This document shows positions 1 to 41,610 of a stretch of 41,610 nt of DNA, in pieces; the stretch's first letter is position 1, and each line of letters opens with the position of its first letter. The notes beneath the pieces were generated by a model that did not search any database, was not told where the DNA came from, and saw only the letters and a program-made list of their open reading frames with translations. The position numbers and the translations under genes were made by a program. The DNA is from a virus, in IMG/VR virus record IMGVR_UViG_3300006484_000022, positions 1-41,610 of that record. One strand, 5' to 3'.

Positions 1-8
1 AAAAAAAC

Positions 9-401
9 ATGCTAAATAGATATGAAATGATGAATAACAAATATAAAGATCTTTTGGAAGAATATCCGTTTTTAACCGTGATTAATTATGCGGGCAATGA
101 GTATCTGGGTATTATGCAAAATATAGATACTCAAATTGCCAGTATGTATATGTACGAGCGCATACAATCAATTGAAGAAAAGAGATTATTTTTATCACTT
201 GGAGAAGAATGGTGGTGGGAAACTAACCGAAAACTTCCCATTAATATATCGCTGTTAAATCGTTGGCCATTTGGATATACTTGTCAAAGTTTTTCAGTAA
301 AGCAAATGGAGATATTAGCCGGGCCCGGAGTAAGTTTACAACACTGTATTACCAAACGTATCAAACGACGCAGTATTAATTTGATGAAAAAGAATTTTTA
401 A
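9..401 (+). CDS. Hypothetical protein, 130 aa
   Basis: I do not recognise this protein. It is a soluble-looking chain with no signal peptide or membrane segment. It has a Trp-rich stretch (EEWWWE, about residues 66-71) and a basic C-terminus (KRIKRRS). It is one of the few rightward genes, and its last 26 bases overlap the end of the converging mini-DnaE gene. The start is uncertain. A late-promoter-like GCTAAATA lies over the first codons (11-18), so the ATGs at 27 or 30 (residues 7 and 8) may be the real start. The window begins only 8 bases upstream, so any upstream ribosome site cannot be seen. Confidence 0.6.
   Translation: MLNRYEMMNNKYKDLLEEYPFLTVINYAGNEYLGIMQNIDTQIASMYMYERIQSIEEKRLFLSLGEEWWWETNRKLPINISLLNRWPFGYTCQSFSVKQMEILAGPGVSLQHCITKRIKRRSINLMKKNF
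11..18 (+). promoter_or_regulatory. Candidate late promoter (GCTAAATA)
   Basis: GCTAAATAGATAT closely resembles the GCTAAATACGATAT found upstream of gp14 on the same strand. By T4 late-promoter spacing the transcript would start near position 24, 3 to 6 bases before the in-frame ATGs at 27 and 30. The call is weak because the site lies at the window edge. Confidence 0.35.
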
Positions 402-963
402 CTAATTGATTTAGTTGCACTACAATAGCAACTGCATAGCTGACCGCGTGTGCTTTCTTAAAGAAATATTCATCACCCTCTGGTCGCACCCATACTTCCC
501 TATTAACTGTATCCCAATCTTTGCCCAGTAAATATCTTTTTGCTGGACGAATAACTGCGAGTACTGCTGCCAATTGTTCAACACTGCGCGGACGCATGCG
601 CTTTACAATGTCATAATGGCTGTGAATATGGAATAATTTTTCAACAATTTCGCCATGTTCTAGTAATTCCCACATGGGTTCTATTTCTAGCAACTCGTCT
701 AGTTCAGCGGGGGTTTTAATACTTTCATAGATATTTACATTGAGGATGTCAATCTTAAAGAAGCCAAGTTGATCTGATGTAGAATAGTCAACTGTAGATA
801 ATCCAGTAAACGGATCAATAGGTACTTCATGAAAATACACTCCAGTATTGTGGCGTTTTTTATGGCCTTTATTGTTTATCATCATAGCAGGAGTATGTTT
901 AATAAGACGCAACAGTTTTTGCCGATCTGCTACGTCAATATCAATATCTGTGTTTACTATCAT
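376..963 (-). CDS. Miniature DnaE-like (C-family) DNA polymerase core, 195 aa
   Basis: The protein resembles the catalytic palm of bacterial DNA polymerase III alpha (DnaE), compressed into 195 residues. TDIDIDVADR at residues 6-14 matches the DnaE PDFDVDF motif, giving aspartates D8 and D10. GVYFHEVPIDP to FFKIDIL (41-74) matches the GLVKFDFLGL region, giving the third aspartate D72. HIHSHYDIVKRMRP with AVIRP (112-140) matches the FQLESRGM and ALFRPG region. FFKKAHAVSYA (about 167-177) matches GFNKSHSAAYA. There is no PHP, OB or tau-binding domain, and normal DnaE exceeds 1,000 residues. It is the last gene of the uvsW-gp62 operon, 2 bases after the zinc-finger gene. Homology is read by eye from motifs. 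Whether it polymerises or is a regulatory relic cannot be told from sequence. Confidence 0.7.
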   Translation of the reverse strand: MIVNTDIDIDVADRQKLLRLIKHTPAMMINNKGHKKRHNTGVYFHEVPIDPFTGLSTVDYSTSDQLGFFKIDILNVNIYESIKTPAELDELLEIEPMWELLEHGEIVEKLFHIHSHYDIVKRMRPRSVEQLAAVLAVIRPAKRYLLGKDWDTVNREVWVRPEGDEYFFKKAHAVSYAVAIVVQLNQLVKNSFSSN

Positions 964-965
964 AG

Positions 966-1640
966 TTACAGCGTTGCCTTATCAAAAATGTTACGTACCC
1001 ATTCCGAATCAGTTTTGTTACGAAATAGTCTTACTTGCCAGTATTTCGGATCTGCATAATCCATTATCATGGTGGCCTGTTCTCCGTTTAATTTATCCAG
1101 CATATGCTGTGCATCTTTTGTAGAATATAAAACCCAAGGACTGACACGTCCGGCGCATATATCAAAAATGACCATATTTAATGCCCCAGTTTTAAAATAG
1201 TCTGCCCAGTGCCTGTTTGGATCTTTTTCTGCCCACGATTGCATGTGTAATATGCTGCGCTCAACTGCGCGATCAACACTTTCTGTCTTTAAACGTTCTT
1301 TGATCCATGTTGTAAAGTTTCTATCGCTAGTCCATTTATCTAGTTTAACACCGTTCTGTAATAGCCAAGTAGTGTATCCTGGCACGTCATCAATTTTTAC
1401 ATCAATGCAATATTGCCCAAACTTTACAAATGCACTGTAGTAGCTGCTACTGGCAAAGTCATCATAGCTTTTATCTTTTTTGCTGTTAGTGCCAATACGG
1501 TAGAAAAGCTGATATGCACGGAATCCCAACTGCGCATCTTTATTGTCACGTTGCATATATCTGCGCTTGGGCTCACACATATGAACCACAAGAGTGCTTT
1601 CTTTTTTAAAATCTTTTTTACAGTATTCGCATTTAAACAT
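966..1640 (-). CDS. Zinc-finger hypothetical protein, 224 aa
   Basis: The N-terminus carries a C2HC-type finger: C4, C7, H20 and C22 in the pattern C-x2-C-x12-H-x-C. It is followed by a Trp- and Tyr-rich domain of about 190 residues that I do not recognise. The start overlaps the previous gene by 8 bases, and the mini-DnaE gene begins 2 bases after its stop, so all are probably translated from one message. The finger suggests nucleic-acid or protein binding. The operon (uvsW, gp62, DnaE-like) suggests a replication or recombination accessory role, which is inference only. Confidence 0.7.
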   Translation of the reverse strand: MFKCEYCKKDFKKESTLVVHMCEPKRRYMQRDNKDAQLGFRAYQLFYRIGTNSKKDKSYDDFASSSYYSAFVKFGQYCIDVKIDDVPGYTTWLLQNGVKLDKWTSDRNFTTWIKERLKTESVDRAVERSILHMQSWAEKDPNRHWADYFKTGALNMVIFDICAGRVSPWVLYSTKDAQHMLDKLNGEQATMIMDYADPKYWQVRLFRNKTDSEWVRNIFDKATL

Positions 1641-2418
1641 TGCTATAGTCCAAGAATCGGTTATACTCTACCAGCATTGCATCTGAATATTCTATAGATA
1701 GCTGATTACATACATTATGCAGGTTTAAGTCCAAGATGTCAAATTCTTTATAGTTATTTCTTTTGGTAAATGCATGTGATTCTTCTAATATATGCGTAAC
1801 GTATGTGTTTATGATATTGTCACGCTCAGAAATATCAGGAAAGGAAATGCCATCATGATGAAACATAAACTGTAATTGCCAGAATTCTAAATTGTTGTCT
1901 TTAGCCATAGCTATTGCTTTCTCGCCATATGTATCATATACCCATCTTCTGTATTCTAAATTATCTTGATGATGATCATGAATATGCATGTTCAATGATT
2001 CGACGACGTCTTCTGCAGACAATGGCCTGGCGTGATAGCAATCAAAAAATATTTCTACAGTTTTCCTGCTGGATTTAATTGAAATTAATTCTACTGATTC
2101 ATTAGTCCACGCTGCTGATTTATTCCATGCCCCGTAGCTTAATCCAAATATAGATCTGGACTTAAAATCGTTGACAAAATTATCAATCCATACGAAATTA
2201 TTGTCTACTTGTTCTATATGTTCAATATAGGCATGGCTCCAATGAGCAGGTTCTAAACTATGATTGTCCCAGGGATCAGTATGCGGGGCAATTGTGTTAT
2301 TATCAGTTGTCCACCCAAACCTGAAAAAATTACTATCATAACTATTACTTTGTTGAAGTATCCATCCCAACACACTTGTAAACATGCCTTCTTCATTGTA
2401 TATATAGGCATGTTTCAT
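1633..2418 (-). CDS. Hypothetical protein, 261 aa
   Basis: The product is not recognised. It is rich in aromatic residues and His (for example WDNHSLEPAHWSHAY and MHIHDHHQ) and has no signal peptide or membrane segment. The ATG overlaps the gp62 stop (ATGA), and its 3' end overlaps the zinc-finger gene by 8 bases, which points to translational coupling. The DNA looks more AT-rich than the flanking uvsW and gp62 genes. The His clusters could bind metal, but no known motif is clear. Confidence 0.65.
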   Translation of the reverse strand: MKHAYIYNEEGMFTSVLGWILQQSNSYDSNFFRFGWTTDNNTIAPHTDPWDNHSLEPAHWSHAYIEHIEQVDNNFVWIDNFVNDFKSRSIFGLSYGAWNKSAAWTNESVELISIKSSRKTVEIFFDCYHARPLSAEDVVESLNMHIHDHHQDNLEYRRWVYDTYGEKAIAMAKDNNLEFWQLQFMFHHDGISFPDISERDNIINTYVTHILEESHAFTKRNNYKEFDILDLNLHNVCNQLSIEYSDAMLVEYNRFLDYSNV

Positions 2419-2873
2419 TTCAGTAATTTTTTAATGTCTTTTTTCTTCATACCAGTTTCTTCCAGCAGATCTATAATTTCTTCTTCAGTGTACTGCAACA
2501 TAAGAATTTCAATCTCTTCATCGTTCATACCCGGATACATATCAGCAAAGAACTTGAAAATTTTATTTTCAGTACCGCGTTTTCCCGGAGCAATCCACTG
2601 ATGGAACTGTGGCTTGCCGAGACCAAGTGCTTGCATTAGTTGAAATTGCAATTGTGGATGATGGCGCAATGTATTGAAATGTGTATTAACTAATGCATTG
2701 GTCATTTCTAGATAGTGTTCTTCAAAGTCTTTGATACCACTTTTAACACTGCTAACATAACGCATAAGAACCCATGGGCTAAGTTTCTTGCGCTCTTCTT
2801 CGCTCAGCGAATCCCACCAAGTCCTATTCTTGGTGTCGATTGCTGACATTTCTTCTTTAATAGTTATTCCCAT
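2415..2873 (-). CDS. 62: Sliding-clamp loader small subunit (gp62-like)
   Basis: This matches the short form of T4 gp62, the non-ATPase subunit that with gp44 loads the gp45 clamp on primer-template DNA. The pattern WWDSLSEEERKKLSPWVLMRY (from about residue 19), then the YLEMTNALVNTHF helix, HHPQLQFQLMQALG, and HQWIAPGKR is the order seen in gp62 of marine T4-like phages. It has 152 residues against 187 in T4. The C-terminus is a charged helical tail (EEEIIDLLEE, MKKKDIKKLLK). It starts 1 base after the preceding stop and overlaps the next gene by ATGA. gp44 and gp45 are not in this window. The assignment rests on motif recall, not alignment. Confidence 0.75.
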   Translation of the reverse strand: MGITIKEEMSAIDTKNRTWWDSLSEEERKKLSPWVLMRYVSSVKSGIKDFEEHYLEMTNALVNTHFNTLRHHPQLQFQLMQALGLGKPQFHQWIAPGKRGTENKIFKFFADMYPGMNDEEIEILMLQYTEEEIIDLLEETGMKKKDIKKLLK

Positions 2874-2874
2874 A

Positions 2875-3375
2875 TTACCAGATATCGTTTATGTCTAGTA
2901 CTTCTGGAATTTTGTGAGCATCTTTAACAATCATAATACAAGGAGATCCTGGCTCTTCACTAAGCGGAACACACAGCAAGTGTCCAAATTTTAACTTGGG
3001 TGCATGCCATTTAATATCAGTATAAATGTTTGAAATAGTTATGTCAAGATATTGTGGACTGAATCCGCTAATGGGATTCATTGCAAATGCTTTAAATCCG
3101 CGATCGTTCAAACTCATCAGACTTACTACTTCAGGATCACCTACTTCGGCATCACAAATAACAATGCTCCAATCTAATGGTACCTTGACAGTATATCCCC
3201 CTACACGCAAAACAGCGGCTGGGCTGTAAAAGCTTTCTAGAAAAATGAGCGGGATGAAAAAATAATCCACATTCTTTGGATTAGTATAATCCAATATCCC
3301 GTACCGCAAATCATCAACGGTTTCAGGGATGTCGTCTAAATCGTATGTTGTATTTTCAACTGTTAGAATTCTCAT
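2875..3375 (-). CDS. Hypothetical protein between uvsW and gp62, 166 aa
   Basis: The family is not recognised. The protein is mixed alpha/beta with hydrophobic strands (YFFIPLIFLESF, WSIVICDAE, HLLCVPLSEE) but no true membrane helix. Its ATG overlaps the uvsW stop (ATGA), and gp62 starts 1 base after its own stop, so it sits inside the replication operon and should be expressed with it. A role linked to clamp loading or replication is inference from position only. Confidence 0.7.
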   Translation of the reverse strand: MRILTVENTTYDLDDIPETVDDLRYGILDYTNPKNVDYFFIPLIFLESFYSPAAVLRVGGYTVKVPLDWSIVICDAEVGDPEVVSLMSLNDRGFKAFAMNPISGFSPQYLDITISNIYTDIKWHAPKLKFGHLLCVPLSEEPGSPCIMIVKDAHKIPEVLDINDIW

Positions 3376-4817
3376 TTATAATTTACTTTCTCTATAGTAT
3401 ATGGGTAGTTCGCCTCGGCGTAAAACTTTTTACGCTCTGTTAAATGCTTCTTGCTATACTTGGCAGTGCTAGCCAAGTCCCAGATTTCTACGTGTTCTTT
3501 ATCTGCGGCTTTTCGTATACCACGTCCGATACTCTGGATAACTCTTACAAACGATTTACCAGGCTCAAGTAGCACCATATTGAAGATACGAGGAATGTTA
3601 ATACCCACGGCAGCCACACCATAGGTTGCAATAGTAATACTATTGTCACTTTCATTAATTGCATCATATGCTGTTTTCCTATCTTTAGTTATGCCGTGTA
3701 CAAACGTAGAGCCTGGGATATTTGCAGCTAGCATCTCGCCTGCTGCAATGCGGTCTACTAGAATAAGAGTATTACCTGACTCAGCAATTTTTATTATAAG
3801 ATTACTAATGTATTCCATACGCTGTGGATTTGTAGTCAAATATGCTAGTTCGCTTTGGTAATTACTGTATTCTGCGGTTTCTTTAAGTTGCATAATGTTA
3901 ACGTGGCAATTACTCAAAACGCCCATTTCCTGTAGCGTACTTGCTGACAGTTGATTAACAACTTCTCCTAGACTTGCTTGCAATGAAATAAATTCGTGCG
4001 GTGCCTTGGGAATAGTACCTGTCAACCCCCAACGCAATGGTATATGCGCAAAGTCCTTGGTAAGCATCTCTTTAAGTACGTCTGCTTTTGCTTGGTGTAC
4101 TTCGTCAACAATAACACACACTACATCTTCAATGAACTCCTGTAGTCCAAAGTCAGCATCGCCTTCGCGGAATCGTTTCTTAATACTATTTAAACTTTGC
4201 CATGTGCAAATAGTATGCATCTTGCCGATTTCTTTTTTGTCGCCATAATAAACGCCTACGTCAAGTCCCAAGTTGATGTAATCAGCGCATGTTTGCTTGA
4301 CTAGATCTTTATTTGGTACAATAACAATACTGCGGCCATATTGTTCTACCGCGTAGCTGAGTGCAGCAGTAACGAGTGTTTTACCTGCACCAGTTGCAAT
4401 TTCTTGTAAACATTGTGGTGTTTCCAAAAATTTATTTACTACTTCAATTTGATAGTCACGTAACGTAACTGGTTGCCCTTCAACTGGATGACCAGCAGGC
4501 CATTCTTTGTGCTGAAAGGTAGTTTCAGTTACGGCTTCAAATTGAAGGTTATGATGGGTACGACGATCTTCGATTGTCGGAGTATACCCAGCACTTATGA
4601 TAATAGGAAGTATTCGATCCAATAAGTTAACGTATGTTACGCCGCCAACTGTAAAGAAACTCATAGTACCATCCCACCGTCCCAGTTTATATGCTGGGGT
4701 ATGATAGGCATGCGGGAGGAAAAACTTTAGTTCCTTTTCACACTTTTTACGTGTGTCAAGATCAAGTCCTTCAATCTTCGCATTAACTTCGTCTTTAATA
4801 ATAATATTACACTGCAT
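3372..4817 (-). CDS. uvsW: UvsW-like superfamily 2 helicase
   Basis: UvsW is an SF2 helicase that unwinds branched DNA and R-loops and switches T4 from origin-dependent to recombination-dependent replication. The N-terminal domain has the diagnostic YKLGRWDG segment (43-50). It is followed by the Q-like LRDYQIEVV (119-127), Walker A ATGAGKT (141-147), DEVH box (238-241), motif III GLTGT (264-268) and a motif VI-like QSIGRGIRK near residue 430. Its 481 residues are close to the T4 length. It heads an operon of six overlapping genes. An in-frame stop precedes the ATG by a few codons, and no Shine-Dalgarno is visible. The sigma-70-like promoter sits 6 bases upstream, so the message may be leaderless. 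Confidence 0.93.
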   Translation of the reverse strand: MQCNIIIKDEVNAKIEGLDLDTRKKCEKELKFFLPHAYHTPAYKLGRWDGTMSFFTVGGVTYVNLLDRILPIIISAGYTPTIEDRRTHHNLQFEAVTETTFQHKEWPAGHPVEGQPVTLRDYQIEVVNKFLETPQCLQEIATGAGKTLVTAALSYAVEQYGRSIVIVPNKDLVKQTCADYINLGLDVGVYYGDKKEIGKMHTICTWQSLNSIKKRFREGDADFGLQEFIEDVVCVIVDEVHQAKADVLKEMLTKDFAHIPLRWGLTGTIPKAPHEFISLQASLGEVVNQLSASTLQEMGVLSNCHVNIMQLKETAEYSNYQSELAYLTTNPQRMEYISNLIIKIAESGNTLILVDRIAAGEMLAANIPGSTFVHGITKDRKTAYDAINESDNSITIATYGVAAVGINIPRIFNMVLLEPGKSFVRVIQSIGRGIRKAADKEHVEIWDLASTAKYSKKHLTERKKFYAEANYPYTIEKVNYK

Positions 4818-4823
4818 ACAATC

Positions 4824-4852
4824 AATATATACTTTCAGTTGTTAAATGTCAA
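4824..4852 (-). promoter_or_regulatory. Early sigma-70-type promoter for the uvsW operon
   Basis: TTGACA (4847-4852), a 17-base spacer and TATATT (4824-4829) read leftward. The -10 element ends 6 bases before the uvsW ATG, so the expected +1 is the A of the start codon. Confidence 0.85.
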
Positions 4853-4867
4853 GTTGTTTTAGACATA

Positions 4868-4893
4868 ATAAAAAAAAGACCCCCGAAGGGGTC
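4868..4893 (-). terminator. Intrinsic terminator after the AAA+ ATPase gene
   Basis: On the leftward strand a GACCCC stem with a TTCG loop is followed by a run of eight U residues. It separates the ATPase unit from the uvsW promoter. Confidence 0.92.
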
Positions 4894-4916
4894 TAGTTGG
4901 GGGATAATTTATGTTA

Positions 4917-5789
4917 TTAGCGGCGCAGCATGCACGTGACTTCTGCCATCCGTTCCCATTTGTCGCTCATGCTCCTGCGCAAATCAGCAATTTTGGTAAC
5001 CATACGCAGGCTAACCTCGCGCATGCGGTGCTGGTTATTGAAGATAAAGTCTACAATCTCCGCTTCTTGCGCTTTGGTAAAATCATACTCTGCAAGCATC
5101 CCATCTGCAACGATCTGGCGGCAACGCAGAATCTTCTCACGTGGAGTATCCATCGTCAAGTCCAAGTAGTGGCAGCGGGACATAATAGCATCCAGGTGGT
5201 CTTTAATCTTACCGCGGGCCTTGTCAAACCTAAGGTTAGTAATAAAAATTACAGCGCCTTTAAATTCAAAGCTATCTGGAATACCTTCGCGGCGGAGCAA
5301 TGCGCTGTCAGTGTTCCAACTGATGCGGCGCTTCTTGCCGCTGTCAAGTGCAGCCTTCAACAAGTTCAGCGAAGTCTCATCGTGCAGCACACTGTCACAA
5401 TCGTCAAGCACCAATACATTCCCACGGTCTGCATAATTGTAAAGTAACTTATACAAACCAATAGCACTTGCAGCACCTTTTTCAACGCCAAACTTCAAAC
5501 GGTTTCCTGCAAGTTTGTCAAAGATGCTGTTTTGATCCAATACTGTTTCAACGCCATAACTCTTGCCTACGCCTGGAGGTCCAGTAACAACCATGCCCTT
5601 AACAACGCCGTCGATGGTCATTTGGGTCATAGTGTCTAAAATCTCAAACCGCTCACGCAGACGTTCTACAATCTCTGCATCTGTTTCAGTAGATTCCACA
5701 ACAGCAGTATCTGCTGCCAAAGCTTTGGTAGCGGCTGTTTTGCGTGGAGTGCGAATTTTACGTTCTGCTTTGAAGGCGATCTTAGTCAT
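4917..5789 (-). CDS. AAA+ ATPase, 290 aa
   Basis: Visible AAA+ motifs are Walker A GPPGVGKS (70-77), Walker B VLVLDDCD (125-132), a sensor-1 asparagine in FITN (N185) and SRC at 204-206 (R205 is the likely arginine finger). The SRC triplet is also a clamp-loader hallmark, but the rest does not look like T4 gp44. The N-terminus (about 1-35) is basic, Ala/Thr-rich and probably flexible. The gene has its own early promoter, a good ribosome site (AGGA before the ATG) and a strong terminator, so it is a single-gene unit. It follows the OB-like protein gene, which suggests a DNA-metabolism partner. The exact role is unknown. Confidence 0.85.
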   Translation of the reverse strand: MTKIAFKAERKIRTPRKTAATKALAADTAVVESTETDAEIVERLRERFEILDTMTQMTIDGVVKGMVVTGPPGVGKSYGVETVLDQNSIFDKLAGNRLKFGVEKGAASAIGLYKLLYNYADRGNVLVLDDCDSVLHDETSLNLLKAALDSGKKRRISWNTDSALLRREGIPDSFEFKGAVIFITNLRFDKARGKIKDHLDAIMSRCHYLDLTMDTPREKILRCRQIVADGMLAEYDFTKAQEAEIVDFIFNNQHRMREVSLRMVTKIADLRRSMSDKWERMAEVTCMLRR

Positions 5790-5824
5790 ATCGTTTTCCT
5801 ATTTTGCTGTCAACTTACTCTTAT

Positions 5825-5853
5825 ACGATACAGTAATACGTCTTGGTTGTCAA
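5825..5853 (-). promoter_or_regulatory. Early promoter for the AAA+ ATPase
   Basis: Exact TTGACA (5848-5853), a 17-base spacer and TATCGT (5825-5830), which is 4 of 6 to the -10 consensus. The leader would be about 30 bases with AGGA before the ATG. Confidence 0.65.
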
Positions 5854-5866
5854 CATTTATTTTCAA

Positions 5867-6583
5867 TTAAATTAGGATTTTTACGCGGTTTATCATGGTT
5901 TCTTTAGATTGAGTATACTTGCCTGTTTCATGGCGATGGACGGTGCCACGGACGCGAACAGTTTTGCCCTCAATAATATCACTAATATCAGGCTGATCTC
6001 TCCACCAGAATTTAATAATGTCCTTGTTGGCGTGTATTGTGGTAATCATATACACGCCACTGCTCTGGATAAACTTGCAATCAAGAACTTCAACTTCCAG
6101 ATCATACCGGGTACGCATTTCTCCAAAGTATTCACTAGTGAATCGCACTTCTTCAATACGATCTTGGACCATCTTGCGCTTCTCGTCAATCTTGTTCATA
6201 TTGGGAATACTAGCGATAATAGCAACCTGGAAGCTGCTGAGACTGTTGCCAGCAGCAAATGCTTTTGCGACGTTGTTTTCAAAATCAGTGAGGCTATTGC
6301 CAAACTTCTTCATCATGAACTTGGCTTCAAACTTGTCTTTAACTTGTTCTGCTTGCGCAAGGTATTCAGCTGATGGTTGCTCATCTTCTTTCATTGCGGC
6401 CATAACTTGAGTTTTTGTATCTTCTACAGTGTGAGTGTAGTTGCCTTCACTGTCGTATACATTATAGCCTTCGCCACTGCGGACAAATCCATGCTTGTCG
6501 TATACACTTAGCGCAAGTGCTAGTGTTTGAACGGGATTGTATTCAGCAACAGCGTTTAGTAGTTCTTGTTTAGTCATAGTCAT
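5867..6583 (-). CDS. OB-like hypothetical protein, about 238 aa
   Basis: The N-terminal and middle parts are helical and charged. The last 90 residues alternate in strand pattern (YDLEVEVLDCKFI, GVYMITTIHANK, GKTVRVRGTVHRHETG, MINRVKIL), which resembles a five-stranded OB fold of the kind used to bind single-stranded DNA or RNA. This is inference from pattern. The frame stays open to a Met at 6646, but that codon overlaps the -10 element of the promoter. The ATG at 6583 has AGGACACATTGAG just upstream and is the better start. It lies directly upstream of the AAA+ ATPase gene with no clear terminator between, so read-through is likely. Confidence 0.7.
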   Translation of the reverse strand: MTMTKQELLNAVAEYNPVQTLALALSVYDKHGFVRSGEGYNVYDSEGNYTHTVEDTKTQVMAAMKEDEQPSAEYLAQAEQVKDKFEAKFMMKKFGNSLTDFENNVAKAFAAGNSLSSFQVAIIASIPNMNKIDEKRKMVQDRIEEVRFTSEYFGEMRTRYDLEVEVLDCKFIQSSGVYMITTIHANKDIIKFWWRDQPDISDIIEGKTVRVRGTVHRHETGKYTQSKETMINRVKILI

Positions 6584-6644
6584 CTCAATGTGTCCTATAT
6601 TGGTCCCCATTACGAGCGTGGGGGCGGTCCTACGTGGTACGTTC

Positions 6645-6673
6645 ATTATGCGATATAAAGATTACTATGTCAA
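6645..6673 (-). promoter_or_regulatory. Early promoter for the OB-like gene
   Basis: TTGACA (6668-6673), 17 bases, CATAAT (6645-6650). The -35 begins at the end of the U-tract of the upstream terminator. Its -10 shares bases with an upstream in-frame ATG, which excludes that codon as the start. Confidence 0.85.
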
Positions 6674-6698
6674 GAAAAAAATGCCTCCCGAAGGAGGC
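6674..6698 (-). terminator. Intrinsic terminator of the uvsX-uvsY unit
   Basis: Leftward hairpin GCCTCC-TTCG-GGAGGC followed by ATTTTTTT. It is fused directly to the next promoter. Confidence 0.92.
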
Positions 6699-6726
6699 AA
6701 TTTGGTGATAACGTCTGTCACAAACG

Positions 6727-7185
6727 TTATAGGCTGATATCTTCTAATCCCGCTGCACGTAGCTTTACAATATTATTAATTTGAAATTGTTTTGCCTCGA
6801 GTGCTTTAATAATACCAATATATCTATTACGTACTAAACTAAAATCGTTGATCAAATACTGCATGTCAACTACTTCTTCTTCTCCGTCAACATATCGGTC
6901 AGCATCACGGCTACTAAGTGCTTTATTGTATGCTTCTAGAAATTTGCGAAACTTTTGACTACGAAGTTTGCGCATTTCAGTGTGCAAGTGTTCAAGTATT
7001 GCTTCTACTTCCTGTAACTGATTAAAACGATGTTCAACAATGCCAGGCATGTCACGACTTTGTTTTTCAAGGTTGCCCTTCATTGAACATTCAAATTTTG
7101 CTTCGGCAATTTGCTGTTCAAAGTGAGAGATTGCGTTAACAATCTCCCCTAAGTTGCCGGTAACTTTTCGATACCATGCGCTCAT
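6727..7185 (-). CDS. uvsY: UvsY-like recombination mediator
   Basis: UvsY loads the UvsX recombinase onto gp32-covered single strands. The C-terminal half follows the T4 UvsY pattern: a basic helix (KLRSQKFRKFLEAY), an acidic DRYVDGEEEV segment, then a helix ending RNRYIGIIKALEAKQFQINNI with KLRAAGLE, comparable to T4 IKSRGFAIKHIQDMRAFEAG. Its 152 residues compare with 137 in T4. The N-terminal helix (FEQQIAEAKFE) is an added region. It sits downstream of uvsX with one small gene between, in the same unit. The sequence is divergent, so the call leans partly on synteny. Confidence 0.72.
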   Translation of the reverse strand: MSAWYRKVTGNLGEIVNAISHFEQQIAEAKFECSMKGNLEKQSRDMPGIVEHRFNQLQEVEAILEHLHTEMRKLRSQKFRKFLEAYNKALSSRDADRYVDGEEEVVDMQYLINDFSLVRNRYIGIIKALEAKQFQINNIVKLRAAGLEDISL

Positions 7186-7437
7186 TTAATCCCAATCTTC
7201 GTCTGCAGATTCCCATGATTCTTCATCATGGTCACGTAGCATAAGATCGAGTGCCTTGTCTAGATAATTGCATGCATCTACAATCTCTTCGCTGTTTGCT
7301 CTAAGATCAATACCGCAATCATCAATACGCTCTAGGAATACTTCTGCCCAGTGCATCCGTTCCTTTTCAGGAATAAGTGGTTTTGCAGCGCCGTATATAG
7401 TAATCAACGCTTCAAGATCATTATCACTCAGCTTCAT
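7186..7437 (-). CDS. Hypothetical acidic protein between uvsX and uvsY, 83 aa
   Basis: A small, very acidic protein (tail DHDEESWESADEDWD) with a predicted helical body. It overlaps the end of uvsX by 14 bases and abuts the uvsY start, so it is translated as part of the recombination operon. The function is unknown. Acidic helical proteins in this position could contact recombinase or gp32, but that is speculation. Confidence 0.75.
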   Translation of the reverse strand: MKLSDNDLEALITIYGAAKPLIPEKERMHWAEVFLERIDDCGIDLRANSEEIVDACNYLDKALDLMLRDHDEESWESADEDWD

Positions 7438-8542
7438 TTAATGCATTCTCCGTGATTGCGTCAAGTTCATCTTGTTCATGCTGGCCGCCAGAATCTTTAA
7501 TTTCATCAGGATGTAGATCCCATTCAGCCATCATAGTGTCTAGGCATCCATCTTCGTTTAAATTCCATGGCTTGCGGAATTTTGCAACAACTTCGCCAGT
7601 AACTGGACTAATGTACTGTAGCCTATTACCAGTTTTTGTTAGCATACCTTTTGCTTCAAAGAAATCAACTAGTCCGCTGTATGGGCTCATACCAGTTTCA
7701 TACGGAATTTCAACTTGCACACTTTCAAATGGTTTCGCATAACGTGTTTTCATTACTTTACACGCTGCACGAATACCGTTAACTGTCGTAGTTTTGTTAC
7801 CATCAGCATCTGTTTTTAGTTTAAGTTTGCGCATTGCGATAACAATTGATGATGCATAGATAAAGCCTTGACCGCCAGAAATTTTATCATCTGGATCAAA
7901 CATATCCTGTGAGGCATATGTGTGGTTAGTTGCTAAAAATCCAACATTATATTGACCTAGCATGTTAACAGTATTACGAACTAGTGATGTTAGTGCTTTA
8001 GGTTTACGGCCCATGTCGCCCTTCATATCACCCTTCTGGAATTGATCTACGTCTGTGGGTGTTAGCAACATTCCAAGACTGTCAACTACGAATAGGATTT
8101 TAGGACGTTCGTCTTTGTCTTTGTCTGCGTATTCAGCTTTGTAGTCTTTCATGAAGTCGCTAACAACCTTTGCAACATCATCAATCATGGCAAGATTTAG
8201 TTTCAGTAGTTTATCGTCATCAGTGCTTACGCCAAGCGCATGAAGCCATTTCTCGTCAAGTGCGTTTTCACTATCGATGAGAACAACGAAAATTCCGGCT
8301 TCTTGTGCATGTCGAACAATGTTTCCACTCGCAATATAGCTTTTACCAGCGCCAGATTCTCCGGCAAAAACAGTTACTTTGCCTAGTGGAATACCTTTGT
8401 TAAAGTCCCCACTAATAAGTTTATTAAGAGTGTAATTGCCAGTGCTAACCCAAGTGTCTGGATCATTAAATCCTACACTTAGACCAGGCACTGCCTTGGT
8501 AATGCTCTTGCGAAATTTACTAATATCAAATGGTCGCGCCAT
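7424..8542 (-). CDS. uvsX: UvsX RecA-like recombinase
   Basis: UvsX is the T4-type strand-exchange recombinase. From the chosen start MARPFD, the Walker A is GESGAGKS (61-68). A Walker B-like ILFVVDSLGML and the NHTYASQDMFDP plus ISGGQGFIYASS segments of RecA-type DNA-binding loops follow. Its 372 residues compare with 391 in T4. The frame is open upstream to 8704, but that would overlap the preceding 64-residue gene. ATG 8542 has GGAG about 10 bases upstream and starts 1 base after that gene's stop. The C-terminus is acidic (EQDELDAITENALNEAE). Its unit also contains uvsY. Confidence 0.95.
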   Translation of the reverse strand: MARPFDISKFRKSITKAVPGLSVGFNDPDTWVSTGNYTLNKLISGDFNKGIPLGKVTVFAGESGAGKSYIASGNIVRHAQEAGIFVVLIDSENALDEKWLHALGVSTDDDKLLKLNLAMIDDVAKVVSDFMKDYKAEYADKDKDERPKILFVVDSLGMLLTPTDVDQFQKGDMKGDMGRKPKALTSLVRNTVNMLGQYNVGFLATNHTYASQDMFDPDDKISGGQGFIYASSIVIAMRKLKLKTDADGNKTTTVNGIRAACKVMKTRYAKPFESVQVEIPYETGMSPYSGLVDFFEAKGMLTKTGNRLQYISPVTGEVVAKFRKPWNLNEDGCLDTMMAEWDLHPDEIKDSGGQHEQDELDAITENALNEAE

Positions 8543-8543
8543 A

Positions 8544-8738
8544 TTATGATCGCTCCATACTAGATGCTTCTTTAATAAGTTCGACGACTTCATCAATTGA
8601 ATTACAAATAATTTTAGTATTTGCCCAGTCATCTGCGGTGTCGCGCCCAGATACTGAAACGATATATCCGTTGTCTGCTTGTGTGATAGTGATATCTTCG
8701 TCAACTTTATGTAGTTTTACTGATAGCTTTGTAGCCAT
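8544..8738 (-). CDS. Small hypothetical protein upstream of uvsX, 64 aa
   Basis: The product begins MATKLSVKLHKV and looks like a compact beta-alpha protein (strands around KLSVKL, DITITQ, GYIVSVSG and a final helix). It has a good ribosome site (TTTGGAGAAATTAAA before the ATG) and ends 1 base before the uvsX start. I do not recognise it. Strong context and a strong translation signal support a real gene. Confidence 0.75.
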   Translation of the reverse strand: MATKLSVKLHKVDEDITITQADNGYIVSVSGRDTADDWANTKIICNSIDEVVELIKEASSMERS

Positions 8739-8777
8739 TTTAATTTCTCCAAATAATAATATGATTGTTAATTGTTA

Positions 8778-8797
8778 GGGGGGCATGCATGCCCCCC
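8778..8797. other. Perfect 20-base palindrome between gp32 and the uvsX unit
   Basis: Six G, then CATGCATG, then six C: an 8-base-pair stem with a 4-base loop when read in either direction. There is no U-tract on the leftward side. It lies just after the gp32 stop and could be a transcript-end stabiliser or partial terminator that sets the gp32 to uvsX ratio. Confidence 0.7.
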
Positions 8798-8817
8798 TTG
8801 TTGGACAGTATACGTAA

Positions 8818-9843
8818 TTATTCTTTACGGTTGCGAATCATTGCAAGGATGTCCTGTGCGCTTGGTTTTGCATCGCCTGATGCTGCTGGTGCTGACTCAC
8901 GTGCTACTTCCTCATTTGATTTAAATGGGATTACGTCGTAATCTGCTGCTGGAGCAGGAGCAGGGCTTGGCGCTGGCGCAGGTGCTGCTACTGGTGCTGC
9001 TGGTGCTGGTGAAGCTGATTGAGGGCGGGCGCCGCTACCTGATGCCGGAGCATCAACACCATATGGACGATAATAATTAGCAAAACGCTCTGGATCGTAT
9101 AGTTGTCCATCAACGCTTGCTTCAAACATTTCAAAGATAGCGCCTAGGTCTTCTGCACTTGGCTTCTTTGGTAGATAATCGTTTAGATTAAATAGCCCAT
9201 GCTGTGCAATAGCGTCACGTTCTTCTTGGTTAAGTGAACGCTCACGACGTGACCAGTTTGAAGTACCGTAATCTGCATAGCCACCCTTGGCGCCTTTAGA
9301 TACTTTAAAGTCGGTGCCGTTCTCATAATCGGTTGGGATTTCTGGGAAATCAGGATCCATTAGTGCCGCACTGATGATCTTAAAGATCTGTGGGCTGATT
9401 ACAAAACGACGGATTGGATTTTCTGGAGTATTGTCTTCGTTGATTGGATTATCAGTTACAAAGCCTTGGAAGATATATGATTTTTTCTTCCAGTACTTAC
9501 GTGCAAGAGTTTCCATTGAAGAATCTTTAAACCACGGACGGATTTCAGCATGTACTGGGCATGTTTCATTCCACATTTCAATACATGGAACCTGTACTGT
9601 TACAGGTTTATTTTCATCCCCACCTTTAACGCCTGGGAATTCAAAACGCATCATCTGACGTTCTTTCCAAAAGAACGTGTTTGATTCATCTGCGTCTGGG
9701 AGGAATCGAAGCGTCGCGTTTTCGCCTTCCTGGATATTCCAGTGTGCGTAAATTGCGTTATCGCCTGTGCCTGAAGAGCGGTTGCCAGTTTGATTTGTTT
9801 GCTGTGCAAGTAGTTTCGCACGGATTTCTGCTAGTGATGCCAT
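8818..9843 (-). CDS. 32: gp32-like single-stranded DNA-binding protein
   Basis: T4 gp32 binds and protects single-stranded DNA cooperatively and organises replication, repair and recombination. Here the N-terminus (MASLAEIRAKLLAQQ) matches the basic cooperativity arm. The core has FWKERQMMRFEFPG and a metal-site-like C87-x7-C95-x2-H98. The middle resembles the marine-phage gp32 core (SYIFQGFVTDNP, RRFVISPQIFKII). A Pro/Ala linker (about 265-310) joins an end segment with SAQDILAMIRNRKE. The tail is less acidic than the T4 one. Its 341 residues compare with 301. A long leader with a hairpin precedes the start. Confidence 0.92.
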   Translation of the reverse strand: MASLAEIRAKLLAQQTNQTGNRSSGTGDNAIYAHWNIQEGENATLRFLPDADESNTFFWKERQMMRFEFPGVKGGDENKPVTVQVPCIEMWNETCPVHAEIRPWFKDSSMETLARKYWKKKSYIFQGFVTDNPINEDNTPENPIRRFVISPQIFKIISAALMDPDFPEIPTDYENGTDFKVSKGAKGGYADYGTSNWSRRERSLNQEERDAIAQHGLFNLNDYLPKKPSAEDLGAIFEMFEASVDGQLYDPERFANYYRPYGVDAPASGSGARPQSASPAPAAPVAAPAPAPSPAPAPAADYDVIPFKSNEEVARESAPAASGDAKPSAQDILAMIRNRKE

Positions 9844-9885
9844 AATATTTTTTTCCTTTATTAGCCTATGCTGGTATATGATGTT

Positions 9886-9901
9886 GCAAACATCTGTTTG
9901 C
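9886..9901 (-). promoter_or_regulatory. Leader hairpin upstream of gp32, candidate autogenous operator
   Basis: On the message strand GCAAAC-AGAT-GTTTGC forms a 6-base-pair hairpin 43 to 58 bases before the ATG. It is flanked upstream by two AACAATAGC repeats and downstream by A/U-rich sequence. In T4 an RNA pseudoknot at about this distance nucleates gp32 binding and represses translation. Confidence 0.45.
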
Positions 9902-9936
9902 TATTGTTTTTCGCTATTGTTTTTGTTAGCCATTAC

Positions 9937-9965
9937 AGTGTAGTATAATTGCTGCTCACTGTCAA
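9937..9965 (-). promoter_or_regulatory. Early promoter for gp32
   Basis: Exact TTGACA (9960-9965), a 17-base spacer and TACACT (9937-9942, 4 of 6). A TATACT at shorter spacing is an alternative. It predicts a leader of about 90 bases. Confidence 0.6.
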
Positions 9966-9970
9966 GCAGT

Positions 9971-10001
9971 TTTTTAAAATTAATTGCCTAATTTAGGCAA
10001 T
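9971..10001 (-). terminator. Weak terminator overlapping the stop of the 425-aa gene
   Basis: Stem ATTGCCTA / TAGGCAAT with a 3-base loop includes the stop codon. The tail TAATTTTAAAAAA is only partly U-rich. Confidence 0.5.
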
Positions 10002-11270
10002 CTTTTTTCGTAGTAAGAACATTGCATGCTCGTCTAGGGCAGCTTCAGCAGCTGGTGCTGGTGATGCCTTTGGCTTTAGTGCGAACATAACGAACTTTGC
10101 AAGCACATTTAGAGATGGCTTGTCTAACTTAAAGACATTCTCACTTAGTTCTCCCAGTACGTTTGATAGTTCGTCATTAGTTGTACGTTTAGCAATAAAA
10201 GACAACATGCTTGCAAGTTTTGCATATGCACCTTGTTGGCCGCTATATTTTGCCGGATCTTCATTATTTGGGTGTTCCGGGTCATTACGGTCAATACGTG
10301 ACATGCCTAGATCACCAGACTGTATAATTCCGTATAGTTTGCTAATAAGTTCTTGCTGCATGTTGTCTCTCTTTCCTGCTTCTGATACGATGCGATTTAC
10401 TCGGCTTACAATTCTTTGCATTTCTTCTGCGGTAAATGTATCGTACAGGAATTGTTCTGTAATGTCAACATTAATTTGTTCTTCCTGAATATTTTCTGAT
10501 TCCTGGAAGTTGTTATAACCTCTCTTTGTTGACAGAGATTTAACAAGTGTTTTGTTTTCAGCAATCTTATTTCTGATTGCTGCAACAATATCCTCATTGG
10601 TTTCGTTGACAAGTTTGTTAGAACGGGTATGCTTTACAAACTTGCTTAGATCTGCGATTTCTTCACAGACGGCCAGGATCGCTTTGCCCTTTTGGTCATA
10701 TGGTGTACCGCCTTCGCTGACGTGCATCGTCATTGCTTTTGCGCCACTCATATATTTGAATGGAAACGCAAATTTCTCGCCTTGTCCACTTTCAATGAAC
10801 AGGCTGTGAATATTACGGCTACGTGAACCTTTTACGCTCTCGTCAACTCCCTTGCTGTGTTTAATAATCAATTTAGCATTTGGACTCATCACATAACTAG
10901 TCTTGATACTACCAAAAGCTTTACTAAATGCGCTTTCGGACATACTCTGACTTTGGTGTGCAAAGTCTTTCGGGGTTATTGATTTATTAAATTTTCTCAC
11001 CGTATATTCACCTAAATTTTTATGGACTGAAGCTTTGATTGTGTTAAGTAACTTTTCGTTACGTGGAATGTCGTATCCCGCACCAGCCTGGACTACTACT
11101 TCTGTCTTTGCTTCGTCATGACGAATTGATACCATTAAGTCTTGATCATAAGCATAAAACCGTGTTGCTTCTTCTGGATCCATTGTTTTTATCCCGGCGG
11201 CTGTAAACAAACGTAGTTTATAATTAGCGCCCTTTAGAATAGAGAATATTTCGCTTGCAAGTTGTTCCAC
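9993..11270 (-). CDS. Conserved-looking hypothetical protein, 425 aa
   Basis: I do not recognise this protein. The N-terminal half is alpha/beta (MEQLASEIFSILKG, LMVSIRHDEAKTEVVVQAG, FAFPFKYMSGAKAMTMHV). The C-terminal half is helical with long charged helices (about 215-400) and an Ala/Pro linker before a basic end (FLLRKKIA). It starts with GTG at 11270, preceded by AAGGAAAAC and a late-type CATAAATA promoter, and is followed by a weak terminator, so it behaves as a single late gene between terminase and gp32. Late expression suggests a virion, packaging or lysis-stage role. Nothing in the sequence decides which. Confidence 0.75.
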   Translation of the reverse strand: MEQLASEIFSILKGANYKLRLFTAAGIKTMDPEEATRFYAYDQDLMVSIRHDEAKTEVVVQAGAGYDIPRNEKLLNTIKASVHKNLGEYTVRKFNKSITPKDFAHQSQSMSESAFSKAFGSIKTSYVMSPNAKLIIKHSKGVDESVKGSRSRNIHSLFIESGQGEKFAFPFKYMSGAKAMTMHVSEGGTPYDQKGKAILAVCEEIADLSKFVKHTRSNKLVNETNEDIVAAIRNKIAENKTLVKSLSTKRGYNNFQESENIQEEQINVDITEQFLYDTFTAEEMQRIVSRVNRIVSEAGKRDNMQQELISKLYGIIQSGDLGMSRIDRNDPEHPNNEDPAKYSGQQGAYAKLASMLSFIAKRTTNDELSNVLGELSENVFKLDKPSLNVLAKFVMFALKPKASPAPAAEAALDEHAMFLLRKKIA

Positions 11271-11294
11271 AGTAGTTTTCCTTGTTGTTATAAC

Positions 11295-11302
11295 TATTTA
11301 TG
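11295..11302 (-). promoter_or_regulatory. Late promoter CATAAATA
   Basis: CATAAATAGTTAT lies about 25 bases before the GTG start of the 425-residue gene, in the gap after gp17. Confidence 0.6.
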
Positions 11303-11310
11303 CTAGTTGC

Positions 11311-12873
11311 TTATAAAAAGCTCATCGGCATTGGCTCATCGTAATCATCATCATCAGTGGTGCCCAGATACTCAAATGCGTCTTCTTCGTATTTTGTTAT
11401 TTCCAGTGCCATTCGAACAATCAATACTAGTGACATTACTAAATCATCATGTTCACCTTCTTTTGCTGAAAAGCTATTGCCACGTGCAATAAATGTTTTT
11501 AACTCACGCAATAGTGGCTTGCTTGCAATTTCAAGTTTATCTGTTTCAATCCATTGCTTTAATTTAGCACATGAACTTATTTTACTTTTATGCGTCGTTG
11601 TAAATCCGCGGCGGCGTGCTTTTGTATTACCATGCGCTCTGCTTTCACTAAGGAATGTACCAGCAAATGATTCTTCGCCTATTTCCTGAACCATCACAAG
11701 ACCAGCTTCACCAAGTGTATTGTTTTCCATACTCCAGTATATTTCGCTCTTGCCGTCAGTTTCTTTTTGTATTTGATTTACAATTTGCTGTACTATGCGT
11801 ACTTGCTGTTGAATAGGCGTCTTATTGTGCTGCCATTCTGCCACTTGATTCATTCCAGGTAATTCATATACTTGTATTGCTGCACTGTCGCCACCGGTAC
11901 CTAGACTTGGGTCCAGTGCTACCATATAAATGTGTCCTGGAATTAAAGGTTTATACCAACGAACTTGGCCTTGTTTTGCATATGGATCCTTGGCCTCCAT
12001 TCCTGCCAGTTTTAAACTGTCAATAAGTGTTTCGTCAAATGCAATGAATTCGTTTAAGTGTTCACGGCGGAATCGTTCTTCACCAATCTTAGCAAGTTCT
12101 TCATCTGCCCATGTTTGATCACGGTCCGGGTGTCGTTTCCAGTCTGCGCTGTAGCTGCGGAAGCCATTTGTTCCGGTATCCCGTTCGTTACCATATTCGT
12201 CATACCGCCTGCTTGCGGTTCGCCAAATTTGTGCGAATTGGTCGTCGTCTTGATTAGGAGTACTTGTAATAATACATTTGCCGCCTGTACTAAGTGTTGG
12301 ACTAAGTGCTGTCCAGAATTCACGTGCAATACTAGGGCGCACGAACGCAAATTCGTCTAGGTATGCGAGAGAGATGGATAGACCACGGCCTGTGTTATCA
12401 GTTGTTGCTTGCGCAATAATACGACTACCATTATCGAATTCAATACTACCTTTGTTGTAGCTTGTAACACCTGCACGTAGATAGTCAGGAAGTGTCTCAT
12501 ATGCAAAACGTATACGACTCATGATTTCTGCGGCGCCGCTGTATTTGTGCGCTGCAATAAGAATTGTTTGATCAGCGTTCATCATAGCATACCATAATAG
12601 ATATCCTGACGCCGCTGTTGACTTGCCCATCTGTCGACTGATAAGTGCTATGCTATATCTATAGTCATGGTATGTATCAACAAGGTCACGCTGATAATCA
12701 AAAAGGCTAAACTTCATACGACCCTTCGTAGGGTGTTGAATCCAACAATGCTCTGTCATAAAGTATTTTGGATCTGCTACACATTTTGCTATCTCAATGA
12801 TTTGCTCTGGGGTATAAGATTCTTTTTGATACGGATCTTTAACTAATTTTGAATTTGCTGTTCCTTTGGCCAT
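11311..12873 (-). CDS. 17: Terminase large subunit gp17
   Basis: gp17 is the ATP-driven packaging motor and headful nuclease. From MAKGTANSK, the ATPase has SRQMGKST (Walker A, 79-86) and ISLAYLDEFAF (Walker B with the catalytic E, 167-177), then ITSTPN (coupling motif, 202-207). The RNase H-like nuclease has D321 (VALDPS), E383 (SMENN) and H475-D476-D477 (EHDDLVMS). It has 520 residues against 610 in T4, within the family range. The frame is open to a GTG at 12900, but that codon lies inside the upstream terminator hairpin. ATG 12873 is 5 bases after a late promoter box with no Shine-Dalgarno, implying a leaderless message. Confidence 0.96.
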   Translation of the reverse strand: MAKGTANSKLVKDPYQKESYTPEQIIEIAKCVADPKYFMTEHCWIQHPTKGRMKFSLFDYQRDLVDTYHDYRYSIALISRQMGKSTAASGYLLWYAMMNADQTILIAAHKYSGAAEIMSRIRFAYETLPDYLRAGVTSYNKGSIEFDNGSRIIAQATTDNTGRGLSISLAYLDEFAFVRPSIAREFWTALSPTLSTGGKCIITSTPNQDDDQFAQIWRTASRRYDEYGNERDTGTNGFRSYSADWKRHPDRDQTWADEELAKIGEERFRREHLNEFIAFDETLIDSLKLAGMEAKDPYAKQGQVRWYKPLIPGHIYMVALDPSLGTGGDSAAIQVYELPGMNQVAEWQHNKTPIQQQVRIVQQIVNQIQKETDGKSEIYWSMENNTLGEAGLVMVQEIGEESFAGTFLSESRAHGNTKARRRGFTTTHKSKISSCAKLKQWIETDKLEIASKPLLRELKTFIARGNSFSAKEGEHDDLVMSLVLIVRMALEITKYEEDAFEYLGTTDDDDYDEPMPMSFL

Positions 12874-12878
12874 AATTA

Positions 12879-12886
12879 TATTTATC
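12879..12886 (-). promoter_or_regulatory. Late promoter GATAAATA placed directly on the gp17 start
   Basis: The box is followed by exactly 5 bases and then the ATG. In T4 late promoters the box spans -13 to -6, so +1 would be the A of the start codon. Confidence 0.65.
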
Positions 12887-12916
12887 CATAAAAATAGCAC
12901 CCAAAGGTGCTATTTT
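12887..12916 (-). terminator. Intrinsic terminator upstream of gp17
   Basis: Stem AAAATAGCACC / GGTGCTATTTT (11 base pairs) with loop TTTG on the leftward strand, ending in a U-run that merges into the late promoter. It closes the two-gene candidate prohead unit. Confidence 0.88.
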
Positions 12917-12936
12917 ATTACATCCTATAGTAAGGA

Positions 12937-13491
12937 TTATTTGGCTGCTTTGTGAGCCTCGTAAAGTGCCTTCATGTCTTCAACATTATGTTCAGTAACT
13001 TGCACTTTCATATCTTGTGCATCCAAGTAACGCTTTAGACTTAGATTAACACCTTGTGCAAAATCATATGCATCACCATGTGAAGTTGGTTCAATTTCTC
13101 CAACGCCTTCTGGTGTATTTGCCCATTCATCTAGCTTTTGTGTAATTGAATCTTCGCTTAGTCCCGCATTGCGCATCATGATTATTAGTTGCGTGGTGTC
13201 CATTGTTGGTGACTCGACCACAGTGTCAGTGTCATTACAACTGCATTCGTCATTTCCACAATCGCATGCGGCGGCTTCTTTAACCGCGACTTTTTCATCT
13301 TCGTCTTCGCCGTCGCGCTGGGCAATTGCCTGACTCATCGGCTCATCTGTGTCGCCGTCGTTATCTAAGTCTGGAAAATCTGGCTTTGCTTCTTGGATAT
13401 TGTATTCTTTTATTTCACGATCTGCTGGGCTTGCTACGCTTTGTTCCGTAGCTAGACCTGCGAGATTTAGAATTCTGTCTAGATCACTCAT
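12937..13491 (-). CDS. Acidic hypothetical protein, possible prohead core protein, 184 aa
   Basis: The N-terminus MSDLDRILNLAG is followed by a linker, IQE at about 33-35 before AKPD, a Ca-loop-like DLDNDGDTDE (about 41-50), a Cys-rich stretch (CDCGNDECSCND) and a helical C-terminus. The I-Q-E/A site fits the T4 gp21 prohead protease rule (L/I-x-E before a small residue). A short N-terminal peptide ahead of such a site is typical of proteins carried into the prohead. It overlaps the preceding gene by 8 bases and shares its late promoter. The function is inferred, and the family is not recognised with certainty. Confidence 0.65.
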   Translation of the reverse strand: MSDLDRILNLAGLATEQSVASPADREIKEYNIQEAKPDFPDLDNDGDTDEPMSQAIAQRDGEDEDEKVAVKEAAACDCGNDECSCNDTDTVVESPTMDTTQLIIMMRNAGLSEDSITQKLDEWANTPEGVGEIEPTSHGDAYDFAQGVNLSLKRYLDAQDMKVQVTEHNVEDMKALYEAHKAAK

Positions 13492-13984
13492 TGTCTTTTT
13501 CCTTCTCTTTGCGTAGCTTTAGTAGCTCTTGAACAAACTTTGTATTGTATTTGTCGCCATAATAATCTTCAGATTTGATAGCGTCTGCTTCTTTATAATC
13601 TGGATCTTCCAAGAGACTTTTTATTACTTCACCAGCTTGTTCAGCTTGTTCAGCTTTTTCTAATGGCTCTTGATCACTGCGTACTTTCATGAAGCCGTCA
13701 CTGATCCCAATTAAATTTTGAATTTCTATTTGAATTTGATATGCACTCGCTGGAATAGTAGTCGTAAACTCAACGACTTGGATTTCATAACCACGTAGCT
13801 GTGGGAAATCATGTGGTGTTGATTGCAACATCAATTTCTTCGGGGCGCCGAACTTTTGGACGTTGTACTTTACTAAGTGACGTTCAATTCGGTCAAATTC
13901 TTCGTTTGTTAGCTCTTTGGCTAACTTAATTCTATATGTATATGTTTTTGCAGACTCCTGCAAGTATGATTTAAAAGATTTCAT
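13484..13984 (-). CDS. Hypothetical protein with capsid-targeting-like N-terminus, 166 aa
   Basis: ATG 13984 is preferred over 13990 because AGGAG lies 8 bases upstream of it. The product then begins MKSFKSYLQESAK, a short amphipathic basic start followed by LQE/S. This fits the T4 gp21 prohead protease rule and resembles capsid-targeting peptides. The body has a strand-rich domain (YTYRIKLAKELTNEEFDRIE, RGYEIQVVEFTTTIPASAYQI) and a highly charged helical tail. It is transcribed from the late box at 14006-14013 together with the next gene. A prohead-internal role is inference. Confidence 0.65.
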   Translation of the reverse strand: MKSFKSYLQESAKTYTYRIKLAKELTNEEFDRIERHLVKYNVQKFGAPKKLMLQSTPHDFPQLRGYEIQVVEFTTTIPASAYQIQIEIQNLIGISDGFMKVRSDQEPLEKAEQAEQAGEVIKSLLEDPDYKEADAIKSEDYYGDKYNTKFVQELLKLRKEKEKDNE

Positions 13985-14004
13985 GGACATGTCTCCTAGT
14001 ATTA

Positions 14005-14574
14005 CTATTTATCGTTTTCATCGTTTTCTTTCATTTTCGCCATAATGTCCGCAATCATACTGGAACGATCACCAACAATCTTGCCTTCAATCGCAGGCTG
14101 ATATTCGTCATTGTTCTCATTGGCTTTTCTAATTTTAAGTTCTAGTTCTTTTTCTTGCATATCAAGTCGCTGTTTGCGCATCTGCAATTCAACCATCTTT
14201 AGCTTTTTATCTATTTTGGCTTGTTTAACTTGTATGGCAGCGGCCAACATTTTACTGGCACTATCAAATACTGGTGCTGCATGTCGATCCTCAACATTCT
14301 TACCTAAGTCGCATAGTTCTTCAAATGTTTGCATTGCTTTAGTAGCATACTCGTCCATTTCACGCTCTATATCGTCCAAACCTTGCACAAGTGGCAATGC
14401 TGCATCAACCCGTTCAGCTAACGCCATCTCATTCTTGTGTAATGCTATTTCGGTTTGAACTTCTTCTAGCGTCAGCGTAGGCTCATCGTCGTCTTCTTCT
14501 TCCTCGTCGTGATAGTTGAACTCAATATCTTCTATAGGCGGTAAGTTAAATTCGTCTTCAAGTCGCGTTGTCAT
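14005..14574 (-). CDS. 16: Terminase small subunit gp16-like
   Basis: gp16 forms the ring that recognises DNA and stimulates the gp17 motor. The 189-residue protein has an acidic N-terminus (YHDEEEEDDDE, about 21-31), a central coiled-coil region with APVFDSASKMLAAAIQVKQAKIDKKLKMVELQMRKQR split over helices (about 98-135), and an end with IVGDRSSMIADIMAKM. The acid-coil-tail order, length and position in the gp17 cluster fit marine gp16. It overlaps the preceding SGNH-like gene by 17 bases. Small terminases diverge fast, so the identity is moderate. Confidence 0.7.
   Translation of the reverse strand: MTTRLEDEFNLPPIEDIEFNYHDEEEEDDDEPTLTLEEVQTEIALHKNEMALAERVDAALPLVQGLDDIEREMDEYATKAMQTFEELCDLGKNVEDRHAAPVFDSASKMLAAAIQVKQAKIDKKLKMVELQMRKQRLDMQEKELELKIRKANENNDEYQPAIEGKIVGDRSSMIADIMAKMKENDENDK
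14006..14013 (-). promoter_or_regulatory. Late promoter GATAAATA for the two prohead candidates
   Basis: CGATAAATAGTAAT lies inside the last codons of gp16 and about 22 bases before the chosen ATG, with AGGAG in between. Confidence 0.65.
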
Positions 14575-15421
14575 AATAATCTTCCTTTATCTTATCTATT
14601 ATCAAGTTATACAGATACTGATGTCCTGATTCATTCATATGTTTACATTCACATAATAAATTTTTATCTTTTAACCTATATTGGAATTCACGAGTTATGC
14701 CTTTTCGTAATAGTTTTGGCAGCAACTTGGGAGTAATAAGTTTATCAGATATGGTTACGTGACTATCATTGAATACACCAAATGTTAACCAGAAATGTTT
14801 TTTATTTAGAGCCTCTAACTGATTTAATATTGTATTTACTATAATTAAATTGTCCATTGTCTGCAGGTAAGTATCAGCATACAGCAATAAGTACTTTTGG
14901 TAAGCATCAAGTATAAGTCTCGCTTCATCACTTACCTGCAGACTGCCGTCAATAAAATTATTTACGTCTTGTTCAATTTCAGAAGTTACTTCTGTAAATG
15001 GGCCATTATGATGATGAGTAGAATAATATGCAGATAATATTTCATACTCTCGTTTAAAGCTCGCATCGACATGACCAAACGTTTGGTATTTTATATTTGA
15101 AAATATCATTTCTTCAATATCTTCTTTTTCAAATAAACCTTCCAGTGGAATTTTCATTGATCCGTCTAATAGGCGGGGCTCAAATAAAAACAATTTCAAA
15201 TTTTGGTTATTAATGAACCCATTATTGAAAAGTTTATTAAAGGAAAATAATAACTCTGTATTTGTACAACCAGGAAGTCCTATCTTGACTAATTCCAACC
15301 CTAGCTCTTCTGCTATATGGTCTGCGAAAGTTTCTTGTAATACGTCGCCATTGCATTCTCCAGCAGTATGACTAGTACCTAATACGATCATATATGGTTT
15401 TTCTGGAATGTCTATGTTCAT
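14558..15421 (-). CDS. SGNH-hydrolase-like protein, copy 2 (287 aa)
   Basis: It has the SGNH/GDSL layout: a first strand ending VLGTSHTAGECN with the candidate nucleophile Ser in GTSH, a block II-like GLPGCTN, and a C-terminal ECKHMNESGH resembling block V. The usual D-x-x-H is E-x-x-H here. SGNH enzymes hydrolyse esters or acetyl groups on lipids and polysaccharides, so phage versions could act on capsule or envelope sugars. Activity is not certain. It is a tandem paralogue of the next gene, with AGGA upstream of the ATG. The DNA is visibly AT-rich relative to gp16 and gp4. It overlaps the gp16 start. Confidence 0.65.
   Translation of the reverse strand: MNIDIPEKPYMIVLGTSHTAGECNGDVLQETFADHIAEELGLELVKIGLPGCTNTELLFSFNKLFNNGFINNQNLKLFLFEPRLLDGSMKIPLEGLFEKEDIEEMIFSNIKYQTFGHVDASFKREYEILSAYYSTHHHNGPFTEVTSEIEQDVNNFIDGSLQVSDEARLILDAYQKYLLLYADTYLQTMDNLIIVNTILNQLEALNKKHFWLTFGVFNDSHVTISDKLITPKLLPKLLRKGITREFQYRLKDKNLLCECKHMNESGHQYLYNLIIDKIKEDYYDNAT
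15300..15397. repeat. Near-identical 5' segment shared with 16192-16301
   Basis: About 98 bases at the start of the 287-residue SGNH gene are nearly identical to 110 bases at the start of the 295-residue gene. The difference is mainly a 12-base insertion and a few substitutions, while the remaining gene bodies have diverged. Confidence 0.85.
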
Positions 15422-15434
15422 TTTAAAATCCTAT

Positions 15435-16322
15435 TTAATAAAATATATGTTTTATTTTATCTATTATTTCTGCATATAAATTATCATGGCCTGCACTATT
15501 CAAATGTCCACAATCACACAATAGATGCGGTAAATTATTCATATACTTATTACATATACCATCTTCTATTAACGTATTTTTTGTATTTTTAAAATAGCCT
15601 GTCATTAACAAATTTCTATCTATAATTCGTGTTTTATTGCGATACAAACTGTCAAATGTAATCCACGCTGCGGGTATTTTAGCTAAGTTTAGCGTGTTTA
15701 AAATCATTGTTATGTGGATCAGGTTATCAAACAGTTCCGCATAGCTTCCAGTATAATGCAACGAATGATTTACATAATCTTCTATAATTCTTTTTATATC
15801 TGGATCTACTTCATATTTTTTGCGTGTTCTGTTATTAATAAGATCCATAATCCTGTTGACTTTATCATCAACAGAAGACTTATCATTCATAACAAAACTA
15901 AAATACTCTGCAATTAGACGATGCGGGAGTATAACATCAGAATTCGCAGAGTTTCTTGATGTTGTTAACCCAGTGTTATTTTTAATAAAAATTTCTAATA
16001 TTTCTGTTGCTTGGTCCACACCAACAAATGAATCTAGACTAATGCGTATACTTGTCTCAGATAATCTAGGCTCTAGTAGGAAAAATTTTAGATTATCATT
16101 TTCAATTAATCCGTAATCTTGTAATCTTAAAAACGCATAAGATAACTCTTGGTTAGTGCATCCCGGTATACCTACCTTGATTAATTTTAAACCTAGCTCT
16201 TCTGCTATATGGTCTGCGAAAGTTTCTTGTAATGCGGCGTCATTGCCGTCGTCATTGCATTCTCCAGAAGTATGACTAGTACCTAATACGATCATATATG
16301 GACCAGCTGGTACAGATATCAC
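15435..16322 (-). CDS. SGNH-hydrolase-like protein, copy 1 (295 aa)
   Basis: It begins with GTG, overlapping the gp4 stop (GTGA). Block I-like VLGTSHTSGECN contains S16, block II-like GIPGCTN follows, and block V is CDCGHLNSAGHDNLY with D270 and H273 in D-x-x-H, so the catalytic set looks intact here. FFLLEPRL occupies the place of the usual block III G-x-N-D, which makes this an atypical family. It is paralogous to the adjacent copy. The first 40 codons are almost identical at DNA level and the rest is strongly diverged. The DNA is AT-rich. An insertion into the late operon between gp4 and gp16 is likely. Confidence 0.68.
   Translation of the reverse strand: MISVPAGPYMIVLGTSHTSGECNDDGNDAALQETFADHIAEELGLKLIKVGIPGCTNQELSYAFLRLQDYGLIENDNLKFFLLEPRLSETSIRISLDSFVGVDQATEILEIFIKNNTGLTTSRNSANSDVILPHRLIAEYFSFVMNDKSSVDDKVNRIMDLINNRTRKKYEVDPDIKRIIEDYVNHSLHYTGSYAELFDNLIHITMILNTLNLAKIPAAWITFDSLYRNKTRIIDRNLLMTGYFKNTKNTLIEDGICNKYMNNLPHLLCDCGHLNSAGHDNLYAEIIDKIKHIFY
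16192..16301. repeat. Second copy of the SGNH 5' segment
   Basis: Partner of 15300-15397. It encodes the same block I and ADHIAEELGL segment with four extra residues after ECND. Confidence 0.85.
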
Positions 16323-16765
16323 TTTTTCTTCCTCTTGGATCCTTGCGGCTTATTAAATATTTCATTTTCAGTAATAACACGGAACCCCAGTCCTTGACTT
16401 TTGCACCAGGCCCTTGCAGATTCCCATTTCGCCGCATTGATTACTGCTTGTGTTTTTTCAATCTGCGAACGGGCTTCACCAAGTATTTGCTTGCTTGGTT
16501 TTATTTCAACTATTTCAGCACGTTTTTGCCCGTGACGATCCTGGTATACCATTAGCAAGTCTGGAACATACGTTGTTTGTTTTCCTGTAATAGGGTGTCT
16601 ATATGGTATACGGTGTGTTTCACTACCCCATCCGATAATAGAAGGATGATTGTCACACATACGAAAAACTACCAATTCCCACCCACTGCGGTACCGTGGA
16701 GGACGATTGCCTATATATTTGCCTGGATTTTGAGGGATGTATTCGCCCTGTTGGAATTTTGCCAT
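16319..16765 (-). CDS. 4: Head completion protein gp4-like
   Basis: T4 gp4 finishes the packaged head and has a TnsA-type endonuclease fold. The pattern GKYIGNRPPRYRSGWELVVF, CDNHPSIIGWGSE, IPYRHPITGK, YVPDLLMVYQD and AEIVEIKP follows T4 gp4 (YRSSWELKF, NHPDVISWSSEE, IPYRSPVDG, YFPDF). PD (about 88-89) with EIK (about 106-108) forms a PD-ExK-like nuclease core. Its 148 residues match T4. It sits 11 bases after the tube-like gene and overlaps the SGNH gene, so it lies inside one late operon. Confidence 0.88.
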   Translation of the reverse strand: MAKFQQGEYIPQNPGKYIGNRPPRYRSGWELVVFRMCDNHPSIIGWGSETHRIPYRHPITGKQTTYVPDLLMVYQDRHGQKRAEIVEIKPSKQILGEARSQIEKTQAVINAAKWESARAWCKSQGLGFRVITENEIFNKPQGSKRKKK

Positions 16766-16776
16766 TGGTTACTTTC

Positions 16777-17415
16777 TTAACGGCCGGCGCGACCAGAGGT
16801 ATGAATGTCATACCCCTCATATGCTAGCTCTATTCTATATTTCACTGGGGTACTATCACTATAACTTAGAGTGTCACCTTGTATGGCAGTGATTAATGGG
16901 TTCCATAATGTTATAAGGTTATCATCTTCTGGACTTGACCATCTTCTAATTTCTATTTTAGACATAAAAAATCTACTTTCCAGAAGTTTTAATCCGCGTC
17001 CACTAGATCCATTATAAAAATCAGTTTGGATAATATCATCAATACTCTGCCCACGGCCAGACTGGTCATTCATTGGACCATCATAATAGTATGCTGCATA
17101 TTCTTTTAAAAACGTTTCTATTTGTGCATCTCGTGTATCATATGCATTGATAGATATATTCTGATACTCAACGCCAGTATTAGCCAAACGTTTTTTATTG
17201 TATTGATTCATCATGACTGTTTTAAAGATAACGCTAGGCATCGATATATCAGAAATTTTATTCAAAACAAGGGGAGTAGCTGACCTACTCCCCTTGTGAT
17301 AAATTGTAGTTTCAAATTGAAACTTACTTCTAGGGATAAATGACTGTGTACTGCTGCTACCTGAATCGCTCTGACCGTAGATATAAGATGCCGCTCCGCC
17401 TAGAAATCCGCTCAT
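16777..17415 (-). CDS. Second tail-tube-family protein, 212 aa
   Basis: The central and C-terminal parts look like the gp19 tube fold: RSKFQFETTIYHKG, ISDISMPSVIFKT, a long insertion, then KYRIELAYEGYDIH, comparable with the terminal strand of tube proteins. The N-terminus is Gly/Ser-rich. It is 15 bases downstream of gp19 and is probably co-transcribed. Candidate roles are a tube initiator on the baseplate (the gp54 or gp48 position in T4) or a tube terminator. The sequence alone does not decide. Confidence 0.6.
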   Translation of the reverse strand: MSGFLGGAASYIYGQSDSGSSSTQSFIPRSKFQFETTIYHKGSRSATPLVLNKISDISMPSVIFKTVMMNQYNKKRLANTGVEYQNISINAYDTRDAQIETFLKEYAAYYYDGPMNDQSGRGQSIDDIIQTDFYNGSSGRGLKLLESRFFMSKIEIRRWSSPEDDNLITLWNPLITAIQGDTLSYSDSTPVKYRIELAYEGYDIHTSGRAGR

Positions 17416-17430
17416 AATTTAAAGCCTATA

Positions 17431-18033
17431 TTAGTTGTTGCCGCCTGGTGCAACGCTGCCCTTACCAGGTGTTCCTTTTGCTAGTGCATCAGTCCCAGCC
17501 TTGCCTTCATTTGATGCATTATCATAACGAATAGTTGCAGTAATTTGCACTACATCACTTGTTGCATAGTTCAAGTCACCGTATTGGATACTAGGAATAA
17601 AGCAACCTGCCAATGTCCAAGTATCAATTGCAGCATCTGTTTGTGAACCATCAAGCATTTCAATTTTAAGACCAAACTTATAGTCGGCCCCAGCTTTTGC
17701 TGATGATTGAGTTGCATGGTTTACTTGGCGCGCCATCTGATTACCTAGCATTGTCATAACGTCACTATTGACATCATCACGAATTACCAAAGTGACGTCT
17801 TGCCATGTGTGCTTGCCTGCCAAACGGATTTTTGAGTTGTAAACATCGACTGTTACGTCTTCATGATCCAGCGCAGGTCTTGTCACACTAACAACATTAC
17901 GTGTTATTAGTGAACCAGTTGTGCCTTGTCCGCCCAAGTTTGTGAATGACACGCGGAAGCGGTATTGTAGTTTTGGCATAAGTGTGCCACCAGTCTGTTC
18001 TGTTGGGACACCAAAGTTAACTGTTACAGCCAT
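17431..18033 (-). CDS. 19: Tail tube protein gp19
   Basis: The tube forms the rigid inner channel of the contractile tail. Tube features are the early PKLQYRFRVSFTNLGG strand, SVTRPALDHEDVTVDVYNS, HTWQDVTLVIRDDV, and a terminal IRYDNAS region. The gene has 200 residues against 163 in T4, the excess being a Gly/Ala-rich C-terminus. It has a strong ribosome site (AAAGGAGA), a TATAAATA late promoter and an upstream terminator separating it from the sheath, so tube can be made at its own level. Confidence 0.88.
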   Translation of the reverse strand: MAVTVNFGVPTEQTGGTLMPKLQYRFRVSFTNLGGQGTTGSLITRNVVSVTRPALDHEDVTVDVYNSKIRLAGKHTWQDVTLVIRDDVNSDVMTMLGNQMARQVNHATQSSAKAGADYKFGLKIEMLDGSQTDAAIDTWTLAGCFIPSIQYGDLNYATSDVVQITATIRYDNASNEGKAGTDALAKGTPGKGSVAPGGNN

Positions 18034-18067
18034 TATAAATCTCCTTTAAGGTTAGTATTATATAATG

Positions 18068-18075
18068 TATTTATA
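18068..18075 (-). promoter_or_regulatory. Late promoter TATAAATA for gp19
   Basis: Exact T4 late consensus about 35 bases before the ATG, directly after the gp18 terminator. Confidence 0.85.
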
Positions 18076-18084
18076 CCTTTTACT

Positions 18085-18117
18085 CAAAAAAATAAGGGCA
18101 ATGTTTCCACTGCCCTT
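18085..18117 (-). terminator. Intrinsic terminator after gp18
   Basis: Stem AAGGGCA / TGCCCTT with a 10-base loop, followed by ATTTTTTT on the leftward strand. Confidence 0.85.
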
Positions 18118-18139
18118 AAATTTAAATTTATAAGCTATA

Positions 18140-20560
18140 TTAGCTTAATTCGCCTGTGTTAACAATGCGGATTGGAATATAGATGAATTCCGCTGATTTT
18201 GTTGGTTCGATTGCGACGTCGATCCACAGTTCATTACGATCAACACGTGCTGGTGTATTGTTTGTTTCATCACATACAATAGCAAAGTCGTATAAGCCAC
18301 GCTGTGCTAGGATATTGCCCATGAAGCCATCAAATGTACCTTTTGCATTTCTACGAGTGCTTTCGTCATTTGGTTCAAACAAATATGGACGACCAATAAC
18401 CGCAAACCGTTCACGTAGATAAGCTGTTAGGCGTGCTACGTTTACACGGTCCAGTGCGCTTGCGCCTGCTGCTAGTGTCTTCTGACCAAATACAATGATG
18501 CCTTCTGCTGGGAAACGAGCAATTGGGTTTAGCTTGTTTTCATACATTACATCACGTGAACCTTGTGTTAGTGAAACTGCAACAAAGTCACCTTCTGCAT
18601 TGATATAACCAACGTTTGATGCGTTTTGTACAACGCCACGAGTTAAACCAGCTGGTGCGAACCACTGATAGCTTACGTTATCACTGTATGCATATGTGTA
18701 TAGCACCGCATGCGATGCTGGAGCAACAACACTGTCACCAGTTGCTGGGTTAGTTGTTAGAACACTTGGGTAATATGCGGCTGCATATGTGTTGCGTCCT
18801 ACTAAACCATCTTCACCGTTCTCAATTGCATTTGTACCTTGAACCCAGGCTACTGCTTCTGTTGGATTAGCGCGGAATGGCGCATCAACAATAACAAATG
18901 CTGTTTCGTTACGATCAGAGTTCAGTGTCACCATTTCATCAAATAGCTCTGGATAACTAGGTGCAGCTAGAAGACGGAATTGTACAGTATCTTCACGTAG
19001 TGTTGTACCACTTGCACTTGCTTGCATTGCAGCAACGATAATTTTACGCTGCGCATGTCTACCAAATGATCCGGCGCCAGTAGCATGGTTTCCTGCCAGG
19101 TTACGCCATTTCCAATCAGTCACTAGTGCTGAATTATAAACACGTACTGTATTTGCTGAACGACACATATTGACACCAGTTGTGCCAACTGGGAAGATTA
19201 GCGGGCTTGGACCATCTGCTAATATGTCGCCATGGGCTACAAAGTTTCCAGCTGAAACATCGTCTGCTGAAATATCACCAAATACAACGCCATTGGAAGT
19301 TGTTTGGTCAGTGTTGTCTTTTTCAACCCATGCGGCGCCATTATAACGACTAATTGCTGGGAATTCAGCAGTAGTATCTACCCAGTAATCACCTTGCAAT
19401 GGACTTGCTGGTGCTACTGAACCGTATGATACTTCGCTTACACGTGCCCACTTTTGTTCGCCAGCATCTGATACAACTTCAAAAATTGCAAGATCGTTAA
19501 GATCTGGATCAAACCAAATTGTACCGTCTGCTGCTGAGCCTGTTGGCTTGTTTACTGTTACGTCCATTGTGAAAGCACCAGTTGCTACAGATTCATCAGT
19601 TGAAATATCATCCCATTCACTGTTTGTACTGTCCCAACGGACAATGTTGATTGCGCCGTCAAGGACTTGCACCCATATGTCAGCTTCAGTAATTGTTCTT
19701 GCCGCTGGCAATGAACCATCTTGGAACGTATCAGTTGCGTCACCAGCTGGGATATCTTCTTGGCAATATAGAATTTGCTGTGCAATGAAGTCACCAGCAA
19801 ATGTAGTATAAAGTCGAAGATCTAGCTTTAAGCCTGCGCCTGGCTGAGTTGTTTTGATCCAAACATCGCCTGCTACTGGTCCAGATGGCTCATTATAATG
19901 CGGAGCAAAAGTTACTGTGCCTGTTGACCATAATGAATCAAGAGCTACCAAGCTGCCAGATTCACCAATCCAATATGAAATTTCTGTTGATCCAGCGCCA
20001 TTGTCAACTGCTACAAGAAACTCGCCATCTGCAACACTTATTACTGGTGCTCCGCCTGATGTAATTTCAATTGCAGTAGATTGTGCTTGCCATCCGCCTG
20101 CTGTATATTGGAAAACTCCAAAACCAGATGTTGACGGATTTAGCCAATATGTGTTGTTTGCTGCTGGGCCTACTGGCGCACTAGATAGTGGACGTAGTGC
20201 TGCGGTGTTAATGTTTGCGCGGACGACGTATGCTGCTGAACTTTGCCCTAGGAAAGAATATGCTGCTAGCAGACCGTAGTCGTTTGTTTCGTCGCCCTGC
20301 ACTACTGATCCAGCAACTTTGCGGAAGTCGACGTTCCCAAAGTATTGTGTTAGTTCGCGCTGTGACGTAACAAGTACTGGTGTTCCGGCGCTTGCTTCTT
20401 TAGTATACTTGGCGATGCCGTCAGCTTCTGTGCCAGTTGGGTCTGCTTTATTTTCTCCAGTAGCAATGAATATCATTGGTACTGTACCTGTGCCTGCTGG
20501 ACCGTAAACTGACTCATCAGTTACTGAAACCTGTACGCCAGGTGAAACTAGATTTGCCAT
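18140..20560 (-). CDS. 18: Tail sheath protein gp18
   Basis: The contractile sheath subunit drives tail contraction. The N-terminus MANLVSPGVQVSVTDES is the classic sheath start. The C-terminal third has the conserved sheath core (NVARLTAYLRERFAVIGRPYLFEPND, FDFAIVCDETNN-like DFAIVCDETNNTPARVDRN, then EFIYIPIRIV). It has 806 residues against 659 in T4. The middle (about 140-460) holds extra immunoglobulin-like, Asp/Trp-rich repeats (for example GDYWVDTT, GTIWFDPD, GDVWIKTT) that would decorate the sheath surface. It has its own late promoter and terminator. Confidence 0.95.
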   Translation of the reverse strand: MANLVSPGVQVSVTDESVYGPAGTGTVPMIFIATGENKADPTGTEADGIAKYTKEASAGTPVLVTSQRELTQYFGNVDFRKVAGSVVQGDETNDYGLLAAYSFLGQSSAAYVVRANINTAALRPLSSAPVGPAANNTYWLNPSTSGFGVFQYTAGGWQAQSTAIEITSGGAPVISVADGEFLVAVDNGAGSTEISYWIGESGSLVALDSLWSTGTVTFAPHYNEPSGPVAGDVWIKTTQPGAGLKLDLRLYTTFAGDFIAQQILYCQEDIPAGDATDTFQDGSLPAARTITEADIWVQVLDGAINIVRWDSTNSEWDDISTDESVATGAFTMDVTVNKPTGSAADGTIWFDPDLNDLAIFEVVSDAGEQKWARVSEVSYGSVAPASPLQGDYWVDTTAEFPAISRYNGAAWVEKDNTDQTTSNGVVFGDISADDVSAGNFVAHGDILADGPSPLIFPVGTTGVNMCRSANTVRVYNSALVTDWKWRNLAGNHATGAGSFGRHAQRKIIVAAMQASASGTTLREDTVQFRLLAAPSYPELFDEMVTLNSDRNETAFVIVDAPFRANPTEAVAWVQGTNAIENGEDGLVGRNTYAAAYYPSVLTTNPATGDSVVAPASHAVLYTYAYSDNVSYQWFAPAGLTRGVVQNASNVGYINAEGDFVAVSLTQGSRDVMYENKLNPIARFPAEGIIVFGQKTLAAGASALDRVNVARLTAYLRERFAVIGRPYLFEPNDESTRRNAKGTFDGFMGNILAQRGLYDFAIVCDETNNTPARVDRNELWIDVAIEPTKSAEFIYIPIRIVNTGELS

Positions 20561-20617
20561 TATTAAAGTTCTCCTTATCTTTTTTACATGTAAATTCGAG
20601 AATCTATGCTCTACTAG

Positions 20618-20625
20618 TATTTATA
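20618..20625 (-). promoter_or_regulatory. Late promoter TATAAATA for gp18
   Basis: TATAAATACTAGTA matches the extended T4 late consensus. The predicted leader is about 52 bases and contains AAGGAG before the ATG. Confidence 0.88.
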
Positions 20626-20675
20626 GCAGACCCCATGAAACCATGCTGATATAGAGTTAACGTAGTAGTTTAAGC

Positions 20676-21416
20676 TTATCCAATGATAAATCCTAGCCCA
20701 GCGCTGCCATCGTTATACAATGTCAATTCTACTTCCAGCTTATCTATCTCTGCTTGTGCATCACTACGCAGTGTATCCGCGTTCATTGTGGTACCGCCTT
20801 GTGGTCCAGCAATCTGACTAAATTTGCCACGTGCTTCGGCTAACATCAACTTAACATGTGAAAATGCATAATCTTTAATCCATGGCCCAGCATAGGTATC
20901 ATCTAACAGATTATCATCTGGACGATTATTGTAAACATGCAACACTACTGTTTCGGCTGCCCTTATCTTACGATGCAGGATAATGCGGTGATCTTGTGGA
21001 CGCCATGTGAACACTATTTCTGAACCAAAAATACGGCCCATTGTTTCACGATTTTGCATAAGAAAATCATATGTTGCCAATCCGCCAGCACGTGATGCAC
21101 CTAACAAATACGAGTTCATATATGCTGCTTGAAACGGTTCAAAATCACTACCACTGCCAGTACCCATGCCGCCAATTGTTTGTCGATAAATATCTTTTAC
21201 TTCTATTACTTCATTTGGAAGAGTATACTCGTTTATTTCAGCTGCCAGCGGGAGAACTACAAAACTTTCCTCGACTGCGTTTTCTGCTCGTTGACGGTAT
21301 TTTGCTAAACTCTTTTTAATAGCCAGTTCATAATGCTCTGGATCGAGCTCTACATCAACCATGCCGCCGCCTAGGCGTAGTTCCATTTCTTTGATCAAAT
21401 CACTTTTTGCACTCAT
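20676..21416 (-). CDS. 13: Neck protein gp13-like, 246 aa
   Basis: The pattern MELRLGGGMVDVELDPEHYELAI at the start, an EYTLPNEVIEVKDIYR strand, EPFQAAYMNSYLL, FTWRPQDHRIILHR and WIKDYAFSHVKLMLAEARGKF is a neck protein found in marine T4-like phages. By position before gp14 and gp15 (across the strand switch) I assign gp13, which joins the packaged head to the tail. A second marine neck-protein type exists, so the gp number is uncertain. The late promoter and AAGGAGAT ribosome site are clear. Confidence 0.68.
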   Translation of the reverse strand: MSAKSDLIKEMELRLGGGMVDVELDPEHYELAIKKSLAKYRQRAENAVEESFVVLPLAAEINEYTLPNEVIEVKDIYRQTIGGMGTGSGSDFEPFQAAYMNSYLLGASRAGGLATYDFLMQNRETMGRIFGSEIVFTWRPQDHRIILHRKIRAAETVVLHVYNNRPDDNLLDDTYAGPWIKDYAFSHVKLMLAEARGKFSQIAGPQGGTTMNADTLRSDAQAEIDKLEVELTLYNDGSAGLGFIIG

Positions 21417-21434
21417 AATAGATCTCCTTGCTAC

Positions 21435-21442
21435 TATTTATA
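21435..21442 (-). promoter_or_regulatory. Late promoter TATAAATA for gp13, fused to a terminator
   Basis: The first T of the box belongs to the U-tract of the upstream terminator. Confidence 0.85.
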
Positions 21443-21467
21443 AAAAAAGGGAGGCAAAAGCCTCCCT
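21442..21467 (-). terminator. Intrinsic terminator of the 419-aa early gene
   Basis: Stem AGGGAGGC / GCCTCCCT with TTTT loop, followed by seven U residues that run into the gp13 late promoter. Confidence 0.92.
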
Positions 21468-21490
21468 GTATTGTAGTGGTGGTGTTTTGA

Positions 21491-22750
21491 TTATTTAAAC
21501 ACTGATAGGATAATCGTTTCTTCGTTAAAGCGGCCATTGAGCAATGTTTCAGTAGTTTTGATGTCTGTAAACTCTCGCAACATCTTGGGCTTTGTTGTTT
21601 TCTTAAACTTTCCTACCAATTCTGCAGGTTTACGTAATGTTTTTTGTTGGCTAGTCTGTTCGTTGTATCCAATAATAGTAGTACCTTTAACCTTAAATCC
21701 TGCTTCATCTTCAGCAATATAAACACCAAGTTTGCGATTTTTACAGTTATAAACTACTGCGGCGACTGCCCCAATTAGCTGTGCAGGTGGTACACTAGTA
21801 ATAGCCAATTCGTTGTCGCTCATCTTAAACTTGAGTTTGCTAACTAGTTGTTCAGGGCTTTTGGCTTTAATTTTACGTGGCGACTTGGTCACTTTCTGTT
21901 CTGCAATAACCATGTCACAAGCGTCAATAATCTTCTTAAACAGTTCAAGTGCTGCTTTCTTTTGTGCATTGCTATATTGCGCATAGCCTTCTTTGATCTG
22001 TTCCCATTCGTCCTGTTCTTTTTCGGTCATCTTTTTAAGCTGACTGGCACTAGGTACATTGTTAACGAGCTGCATCTCCTCATAGTTGCCTTCGTAAAAC
22101 TTACGAATAATGCGAGCATGGTTGGCTTTTGCTTGAACTTTGACTAATATTAATTTTGGATCAAAGTCCTTTACAACTGCGGGGTCATTGGTTCGAATAA
22201 AATCGTCAATAACATCATCAATAGCTTCACTCATATTGGCGGCTGTTTCACGCATAACTTGTTGAATAGTAAGAGTATGTGTGTTAGCTTTGGTTTTTTC
22301 CTTTGCATCAACTTCAGTTACCTTGAGCAGGCCCTGCTCGACTGCAATGTCAATACTCTTTTTAATATAGTCAGTAACTGGCTTCATCTTGTCACCGGTT
22401 CCAGGCAGTGCTTCCCAGAATTCTGCATGCTTGGGATTATATGCTGGCATGCCAGTCGACAGCAGTTTGCACTGTATTCCAACATTAGGGCTAATCAAAG
22501 CAGCCTTTGCTGCTTTAATCTGAGATGGAGTGTAATCATTTTCTTTCATCCAACGATATACTGAAGGAAGAAGATCTTTAGGGTCAACTTGGTTATAGTA
22601 CATAAACTTCAAACGGTCTACTTCACGATGAAACTTCTCACCGCTCCAGCGTTCCCAACCAGTCCATACTGGATCAGTAAAGCCAGTTTTGCGGTTTACA
22701 CTAGCACGTGGTTTTTTCTTAGGAATTTTAACGCCAATACCTTTAGCCAT
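21491..22750 (-). CDS. Early-expressed hypothetical protein, about 419 aa
   Basis: The function is not recognised. The N-terminus is basic (MAKGIGVKIPKKKPR) and is followed by DPVWTGWERWSGEKFHREVDR. The middle is helical and charged (about 120-300), with a Lys-rich KSPRKIKAKSPEQLVSKLKFK linker, then a strand-rich C-terminus (LAITSVPPAQLIGAVAAVVYN, KLGVYIAEDEAGFKVKGTTI). The frame extends five codons to a TTG, but ATG 22750 has GGAG 9 bases upstream. A near-consensus sigma-70 promoter and a strong terminator make it an isolated early unit inside structural genes, so a virion role is unlikely. The basic stretches suggest nucleic-acid binding (inference). Confidence 0.75.
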   Translation of the reverse strand: MAKGIGVKIPKKKPRASVNRKTGFTDPVWTGWERWSGEKFHREVDRLKFMYYNQVDPKDLLPSVYRWMKENDYTPSQIKAAKAALISPNVGIQCKLLSTGMPAYNPKHAEFWEALPGTGDKMKPVTDYIKKSIDIAVEQGLLKVTEVDAKEKTKANTHTLTIQQVMRETAANMSEAIDDVIDDFIRTNDPAVVKDFDPKLILVKVQAKANHARIIRKFYEGNYEEMQLVNNVPSASQLKKMTEKEQDEWEQIKEGYAQYSNAQKKAALELFKKIIDACDMVIAEQKVTKSPRKIKAKSPEQLVSKLKFKMSDNELAITSVPPAQLIGAVAAVVYNCKNRKLGVYIAEDEAGFKVKGTTIIGYNEQTSQQKTLRKPAELVGKFKKTTKPKMLREFTDIKTTETLLNGRFNEETIILSVFK

Positions 22751-22783
22751 TTCAGTAGTCTCCAAAGTTTCTGTTTACAACTT

Positions 22784-22812
22784 ACTATAATACATTGTGT
22801 AACGCGTGTCAA
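22784..22812 (-). promoter_or_regulatory. Early promoter for the 419-aa gene
   Basis: TTGACA (22807-22812), 17 bases, TATAGT (22784-22789). The -35 lies 2 bases from the divergent late promoter box of gp14. Confidence 0.88.
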
Positions 22813-22814
22813 TA

Positions 22815-22822
22815 GCTAAATA
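22815..22822 (+). promoter_or_regulatory. Late promoter GCTAAATA for gp14
   Basis: GCTAAATACGATAT on the rightward strand. The predicted leader of about 15 bases contains AGAGG before the ATG. Confidence 0.7.
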
Positions 22823-22842
22823 CGATATAAGAGGAAAAATAT

Positions 22843-23913
22843 ATGCCACGACTTAGTCTCTACAAACCATACAAGGGCAATGATTACAAGTTCATGGATA
22901 GAAATATTCGCGAGCAATTTGATATAGGTGGAACGGCTGTTCATATCCATAAATATCTTGGCCCTAAGCAAACACTTAATAGTGGTGATCCTAGTGAACC
23001 AAACTACGGCAGCGGATTGGAAATCGACCCGACTCTTGGCATTGAAATTAATCCAGAAGGTTGGATCAACGAAACAAAGATACAGGACTTGCTGTTTATG
23101 GAAAATCGCGATCGCAAATATGATCCTGATATTTACGACTTGCGCGGGGTATACAATGTAAGTGATAATGATTTCGACTTGAGTCAATTTGGATTATTTT
23201 TGACAAACGACACGTTGTTTATCACTTTTCATATTAACGATATGATTGAAAAACTAGGACGTAAGATTATGCCGGGTGATGTGTTTGAATTACCGCACTT
23301 GCGTGATGACTTACTATTAAATCACGATCGTGATGCTGTCAACAAGTTTTATGTAGTACAAGACGCGAATCGTGGTAGTGAAGGATTTAGTCAGACTTGG
23401 TACTCGCATATTTGGCGTGTTAAGGTTAGCCCACTTACAGACACACAAGAGTATGCTGATATTCTCGGTACTGCATCTGACCCTGACAGCTTAAAGAATA
23501 AAATTAGCAGTTACAAAACTGAGATTAACATTAGCAATGCGATTGTTGCAAGTGCTGAAGCGGCTGATCCAATTGGGTTGCCACTTGCTGAACATTTGTT
23601 TGGTGTAGCAGATAATACTACAACTGAATATGAACACGGCGAAACAATACTAAGTGGTGACCAGTTTCCACAAGAAACAAATGATGGCGATTATTTTATA
23701 AGAACAGACTTTACCCCTAATAGGATGTTTGTTTTTCGCGGAAGTCGTTGGCATAGACTATATGATAACGTAAGCGCCGCTACATGGAGTGATAGAACAT
23801 ATAATGCCAGCAGCTTCATTAATAACAATAACACAACCATTGTAGATAATCAAGAGTTCCCAGAACGGCAACCACTAAGTCAAGTTATAACCCCAAAGAC
23901 GGATTTTGAATAA
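22843..23913 (+). CDS. 14: Neck protein gp14-like, 356 aa
   Basis: gp14 forms the neck collar between head and tail. IQDLLFMENRDRKYDPDIYDLRG, IMPGDVFELPHLRDD, NKFYVVQDANRG and WYSHIWRVKVSPLTDTQEY resemble the gp14 core (T4: [25 protein letters not shown]). It has 356 residues against 256 in T4. The C-terminal extension carries a GDYFIRTDFTPNRMFVFRGSRW segment of the virion-decoration type. It begins the rightward late unit and overlaps the gp15 ATG (TAATG). Confidence 0.72.
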   Translation: MPRLSLYKPYKGNDYKFMDRNIREQFDIGGTAVHIHKYLGPKQTLNSGDPSEPNYGSGLEIDPTLGIEINPEGWINETKIQDLLFMENRDRKYDPDIYDLRGVYNVSDNDFDLSQFGLFLTNDTLFITFHINDMIEKLGRKIMPGDVFELPHLRDDLLLNHDRDAVNKFYVVQDANRGSEGFSQTWYSHIWRVKVSPLTDTQEYADILGTASDPDSLKNKISSYKTEINISNAIVASAEAADPIGLPLAEHLFGVADNTTTEYEHGETILSGDQFPQETNDGDYFIRTDFTPNRMFVFRGSRWHRLYDNVSAATWSDRTYNASSFINNNNTTIVDNQEFPERQPLSQVITPKTDFE

Positions 23914-25268
23914 TGGCAGATTACTTTTACGACAAACAGATAAGAAGATACATACAGCAGTTTATTCGCTTGTTTAGTGGATTTAATGTGCAAATGGGCG
24001 TAAGTGATGATAGATTTCCTATTTTTCAACAAGTACCAGTTCGCTATGGCGATATTAGCCGCATGGCGGCACACATTCAGCGAGAGAACAGCGAGAACAT
24101 TACTAATACTGTTCCGTTTGTAAGTTGTTACGTAACTAGCTTGGACATGAACCCAACTTATCGTATGGATCAAGATCATGTTGAAAAGGTACCAGTATAT
24201 GAGAAGAAGGTAGATCCAGCTACAGGAAAATATTTGGATGAAGTTGGTAAAACTTATACTGTTGAACGTTATATGCCAGTTCCATATAAATTAACAATGA
24301 ACTGTGACATTTGGACAAGTAATACTGATCAAAAATTACAATTGCTGGAACAAATTCTAGTGCTTTTCAATCCAACGCTGAATATTCAGACTACTAGTAA
24401 TGGGCTTGACTGGTCTAGACTTGCGTATGTTGAAATGACAAATACTATCTGGAGTAGCCGCAGTGTTGGATCTAATATTGATGACATTGTCGATGTGGCT
24501 ACGCTTACATTTGAAATGCCAATCTGGATCAATCCGCCAGCAAAAGTTAAACAGCAAAAGCTAATCCATACTGTACTCAATCAACTATATAATTTAGATG
24601 ATGCTGATTTAGATGCATTTAGAAATCAAGAACCGTTCGATACTTCATCATTGCAATATACTGTTATTACTTTTGAAGATCGTAAACTTCGCTATATTGA
24701 TGGAAACGCATATTTACTAAACAGTGCAAGTGGAACAACTGATGTAGATGGCAATACACTTGAATGGAAAAATTCACTAGTACCATTTGGCGCTTTGCGC
24801 GAAGGCATTAGTCAGCTAAGATTAAGAAAATCAAACAATCCAGATGATATCGAAAATGATATTATTGGACGGTTAAGTTACCATCCAACTGATTTAAATG
24901 CTTTAGTTGTTGACATTGACATAGACACATTGCCTGCCAATTCATTGCCTCCAGTTACTGGAGTTATTAATCCTGCTAAAAATTTCCCGGGTGACGGTAT
25001 AGTTCCAAATGCAGTCGCCGGACAAAGTTACTTATTGCAAGCGGATTTACCAACATCAGGCGCTTGGGGCGCGGCTACAGGGAAAGCTAACGATATTATA
25101 CAATTCAATGGCAGCGGATGGATTATAATTTTTGATGCAGCTAGCATATCTACCCAACATTTTGTTTATAATACTGCATCAGCTGATCAACTTGAATGGA
25201 ATGGTACTGACTGGTTCAACAGTTACGAAGGTATATATAAAGCAGGTTACTGGAGGATCTATCTATAA
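23913..25268 (+). CDS. 15: Tail terminator / sheath-stabiliser gp15-like, 451 aa
   Basis: gp15 caps the tail and joins it to the neck. FYDKQIRRYIQQFIRLFSGFNV at the N-terminus matches T4 FYNSSFRRYATLMGDLFSNI. FQQVPVRYGDISRMA, MPVPYKLTMNCDIWTSNTDQ, LLEQILVLFNPTLN and TLTFEMPIWINPPAKV follow the T4 order. It has 451 residues against 272 in T4. The extra C-terminal region (about 230-451) includes a repeat-like WNGTDWFNS and NDIIQFNGSGWIIIFD module that resembles the sheath insertions. Its ATG overlaps the gp14 stop. Confidence 0.8.
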   Translation: MADYFYDKQIRRYIQQFIRLFSGFNVQMGVSDDRFPIFQQVPVRYGDISRMAAHIQRENSENITNTVPFVSCYVTSLDMNPTYRMDQDHVEKVPVYEKKVDPATGKYLDEVGKTYTVERYMPVPYKLTMNCDIWTSNTDQKLQLLEQILVLFNPTLNIQTTSNGLDWSRLAYVEMTNTIWSSRSVGSNIDDIVDVATLTFEMPIWINPPAKVKQQKLIHTVLNQLYNLDDADLDAFRNQEPFDTSSLQYTVITFEDRKLRYIDGNAYLLNSASGTTDVDGNTLEWKNSLVPFGALREGISQLRLRKSNNPDDIENDIIGRLSYHPTDLNALVVDIDIDTLPANSLPPVTGVINPAKNFPGDGIVPNAVAGQSYLLQADLPTSGAWGAATGKANDIIQFNGSGWIIIFDAASISTQHFVYNTASADQLEWNGTDWFNSYEGIYKAGYWRIYL

Positions 25269-25894
25269 TGGCAACTTGGTTAGACGAAGACGGCGCAGTA
25301 AATATAAGATATGACGGTCATATGTGCATACATGAAATGTTGTGGCGAGATGATGAAGCGTTTATCGACAGCCAGCTGTGGATCGATGAGGTAATGCCGA
25401 CAGTCGAGGTAGTACACACTGTCGTTGATTATTTTAACTGCTTTATGATAAATGATCATATAATCGCAATGCAACAAGAATATCCAAAAATTAAAAAAAT
25501 TATTGTTACAAAGACTTCAATAGATTACAGAAAACCAGAATACGCAGTGGGATTTGTTAGTGAAAATCTTAGATCTGGATTTATATTCGGCATGTCTGAT
25601 ATAATTATTAATTTTGATGAAATACATATTACTCCTGGTATTGAAATTATTATTGATGAAAGTTTATCTCATATTACTGCGAAAATAATTACAAACCATC
25701 ATTCTAGATTATTGTTGGCAGATATGTCTAAATTTTACTGGGCCAGGCAGGACTTGGGCGATTATATAGAATTTCCATATTCTCAAGGACATGTTTATCA
25801 TAAATGGTTTATGCCGTTAAATCGTTCCAATAGAGCTATCACATGGGACATATTTAAGAATATGATTTATGACAATTTAAATTTAGGTAATTGA
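25268..25894 (+). CDS. Hypothetical protein after gp15, 208 aa
   Basis: The product is not recognised. It is rich in Ile and Asp, with beta-looking segments (PGIEIIIDESLSHITAKIIT) and an aromatic C-terminus (WFMPLNRSNRAITWDIF). It starts inside the gp15 stop (TAATG), so it is coupled to the tail-completion genes. Its high A+T content resembles the SGNH pair. A tail or neck accessory role is inference from position. Confidence 0.68.
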   Translation: MATWLDEDGAVNIRYDGHMCIHEMLWRDDEAFIDSQLWIDEVMPTVEVVHTVVDYFNCFMINDHIIAMQQEYPKIKKIIVTKTSIDYRKPEYAVGFVSENLRSGFIFGMSDIIINFDEIHITPGIEIIIDESLSHITAKIITNHHSRLLLADMSKFYWARQDLGDYIEFPYSQGHVYHKWFMPLNRSNRAITWDIFKNMIYDNLNLGN

Positions 25895-25895
25895 T

Positions 25896-26348
25896 TTGCA
25901 AGCTAGCGGGTGCATATTCTTAGCTGTCGACACTGGCAGAGTAATGTTACAACAACGTAGCAATCAATCTAGCCATCCCAGGACCTGGGGATTCTTTGGC
26001 GGGAAGGGTGAAAAGGCTGAACGTCCTATCCAGACACTTCTACGTGAACTGGAAGAAGAAATAGGTATGCTCCCTAACGTAGAAAAAGTTTATCCACTTA
26101 ATAAGTTTACTAGTCCTGATAGAAAATTCACATACAACACATTTGTTGTGACGATATATGAAGAATTTGTACCAGTACTTAACAATGAAAGCGATGGATT
26201 TTGTTGGGTAAAGATTGGCAACTGGCCGCGCCCGTTACACCCAGGCGTAAAGGCACAATTATTTAATAAAGATATCGTAAAGAAAATAAAAACCATCCAT
26301 AACAATTGCGCCGTGGATGGTTCTAATTGGCTTGATAGTTTTAATTAA
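25896..26348 (+). CDS. Nudix hydrolase, 150 aa
   Basis: A complete Nudix box G-x5-E-x7-REU-x-EE-x-GU is present: G36, E42, R50-E51-L52, E54-E55, G57-M58. SHPRTWGFFGG precedes it. Nudix enzymes cleave nucleoside diphosphates linked to other groups (for example oxidised dNTPs, NADH, capped RNA). The substrate here cannot be told. The start appears to be TTG at 25896, 1 base after the preceding stop, with TTAGGT upstream. No ATG is available ahead of ASGCIF. The 3' end overlaps the converging micro-gene by 4 bases and contains that operon's terminator. Confidence 0.88.
   Translation: MQASGCIFLAVDTGRVMLQQRSNQSSHPRTWGFFGGKGEKAERPIQTLLRELEEEIGMLPNVEKVYPLNKFTSPDRKFTYNTFVVTIYEEFVPVLNNESDGFCWVKIGNWPRPLHPGVKAQLFNKDIVKKIKTIHNNCAVDGSNWLDSFN
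26282..26322 (-). terminator. Leftward terminator inside the Nudix 3' end
   Basis: Stem AACCATCCA / TGGATGGTT with a 14-base loop, followed on the leftward strand by TTTTTATTTT. It would end the micro-gene transcript within the opposite-strand Nudix gene. Confidence 0.75.
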
Positions 26349-26466
26349 GCGTACTTAACCGCGCCTTTGACTTTGATTTTTTCATTGACTAATGAACTTT
26401 CTTCAAGTTTTTTGAACATGTAGCAATTAATACAATCTCACCATCTACACGAACGTAATATGCCAT
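26345..26466 (-). CDS. Micro-gene with a -1 frameshift signal (about 40 aa if shifted)
   Basis: From ATG 26466 frame 0 gives 25 residues starting MAYYVRVDGEIVLIATC and ends at a TAG. Within it A-AAA-AAC is in the correct phase of an X-XXY-YYZ slippery heptamer. A -1 shift there joins LEESSLVNEKIKVKGAVKYA and ends at 26345. Alternatives are a true one-base loss in the six-A run, a sequencing error in it, or separate translation of the second part from its own ATG (MFKKLEESS). The length is exactly one base short of a single frame. It is the last of four overlapping early micro-genes. Confidence 0.55.
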
Positions 26467-26467
26467 G

Positions 26468-26599
26468 TTATTTTACCTTTGTGATTAGGGTTTGGAACCC
26501 AACTGCTTGTCGATCTTTTGCAAACGATTGTGCATCAGCGTAATCATCAAAATATTCGTCAAACACGAAGCCAGCCATGTTAAAGTTTACACGATACAT
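26468..26599 (-). CDS. Micro-gene, 43 aa
   Basis: The product begins MYRVNFNMAGFVFDEYFDDYADAQ and has acidic and aromatic character. The ATG overlaps the preceding stop (TAATG), and the next micro-gene ATG follows 1 base after its stop. The function is unknown. The support is the operon architecture and early promoter. Confidence 0.65.
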   Translation of the reverse strand: MYRVNFNMAGFVFDEYFDDYADAQSFAKDRQAVGFQTLITKVK

Positions 26600-26706
26600 T
26601 ATTTGCGACCTTTCAGTAGAGCATGAATGAGTTTTGCTTCTTTACCAGAGATAGGCTTTCGAGAAGTTTTGATTGCCTTCTCAACTGCTTCTTTATTGTA
26701 GGACAT
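26599..26706 (-). CDS. Micro-gene, 35 aa, basic
   Basis: A lysine-rich 35-residue peptide beginning MSYNKEAVEKAIKTSRK and ending LLKGRK, probably helical. Both ends overlap neighbours by TAATG. Small basic early phage proteins often bind host proteins or nucleic acid, but nothing specific can be claimed. Confidence 0.65.
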   Translation of the reverse strand: MSYNKEAVEKAIKTSRKPISGKEAKLIHALLKGRK

Positions 26707-26930
26707 TATACAGTCTCCTCAAACTTGATATACATACCAACATTCATTTCTGCATTGCGTTTAGCAGCTTCAAATTCTACAAAAGGACCGGCAGAAGTGA
26801 ACTCGTCAAGCAACCGACCTTCAGGAGTAAACAACATCCAGTTACCGCCGTATACTTTTGAGATACGAACTGATTTGATGCTATTGGTAGCGATAAAGTG
26901 GTCTTTGCTGATCTCTTCGAAGGTCATCAT
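26706..26930 (-). CDS. Small hypothetical protein, 74 aa, first gene of the micro-operon
   Basis: It begins MMTFEEISKDHFIATNSIKSVRI and looks alpha/beta (GGNWMLFTPEGRLLDEF, AAKRNAEMNVGMYIKFE). AAAAGGAACC lies upstream. Either of two adjacent ATGs could start it. It follows a near-consensus early promoter and couples to the next gene through TAATG. I do not recognise the family. Confidence 0.75.
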   Translation of the reverse strand: MMTFEEISKDHFIATNSIKSVRISKVYGGNWMLFTPEGRLLDEFTSAGPFVEFEAAKRNAEMNVGMYIKFEETV

Positions 26931-26961
26931 GAGCTAGGTTCCTTTTGCTTCCTACAATACT

Positions 26962-26990
26962 AATATAAGCAATGTGTCTTGGTTTGTCAA
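26962..26990 (-). promoter_or_regulatory. Early promoter of the micro-gene operon
   Basis: TTGACA (26985-26990), 17 bases, TATATT (26962-26967), with A/T-rich tracts upstream that look like an UP element. The leader is about 25 bases. Confidence 0.9.
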
Positions 26991-27021
26991 CACTTTTTTT
27001 ACTTTTTTTGAATTTTTTTCA

Positions 27022-27046
27022 ACAAAAAACCCGCACTAGGCGGGTT
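27022..27046 (-). terminator. Intrinsic terminator of the glycosyltransferase unit
   Basis: Stem AACCCGC / GCGGGTT with a 5-base loop, then TTTTGTT on the leftward strand. Confidence 0.9.
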
Positions 27047-27053
27047 CTTTATT

Positions 27054-28154
27054 TTAATCATCTGTTCTGACTGTACGCTGTTTCATGCTTTCAACAAAGC
27101 GTTCGCGCAACCATTCAAAGTCGTTAATTTTGTTTAGTGCCGCGACATTGTCTTTATTGGCAATGCCATATTCGCGACCTTCAATAGCGCCCTTGATGCA
27201 ATAACGTCCAAATCGAGCGCCGTTGTCAACTGTACACCAAATTTCAAGTCGTTCTTCTGATTCACTATCCTTTTGATTTGGATTAATCTTGCTTGATAGT
27301 TTAACACATTCACGAAAGGCGCTTCGCCATGTACGGAATGGGTCTTTGTTAAAGCCAGTTATGTTAGCAACATCGCGAACAGGTTGGTAAAATGCTGCGC
27401 CAGTACTAAAATCTGGTAGTTCATGACCCATCTCTAATAGTTGTTCACGTGGAAATAGTTTAATGCCGCCATATCCATATTCTAAGCCGTTTACTAGGTT
27501 ACGTGCAAACCAACTGTACGTTGTATTCTTACGATTTGCCATTGGCGGGATGTAATCAAAGCAGAAATGGTCTAAGATATCAGCATCTGCGTCAATAATC
27601 CAAACCATTTCAGTTTCAGAAACACGTGCTGCTTCGCGGTGTGCTTCCGCAATACCCTTAACGTTTTTAACGTGTTTAATATCAGGAAACCGTGTCTTCA
27701 GTCTTAGATAGTTTGCGTCTGCTTCACTTTCATGATAGCTCAACATAACAATGTCAAAGTCTGCTTCATGATATGTAGCAATAATTTTATTTTTAACTGT
27801 GCCGTGTGCTACGCCACCTGTTGGTACAAGTCTTACGTCTCCCCAAAGCATTGGACGCTTACTTCTTCTTGTCACTCTTGGGAATTTGTGAATGAAATTT
27901 TTACCGGTATCGCTAGGGCGATAATGCCATGGAAAATCATTTACTATTTTAATATTTTGATTAACAATCCAAACCATATCAGACTGGTTTTGAAACGCAC
28001 GGGCTACTTCCAATAATTCTTCATCTTTGGTAATATGCCTGTCCGTCTTATATATTGGATATGATTGAAAAATATATTTTTTTAGTCTATCCCAAGGAGT
28101 AATTACATTTTGACCCTTGTAGTCAAATATCGCCGATCTTTCTAAATCAATCAT
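27054..28154 (-). CDS. GT-A-type glycosyltransferase, 366 aa
   Basis: A nucleotide-sugar glycosyltransferase fold is indicated by DIVMLSYHESEADAN (134-148), then VWIIDADADILDHF with the metal-binding D-x-D motif at about 188-192, and GYGGIKLFP plus FSTGAAFY further on. This form is common in marine T4-like phages. Its acceptor (modified DNA base, virion protein or host surface sugar) is unknown. The N-terminal 120 residues are an extra domain. The start overlaps the stop of the second glycosyltransferase (ATGA), and the transcript ends at the strong terminator 27022-27046. Confidence 0.8.
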   Translation of the reverse strand: MIDLERSAIFDYKGQNVITPWDRLKKYIFQSYPIYKTDRHITKDEELLEVARAFQNQSDMVWIVNQNIKIVNDFPWHYRPSDTGKNFIHKFPRVTRRSKRPMLWGDVRLVPTGGVAHGTVKNKIIATYHEADFDIVMLSYHESEADANYLRLKTRFPDIKHVKNVKGIAEAHREAARVSETEMVWIIDADADILDHFCFDYIPPMANRKNTTYSWFARNLVNGLEYGYGGIKLFPREQLLEMGHELPDFSTGAAFYQPVRDVANITGFNKDPFRTWRSAFRECVKLSSKINPNQKDSESEERLEIWCTVDNGARFGRYCIKGAIEGREYGIANKDNVAALNKINDFEWLRERFVESMKQRTVRTDD

Positions 28155-28798
28155 TTACAATCATCCTCCAATGTGTATGCTCTTGTTCCTATATGAGCAA
28201 TTTTATTACTTAAATCTGAATCGATCCAAATATCGTATCCTGCATTATCTGCCTTGTTAGCAAAAAATAAATCTTCACCAATCAAACTCGTATAGTCATG
28301 ATTCCATTCAACACCAAAATAAGGAAGTTCCATGTCATTAAACACATTACGTTTTACTAACATGCATCCCATGCCAACAGCAGTTACTTTATTTAATCCG
28401 GTTTGATCATAAAGTCTTTGACTCATATCTTGCTTACTAGTGAAGGCCACTGGAATATGTGGCGCTACTCGAGTGCTGTAATTACATGCAACGATATCCT
28501 TTTCATGCAATAGTAGTGATTCTATGATAGTATTAGGAAATCTCATATCGCTGTCTAGCCAAAGAATATGCGTACATTCTGTAGATAATGCTTCGGTTGC
28601 TAGTTGCTGTCGTTGACTTGCTATTTCGCTTCCTATTACCATATGCAATGAGGTTTTGCGAGCAGTCTCGCCACACTTTTTTAGAAGCATCGCGAGACTG
28701 AACGAAAACGCCGCGGTCACATTGTCACGCACAGGAACGCATATTGCAACACGAGCCGTTTTATCTGCACGATATAGATAATTTGGTATCGATACCAT
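28151..28798 (-). CDS. Second GT-A-type glycosyltransferase, 215 aa
   Basis: The pattern VAICVPVRDNVTAAFSFSLA (17-36), SQRQQLATEAL, ILWLDSDMRFP with D-x-D at 82-84, VGMGCMLVKRNVF (141-153) and LIGEDLFFANKA (172-183) fits a family 2-like glycosyltransferase, with the GED acid as likely catalytic base. It is a minimal single-domain form. It starts 8 bases after the preceding gene and overlaps the larger glycosyltransferase, so both are made together, probably late. The substrate is unknown. Confidence 0.8.
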   Translation of the reverse strand: MVSIPNYLYRADKTARVAICVPVRDNVTAAFSFSLAMLLKKCGETARKTSLHMVIGSEIASQRQQLATEALSTECTHILWLDSDMRFPNTIIESLLLHEKDIVACNYSTRVAPHIPVAFTSKQDMSQRLYDQTGLNKVTAVGMGCMLVKRNVFNDMELPYFGVEWNHDYTSLIGEDLFFANKADNAGYDIWIDSDLSNKIAHIGTRAYTLEDDCK

Positions 28799-28806
28799 AC
28801 GTTATC

Positions 28807-29223
28807 TTATTCTGAAAGTTCAGAACTTAGTTCTGCTTCAATGTCACGAACTTGTGAGTTTAATGTTTTTGCAATCTGTGATGCCCCTTTGACACATGCC
28901 GCAAAGGCATTATCACTAAGTGCAGCCATATAGTTCATATGCTCTGGTTGCACTTTTCCGATTGTTAAAATGTCAATAGCTGCAAGACGTGATAATCGTT
29001 TGACCCAGTATTCTTCTTCTTCAGATTCAATTGAAGCTAATAGTGCGTCAACATCGTTTACTGATGCAAATTCGTCATATACTGCTTGTAATACTGGGAG
29101 GTCTGGATGGTCTTCTGCTCTAGCCTGATTTAATTCGTTAATTAGGTGTTTGGCTTGCCGTGATTTAGTAGGATGTACTCCTAATAGAAATGTTTCAATT
29201 TCAAATTGTGTTCTAATGCTCAT
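28807..29223 (-). CDS. Hypothetical protein heading the glycosyltransferase unit, 138 aa
   Basis: A helical, acidic protein (ESEEEEYWVKRLSRLAAIDIL; tail SSELSE) without recognised domains. It has CAGGAG 6 bases before the ATG and an exact TATAAATA late promoter about 45 bases upstream, so it is a late gene. It lies between the fibre cassette and the glycosyltransferases. A fibre chaperone or virion accessory role is possible but unsupported by motifs. Confidence 0.72.
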   Translation of the reverse strand: MSIRTQFEIETFLLGVHPTKSRQAKHLINELNQARAEDHPDLPVLQAVYDEFASVNDVDALLASIESEEEEYWVKRLSRLAAIDILTIGKVQPEHMNYMAALSDNAFAACVKGASQIAKTLNSQVRDIEAELSSELSE

Positions 29224-29268
29224 ATTATTCTCCTGTGAATTTATTGAGTTTTTATGTTTATGTAATTT

Positions 29269-29276
29269 TATTTATA
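29269..29276 (-). promoter_or_regulatory. Late promoter TATAAATA for the glycosyltransferase unit
   Basis: Exact consensus followed by AAATTAC, about 45 bases upstream of the 138-residue gene. Confidence 0.85.
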
Positions 29277-29287
29277 CCATGAGAGAG

Positions 29288-29317
29288 GAGCATTGTCTTA
29301 ACTTAAAGACAATGCTC
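29288..29317. other. 12-base-pair hairpin after the 61-aa structural gene
   Basis: GAGCATTGTCTT pairs perfectly with AAGACAATGCTC across a 6-base loop. There is no U-tract, so it is more likely a transcript-end stabiliser or weak terminator. Confidence 0.75.
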
Positions 29318-29340
29318 TCAATGCTCTTGGTATGTTATAA

Positions 29341-29526
29341 TTATGGACTTGTTCCTAATGCGTTAGGGTTTTGCCATCCGCCAAATGTTGCGGACAGTTT
29401 GATATTTGTGGTTACACTTGGTGAGATAAAAGCCCCTAACCCACTTAAAGTTACTGTGCCTGACAGTCCAAAATAGTTACGTACTGTACCCATTGTGATT
29501 GTTGCACCAGTTGCTGGTAATGCCAT
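29341..29526 (-). CDS. Small virion-like protein, 61 aa
   Basis: MALPATGATITMGTVRNYFGL is the typical opening of short phage structural proteins (MALP-x-G-x-I-x-M) found next to tail-fibre genes, and the Ser/Thr/Gly-rich beta-type composition fits. GAGGAG precedes the ATG. It lies just after the large fibre gene with a hairpin on each side. Its role as a fibre-associated or decoration protein is inferred from family resemblance. Confidence 0.72.
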   Translation of the reverse strand: MALPATGATITMGTVRNYFGLSGTVTLSGLGAFISPSVTTNIKLSATFGGWQNPNALGTSP

Positions 29527-29558
29527 AGTATGAGACTCCTCAATTTAATTTTTGCGTC

Positions 29559-29584
29559 AAAAGTATGCAACTCTGCATACTTTT
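29559..29584 (-). terminator. Hairpin terminator after the 1,387-aa fibre gene
   Basis: AAAAGTATGCA and TGCATACTTTT form an 11-base-pair stem with a 4-base loop. The A/T ends give a short U-run in either direction. Confidence 0.7.
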
Positions 29585-29614
29585 ATATTTATTTATTTTC
29601 TACTATACAATAAC

Positions 29615-32600
29615 TTAGTTGTTAAGTCTAGCCTTAAGTTCAGCAATCTCTGCTTGCATACCCTTAATTGTTTCAGTTTGTTCTTTAATTGCTTCAATCA
29701 ACAAACCAACCATGTTGCCATACTTAACGGCCTTCATACCATCTTCATCAGTTGTTACTGCCTGTGGTAGAACTTTTTCCACATCTTGCGCAATAACACC
29801 AGTTGAAGCAATGCCATCTTCTTTACGTGTATATGTAACACCACGTAGTTGGTCAACTTTATTTACTGCATTTGTGATTGTTTCAATGTTGTCTTTTAGT
29901 CGTTCGTCTGAATAAGCTGTAACATCACCGCCGGCATAAATTGCTCCGCCAACACCTAATCCGCCAGTAATCTTCACTGCGCCAGTAGTTGTTGATGTTG
30001 ATGCTGTGGCATTACTGAATGTAATAACACCGCTCGCGGTATCAGTTGCATCGCTGCGTAAGAAACTAGCACCTTGCACGCCGTCAAGTGTATCAGCGTC
30101 TAGGCCTGATCCAGCGCCATCGTTACCGCCATGCCAAACCACGTTACCGTCCAAATAACGGCCAATCTCAGAGTTGGTAATCGTGGCTGTGATTGTCCCA
30201 AGTGTCGTTGCAAAACCAACAGCCCAGTTGTCGTTCCATTGGTCCGCATCGTAATTGCTATAACCAGCAACAAAATGCGTTACTGCAACCTGTGGATAAG
30301 ACCAAGTGCTTGTTGTTTCACCGATGTAAACGCAGCAATATGTGCCATCATGCCCAAGACGCACAGTGAAGTTGCGGTTCACATTTGGCGATCCGATGAT
30401 ATAAGCAAACGGACTATTGGCCCAAGATGCACTTGGCGAATAGTTATAGCCACCACAAACAACCTCAAACGCTTCATTTGTTGCATATTCGTAAATACGA
30501 ATAGTCATTCGCATCATGGTATTGGACCATGATTGCGGCAAAGTGATTTTGATAGCGCCAGTTACCGTGGCAGTGTTGGTCGCATAGCTTGCGCCATGAG
30601 GGTTGAAGATAGAAAGTGATCCTCCAGCAGTGTTCACAAACCCTTCTGCTTGTAAATATCCTGTGGTCGCAGTGTTCGCATCAGCCCGCAAGAAAGATGC
30701 GCTGCTTAAGCCATCCAACAGGTCGGCGTCAAGGCCGGAACCTGCACCATCCACAGTCTTGATTGCAGTCAGGATTTCAGCCGCAGTCTGGTCACCAGTT
30801 GCCCCTGACTCGATACCATTTAGCTTGCTCTTGTCTGTTGAAGACATCAGACCATTTGCACTTGTAGTAGCTACGCCATATGTTGTATTTGTATCAGTAC
30901 TACTGATTGTAAAGTTTGGATATGTACCACTTACTGATGTAGCCCCACTTCCTGTTAGTGTAACAGTTTGATCTGGTGCTGCGTTAATGAATTGTGTACC
31001 AGATAGTGTTAAGCCAGTTCCTGCGGTGTAAGTTGTGTTTGTATCACTCCATGGCACGTTAACTACTGCTTGTCCACTTGAGTTTACCTGTACACCGTAT
31101 GTTCTACTTGCTGTAGCACTTACTGCGGTTGCTGCTACTGATTGAACAGTGTCACTGAACAACTCAATGCCGCCGCGTACTGTTGATGTCGCAGCAGGTA
31201 GCGTGTATACGGTATTTGTATCAGTACTACTGATTGTAAAGTTTGGATATGTACCACTTACTGATGTAGCACCACTTCCTGTCAATACGACTGTCTGATC
31301 TGGTGCTGTGTTAGCAAAAACTGTACCTGTTAGAGATAAACCAGTTCCTGCACTATAGGTTGTGTTTGTATCAGTACTACTAACTGTGATAGTATTTGCA
31401 TCAGTACGTGTTACGGTTACGTTTGTACCACTGGCAATTTTAACATCGTCAGTTGACGAATCGCTTCCTGTTAGTCGTAAATTTGCGCCGCCAGCTACAG
31501 TTTCACTACTAATACTGTATGTTGTATTAGTATCTGAAGGCATTGTCAATGTTTTAACATTAATAGCAGTAACGTGACCTAGGGCATTTGATGCTATGCT
31601 ATCAACGGCAGTAAATGTACCGCCATGTGTTAGTGTGCCTGCACTTGTTGTGTCTGTTCTCGTTGTGTTGCTATGTGTTACTGTTGGGCTCCAACCTTCA
31701 CCAGCAGTACCAGTGACCGCAATGCCAGTACCAGCAGTTAATCCTGCTACATAGTTACCAGTTGTATCTGTACCTAGCGCAACACTATTTGCTGCAATGG
31801 TTGCAGTAAGTGTTACGTTTGCACTGCCATCAATGCTTACGTTACCAGTTAGATCGCCACCTAGTGTAATAGTGCGAGTATTTGCCCATTTACTTGCTGT
31901 TGCAGCATTTCCTGTCAAACTACCAATAAAGTTAGCGGCTTGCATGTCTGCTAGGCTAAAACTTGCGTGGCTTGTATCAATATCAATTGAATCATCTGGT
32001 TCTGGAGTATAACCGTCAAATACTTTAAATATGCCATCAGAAGCATCACGGAATAGACCAGCGTGTGCATAACTTCCAGCAGTATAGCTGCCTGCCCAAC
32101 CTAAGTCAACATTTGTATTTGTGTGCGCTCTTGCACTACCACCACTTACATATGTACCAGTAGCACTGCTACTGATTGTAAAGCTAGTTGCGTTGGCACT
32201 TGTAATAGTTGCATCAGTAACGTTGTAAGCACTTGGATTTACACCTGTTACATCAACTGTATATCCAGTGCTAAAGTTATTGTCAGCAGTGTATGTTACA
32301 GTTGTGCCATTACCAACAGCATTAGTAATAGTCGCTGTACCGCCATTGTTTAGATAGATCAAGTTATCAGTAATTGAAAGACTTGCAACATCAACTGTAG
32401 TAGTTGTACCCAATACTGTTAAATTGCCGCTAATAGTTGCATCGCCGGCGACTGCTAAATCACCGCCCAATGTTAATTTTTGTGTTGATGTATTATATTT
32501 TAAACCAGCATTTGAAAGACCAGACTGGGCGCCGCTTGCGTTGGCAACCATTGTTATAAAACGATCCGCTGCGCTAGTATTATCTGCTATACTTTGTAGT

Positions 32601-33778
32601 GTATCTGTGTTAGTATCAGTCGCTGCAATAGTAATTGTATTAGCATCTGTTCGAGTAATTGTTATATTAGAACCATTAGCAAATTTAACATCATCAGTCG
32701 TTGCATCGCTTCCGGTTAATCTTAAATTAACGCCGCCTGTTGCAGTTTCACTACCAATACTGTATGTTGTATTTGTGTCTGTATCTACTACTGTTTCAGT
32801 ACCAGTGCTGTATCCTGTTACGTGTCCAAAAGTATCAAAAGTTAGACCTGTTACGTATGTTCTTGCACTAGCAGTTAAATCGCTAGCACTTGATGTATCA
32901 GTATGACTAAATGTTGTTCCTGCTAGTGTTAATCCACTACCAGCGGTATAAGTTGTATTTGTGTCAGTACTACTAATTGTAAAGTTTGGATAAGTGCCAC
33001 TTATTGATGTAGCGCCACTTCCTGTCAATACAACTGTCTGATCTGGTGCTGTGTTGGCAAACGTTGTACCTGTTAGAGATAAACCAGTTCCTGCACTATA
33101 GGTGGTATCTGTAGTTGAATATCTACCATCTAGGTCAACTGTGACGATTGAAGAATCAGTCAGTGTCGCTGTCAATACACCATTTGAAGTATTGAATCCA
33201 AGACTCTGTAAATACGTGTTAGTATCTGTGTAACTTGTTAAGTATCCTGCATCGTTTGTGAACGCACTTACGTTTGTAGGTATACGGGCATCTACACGTG
33301 CGTCAGTATAGTAAAGATTTGTAGTACCTTCTGATAAATCGTCAGTGTCTTTGGCACTCAGGTCTAGATAAATTCCAGTCTGTAGAGCAATACGTGCATC
33401 TGCTCTGGCATCTGTATAATAAAGATTTGTTCCTTCAGCAACACCGTCTGTAGTAATGTTTACTGCCAACAGCACTTGGTCGTTAAGGTCATCATAAGTG
33501 GCATCAATATAGGTGTGGTTAGCGTGGACTAGTAGCGGAGAGATTAAGTCCTCAATACCTTCTGCGTCACTTGAAATTGTTACAGTGCCGCTTGATTGTG
33601 TAATCGTAATACCTGAACCGGCAGTAAATGTTACAGTATCCCCTCTGTTAATTTGTTGAGAAGTTGTACCATCAGTAACGTTAAACACATTGTTTAGTAC
33701 GTTTGTTTCATCGATAGTAGTATTCTGGATAACACTACTGTCTGTAATTACTTCGTTGTTTATAACCTTAAAAGCCAC
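29615..33778 (-). CDS. Tail fibre / adhesin with S74 intramolecular chaperone, 1,387 aa
   Basis: The start is GTG at 33778 (MAFKVINNEVITDSS) with GCGGAG upstream. The body is a long Thr/Ser/Gly beta repeat protein with recurring LYYTDARADARI, DTNTTYTAGTGLSLTG and PDQTVVLTGSGAT modules. Around residues 1020-1240 lies a different, aromatic domain (RIYEYATNEAFEVVCGGYNY, CCVYIGETTSTWSYPQV) that resembles receptor-binding heads of marine phage fibres. The last 99 residues (from about 1289) are a Peptidase_S74 domain, YSDERLKDNI, which trims itself off at the Ser after the trimer folds. A coiled-coil tail ends the protein. Confidence 0.9.
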   Translation of the reverse strand: MAFKVINNEVITDSSVIQNTTIDETNVLNNVFNVTDGTTSQQINRGDTVTFTAGSGITITQSSGTVTISSDAEGIEDLISPLLVHANHTYIDATYDDLNDQVLLAVNITTDGVAEGTNLYYTDARADARIALQTGIYLDLSAKDTDDLSEGTTNLYYTDARVDARIPTNVSAFTNDAGYLTSYTDTNTYLQSLGFNTSNGVLTATLTDSSIVTVDLDGRYSTTDTTYSAGTGLSLTGTTFANTAPDQTVVLTGSGATSISGTYPNFTISSTDTNTTYTAGSGLTLAGTTFSHTDTSSASDLTASARTYVTGLTFDTFGHVTGYSTGTETVVDTDTNTTYSIGSETATGGVNLRLTGSDATTDDVKFANGSNITITRTDANTITIAATDTNTDTLQSIADNTSAADRFITMVANASGAQSGLSNAGLKYNTSTQKLTLGGDLAVAGDATISGNLTVLGTTTTVDVASLSITDNLIYLNNGGTATITNAVGNGTTVTYTADNNFSTGYTVDVTGVNPSAYNVTDATITSANATSFTISSSATGTYVSGGSARAHTNTNVDLGWAGSYTAGSYAHAGLFRDASDGIFKVFDGYTPEPDDSIDIDTSHASFSLADMQAANFIGSLTGNAATASKWANTRTITLGGDLTGNVSIDGSANVTLTATIAANSVALGTDTTGNYVAGLTAGTGIAVTGTAGEGWSPTVTHSNTTRTDTTSAGTLTHGGTFTAVDSIASNALGHVTAINVKTLTMPSDTNTTYSISSETVAGGANLRLTGSDSSTDDVKIASGTNVTVTRTDANTITVSSTDTNTTYSAGTGLSLTGTVFANTAPDQTVVLTGSGATSVSGTYPNFTISSTDTNTVYTLPAATSTVRGGIELFSDTVQSVAATAVSATASRTYGVQVNSSGQAVVNVPWSDTNTTYTAGTGLTLSGTQFINAAPDQTVTLTGSGATSVSGTYPNFTISSTDTNTTYGVATTSANGLMSSTDKSKLNGIESGATGDQTAAEILTAIKTVDGAGSGLDADLLDGLSSASFLRADANTATTGYLQAEGFVNTAGGSLSIFNPHGASYATNTATVTGAIKITLPQSWSNTMMRMTIRIYEYATNEAFEVVCGGYNYSPSASWANSPFAYIIGSPNVNRNFTVRLGHDGTYCCVYIGETTSTWSYPQVAVTHFVAGYSNYDADQWNDNWAVGFATTLGTITATITNSEIGRYLDGNVVWHGGNDGAGSGLDADTLDGVQGASFLRSDATDTASGVITFSNATASTSTTTGAVKITGGLGVGGAIYAGGDVTAYSDERLKDNIETITNAVNKVDQLRGVTYTRKEDGIASTGVIAQDVEKVLPQAVTTDEDGMKAVKYGNMVGLLIEAIKEQTETIKGMQAEIAELKARLNN
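30885..33106. repeat. Three dispersed near-identical modules in the fibre gene
   Basis: Blocks of roughly 95 to 150 bases encoding PDQTV-x-LTGSGATS-x-SGTYPNFT start near 30885, 31212 and 32955 and differ at few positions. A second module (ETxxGGxNLRLTGSD) occurs twice, near 31380 and 32640. Confidence 0.8.
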
Positions 33779-33800
33779 TTTATTTCTCCGCTTGTTTATG

Positions 33801-33808
33801 TATTTATT
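33801..33808 (-). promoter_or_regulatory. Late promoter AATAAATA for the large fibre
   Basis: AATAAATACATAAAC lies about 22 bases before the GTG. It is 7 of 8 to consensus. Confidence 0.55.
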
Positions 33809-33818
33809 TTATTTGGAA

Positions 33819-34391
33819 TCACCCAAAATTTGTTTTTTCCAGTGATTCTACACGGGCTGTTAATTCTTTAATAGATTCTATTAGTAACCCTACGAGGTTG
33901 CCATAAGCTACTGACTTCATTCCTTCTGGATCTGTATGAACTACTTCTGGAACGATGACTTCTACTTCCTGGGCAATAACACCAATATTTTGTTTGCCAC
34001 CTTTTTCGTACTCAACACCACGCATTGCATTTACTTTTTCTAACGCATTGTCAATTGTGACTACATTATGTTTAAACCGTATATCTGAATATGTAACAAC
34101 GTCACTTTTTGCGATCAAGTTGTCTAACTCAAGTGTTGCATGTGCATTAATGTTTGCTTCTGTAATTGAATCAGATGTTATTGTTGCACCGAGAGCATAG
34201 TTGTCAATAAGGAAAAATTTGCCGGTGGTTCCGTCTCTAACTAATCCTGCGTATGTATTTGGACCAATACGGCCCATTATACCAATATCAACGTTTGGAC
34301 TAGTATTATCTTTTGCTAACACCATAACGGCGTCGCTGAAGTTAACAACTTCAGATTTAGTCATTTGTAAATCTAGTTTACGGAAGGCCAT
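33819..34391 (-). CDS. S74-chaperone structural protein, 190 aa
   Basis: A short N-terminal beta region (MAFRKLDLQMTKSEVVNFSD; IGIMGRIGPNTYAGLVRDGTT) joins a C-terminal Peptidase_S74 domain starting YSDIRFKHNV (about residue 101), with IGVIAQEVEVIVPEVV and a final coiled coil. It is the smallest of three S74 proteins here and could be a short fibre tip or appendage, folding as a trimer and cleaving itself at the conserved Ser. Its start has GAGGAG, and a late box lies about 40 bases upstream. Confidence 0.82.
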   Translation of the reverse strand: MAFRKLDLQMTKSEVVNFSDAVMVLAKDNTSPNVDIGIMGRIGPNTYAGLVRDGTTGKFFLIDNYALGATITSDSITEANINAHATLELDNLIAKSDVVTYSDIRFKHNVVTIDNALEKVNAMRGVEYEKGGKQNIGVIAQEVEVIVPEVVHTDPEGMKSVAYGNLVGLLIESIKELTARVESLEKTNFG

Positions 34392-34427
34392 GCAATTTTC
34401 TCCTCTGCGGACTTAATTATCTATTTG

Positions 34428-34435
34428 TATTTATC
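34428..34435 (-). promoter_or_regulatory. Late promoter GATAAATA for the 190-aa S74 protein
   Basis: CGATAAATACAAATAG overlaps the stop codon region of the upstream ParB-like gene. Confidence 0.65.
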
Positions 34436-34883
34436 GGTTCTTAAAATTATCTGGTATTTTTATAAATGAAGCAAGTTGTTGGATACTTGTTAGTGTGTGT
34501 TCAGTTATCAGTGACAACATCAACTCCGCTAACTGTGCAGTATCAAATTTTTCAATACTCGGAACACTTTTAAAATCCATATTATCGCATTTGTACACTA
34601 GACAAGGTACACTATCCATACCGCTTATCCAGTTTGCTGTTGCGCTATGTTGCCCATCCCAGAGAATATTTTTATCACCTATACGTGCTACACTGCTGGA
34701 TCGTAACAATGCTGGGTGATAGTTTTCTAATATTTCGTTTACATGAGCAATATCAAATGTTTTTACTTGATGTGGCGTTACCCACAGATTATCAAATGGT
34801 ATCCATTCCAATGATAGCTGTTCTATAGCCAGATTGATTTTTCTCTCAACATTTATTGTGTCTATGTGCTTGACAATGTCCAT
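34431..34883 (-). CDS. ParB/Srx-superfamily-like protein, 150 aa
   Basis: The centre, VNEILENYHPALLRSSSVAR then ILWDGQHSATANWISGMDSVPCLVYK (about 48-98), has the ParB/sulfiredoxin layout: a helix, a strand, D-G-Q-H at the nucleotide or active-site loop, a helix, then G-x-x-x-VP-x-x-V. Family members include DNA-binding ParB, CTP or ATP-using enzymes, nucleases and phage modification proteins, so the reaction is unknown. It is odd among fibre genes. The ATG follows TATAAATA by exactly 5 bases, with a terminator immediately upstream and no Shine-Dalgarno, suggesting a leaderless late message. Confidence 0.68.
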   Translation of the reverse strand: MDIVKHIDTINVERKINLAIEQLSLEWIPFDNLWVTPHQVKTFDIAHVNEILENYHPALLRSSSVARIGDKNILWDGQHSATANWISGMDSVPCLVYKCDNMDFKSVPSIEKFDTAQLAELMLSLITEHTLTSIQQLASFIKIPDNFKNR

Positions 34884-34898
34884 ACATTTATTTATAAT
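34870..34898 (+). promoter_or_regulatory. Perfect-consensus sigma-70 promoter, antisense orientation
   Basis: TTGACA (34870-34875), exactly 17 bases, TATAAT (34893-34898) on the rightward strand. It starts inside the first codons of the ParB-like gene and points into the antisense strand of the next fibre gene. The transcript would begin near 34905 and at once include the hairpin 34907-34926. Confidence 0.65.
34889..34896 (-). promoter_or_regulatory. Late promoter TATAAATA placed on the ParB-like start
   Basis: Exact consensus, 5 bases before the ATG, so the predicted +1 is the A of the start codon. It overlaps the -10 of the opposing perfect sigma-70 promoter. Confidence 0.75.
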
Positions 34899-34900
34899 AT

Positions 34901-34926
34901 AAAAAAGAGGGGCGTCGCCGCCCCTC
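34901..34926 (-). terminator. Intrinsic terminator of the 499-aa fibre gene
   Basis: Stem GAGGGGCG / CGCCCCTC with a 4-base loop and TTTTTT on the leftward strand, running into the ParB-like late promoter. Confidence 0.92.
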
Positions 34927-34959
34927 TAGTTTATTGTTATTTTTCACTTTGGATAGTGA

Positions 34960-36459
34960 TTATTTGTTTTTTAGTTCTTCGATTTCTGCCTTTAGTTCTT
35001 TAATGGCTTCTACTAGTAAACCAACTAAGTTACCATATTTAACTGACAGCATTCCATCTTCATCAGTTAAAACTGCTTCAGGTAGGGCTGCGTGAACATC
35101 TTGCGCAATTAGACCTGTTGATGCTAGTCCGTCTTCTTTACGTGTGAATGTTACACCGCGTAGTGCAGATACCTTTTCAACTGCGTTGCCAATAGTTACA
35201 ATGTTGTCTTTTAGACGTTCATCTGAGTAAGCAGTTACATCGCCAGTTGCTGTTATCGAACCAGTAACGGATAACCCTGTAGCAGAAAATACACCCCTCG
35301 CGGCGCCGCCAGTAGTAATGCCAAGTTGGTCAGCCGCTGGTCTGTAGATGCCTGTGTTGAGATCAGCAGTCCAAGTGAAAGAAGGTGCTGTTGCAGTGTC
35401 AGCGTCAATGCCTTGGAAGCCGCCACCAGCAGTTGAGGTAGCGTTGAATGTGGCAGCGTTTACAGTGCTAGTTGATGTACTAGCCACATCTGAACGCAGG
35501 AACGAACTACTATCAATGCCATCCAGCAAGTTACTGTCAGCAGCCTTGCCAGTTGTAGTCAAGTAAGAACCAGCAGGTTGGTAAGAACCAGCTAACTGGT
35601 AACGACCGTCTAGGTCAACAGTTACATCCGCCAAACCTGTACGTGTAGCACTCAATAAACCATCAGCAATGTTGAATGAAAAGCCAGTTAGGTAGTTGTT
35701 TGAGTTAGCATCGCTAGTTGTTATTGCGAAAGTAGTGTTATCACCACGTGTGAATGTGATGGTATCGTTACTTACTGTAGCACCTTTTAAGTACTCAGCA
35801 GCACCAATTGAAACCTTAGTCGCAATACTAGATGCAACAGAAGTAGCAAAGTTTGGATCATCACCTAGAGCTGCCGCTAGTTCATTTAATGTATCTAGCG
35901 TTGTTGGTGCTGCTGAAACTAGGTTTGCAACTGCTGTGTCAACATAGCCTTTTGAGGCTGCGTCTGTTGCTGCTGAAACAGTATCGATACCTTGGATGCG
36001 GCCAGTGCCACCAAGAACGATGTCACCACCGTTTACTGTCAAGTCACCAGCAAGTGTTAGTGCGTTATAATTTGATGTATTGGCTGGATTTGAATAATAC
36101 GCTGTATTATTTATATCGTAAAAAACAGAACCATAAACATTGCCTGAAATTGATAGGTTACCGGTGATGGTACCGCCTGACAGTTGTAGAGTTTCAGTAT
36201 CATTGTTTAATTTACCTGCAATGCCTGATTTGGAAGCTAGAATTGACATGTTGCGTTCTAGATCACCAAGTCGACGTAGTGATGACTTGCTACCAGAAAT
36301 CACCATTTCGTCTGTTGCTAGTGGGTTTAGATCGGTAATTTCTTCAACACTACCAGTATCTTTATTCCATTTGTATTTTTTACTTTTATTAAATGTGAAG
36401 GTATCGGTTTTTGTTGTACTTGAGGTGCTATCGTAATAGCGAATTTGACGTTCTGACAT
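34960..36459 (-). CDS. Tail fibre with S74 chaperone, 499 aa
   Basis: The start MSERQIRYYDSTSS at ATG 36459 is chosen because AAAGGAGAG precedes it; the frame is open 19 codons further. Domains: an N-terminal attachment-like region (YKWNKDTGSVEEITDL), beta repeats (LTLAGDLTVNGGDIVLGGTG), a helical TLDTLNELAAALGDDPNFA module also found in the 842-residue fibre, the SNLLDGIDSSSFLRSD linker motif, and a C-terminal S74 domain (YSDERLKDNIVTI) nearly identical to that of the 1,387-residue fibre. This suggests a shared folding and attachment scheme with exchangeable parts. Confidence 0.85.
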   Translation of the reverse strand: MSERQIRYYDSTSSTTKTDTFTFNKSKKYKWNKDTGSVEEITDLNPLATDEMVISGSKSSLRRLGDLERNMSILASKSGIAGKLNNDTETLQLSGGTITGNLSISGNVYGSVFYDINNTAYYSNPANTSNYNALTLAGDLTVNGGDIVLGGTGRIQGIDTVSAATDAASKGYVDTAVANLVSAAPTTLDTLNELAAALGDDPNFATSVASSIATKVSIGAAEYLKGATVSNDTITFTRGDNTTFAITTSDANSNNYLTGFSFNIADGLLSATRTGLADVTVDLDGRYQLAGSYQPAGSYLTTTGKAADSNLLDGIDSSSFLRSDVASTSTSTVNAATFNATSTAGGGFQGIDADTATAPSFTWTADLNTGIYRPAADQLGITTGGAARGVFSATGLSVTGSITATGDVTAYSDERLKDNIVTIGNAVEKVSALRGVTFTRKEDGLASTGLIAQDVHAALPEAVLTDEDGMLSVKYGNLVGLLVEAIKELKAEIEELKNK

Positions 36460-36547
36460 TTTAGCTCTCCTTTGTTTGAGCATAACTAGCGCGGAGCAAT
36501 ACCTCTGGTACGCCACTGTCTCTATTAACTTAGTTAATTTTGACTAA

Positions 36548-36569
36548 GTGGGGGGATGTCACCCCCCAC
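36548..36569. other. GC-rich hairpin after the 842-aa fibre gene
   Basis: GTGGGGGG and CCCCCCAC pair around a 6-base loop, without a U-tract leftward. It resembles the palindrome after gp32. A second inverted repeat, CTTAGT / ACTAAG, lies beside it. Confidence 0.7.
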
Positions 36570-36584
36570 CGTTGGCTAGTTGAA

Positions 36585-39113
36585 TTATACTATTTTTAGA
36601 CCTGTTACTTCAATTTCGTCGTCTGTTGCAAGAAGTGCTTGTGACATAGTTACAGTTGTTCCACTTATACTATATTCACCTGGACGTAGAAGTATACGGT
36701 TTAGGTATACGCTGTAATGTACTGCACCGCTTAGTTCACTAAATGTTAGTGCAATAGTTCCAGTTGCGTTTGCTGCTGCTTGTCCACTAGTGATTGATGT
36801 TGCACTACTGTGGAAGTTTGCTAAATCAGCTGGTTGAACATAACGTGCATCTAGTGTAGTTGTATTAACTGCCACACTGTCCGCTGCTACACTGATACCG
36901 TAGCCTGCGCCAACATTAAATGTTCTGTCTGTAGCTAGTGTACCGCCACCTGTTAGACCTGTGCCAGCAGTAAATGTTGTTGCATCGTCTGCTTTTGCAT
37001 CTAGTGCTGTCTGTAGACCATCAACGTTAGCAATTGTATGATTGTGTGAATCATCTGCAATTGTTACTGATATTGTTGCGTTTGCAGAACCATCAATTGA
37101 AACTGAACCGCTTGCATCACCGCTTAGAGACAGTGTGCGAGCTGTTGTCCACTTATTTGCTGTTGCAACGTTTGTTAGACCAGCAATTGCTGCTGCTAAC
37201 TCAGCGTCTGTTGCCATAGCATCATGAATCTCTTTGAGAGTATCATATGCCGATGCTGCGCCATTTACTAGATTGTTAATTGCTGTATCGGTATAGCTTT
37301 GTGCTGAAGTCAGTGTACTTGTATCGCCTGTAGCGCGTGCAGTTAATTCTGATGCTAGATTTGCTGTTAGAACACCTTCTGCTGTTGTTGCACGTGTTAC
37401 TTCTGCTGCTAGGTTTGTAGTTAAAATACCTTCAGCTGTTGTTGCACGTGTTGCTTCGGCATCGATGTTGCCTTGTAGTGTAGCGTCCGCAGTTAAACGA
37501 GCAGTTGCTTCAGTTGCTAGATCACTTGCTACTGTATCAATATTGCCTTGTAGTGTTGTATCTGCACTTGCACGTGTTGATGCTTCACTTGCTAGACTTG
37601 CTGATAGTGTATCAATATTGCCTTGCAGTGTTGTATCTGCACTTGAACGTGTACTTGCTTCAGTTGCTAGACCAGCTGAAACAACGTCAATTGCATCCTG
37701 TAGATCTGACTCTGCACCAGTTGCACGTGTTACTTCAGTCGCCAAGTCACCTGCTACTGTATCAATGTTTGATTGTAGTGTTGTATCTGCACCAGTTGCA
37801 CGTGTTACTTCTGCATTGATTGCTGAAGTGTTTGAGGTTACAGTTGTTAGTAGATCACCGTCTGCTGTTTGGAATGCTGCAACAATCTCTGTTAGAGAAT
37901 CGATTGCGGCTGGGTCAATATTTGTAGTAATAAAGTCAATTTGTGACTGTAGGTTAGCGTCTGCTGTTGAACGATCACTTGCTTCTGCTGCAACTGCTGA
38001 AGCAATGTCTGCTGCAACTGCGGCTTGCGCACGTGCTTCAGTAAAAAATAGCTTTACTCCTTCAGCAATCATAGTTGTGTTTGCTGTTACGTTAATCCAC
38101 TTTTGCGCACCCAAGTCGTAACGTAGGAATTGACCATTTGTTACTGATGTGATATTAACGTCAGAAAGTTCATTAATCTCATTTTTTGCTTCTACTGCTG
38201 TTGTGATAGCTGTAGTATATGCAGATGTGATAGCTACTTCACGACCATCAGTGTATGTTTTTGCACTTGCTAGTGTATCTGCATCGCCACCTTCACGTGC
38301 TGCTGATTCTGTAGATAGGTCAGATTGCAGTGCAGTAACATCGCCTTCATTGACTTCTAGGCGACCTTCAGCTGAATTCATTTCAATTTCTAGAGTTGAA
38401 ACACGCGATTCTACTGCACTCAGATCTGAACCTGTGCCAAATGCTAGGCCGTCTGAGTATGCCTTTGCTGCTGCCAGTGTTGCAGAGTCTTGTGAGTCAA
38501 CATATGTTGAAGCTGCTTTTAGAGCTAAACTGTTTGTAACTGTTGACGCAAAATTAGCGTCGTTACCTAGAGCCTGTGCTAGTTCGTTTAGTGTATCTAG
38601 TGCACCAACTGCGCCGTTAATTACGTTAGCAATAGATTGATCAACGTAACCTTTTGTTGTTACATGTGTTGCTAGTGTTGGCGCGCCAACGTTGATGATC
38701 TGATTAGCATCCATGTCAATCTTATCACCAAAAACAACCGCTAGCCCATCAGCTGAAGTGATTCGCTTGTTTGTACCCATTTGCAAAGTACCTGAAATTG
38801 CAATTGGATTTGGTGATTGGAATGTCAGGACACCAGAACCTGTTGTTTTTGTCAATAATGACTGATCAATATCTGCAGAGATGACGATTGTTCCAGCGTC
38901 TGACTGCAATACTTTTTGTCCGTCAATATATAATGAACCTTGTGACAAAAATAAGTCGCGCCATTTGAAGTCTGGGCTACCTAAATCGTAACCAACAAAA
39001 CCATCTGAGTTGATTGTTGGGAGTATATTACCTGATATTATCAGGTTACCAGTGATATCACTATCTGCGTTAGTAGTAAAGCCACCGTCAATAATAAATT
39101 TTCTTTGTGCCAT
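36585..39113 (-). CDS. Long tail fibre / structural protein with coiled-coil repeats, 842 aa
   Basis: The start MAQRKFIIDGGFTT at ATG 39113 is chosen for AAAGGAAATACT just upstream. The N-terminal domain (about 1-120) has beta segments (NLIISGNILP, GYDLGSPDFKWRDLFL). The TLDTLNELAQALGND module follows. The centre (about 290-560) is Ala/Thr-rich with repeating TLQGNID and LATEAxTRA units of 25 and then 18 residues, typical of trimeric coiled coils. The C-terminus is a beta domain (TGTIALTFSELSGAVHYSVYLNRILLRPGEYSI) that may be the tip. There is no S74 domain. It is probably a shaft-type fibre protein. Confidence 0.82.
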   Translation of the reverse strand: MAQRKFIIDGGFTTNADSDITGNLIISGNILPTINSDGFVGYDLGSPDFKWRDLFLSQGSLYIDGQKVLQSDAGTIVISADIDQSLLTKTTGSGVLTFQSPNPIAISGTLQMGTNKRITSADGLAVVFGDKIDMDANQIINVGAPTLATHVTTKGYVDQSIANVINGAVGALDTLNELAQALGNDANFASTVTNSLALKAASTYVDSQDSATLAAAKAYSDGLAFGTGSDLSAVESRVSTLEIEMNSAEGRLEVNEGDVTALQSDLSTESAAREGGDADTLASAKTYTDGREVAITSAYTTAITTAVEAKNEINELSDVNITSVTNGQFLRYDLGAQKWINVTANTTMIAEGVKLFFTEARAQAAVAADIASAVAAEASDRSTADANLQSQIDFITTNIDPAAIDSLTEIVAAFQTADGDLLTTVTSNTSAINAEVTRATGADTTLQSNIDTVAGDLATEVTRATGAESDLQDAIDVVSAGLATEASTRSSADTTLQGNIDTLSASLASEASTRASADTTLQGNIDTVASDLATEATARLTADATLQGNIDAEATRATTAEGILTTNLAAEVTRATTAEGVLTANLASELTARATGDTSTLTSAQSYTDTAINNLVNGAASAYDTLKEIHDAMATDAELAAAIAGLTNVATANKWTTARTLSLSGDASGSVSIDGSANATISVTIADDSHNHTIANVDGLQTALDAKADDATTFTAGTGLTGGGTLATDRTFNVGAGYGISVAADSVAVNTTTLDARYVQPADLANFHSSATSITSGQAAANATGTIALTFSELSGAVHYSVYLNRILLRPGEYSISGTTVTMSQALLATDDEIEVTGLKIV

Positions 39114-39206
39114 AGTATTTCCTTTTTTTCGCGAAAAAAGAGAAACTTCTAGTTTCCAGTAATATTTAAGCAATGTAGACTGTCATTAACTGCTTTTAAA
39201 ATAGTT

Positions 39207-39214
39207 TATTTATT
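39207..39214 (-). promoter_or_regulatory. Late promoter AATAAATA for the 842-aa fibre
   Basis: It lies in the AT-rich gap after the terminator of the next fibre. It is 7 of 8 to consensus, with a predicted leader of about 88 bases. Confidence 0.5.
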
Positions 39215-39237
39215 ATGTTAGTATTTTATGTTATTCA

Positions 39238-39271
39238 AAGAAAAAGGGCGGAAACCCTAAAGTCTCCGCCC
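39238..39271 (-). terminator. Intrinsic terminator of the last fibre gene
   Basis: Stem GGGCGGA / TCCGCCC with a 12-base loop, followed by TTTTTCTTTG on the leftward strand. Confidence 0.88.
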
Positions 39272-39292
39272 AAGTCTGTCAGTTCAATAAAA

Positions 39293-41610
39293 TTACAAGT
39301 AAGTGGCTGTAACTGCTACTGAAGCTGTGCCTGAAGTTGTTGCGTACACTAGTTCAACATTTGTGCCATTCATTTGAACACTTGCATCACCTAGCAGACT
39401 TGCGCCTGTGTAAACGATTGCATATTCTGTAATAAATGCTGTTGTACCATTGTGTGTAACTAATGCTTCACGTGATTCATATTCGCCAGCGCCGTTATCA
39501 ACTTGGATGATGAACTTAGCAGTACGATATACTGAACCGTCGAAGAAGTCAACTACTGAACCACCGGTTCCAGATGTAGTAGCTAGACCTTTAACAAACG
39601 GCTTGACATTTGATGCTAGTTTATCAGCTGTAACTGAACCAGTATCGATATATGCAACGTTTGTTGATGAGTTAGCAACAATAACTGCTTGTGTACCAGT
39701 TGGGATTGCTTCAACAAATGTGATCGTCTGTTCTTCACTGTTAATGTCATAGTGTGTTGCCGGGTCTTGGATAACACCACCAACGAATACCATAGCGTTA
39801 ACACTTGTTGCGTAGAAGTCTAGAGCAAATGTTACTTGCGCATTGTCACCGTTGATTGTTTGACGGTATGACTGTGCAAATGCTAGTGTTGTTGGATCTA
39901 CTAGTTCAACGCCTGAACCATCTGACTTAACAGCTAGGACATAACCATTCATTACTGTGAAATCAGTTGCTGTACCTACATAGTCTGTTAGATCTAGTAG
40001 TGCTTTTGATGTGTCTACACTGAATACACCTGTTGCAGAATCATAACTTAGATCGCCTGCTGCTGAAACTGCGGCACGTACACGCTCGTCTGTGTAATAT
40101 AGATTAGCGCTGCCTCCAGTGCCTTCTGCTAGATCGTTTGTTGTGAAGTTACTTAGGTCGTAAGCTGATAATGCTGTATTTAGATAACCTAAGTTAACTG
40201 CATCAGAATTAACTACTGGACTTGATAAACCTGTGATTACATTTGAACCCATGTTTAGTACGCCACTCATTGTATCACCTGACTTAGCAACCTTGCCATC
40301 GATATTTGTCTGTAGTAGAATATCTGCTGCTTCGTATGCTGTGGCCATTGAATCAATAGCTGATTGTAGTGTGATGTCAGCTGCTGAACGTGCAGATGCT
40401 TCTGAATTGATGCCTGTTTGTAGAACACCTTCAGCTGTTGTTGCACGTGTTACTTCTGAACTAATAGCAGATGTGTTTGATGATACAGTTGTTAGTAGAT
40501 CACCATCTGCTGTCTGGAATGCTGCAACAATTTCTGTTAGTGAGTCTAATGATGCTGCATCTGTGTTTGACACGATAAAGTCGATCTGGCCCTGTAGGTT
40601 AAGATCTGCTGCTGCACGGTCTAGTAGCTCTTGTGCTAGACTGTTAGATACAGTTTGGATACTACCTGATAGTGCTGTATCAGCGCTTGCACGTGTTGTC
40701 TGCTCTGTTGTAATAGCTGTTGACAATGTTGCTTCTACACCAGATGCGCGAGTTACTTCGTTTGCAATAGCTGTTGCATTTGCACTATCTGCTGCAACAC
40801 GAGCTACTTCTTCAGCTTTTAATGCTGCATCTAGCTTGTTGTCTGCATCTTTTAGTGATGTAGCTGCGGCGATATAGTTTGCATCACCATTTACAGTATA
40901 TACACCATCAACACCTAGGCCTGCACCTGTTTGTGTTGCTGTCATCTCTGTTTCTACAACTGTTACACGGCCGTCTAGTGCTGAATCAGCGTTTGCGCGT
41001 GTTGTTGCTTCAGCGTTGATAGCATTCTGTAGGTTTGTATCTGCTGTTGCACGTGTTGTTGCTTCGTTGTTGATGTTTGTTTGTAGTACACCGTCTGCTG
41101 CTGAACGTAGTGCTGCTTCTGATGCTACTGATGTATCAGTATATCCGTTCGCGTCTACTTCAACTTGATCTGCATATGCTTCATAAGCTGTTGTAATCGC
41201 TAGCTCACGTGTATCAGTATACGCTGTTGCACTTGTTAGTGTTGCTGCGTCACCGTCGATGTGGTGCTGGTGCTCTGCTGAGATTGCTGTTTCACGTGCT
41301 GTGATTTCGTTAGCAATAGCTGTTGCGTTTGCTGCTTCTGCTGCTGATGCACGTGTTACTTCTGCTGCTAGGTTTGTAGTTAAAGTACTTTCAGCTGCTG
41401 TTGCACGTGTTACTTCTGATGCTAGGTTTGTAGTTAGAACACCATCTGCTGCTAGGCGTGTTGCTGCTTCTGATGCTAGGTTTGTAGTTATAACACCATC
41501 TGCTGCAATACGTGCTGCTTCTTCTGCGTCAATTGCGTTTGCATTTGCTAGTTCTGCTGCACGAGCAGTTGTTGCTTCTGCTGTGATACTTGCACTTAGA
41601 ACACCTTCAG
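39293..41610 (-). CDS. Long coiled-coil tail fibre, 5' end beyond the window
   Basis: The reading frame is open from its stop at 39293 to the right edge, so at least 771 residues are present and the N-terminus is missing. An internal Met at 40945 is not a start, because the same repeat pattern (TADTNLQNAINAEATTRANAD) continues upstream in frame. The repeat region is built of LTTNLAxEVTRA and TLQxxID units. Next comes the SLTEIVAAFQTADGDLLTTV module shared with the 842-residue fibre, then ANLYYTDERVRAAVSAAG, and a C-terminal beta domain (GDNAQVTFALDFYATSVNAMVFVGG; TAVIVANSSTNVAYIDTG). It is a paralogue of the adjacent fibre. There is no S74 domain. Confidence 0.85.
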   Translation of the reverse strand, partial: EGVLSASITAEATTARAAELANANAIDAEEAARIAADGVITTNLASEAATRLAADGVLTTNLASEVTRATAAESTLTTNLAAEVTRASAAEAANATAIANEITARETAISAEHQHHIDGDAATLTSATAYTDTRELAITTAYEAYADQVEVDANGYTDTSVASEAALRSAADGVLQTNINNEATTRATADTNLQNAINAEATTRANADSALDGRVTVVETEMTATQTGAGLGVDGVYTVNGDANYIAAATSLKDADNKLDAALKAEEVARVAADSANATAIANEVTRASGVEATLSTAITTEQTTRASADTALSGSIQTVSNSLAQELLDRAAADLNLQGQIDFIVSNTDAASLDSLTEIVAAFQTADGDLLTTVSSNTSAISSEVTRATTAEGVLQTGINSEASARSAADITLQSAIDSMATAYEAADILLQTNIDGKVAKSGDTMSGVLNMGSNVITGLSSPVVNSDAVNLGYLNTALSAYDLSNFTTNDLAEGTGGSANLYYTDERVRAAVSAAGDLSYDSATGVFSVDTSKALLDLTDYVGTATDFTVMNGYVLAVKSDGSGVELVDPTTLAFAQSYRQTINGDNAQVTFALDFYATSVNAMVFVGGVIQDPATHYDINSEEQTITFVEAIPTGTQAVIVANSSTNVAYIDTGSVTADKLASNVKPFVKGLATTSGTGGSVVDFFDGSVYRTAKFIIQVDNGAGEYESREALVTHNGTTAFITEYAIVYTGASLLGDASVQMNGTNVELVYATTSGTASVAVTATYL
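41349..41510. repeat. 54-base tandem repeats encoding 18-aa coiled-coil units
   Basis: About three consecutive units share TGCTAGGTTTGTAGTTA and flanks with few changes. The same unit recurs in the 842-residue fibre near 37386-37440. In protein each unit reads roughly AAEGVLTTNLAAEVTRAT. Confidence 0.85.

What the first reader, a model, noticed from the sequence alone, without database searches (positions are those of the whole stretch)
376..963. A 195-residue stand-alone DnaE-like polymerase core in a T4-type replication operon
Seen: D8/D10 in TDIDIDV, D72 in FFKIDIL, HIHSHYDIVKRMRP with VIRP, and FFKKAHAVSYA occur in the same order as the palm and adjacent motifs of bacterial DnaE, with the spacing between the second and third acid cut from about 150 to about 60 residues. 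Known: DnaE uses three palm aspartates for catalysis, and T4-like phages replicate with the unrelated B-family gp43. Inference: this is either a minimal C-family polymerase or a decoy/regulator, co-expressed with gp62 and uvsW. All three catalytic acids seem retained, which argues against a simple relic.
Basis: partly seen in the sequence, partly recalled or inferred. Interest (0 to 1): 0.78.

Follow-up and report, generated by a model that had tools for sequence, protein, structure and literature searches.

The report
Half of a two-gene phage polymerase
This small phage gene makes the metal-binding half of a stripped-down bacterial-type DNA polymerase; in its large-phage relatives the other half is made by a distant gene, so the two proteins probably join into one working active site, an arrangement predicted in 2021 but, as far as found here, never tested at the bench.

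Summary
ORF 376-963(-) (195 aa) has a DnaE-type catalytic core: its predicted model (pLDDT 92.8) matches only bacterial PolIII alpha/PolC strongly in the PDB (VIA Z up to 10.0; first unrelated row 3.6), and the acids are invariant in 79 relatives. The catalytic pair is D6/D8 (E. coli D401/D403), not D8/D10; D72 = D555 is right. And it is not stand-alone: it starts at the PDxDxD motif and lacks the preceding palm segment with the GRGS nucleotide-binding motif. That segment is a separate ~170-aa gene elsewhere in the genome. Superposed on E. coli alpha, the halves cover 278-393 and 398-781, abutting. Both occur together in 12 of 12 large records searched, each with a B-family polymerase and no PHP domain. 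Iyer et al. 2021 (PMC7824862) already described this split minimal PolIII alpha, so the window gene is a new member of a known kind. Best explanation: a trans-assembled minimal C-family polymerase acting beside gp43. The window is a 41.6-kb fragment without the partner, and no activity measurement was found.

The parts
376..963 (-). C-terminal half of a split minimal PolIII alpha (PHROG 11778), 195 aa
934..951 (-). TDIDID (residues 5-10): D6 = E. coli D401, D8 = D403 (catalytic acids), D10 = D405; all three invariant in 79 sequences
841..852 (-). HNTG (residues 38-41), counterpart of DnaE HAGG (from H511); H38 and G41 invariant
748..756 (-). KID (residues 70-72): K70 = K553, D72 = D555 (third catalytic acid); K70 and D72 invariant
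544..633 (-). FHIHSHYDIVKRMRP...VIRP (residues 111-140), counterpart of DnaE 609-640; R139, P140 invariant
433..465 (-). FFKKAHAVSYA (residues 167-177); H172 = E. coli H760, the proposed sugar steric gate; F168, K169, H172, Y176 invariant
966..1640 (-). upstream neighbour, 224 aa, N-terminal C2H2-like zinc finger (below Pfam cut-off), PHROG 11058, unknown function
2415..2873 (-).
3372..4817 (-). UvsW-like helicase, same operon
9..401 (+). convergent 130-aa gene overlapping the end of the polymerase gene; its L002 orthologue is PHROG 11637; a convergent small gene is also seen there in most reference phages inspected

Best explanation
The gene encodes the metal-binding C-terminal half (palm strands with the three catalytic aspartates plus a reduced fingers part) of a minimal C-family (PolIII alpha-type) DNA polymerase split into two separately encoded proteins. 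The N-terminal half (~170 aa, PHROG 11127, carrying the GRGS motif that in DnaE binds the incoming nucleotide's phosphates) comes from a distant gene. The two halves meet at the break between E. coli residues 393 and 398, completing the Pol-beta-type palm and forming one nucleotidyltransferase active site of about 365 residues in all, without PHP, without most of the fingers segment E. coli ~642-750, and without the C-terminal clamp- and tau-binding regions. It works next to the phage's B-family gp43 in a T4-type replisome, most likely in an auxiliary role (repair, gap filling or synthesis of one strand). Shown: fold, residue conservation, complementarity of the halves, co-occurrence, presence of PolB in relatives. 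Inferred: physical association, catalysis, cellular role; also that this window's virus has the partner, which would lie outside the 41.6-kb fragment.
For: PHROG 11778 'DNA polymerase' E=6e-66. Catalytic and nucleotide-site residues invariant in 79 C-halves; G, R, G, S of GxGRGS invariant in 72 N-halves. Both AF2 models confident, 92.8 and 90.7. VIA superposition, N-half / C-half: E. coli 278-393 / 398-781 (2hnh); PolC 825-965 / 968-1299 (3f2b); M. tuberculosis 305-413 / 416-811 (5lew); Taq 294-455 / 458-841 (3e0d). All 72 N-halves match PF07733, in the seven genomes first searched only its N-terminal segment. N-half found in 12 of 13 records holding the C-half; the exception is a 109-kb unverified record. 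PolB in all 13; PHP in 0 of 12. dN/dS 0.05-0.10 for close pairs. Same proposal in PMC7824862.
Against: No biochemistry was found. The two halves could not be co-folded here. The fingers segment of E. coli 642-750, which includes LRRAMG at 708-713, is reduced to about 20 residues, so templated synthesis is not guaranteed. The N-half is not in the window, nor in the 221-kb contig of a close relative (L161), nor in eight of nine IMG/VR contigs chosen for holding the C-half (all may be fragments). Seven of 15 contigs chosen for the N-half had no C-half.
Confidence: 0.7

Rival explanations
1. Decoy or regulator: the half-palm is not an enzyme but binds host PolIII subunits or the phage clamp loader and redirects them; the retained acids reflect fold stability.
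For: The protein lacks the GS motif and PHP; residue conservation alone does not prove catalysis.
Against: The metal-binding acids, the K beside D72 and the steric-gate histidine counterpart are invariant in 79 sequences, GRGS is invariant in the partner family, the two halves abut without overlap and co-occur. A decoy would not need a second gene supplying exactly the missing palm segment. The C-terminal clamp- and tau-binding regions of DnaE, which a decoy could best use, are absent.
Confidence: 0.1
2. The pair is an active nucleotidyltransferase but not a templated DNA polymerase (for example end addition to, or modification of, a nucleic acid or protein), having lost most of the fingers.
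For: Large loss between E. coli 642 and 750; Pol-beta-type palms serve many non-polymerase nucleotidyltransferases (general knowledge).
Against: [quoted passage not shown] coli model (PMC8485763), are kept; the gene sits just upstream of primase/gp41 genes in the reference phages inspected.
Confidence: 0.15
3. Decaying remnant of an acquired bacterial dnaE.
For: Short length compared with the 1160 aa of E. coli DnaE.
Against: dN/dS about 0.05-0.10 in close pairs, invariant active-site residues and intact frames across many relatives, conserved neighbourhood in phages of very different hosts.
Confidence: 0.02
4. A truly stand-alone 195-aa polymerase.
For: Confident compact model; catalytic acids retained.
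Against: The palm segment with the phosphate-binding GRGS motif is missing, and a separate conserved gene supplies it.
Confidence: 0.03

Closest known systems
Split minimal PolIII alpha of 'group 2.2' jumbo phages (Iyer et al. 2021, PMC7824862); C-half PHROG 11778, N-half PHROG 11127
   Same: Same C-half family, same T4-type operon, same residues; relatives carry the distant N-half and a B-family polymerase.
   Different: The window sequence is a new member (nearest isolate relative 52% identical, Sinorhizobium phage Phosso). Its partner has not been seen because the window is a fragment. The family also occurs in 141-kb phages (Slicko01, Slickus01), below the usual jumbo size.
Bacterial DnaE (PolIII alpha; E. 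coli dnaE, 1160 aa)
   Same: Palm/fingers fold over E. coli 398-781 and counterparts of D401/D403/D555, K553 and H760.
   Different: No PHP, no GS segment in the same chain, fingers cut by roughly 90 residues, no C-terminal clamp-, OB- or tau-binding parts.
PolC (Geobacillus kaustophilus 3f2b)
   Same: Superposes over residues 968-1299, Z 9.7, rmsd 3.4, 190 aligned.
   Different: No exonuclease, PHP or OB parts; 14% identity.
567-aa single-chain, PHP-less C-family polymerase beside the C-half gene in the contig of L208 (also L193)
   Same: Short phage-encoded C-family palm in the same neighbourhood.
   Different: Unsplit, with its own GS motif and acids; present in addition to the C-half; matches PHROG 405.

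Membership tests
Split minimal PolIII alpha of jumbo phages (Iyer et al. 2021) | C-terminal unit with the Mg2+- and template-binding subdomains of PolIII alpha | tested here: met
   PHROG 11778 E=6e-66; strong fold matches only to PolIII alpha/PolC; invariant acids
Split minimal PolIII alpha of jumbo phages (Iyer et al. 2021) | Separate, distant gene for the N-terminal NTP-binding unit in the same genome | tested here: inconclusive
   Found in all 12 large related records; the window is a 41.6-kb fragment and holds no N-half
Split minimal PolIII alpha of jumbo phages (Iyer et al. 2021) | Accompanies a B-family polymerase | tested here: inconclusive
   Found in all 13 related phage records/contig searched; the window virus itself is incomplete and was not scanned separately for PolB
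C-family DNA polymerase (DnaE/PolC) | Three catalytic aspartates in a Pol-beta-type palm | tested here: met
   D6 and D8 align to D401 and D403 by HMM, D72 to D555 by motif; VIA Z 6.5-10.0 to PolIII alpha/PolC
C-family DNA polymerase (DnaE/PolC) | GS (GRGS) nucleotide-binding motif in the same chain | tested here: not met
   Absent from this protein; present in the partner family
C-family DNA polymerase (DnaE/PolC) | N-terminal PHP domain | tested here: not met
   Absent from the protein; PF02811 in 0 of 12 related genomes while the control rings in 14 of 14
C-family DNA polymerase (DnaE/PolC) | DNA polymerase activity | not testable with these tools
   needs biochemistry

The most novel reading that the evidence does not exclude
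The two small proteins assemble in trans into an unusually small C-family DNA polymerase (about 365 residues in all), with one active site built from two chains made by unlinked genes, and it does a distinct job beside gp43 in a widespread group of large phages.
Probability: 0.5. Interest if true: 0.65.

Novelty: new member of a known kind. Interest (0 to 1): 0.38.

Why it matters
If the pair is active, it shows how little of the bacterial replicase is needed for catalysis and gives a C-family active site formed by two unlinked genes, in phages that already carry a B-family replicase. Why a phage keeps two unrelated polymerase types is open, and this pair makes the question directly testable. 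The prediction itself is already published; the window adds a member, and this study adds confident models of both halves, a precise break point, residue mapping and genome counts.

Tried and rejected
Sequence-only comparison with solved structures is weak (phmmer E=1.2; profile best E=0.0055 with estrogen-receptor noise from E about 1; hhalign against E. coli DnaE alone probability 8.6%) and was not used as proof. Pfam on the window protein: no hit over cut-off; only 14 of 79 members hit the finger domain at E<=0.01. Search for an unsplit form (both profiles in one ORF) in all loci held: none; the only loci with both profiles, L193 and L208, carry an extra single-chain polymerase instead of a true N-half. 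A-family polymerase: none over cut-off in 8 genomes. Search for the window population's own N-half with the L072 N-half: five loci, none from the samples of the window's close relatives. dN/dS for pairs with saturated dS was ignored. The N-half's first ~70 residues were not covered by the fold matches and were not studied further.

Full report
Observation. ORF 376-963 on the minus strand (195 aa) exists as described. It belongs to PHROG 11778, annotated 'DNA polymerase' (E=6e-66). tblastn finds it in 63 phage records, all under 60% identity and all covering at least 80% of the query, including Klebsiella phage RaK2, Escherichia phage 121Q, Pseudomonas phages PA5oct and Paride, Agrobacterium phage Atu_ph07, Sinorhizobium phage Phosso and Salicola phage SCTP-2.

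Residues. The motifs lie in DnaE order. An HMM of the family aligns to E. coli DnaE at 399-421, 595-641 and 753-767, in order, each stretch weak alone. Numbering from the E. coli gene: MPDFDVDF starts at 399, so window D6 = D401, D8 = D403 and D10 = D405; K70 = K553, D72 = D555; H38 = H511; R139/P140 = R639/P640; H172 = H760. D401, D403 and D555 are the palm active-site residues and H760 the proposed steric gate in E. coli PolIII alpha (PMC8485763). In an alignment of 79 sequences D6, D8, D10, H38, K70, D72, R139, P140, F168, K169, H172 and Y176 are all invariant; the same holds in a 29-sequence alignment that includes six reference phages. Compared with E. coli, most of 406-505 and of 642-750 is missing.

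Fold. AlphaFold2 on the 79-sequence alignment gives pLDDT 92.8, pTM 0.78. Foldseek against the PDB returns PolIII alpha/PolC chains as ranks 1-15, best E 2.3e-4. VIA: Taq PolIII alpha Z 10.0, rmsd 3.5, 193 aligned; PolC Z 9.7, rmsd 3.4, 190; E. coli Z 8.6, rmsd 4.3, 187; the first unrelated row has Z 3.6.

What is missing, and where it is. The protein begins at the PDxDxD motif, so it lacks the preceding palm segment with the GRGS motif. A search of eight related records with PF07733 found, in seven (the eighth is a 154-kb contig), one further place matching only profile positions about 16-98, in ORFs of about 170-180 codons where the frame was free-standing. These proteins end like ...WGVGRGSSTSSYVLYLIGIHRVNSIKYDLDIGEFLK, that is at E. 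coli residue 392-393, just before where the window protein starts. The family is PHROG 11127; all 72 aligned members match PF07733; the G, R, G and S of GxGRGS are invariant. The model of one member (L080, pLDDT 90.7) matches PolIII alpha/PolC only: M. tuberculosis Z 12.4, rmsd 2.2, 97 aligned; E. coli 278-393. Placed on the same solved chains the two halves abut: 278-393/398-781 (E. coli), 305-413/416-811 (M. tuberculosis), 294-455/458-841 (Taq), 825-965/968-1299 (PolC).

Genomes. With an N-half profile, 12 of 13 C-half-bearing records (11 phage records and a 318-kb IMG/VR contig) have exactly one N-half; the exception is an unverified 109-kb record, PP728206. All 13 have a B-family polymerase, and none of the 12 has a PHP domain. 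In the wider phage collection, tblastn with a 121Q N-half lists nearly the same set of phages as the C-half search. The N-half gene lies within a few kb of an annotated clamp-loader gene in 121Q, RaK2, Paride and Atu_ph07, and of an AAA-ATPase gene in Phosso. The C-half gene lies upstream of primase/gp41 genes in the reference phages inspected, with uvsW a few genes before it in 121Q and RaK2 and a convergent small gene behind it in most, and the same order holds in L002, the 91%-identical relative of the window. In the 141-kb phage Slicko01 both halves lie within about 12 kb. Among IMG/VR contigs the pair is often seen only in part, which fits fragments but is not proof.

Selection. Close pairs (window, L002, L003; 89-94% identical) give dN/dS of 0.05-0.10, so the gene is under purifying selection.

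Prior art. [quoted passage not shown] Earlier genome papers noticed only the N-half, as a 'truncated' alpha subunit of 172 aa (PMC5259590) or as gp316 of Atu_ph07 (PMC6102473). No later paper with experiments was found in the library, which is open-access only.

Judgement. The gene is the C-half of that split enzyme. What is inferred, not shown: that the halves bind, that they polymerise, what for, and that the window's virus has the partner. The decoy idea is disfavoured because both sides of the active site are kept invariant in two separate genes and fit end to end. The loss of much of the fingers leaves open a non-templated nucleotidyltransferase.

Noticed in passing
L208:11127-12560 (+), whole ORF in L237:97-1797 (-); also L193 from 12010: A 567-aa single-chain C-family polymerase without PHP domain, with its own TRGS and PDVDIDF motifs, about 4.5 kb downstream of the C-half gene after gp41-like and endonuclease III-like genes. 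Found in 2 of the C-half loci held; a possible second, unsplit mini-polymerase.
   Followed up: partly
Atu_ph07 212336-213688, Slicko01/Slickus01 about 3.5-5.1 kb, G001 about 211.4-214.3 kb: The B-family polymerase appears to be divided over two reading frames in several of these phages.
   Followed up: no
PHROG 13169 (463 aa) and PHROG 7513 (461 aa) profiles: These phage families contain the N-half region near their C-terminal end, which hints that other phage C-family polymerases may be split near the same palm point.
   Followed up: no
L045:2724-3545, L046:2805-3623: RaK2 and 121Q carry an exonuclease-subunit-like gene annotated as DNA polymerase exonuclease/DNA polymerase III next to uvsW; none was recognised in the window's operon.
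   Followed up: no
window 1633-2418 (-): 261-aa operon gene with no Pfam or PHROG match, between the PHROG 11758 and PHROG 11058 genes.
   Followed up: no
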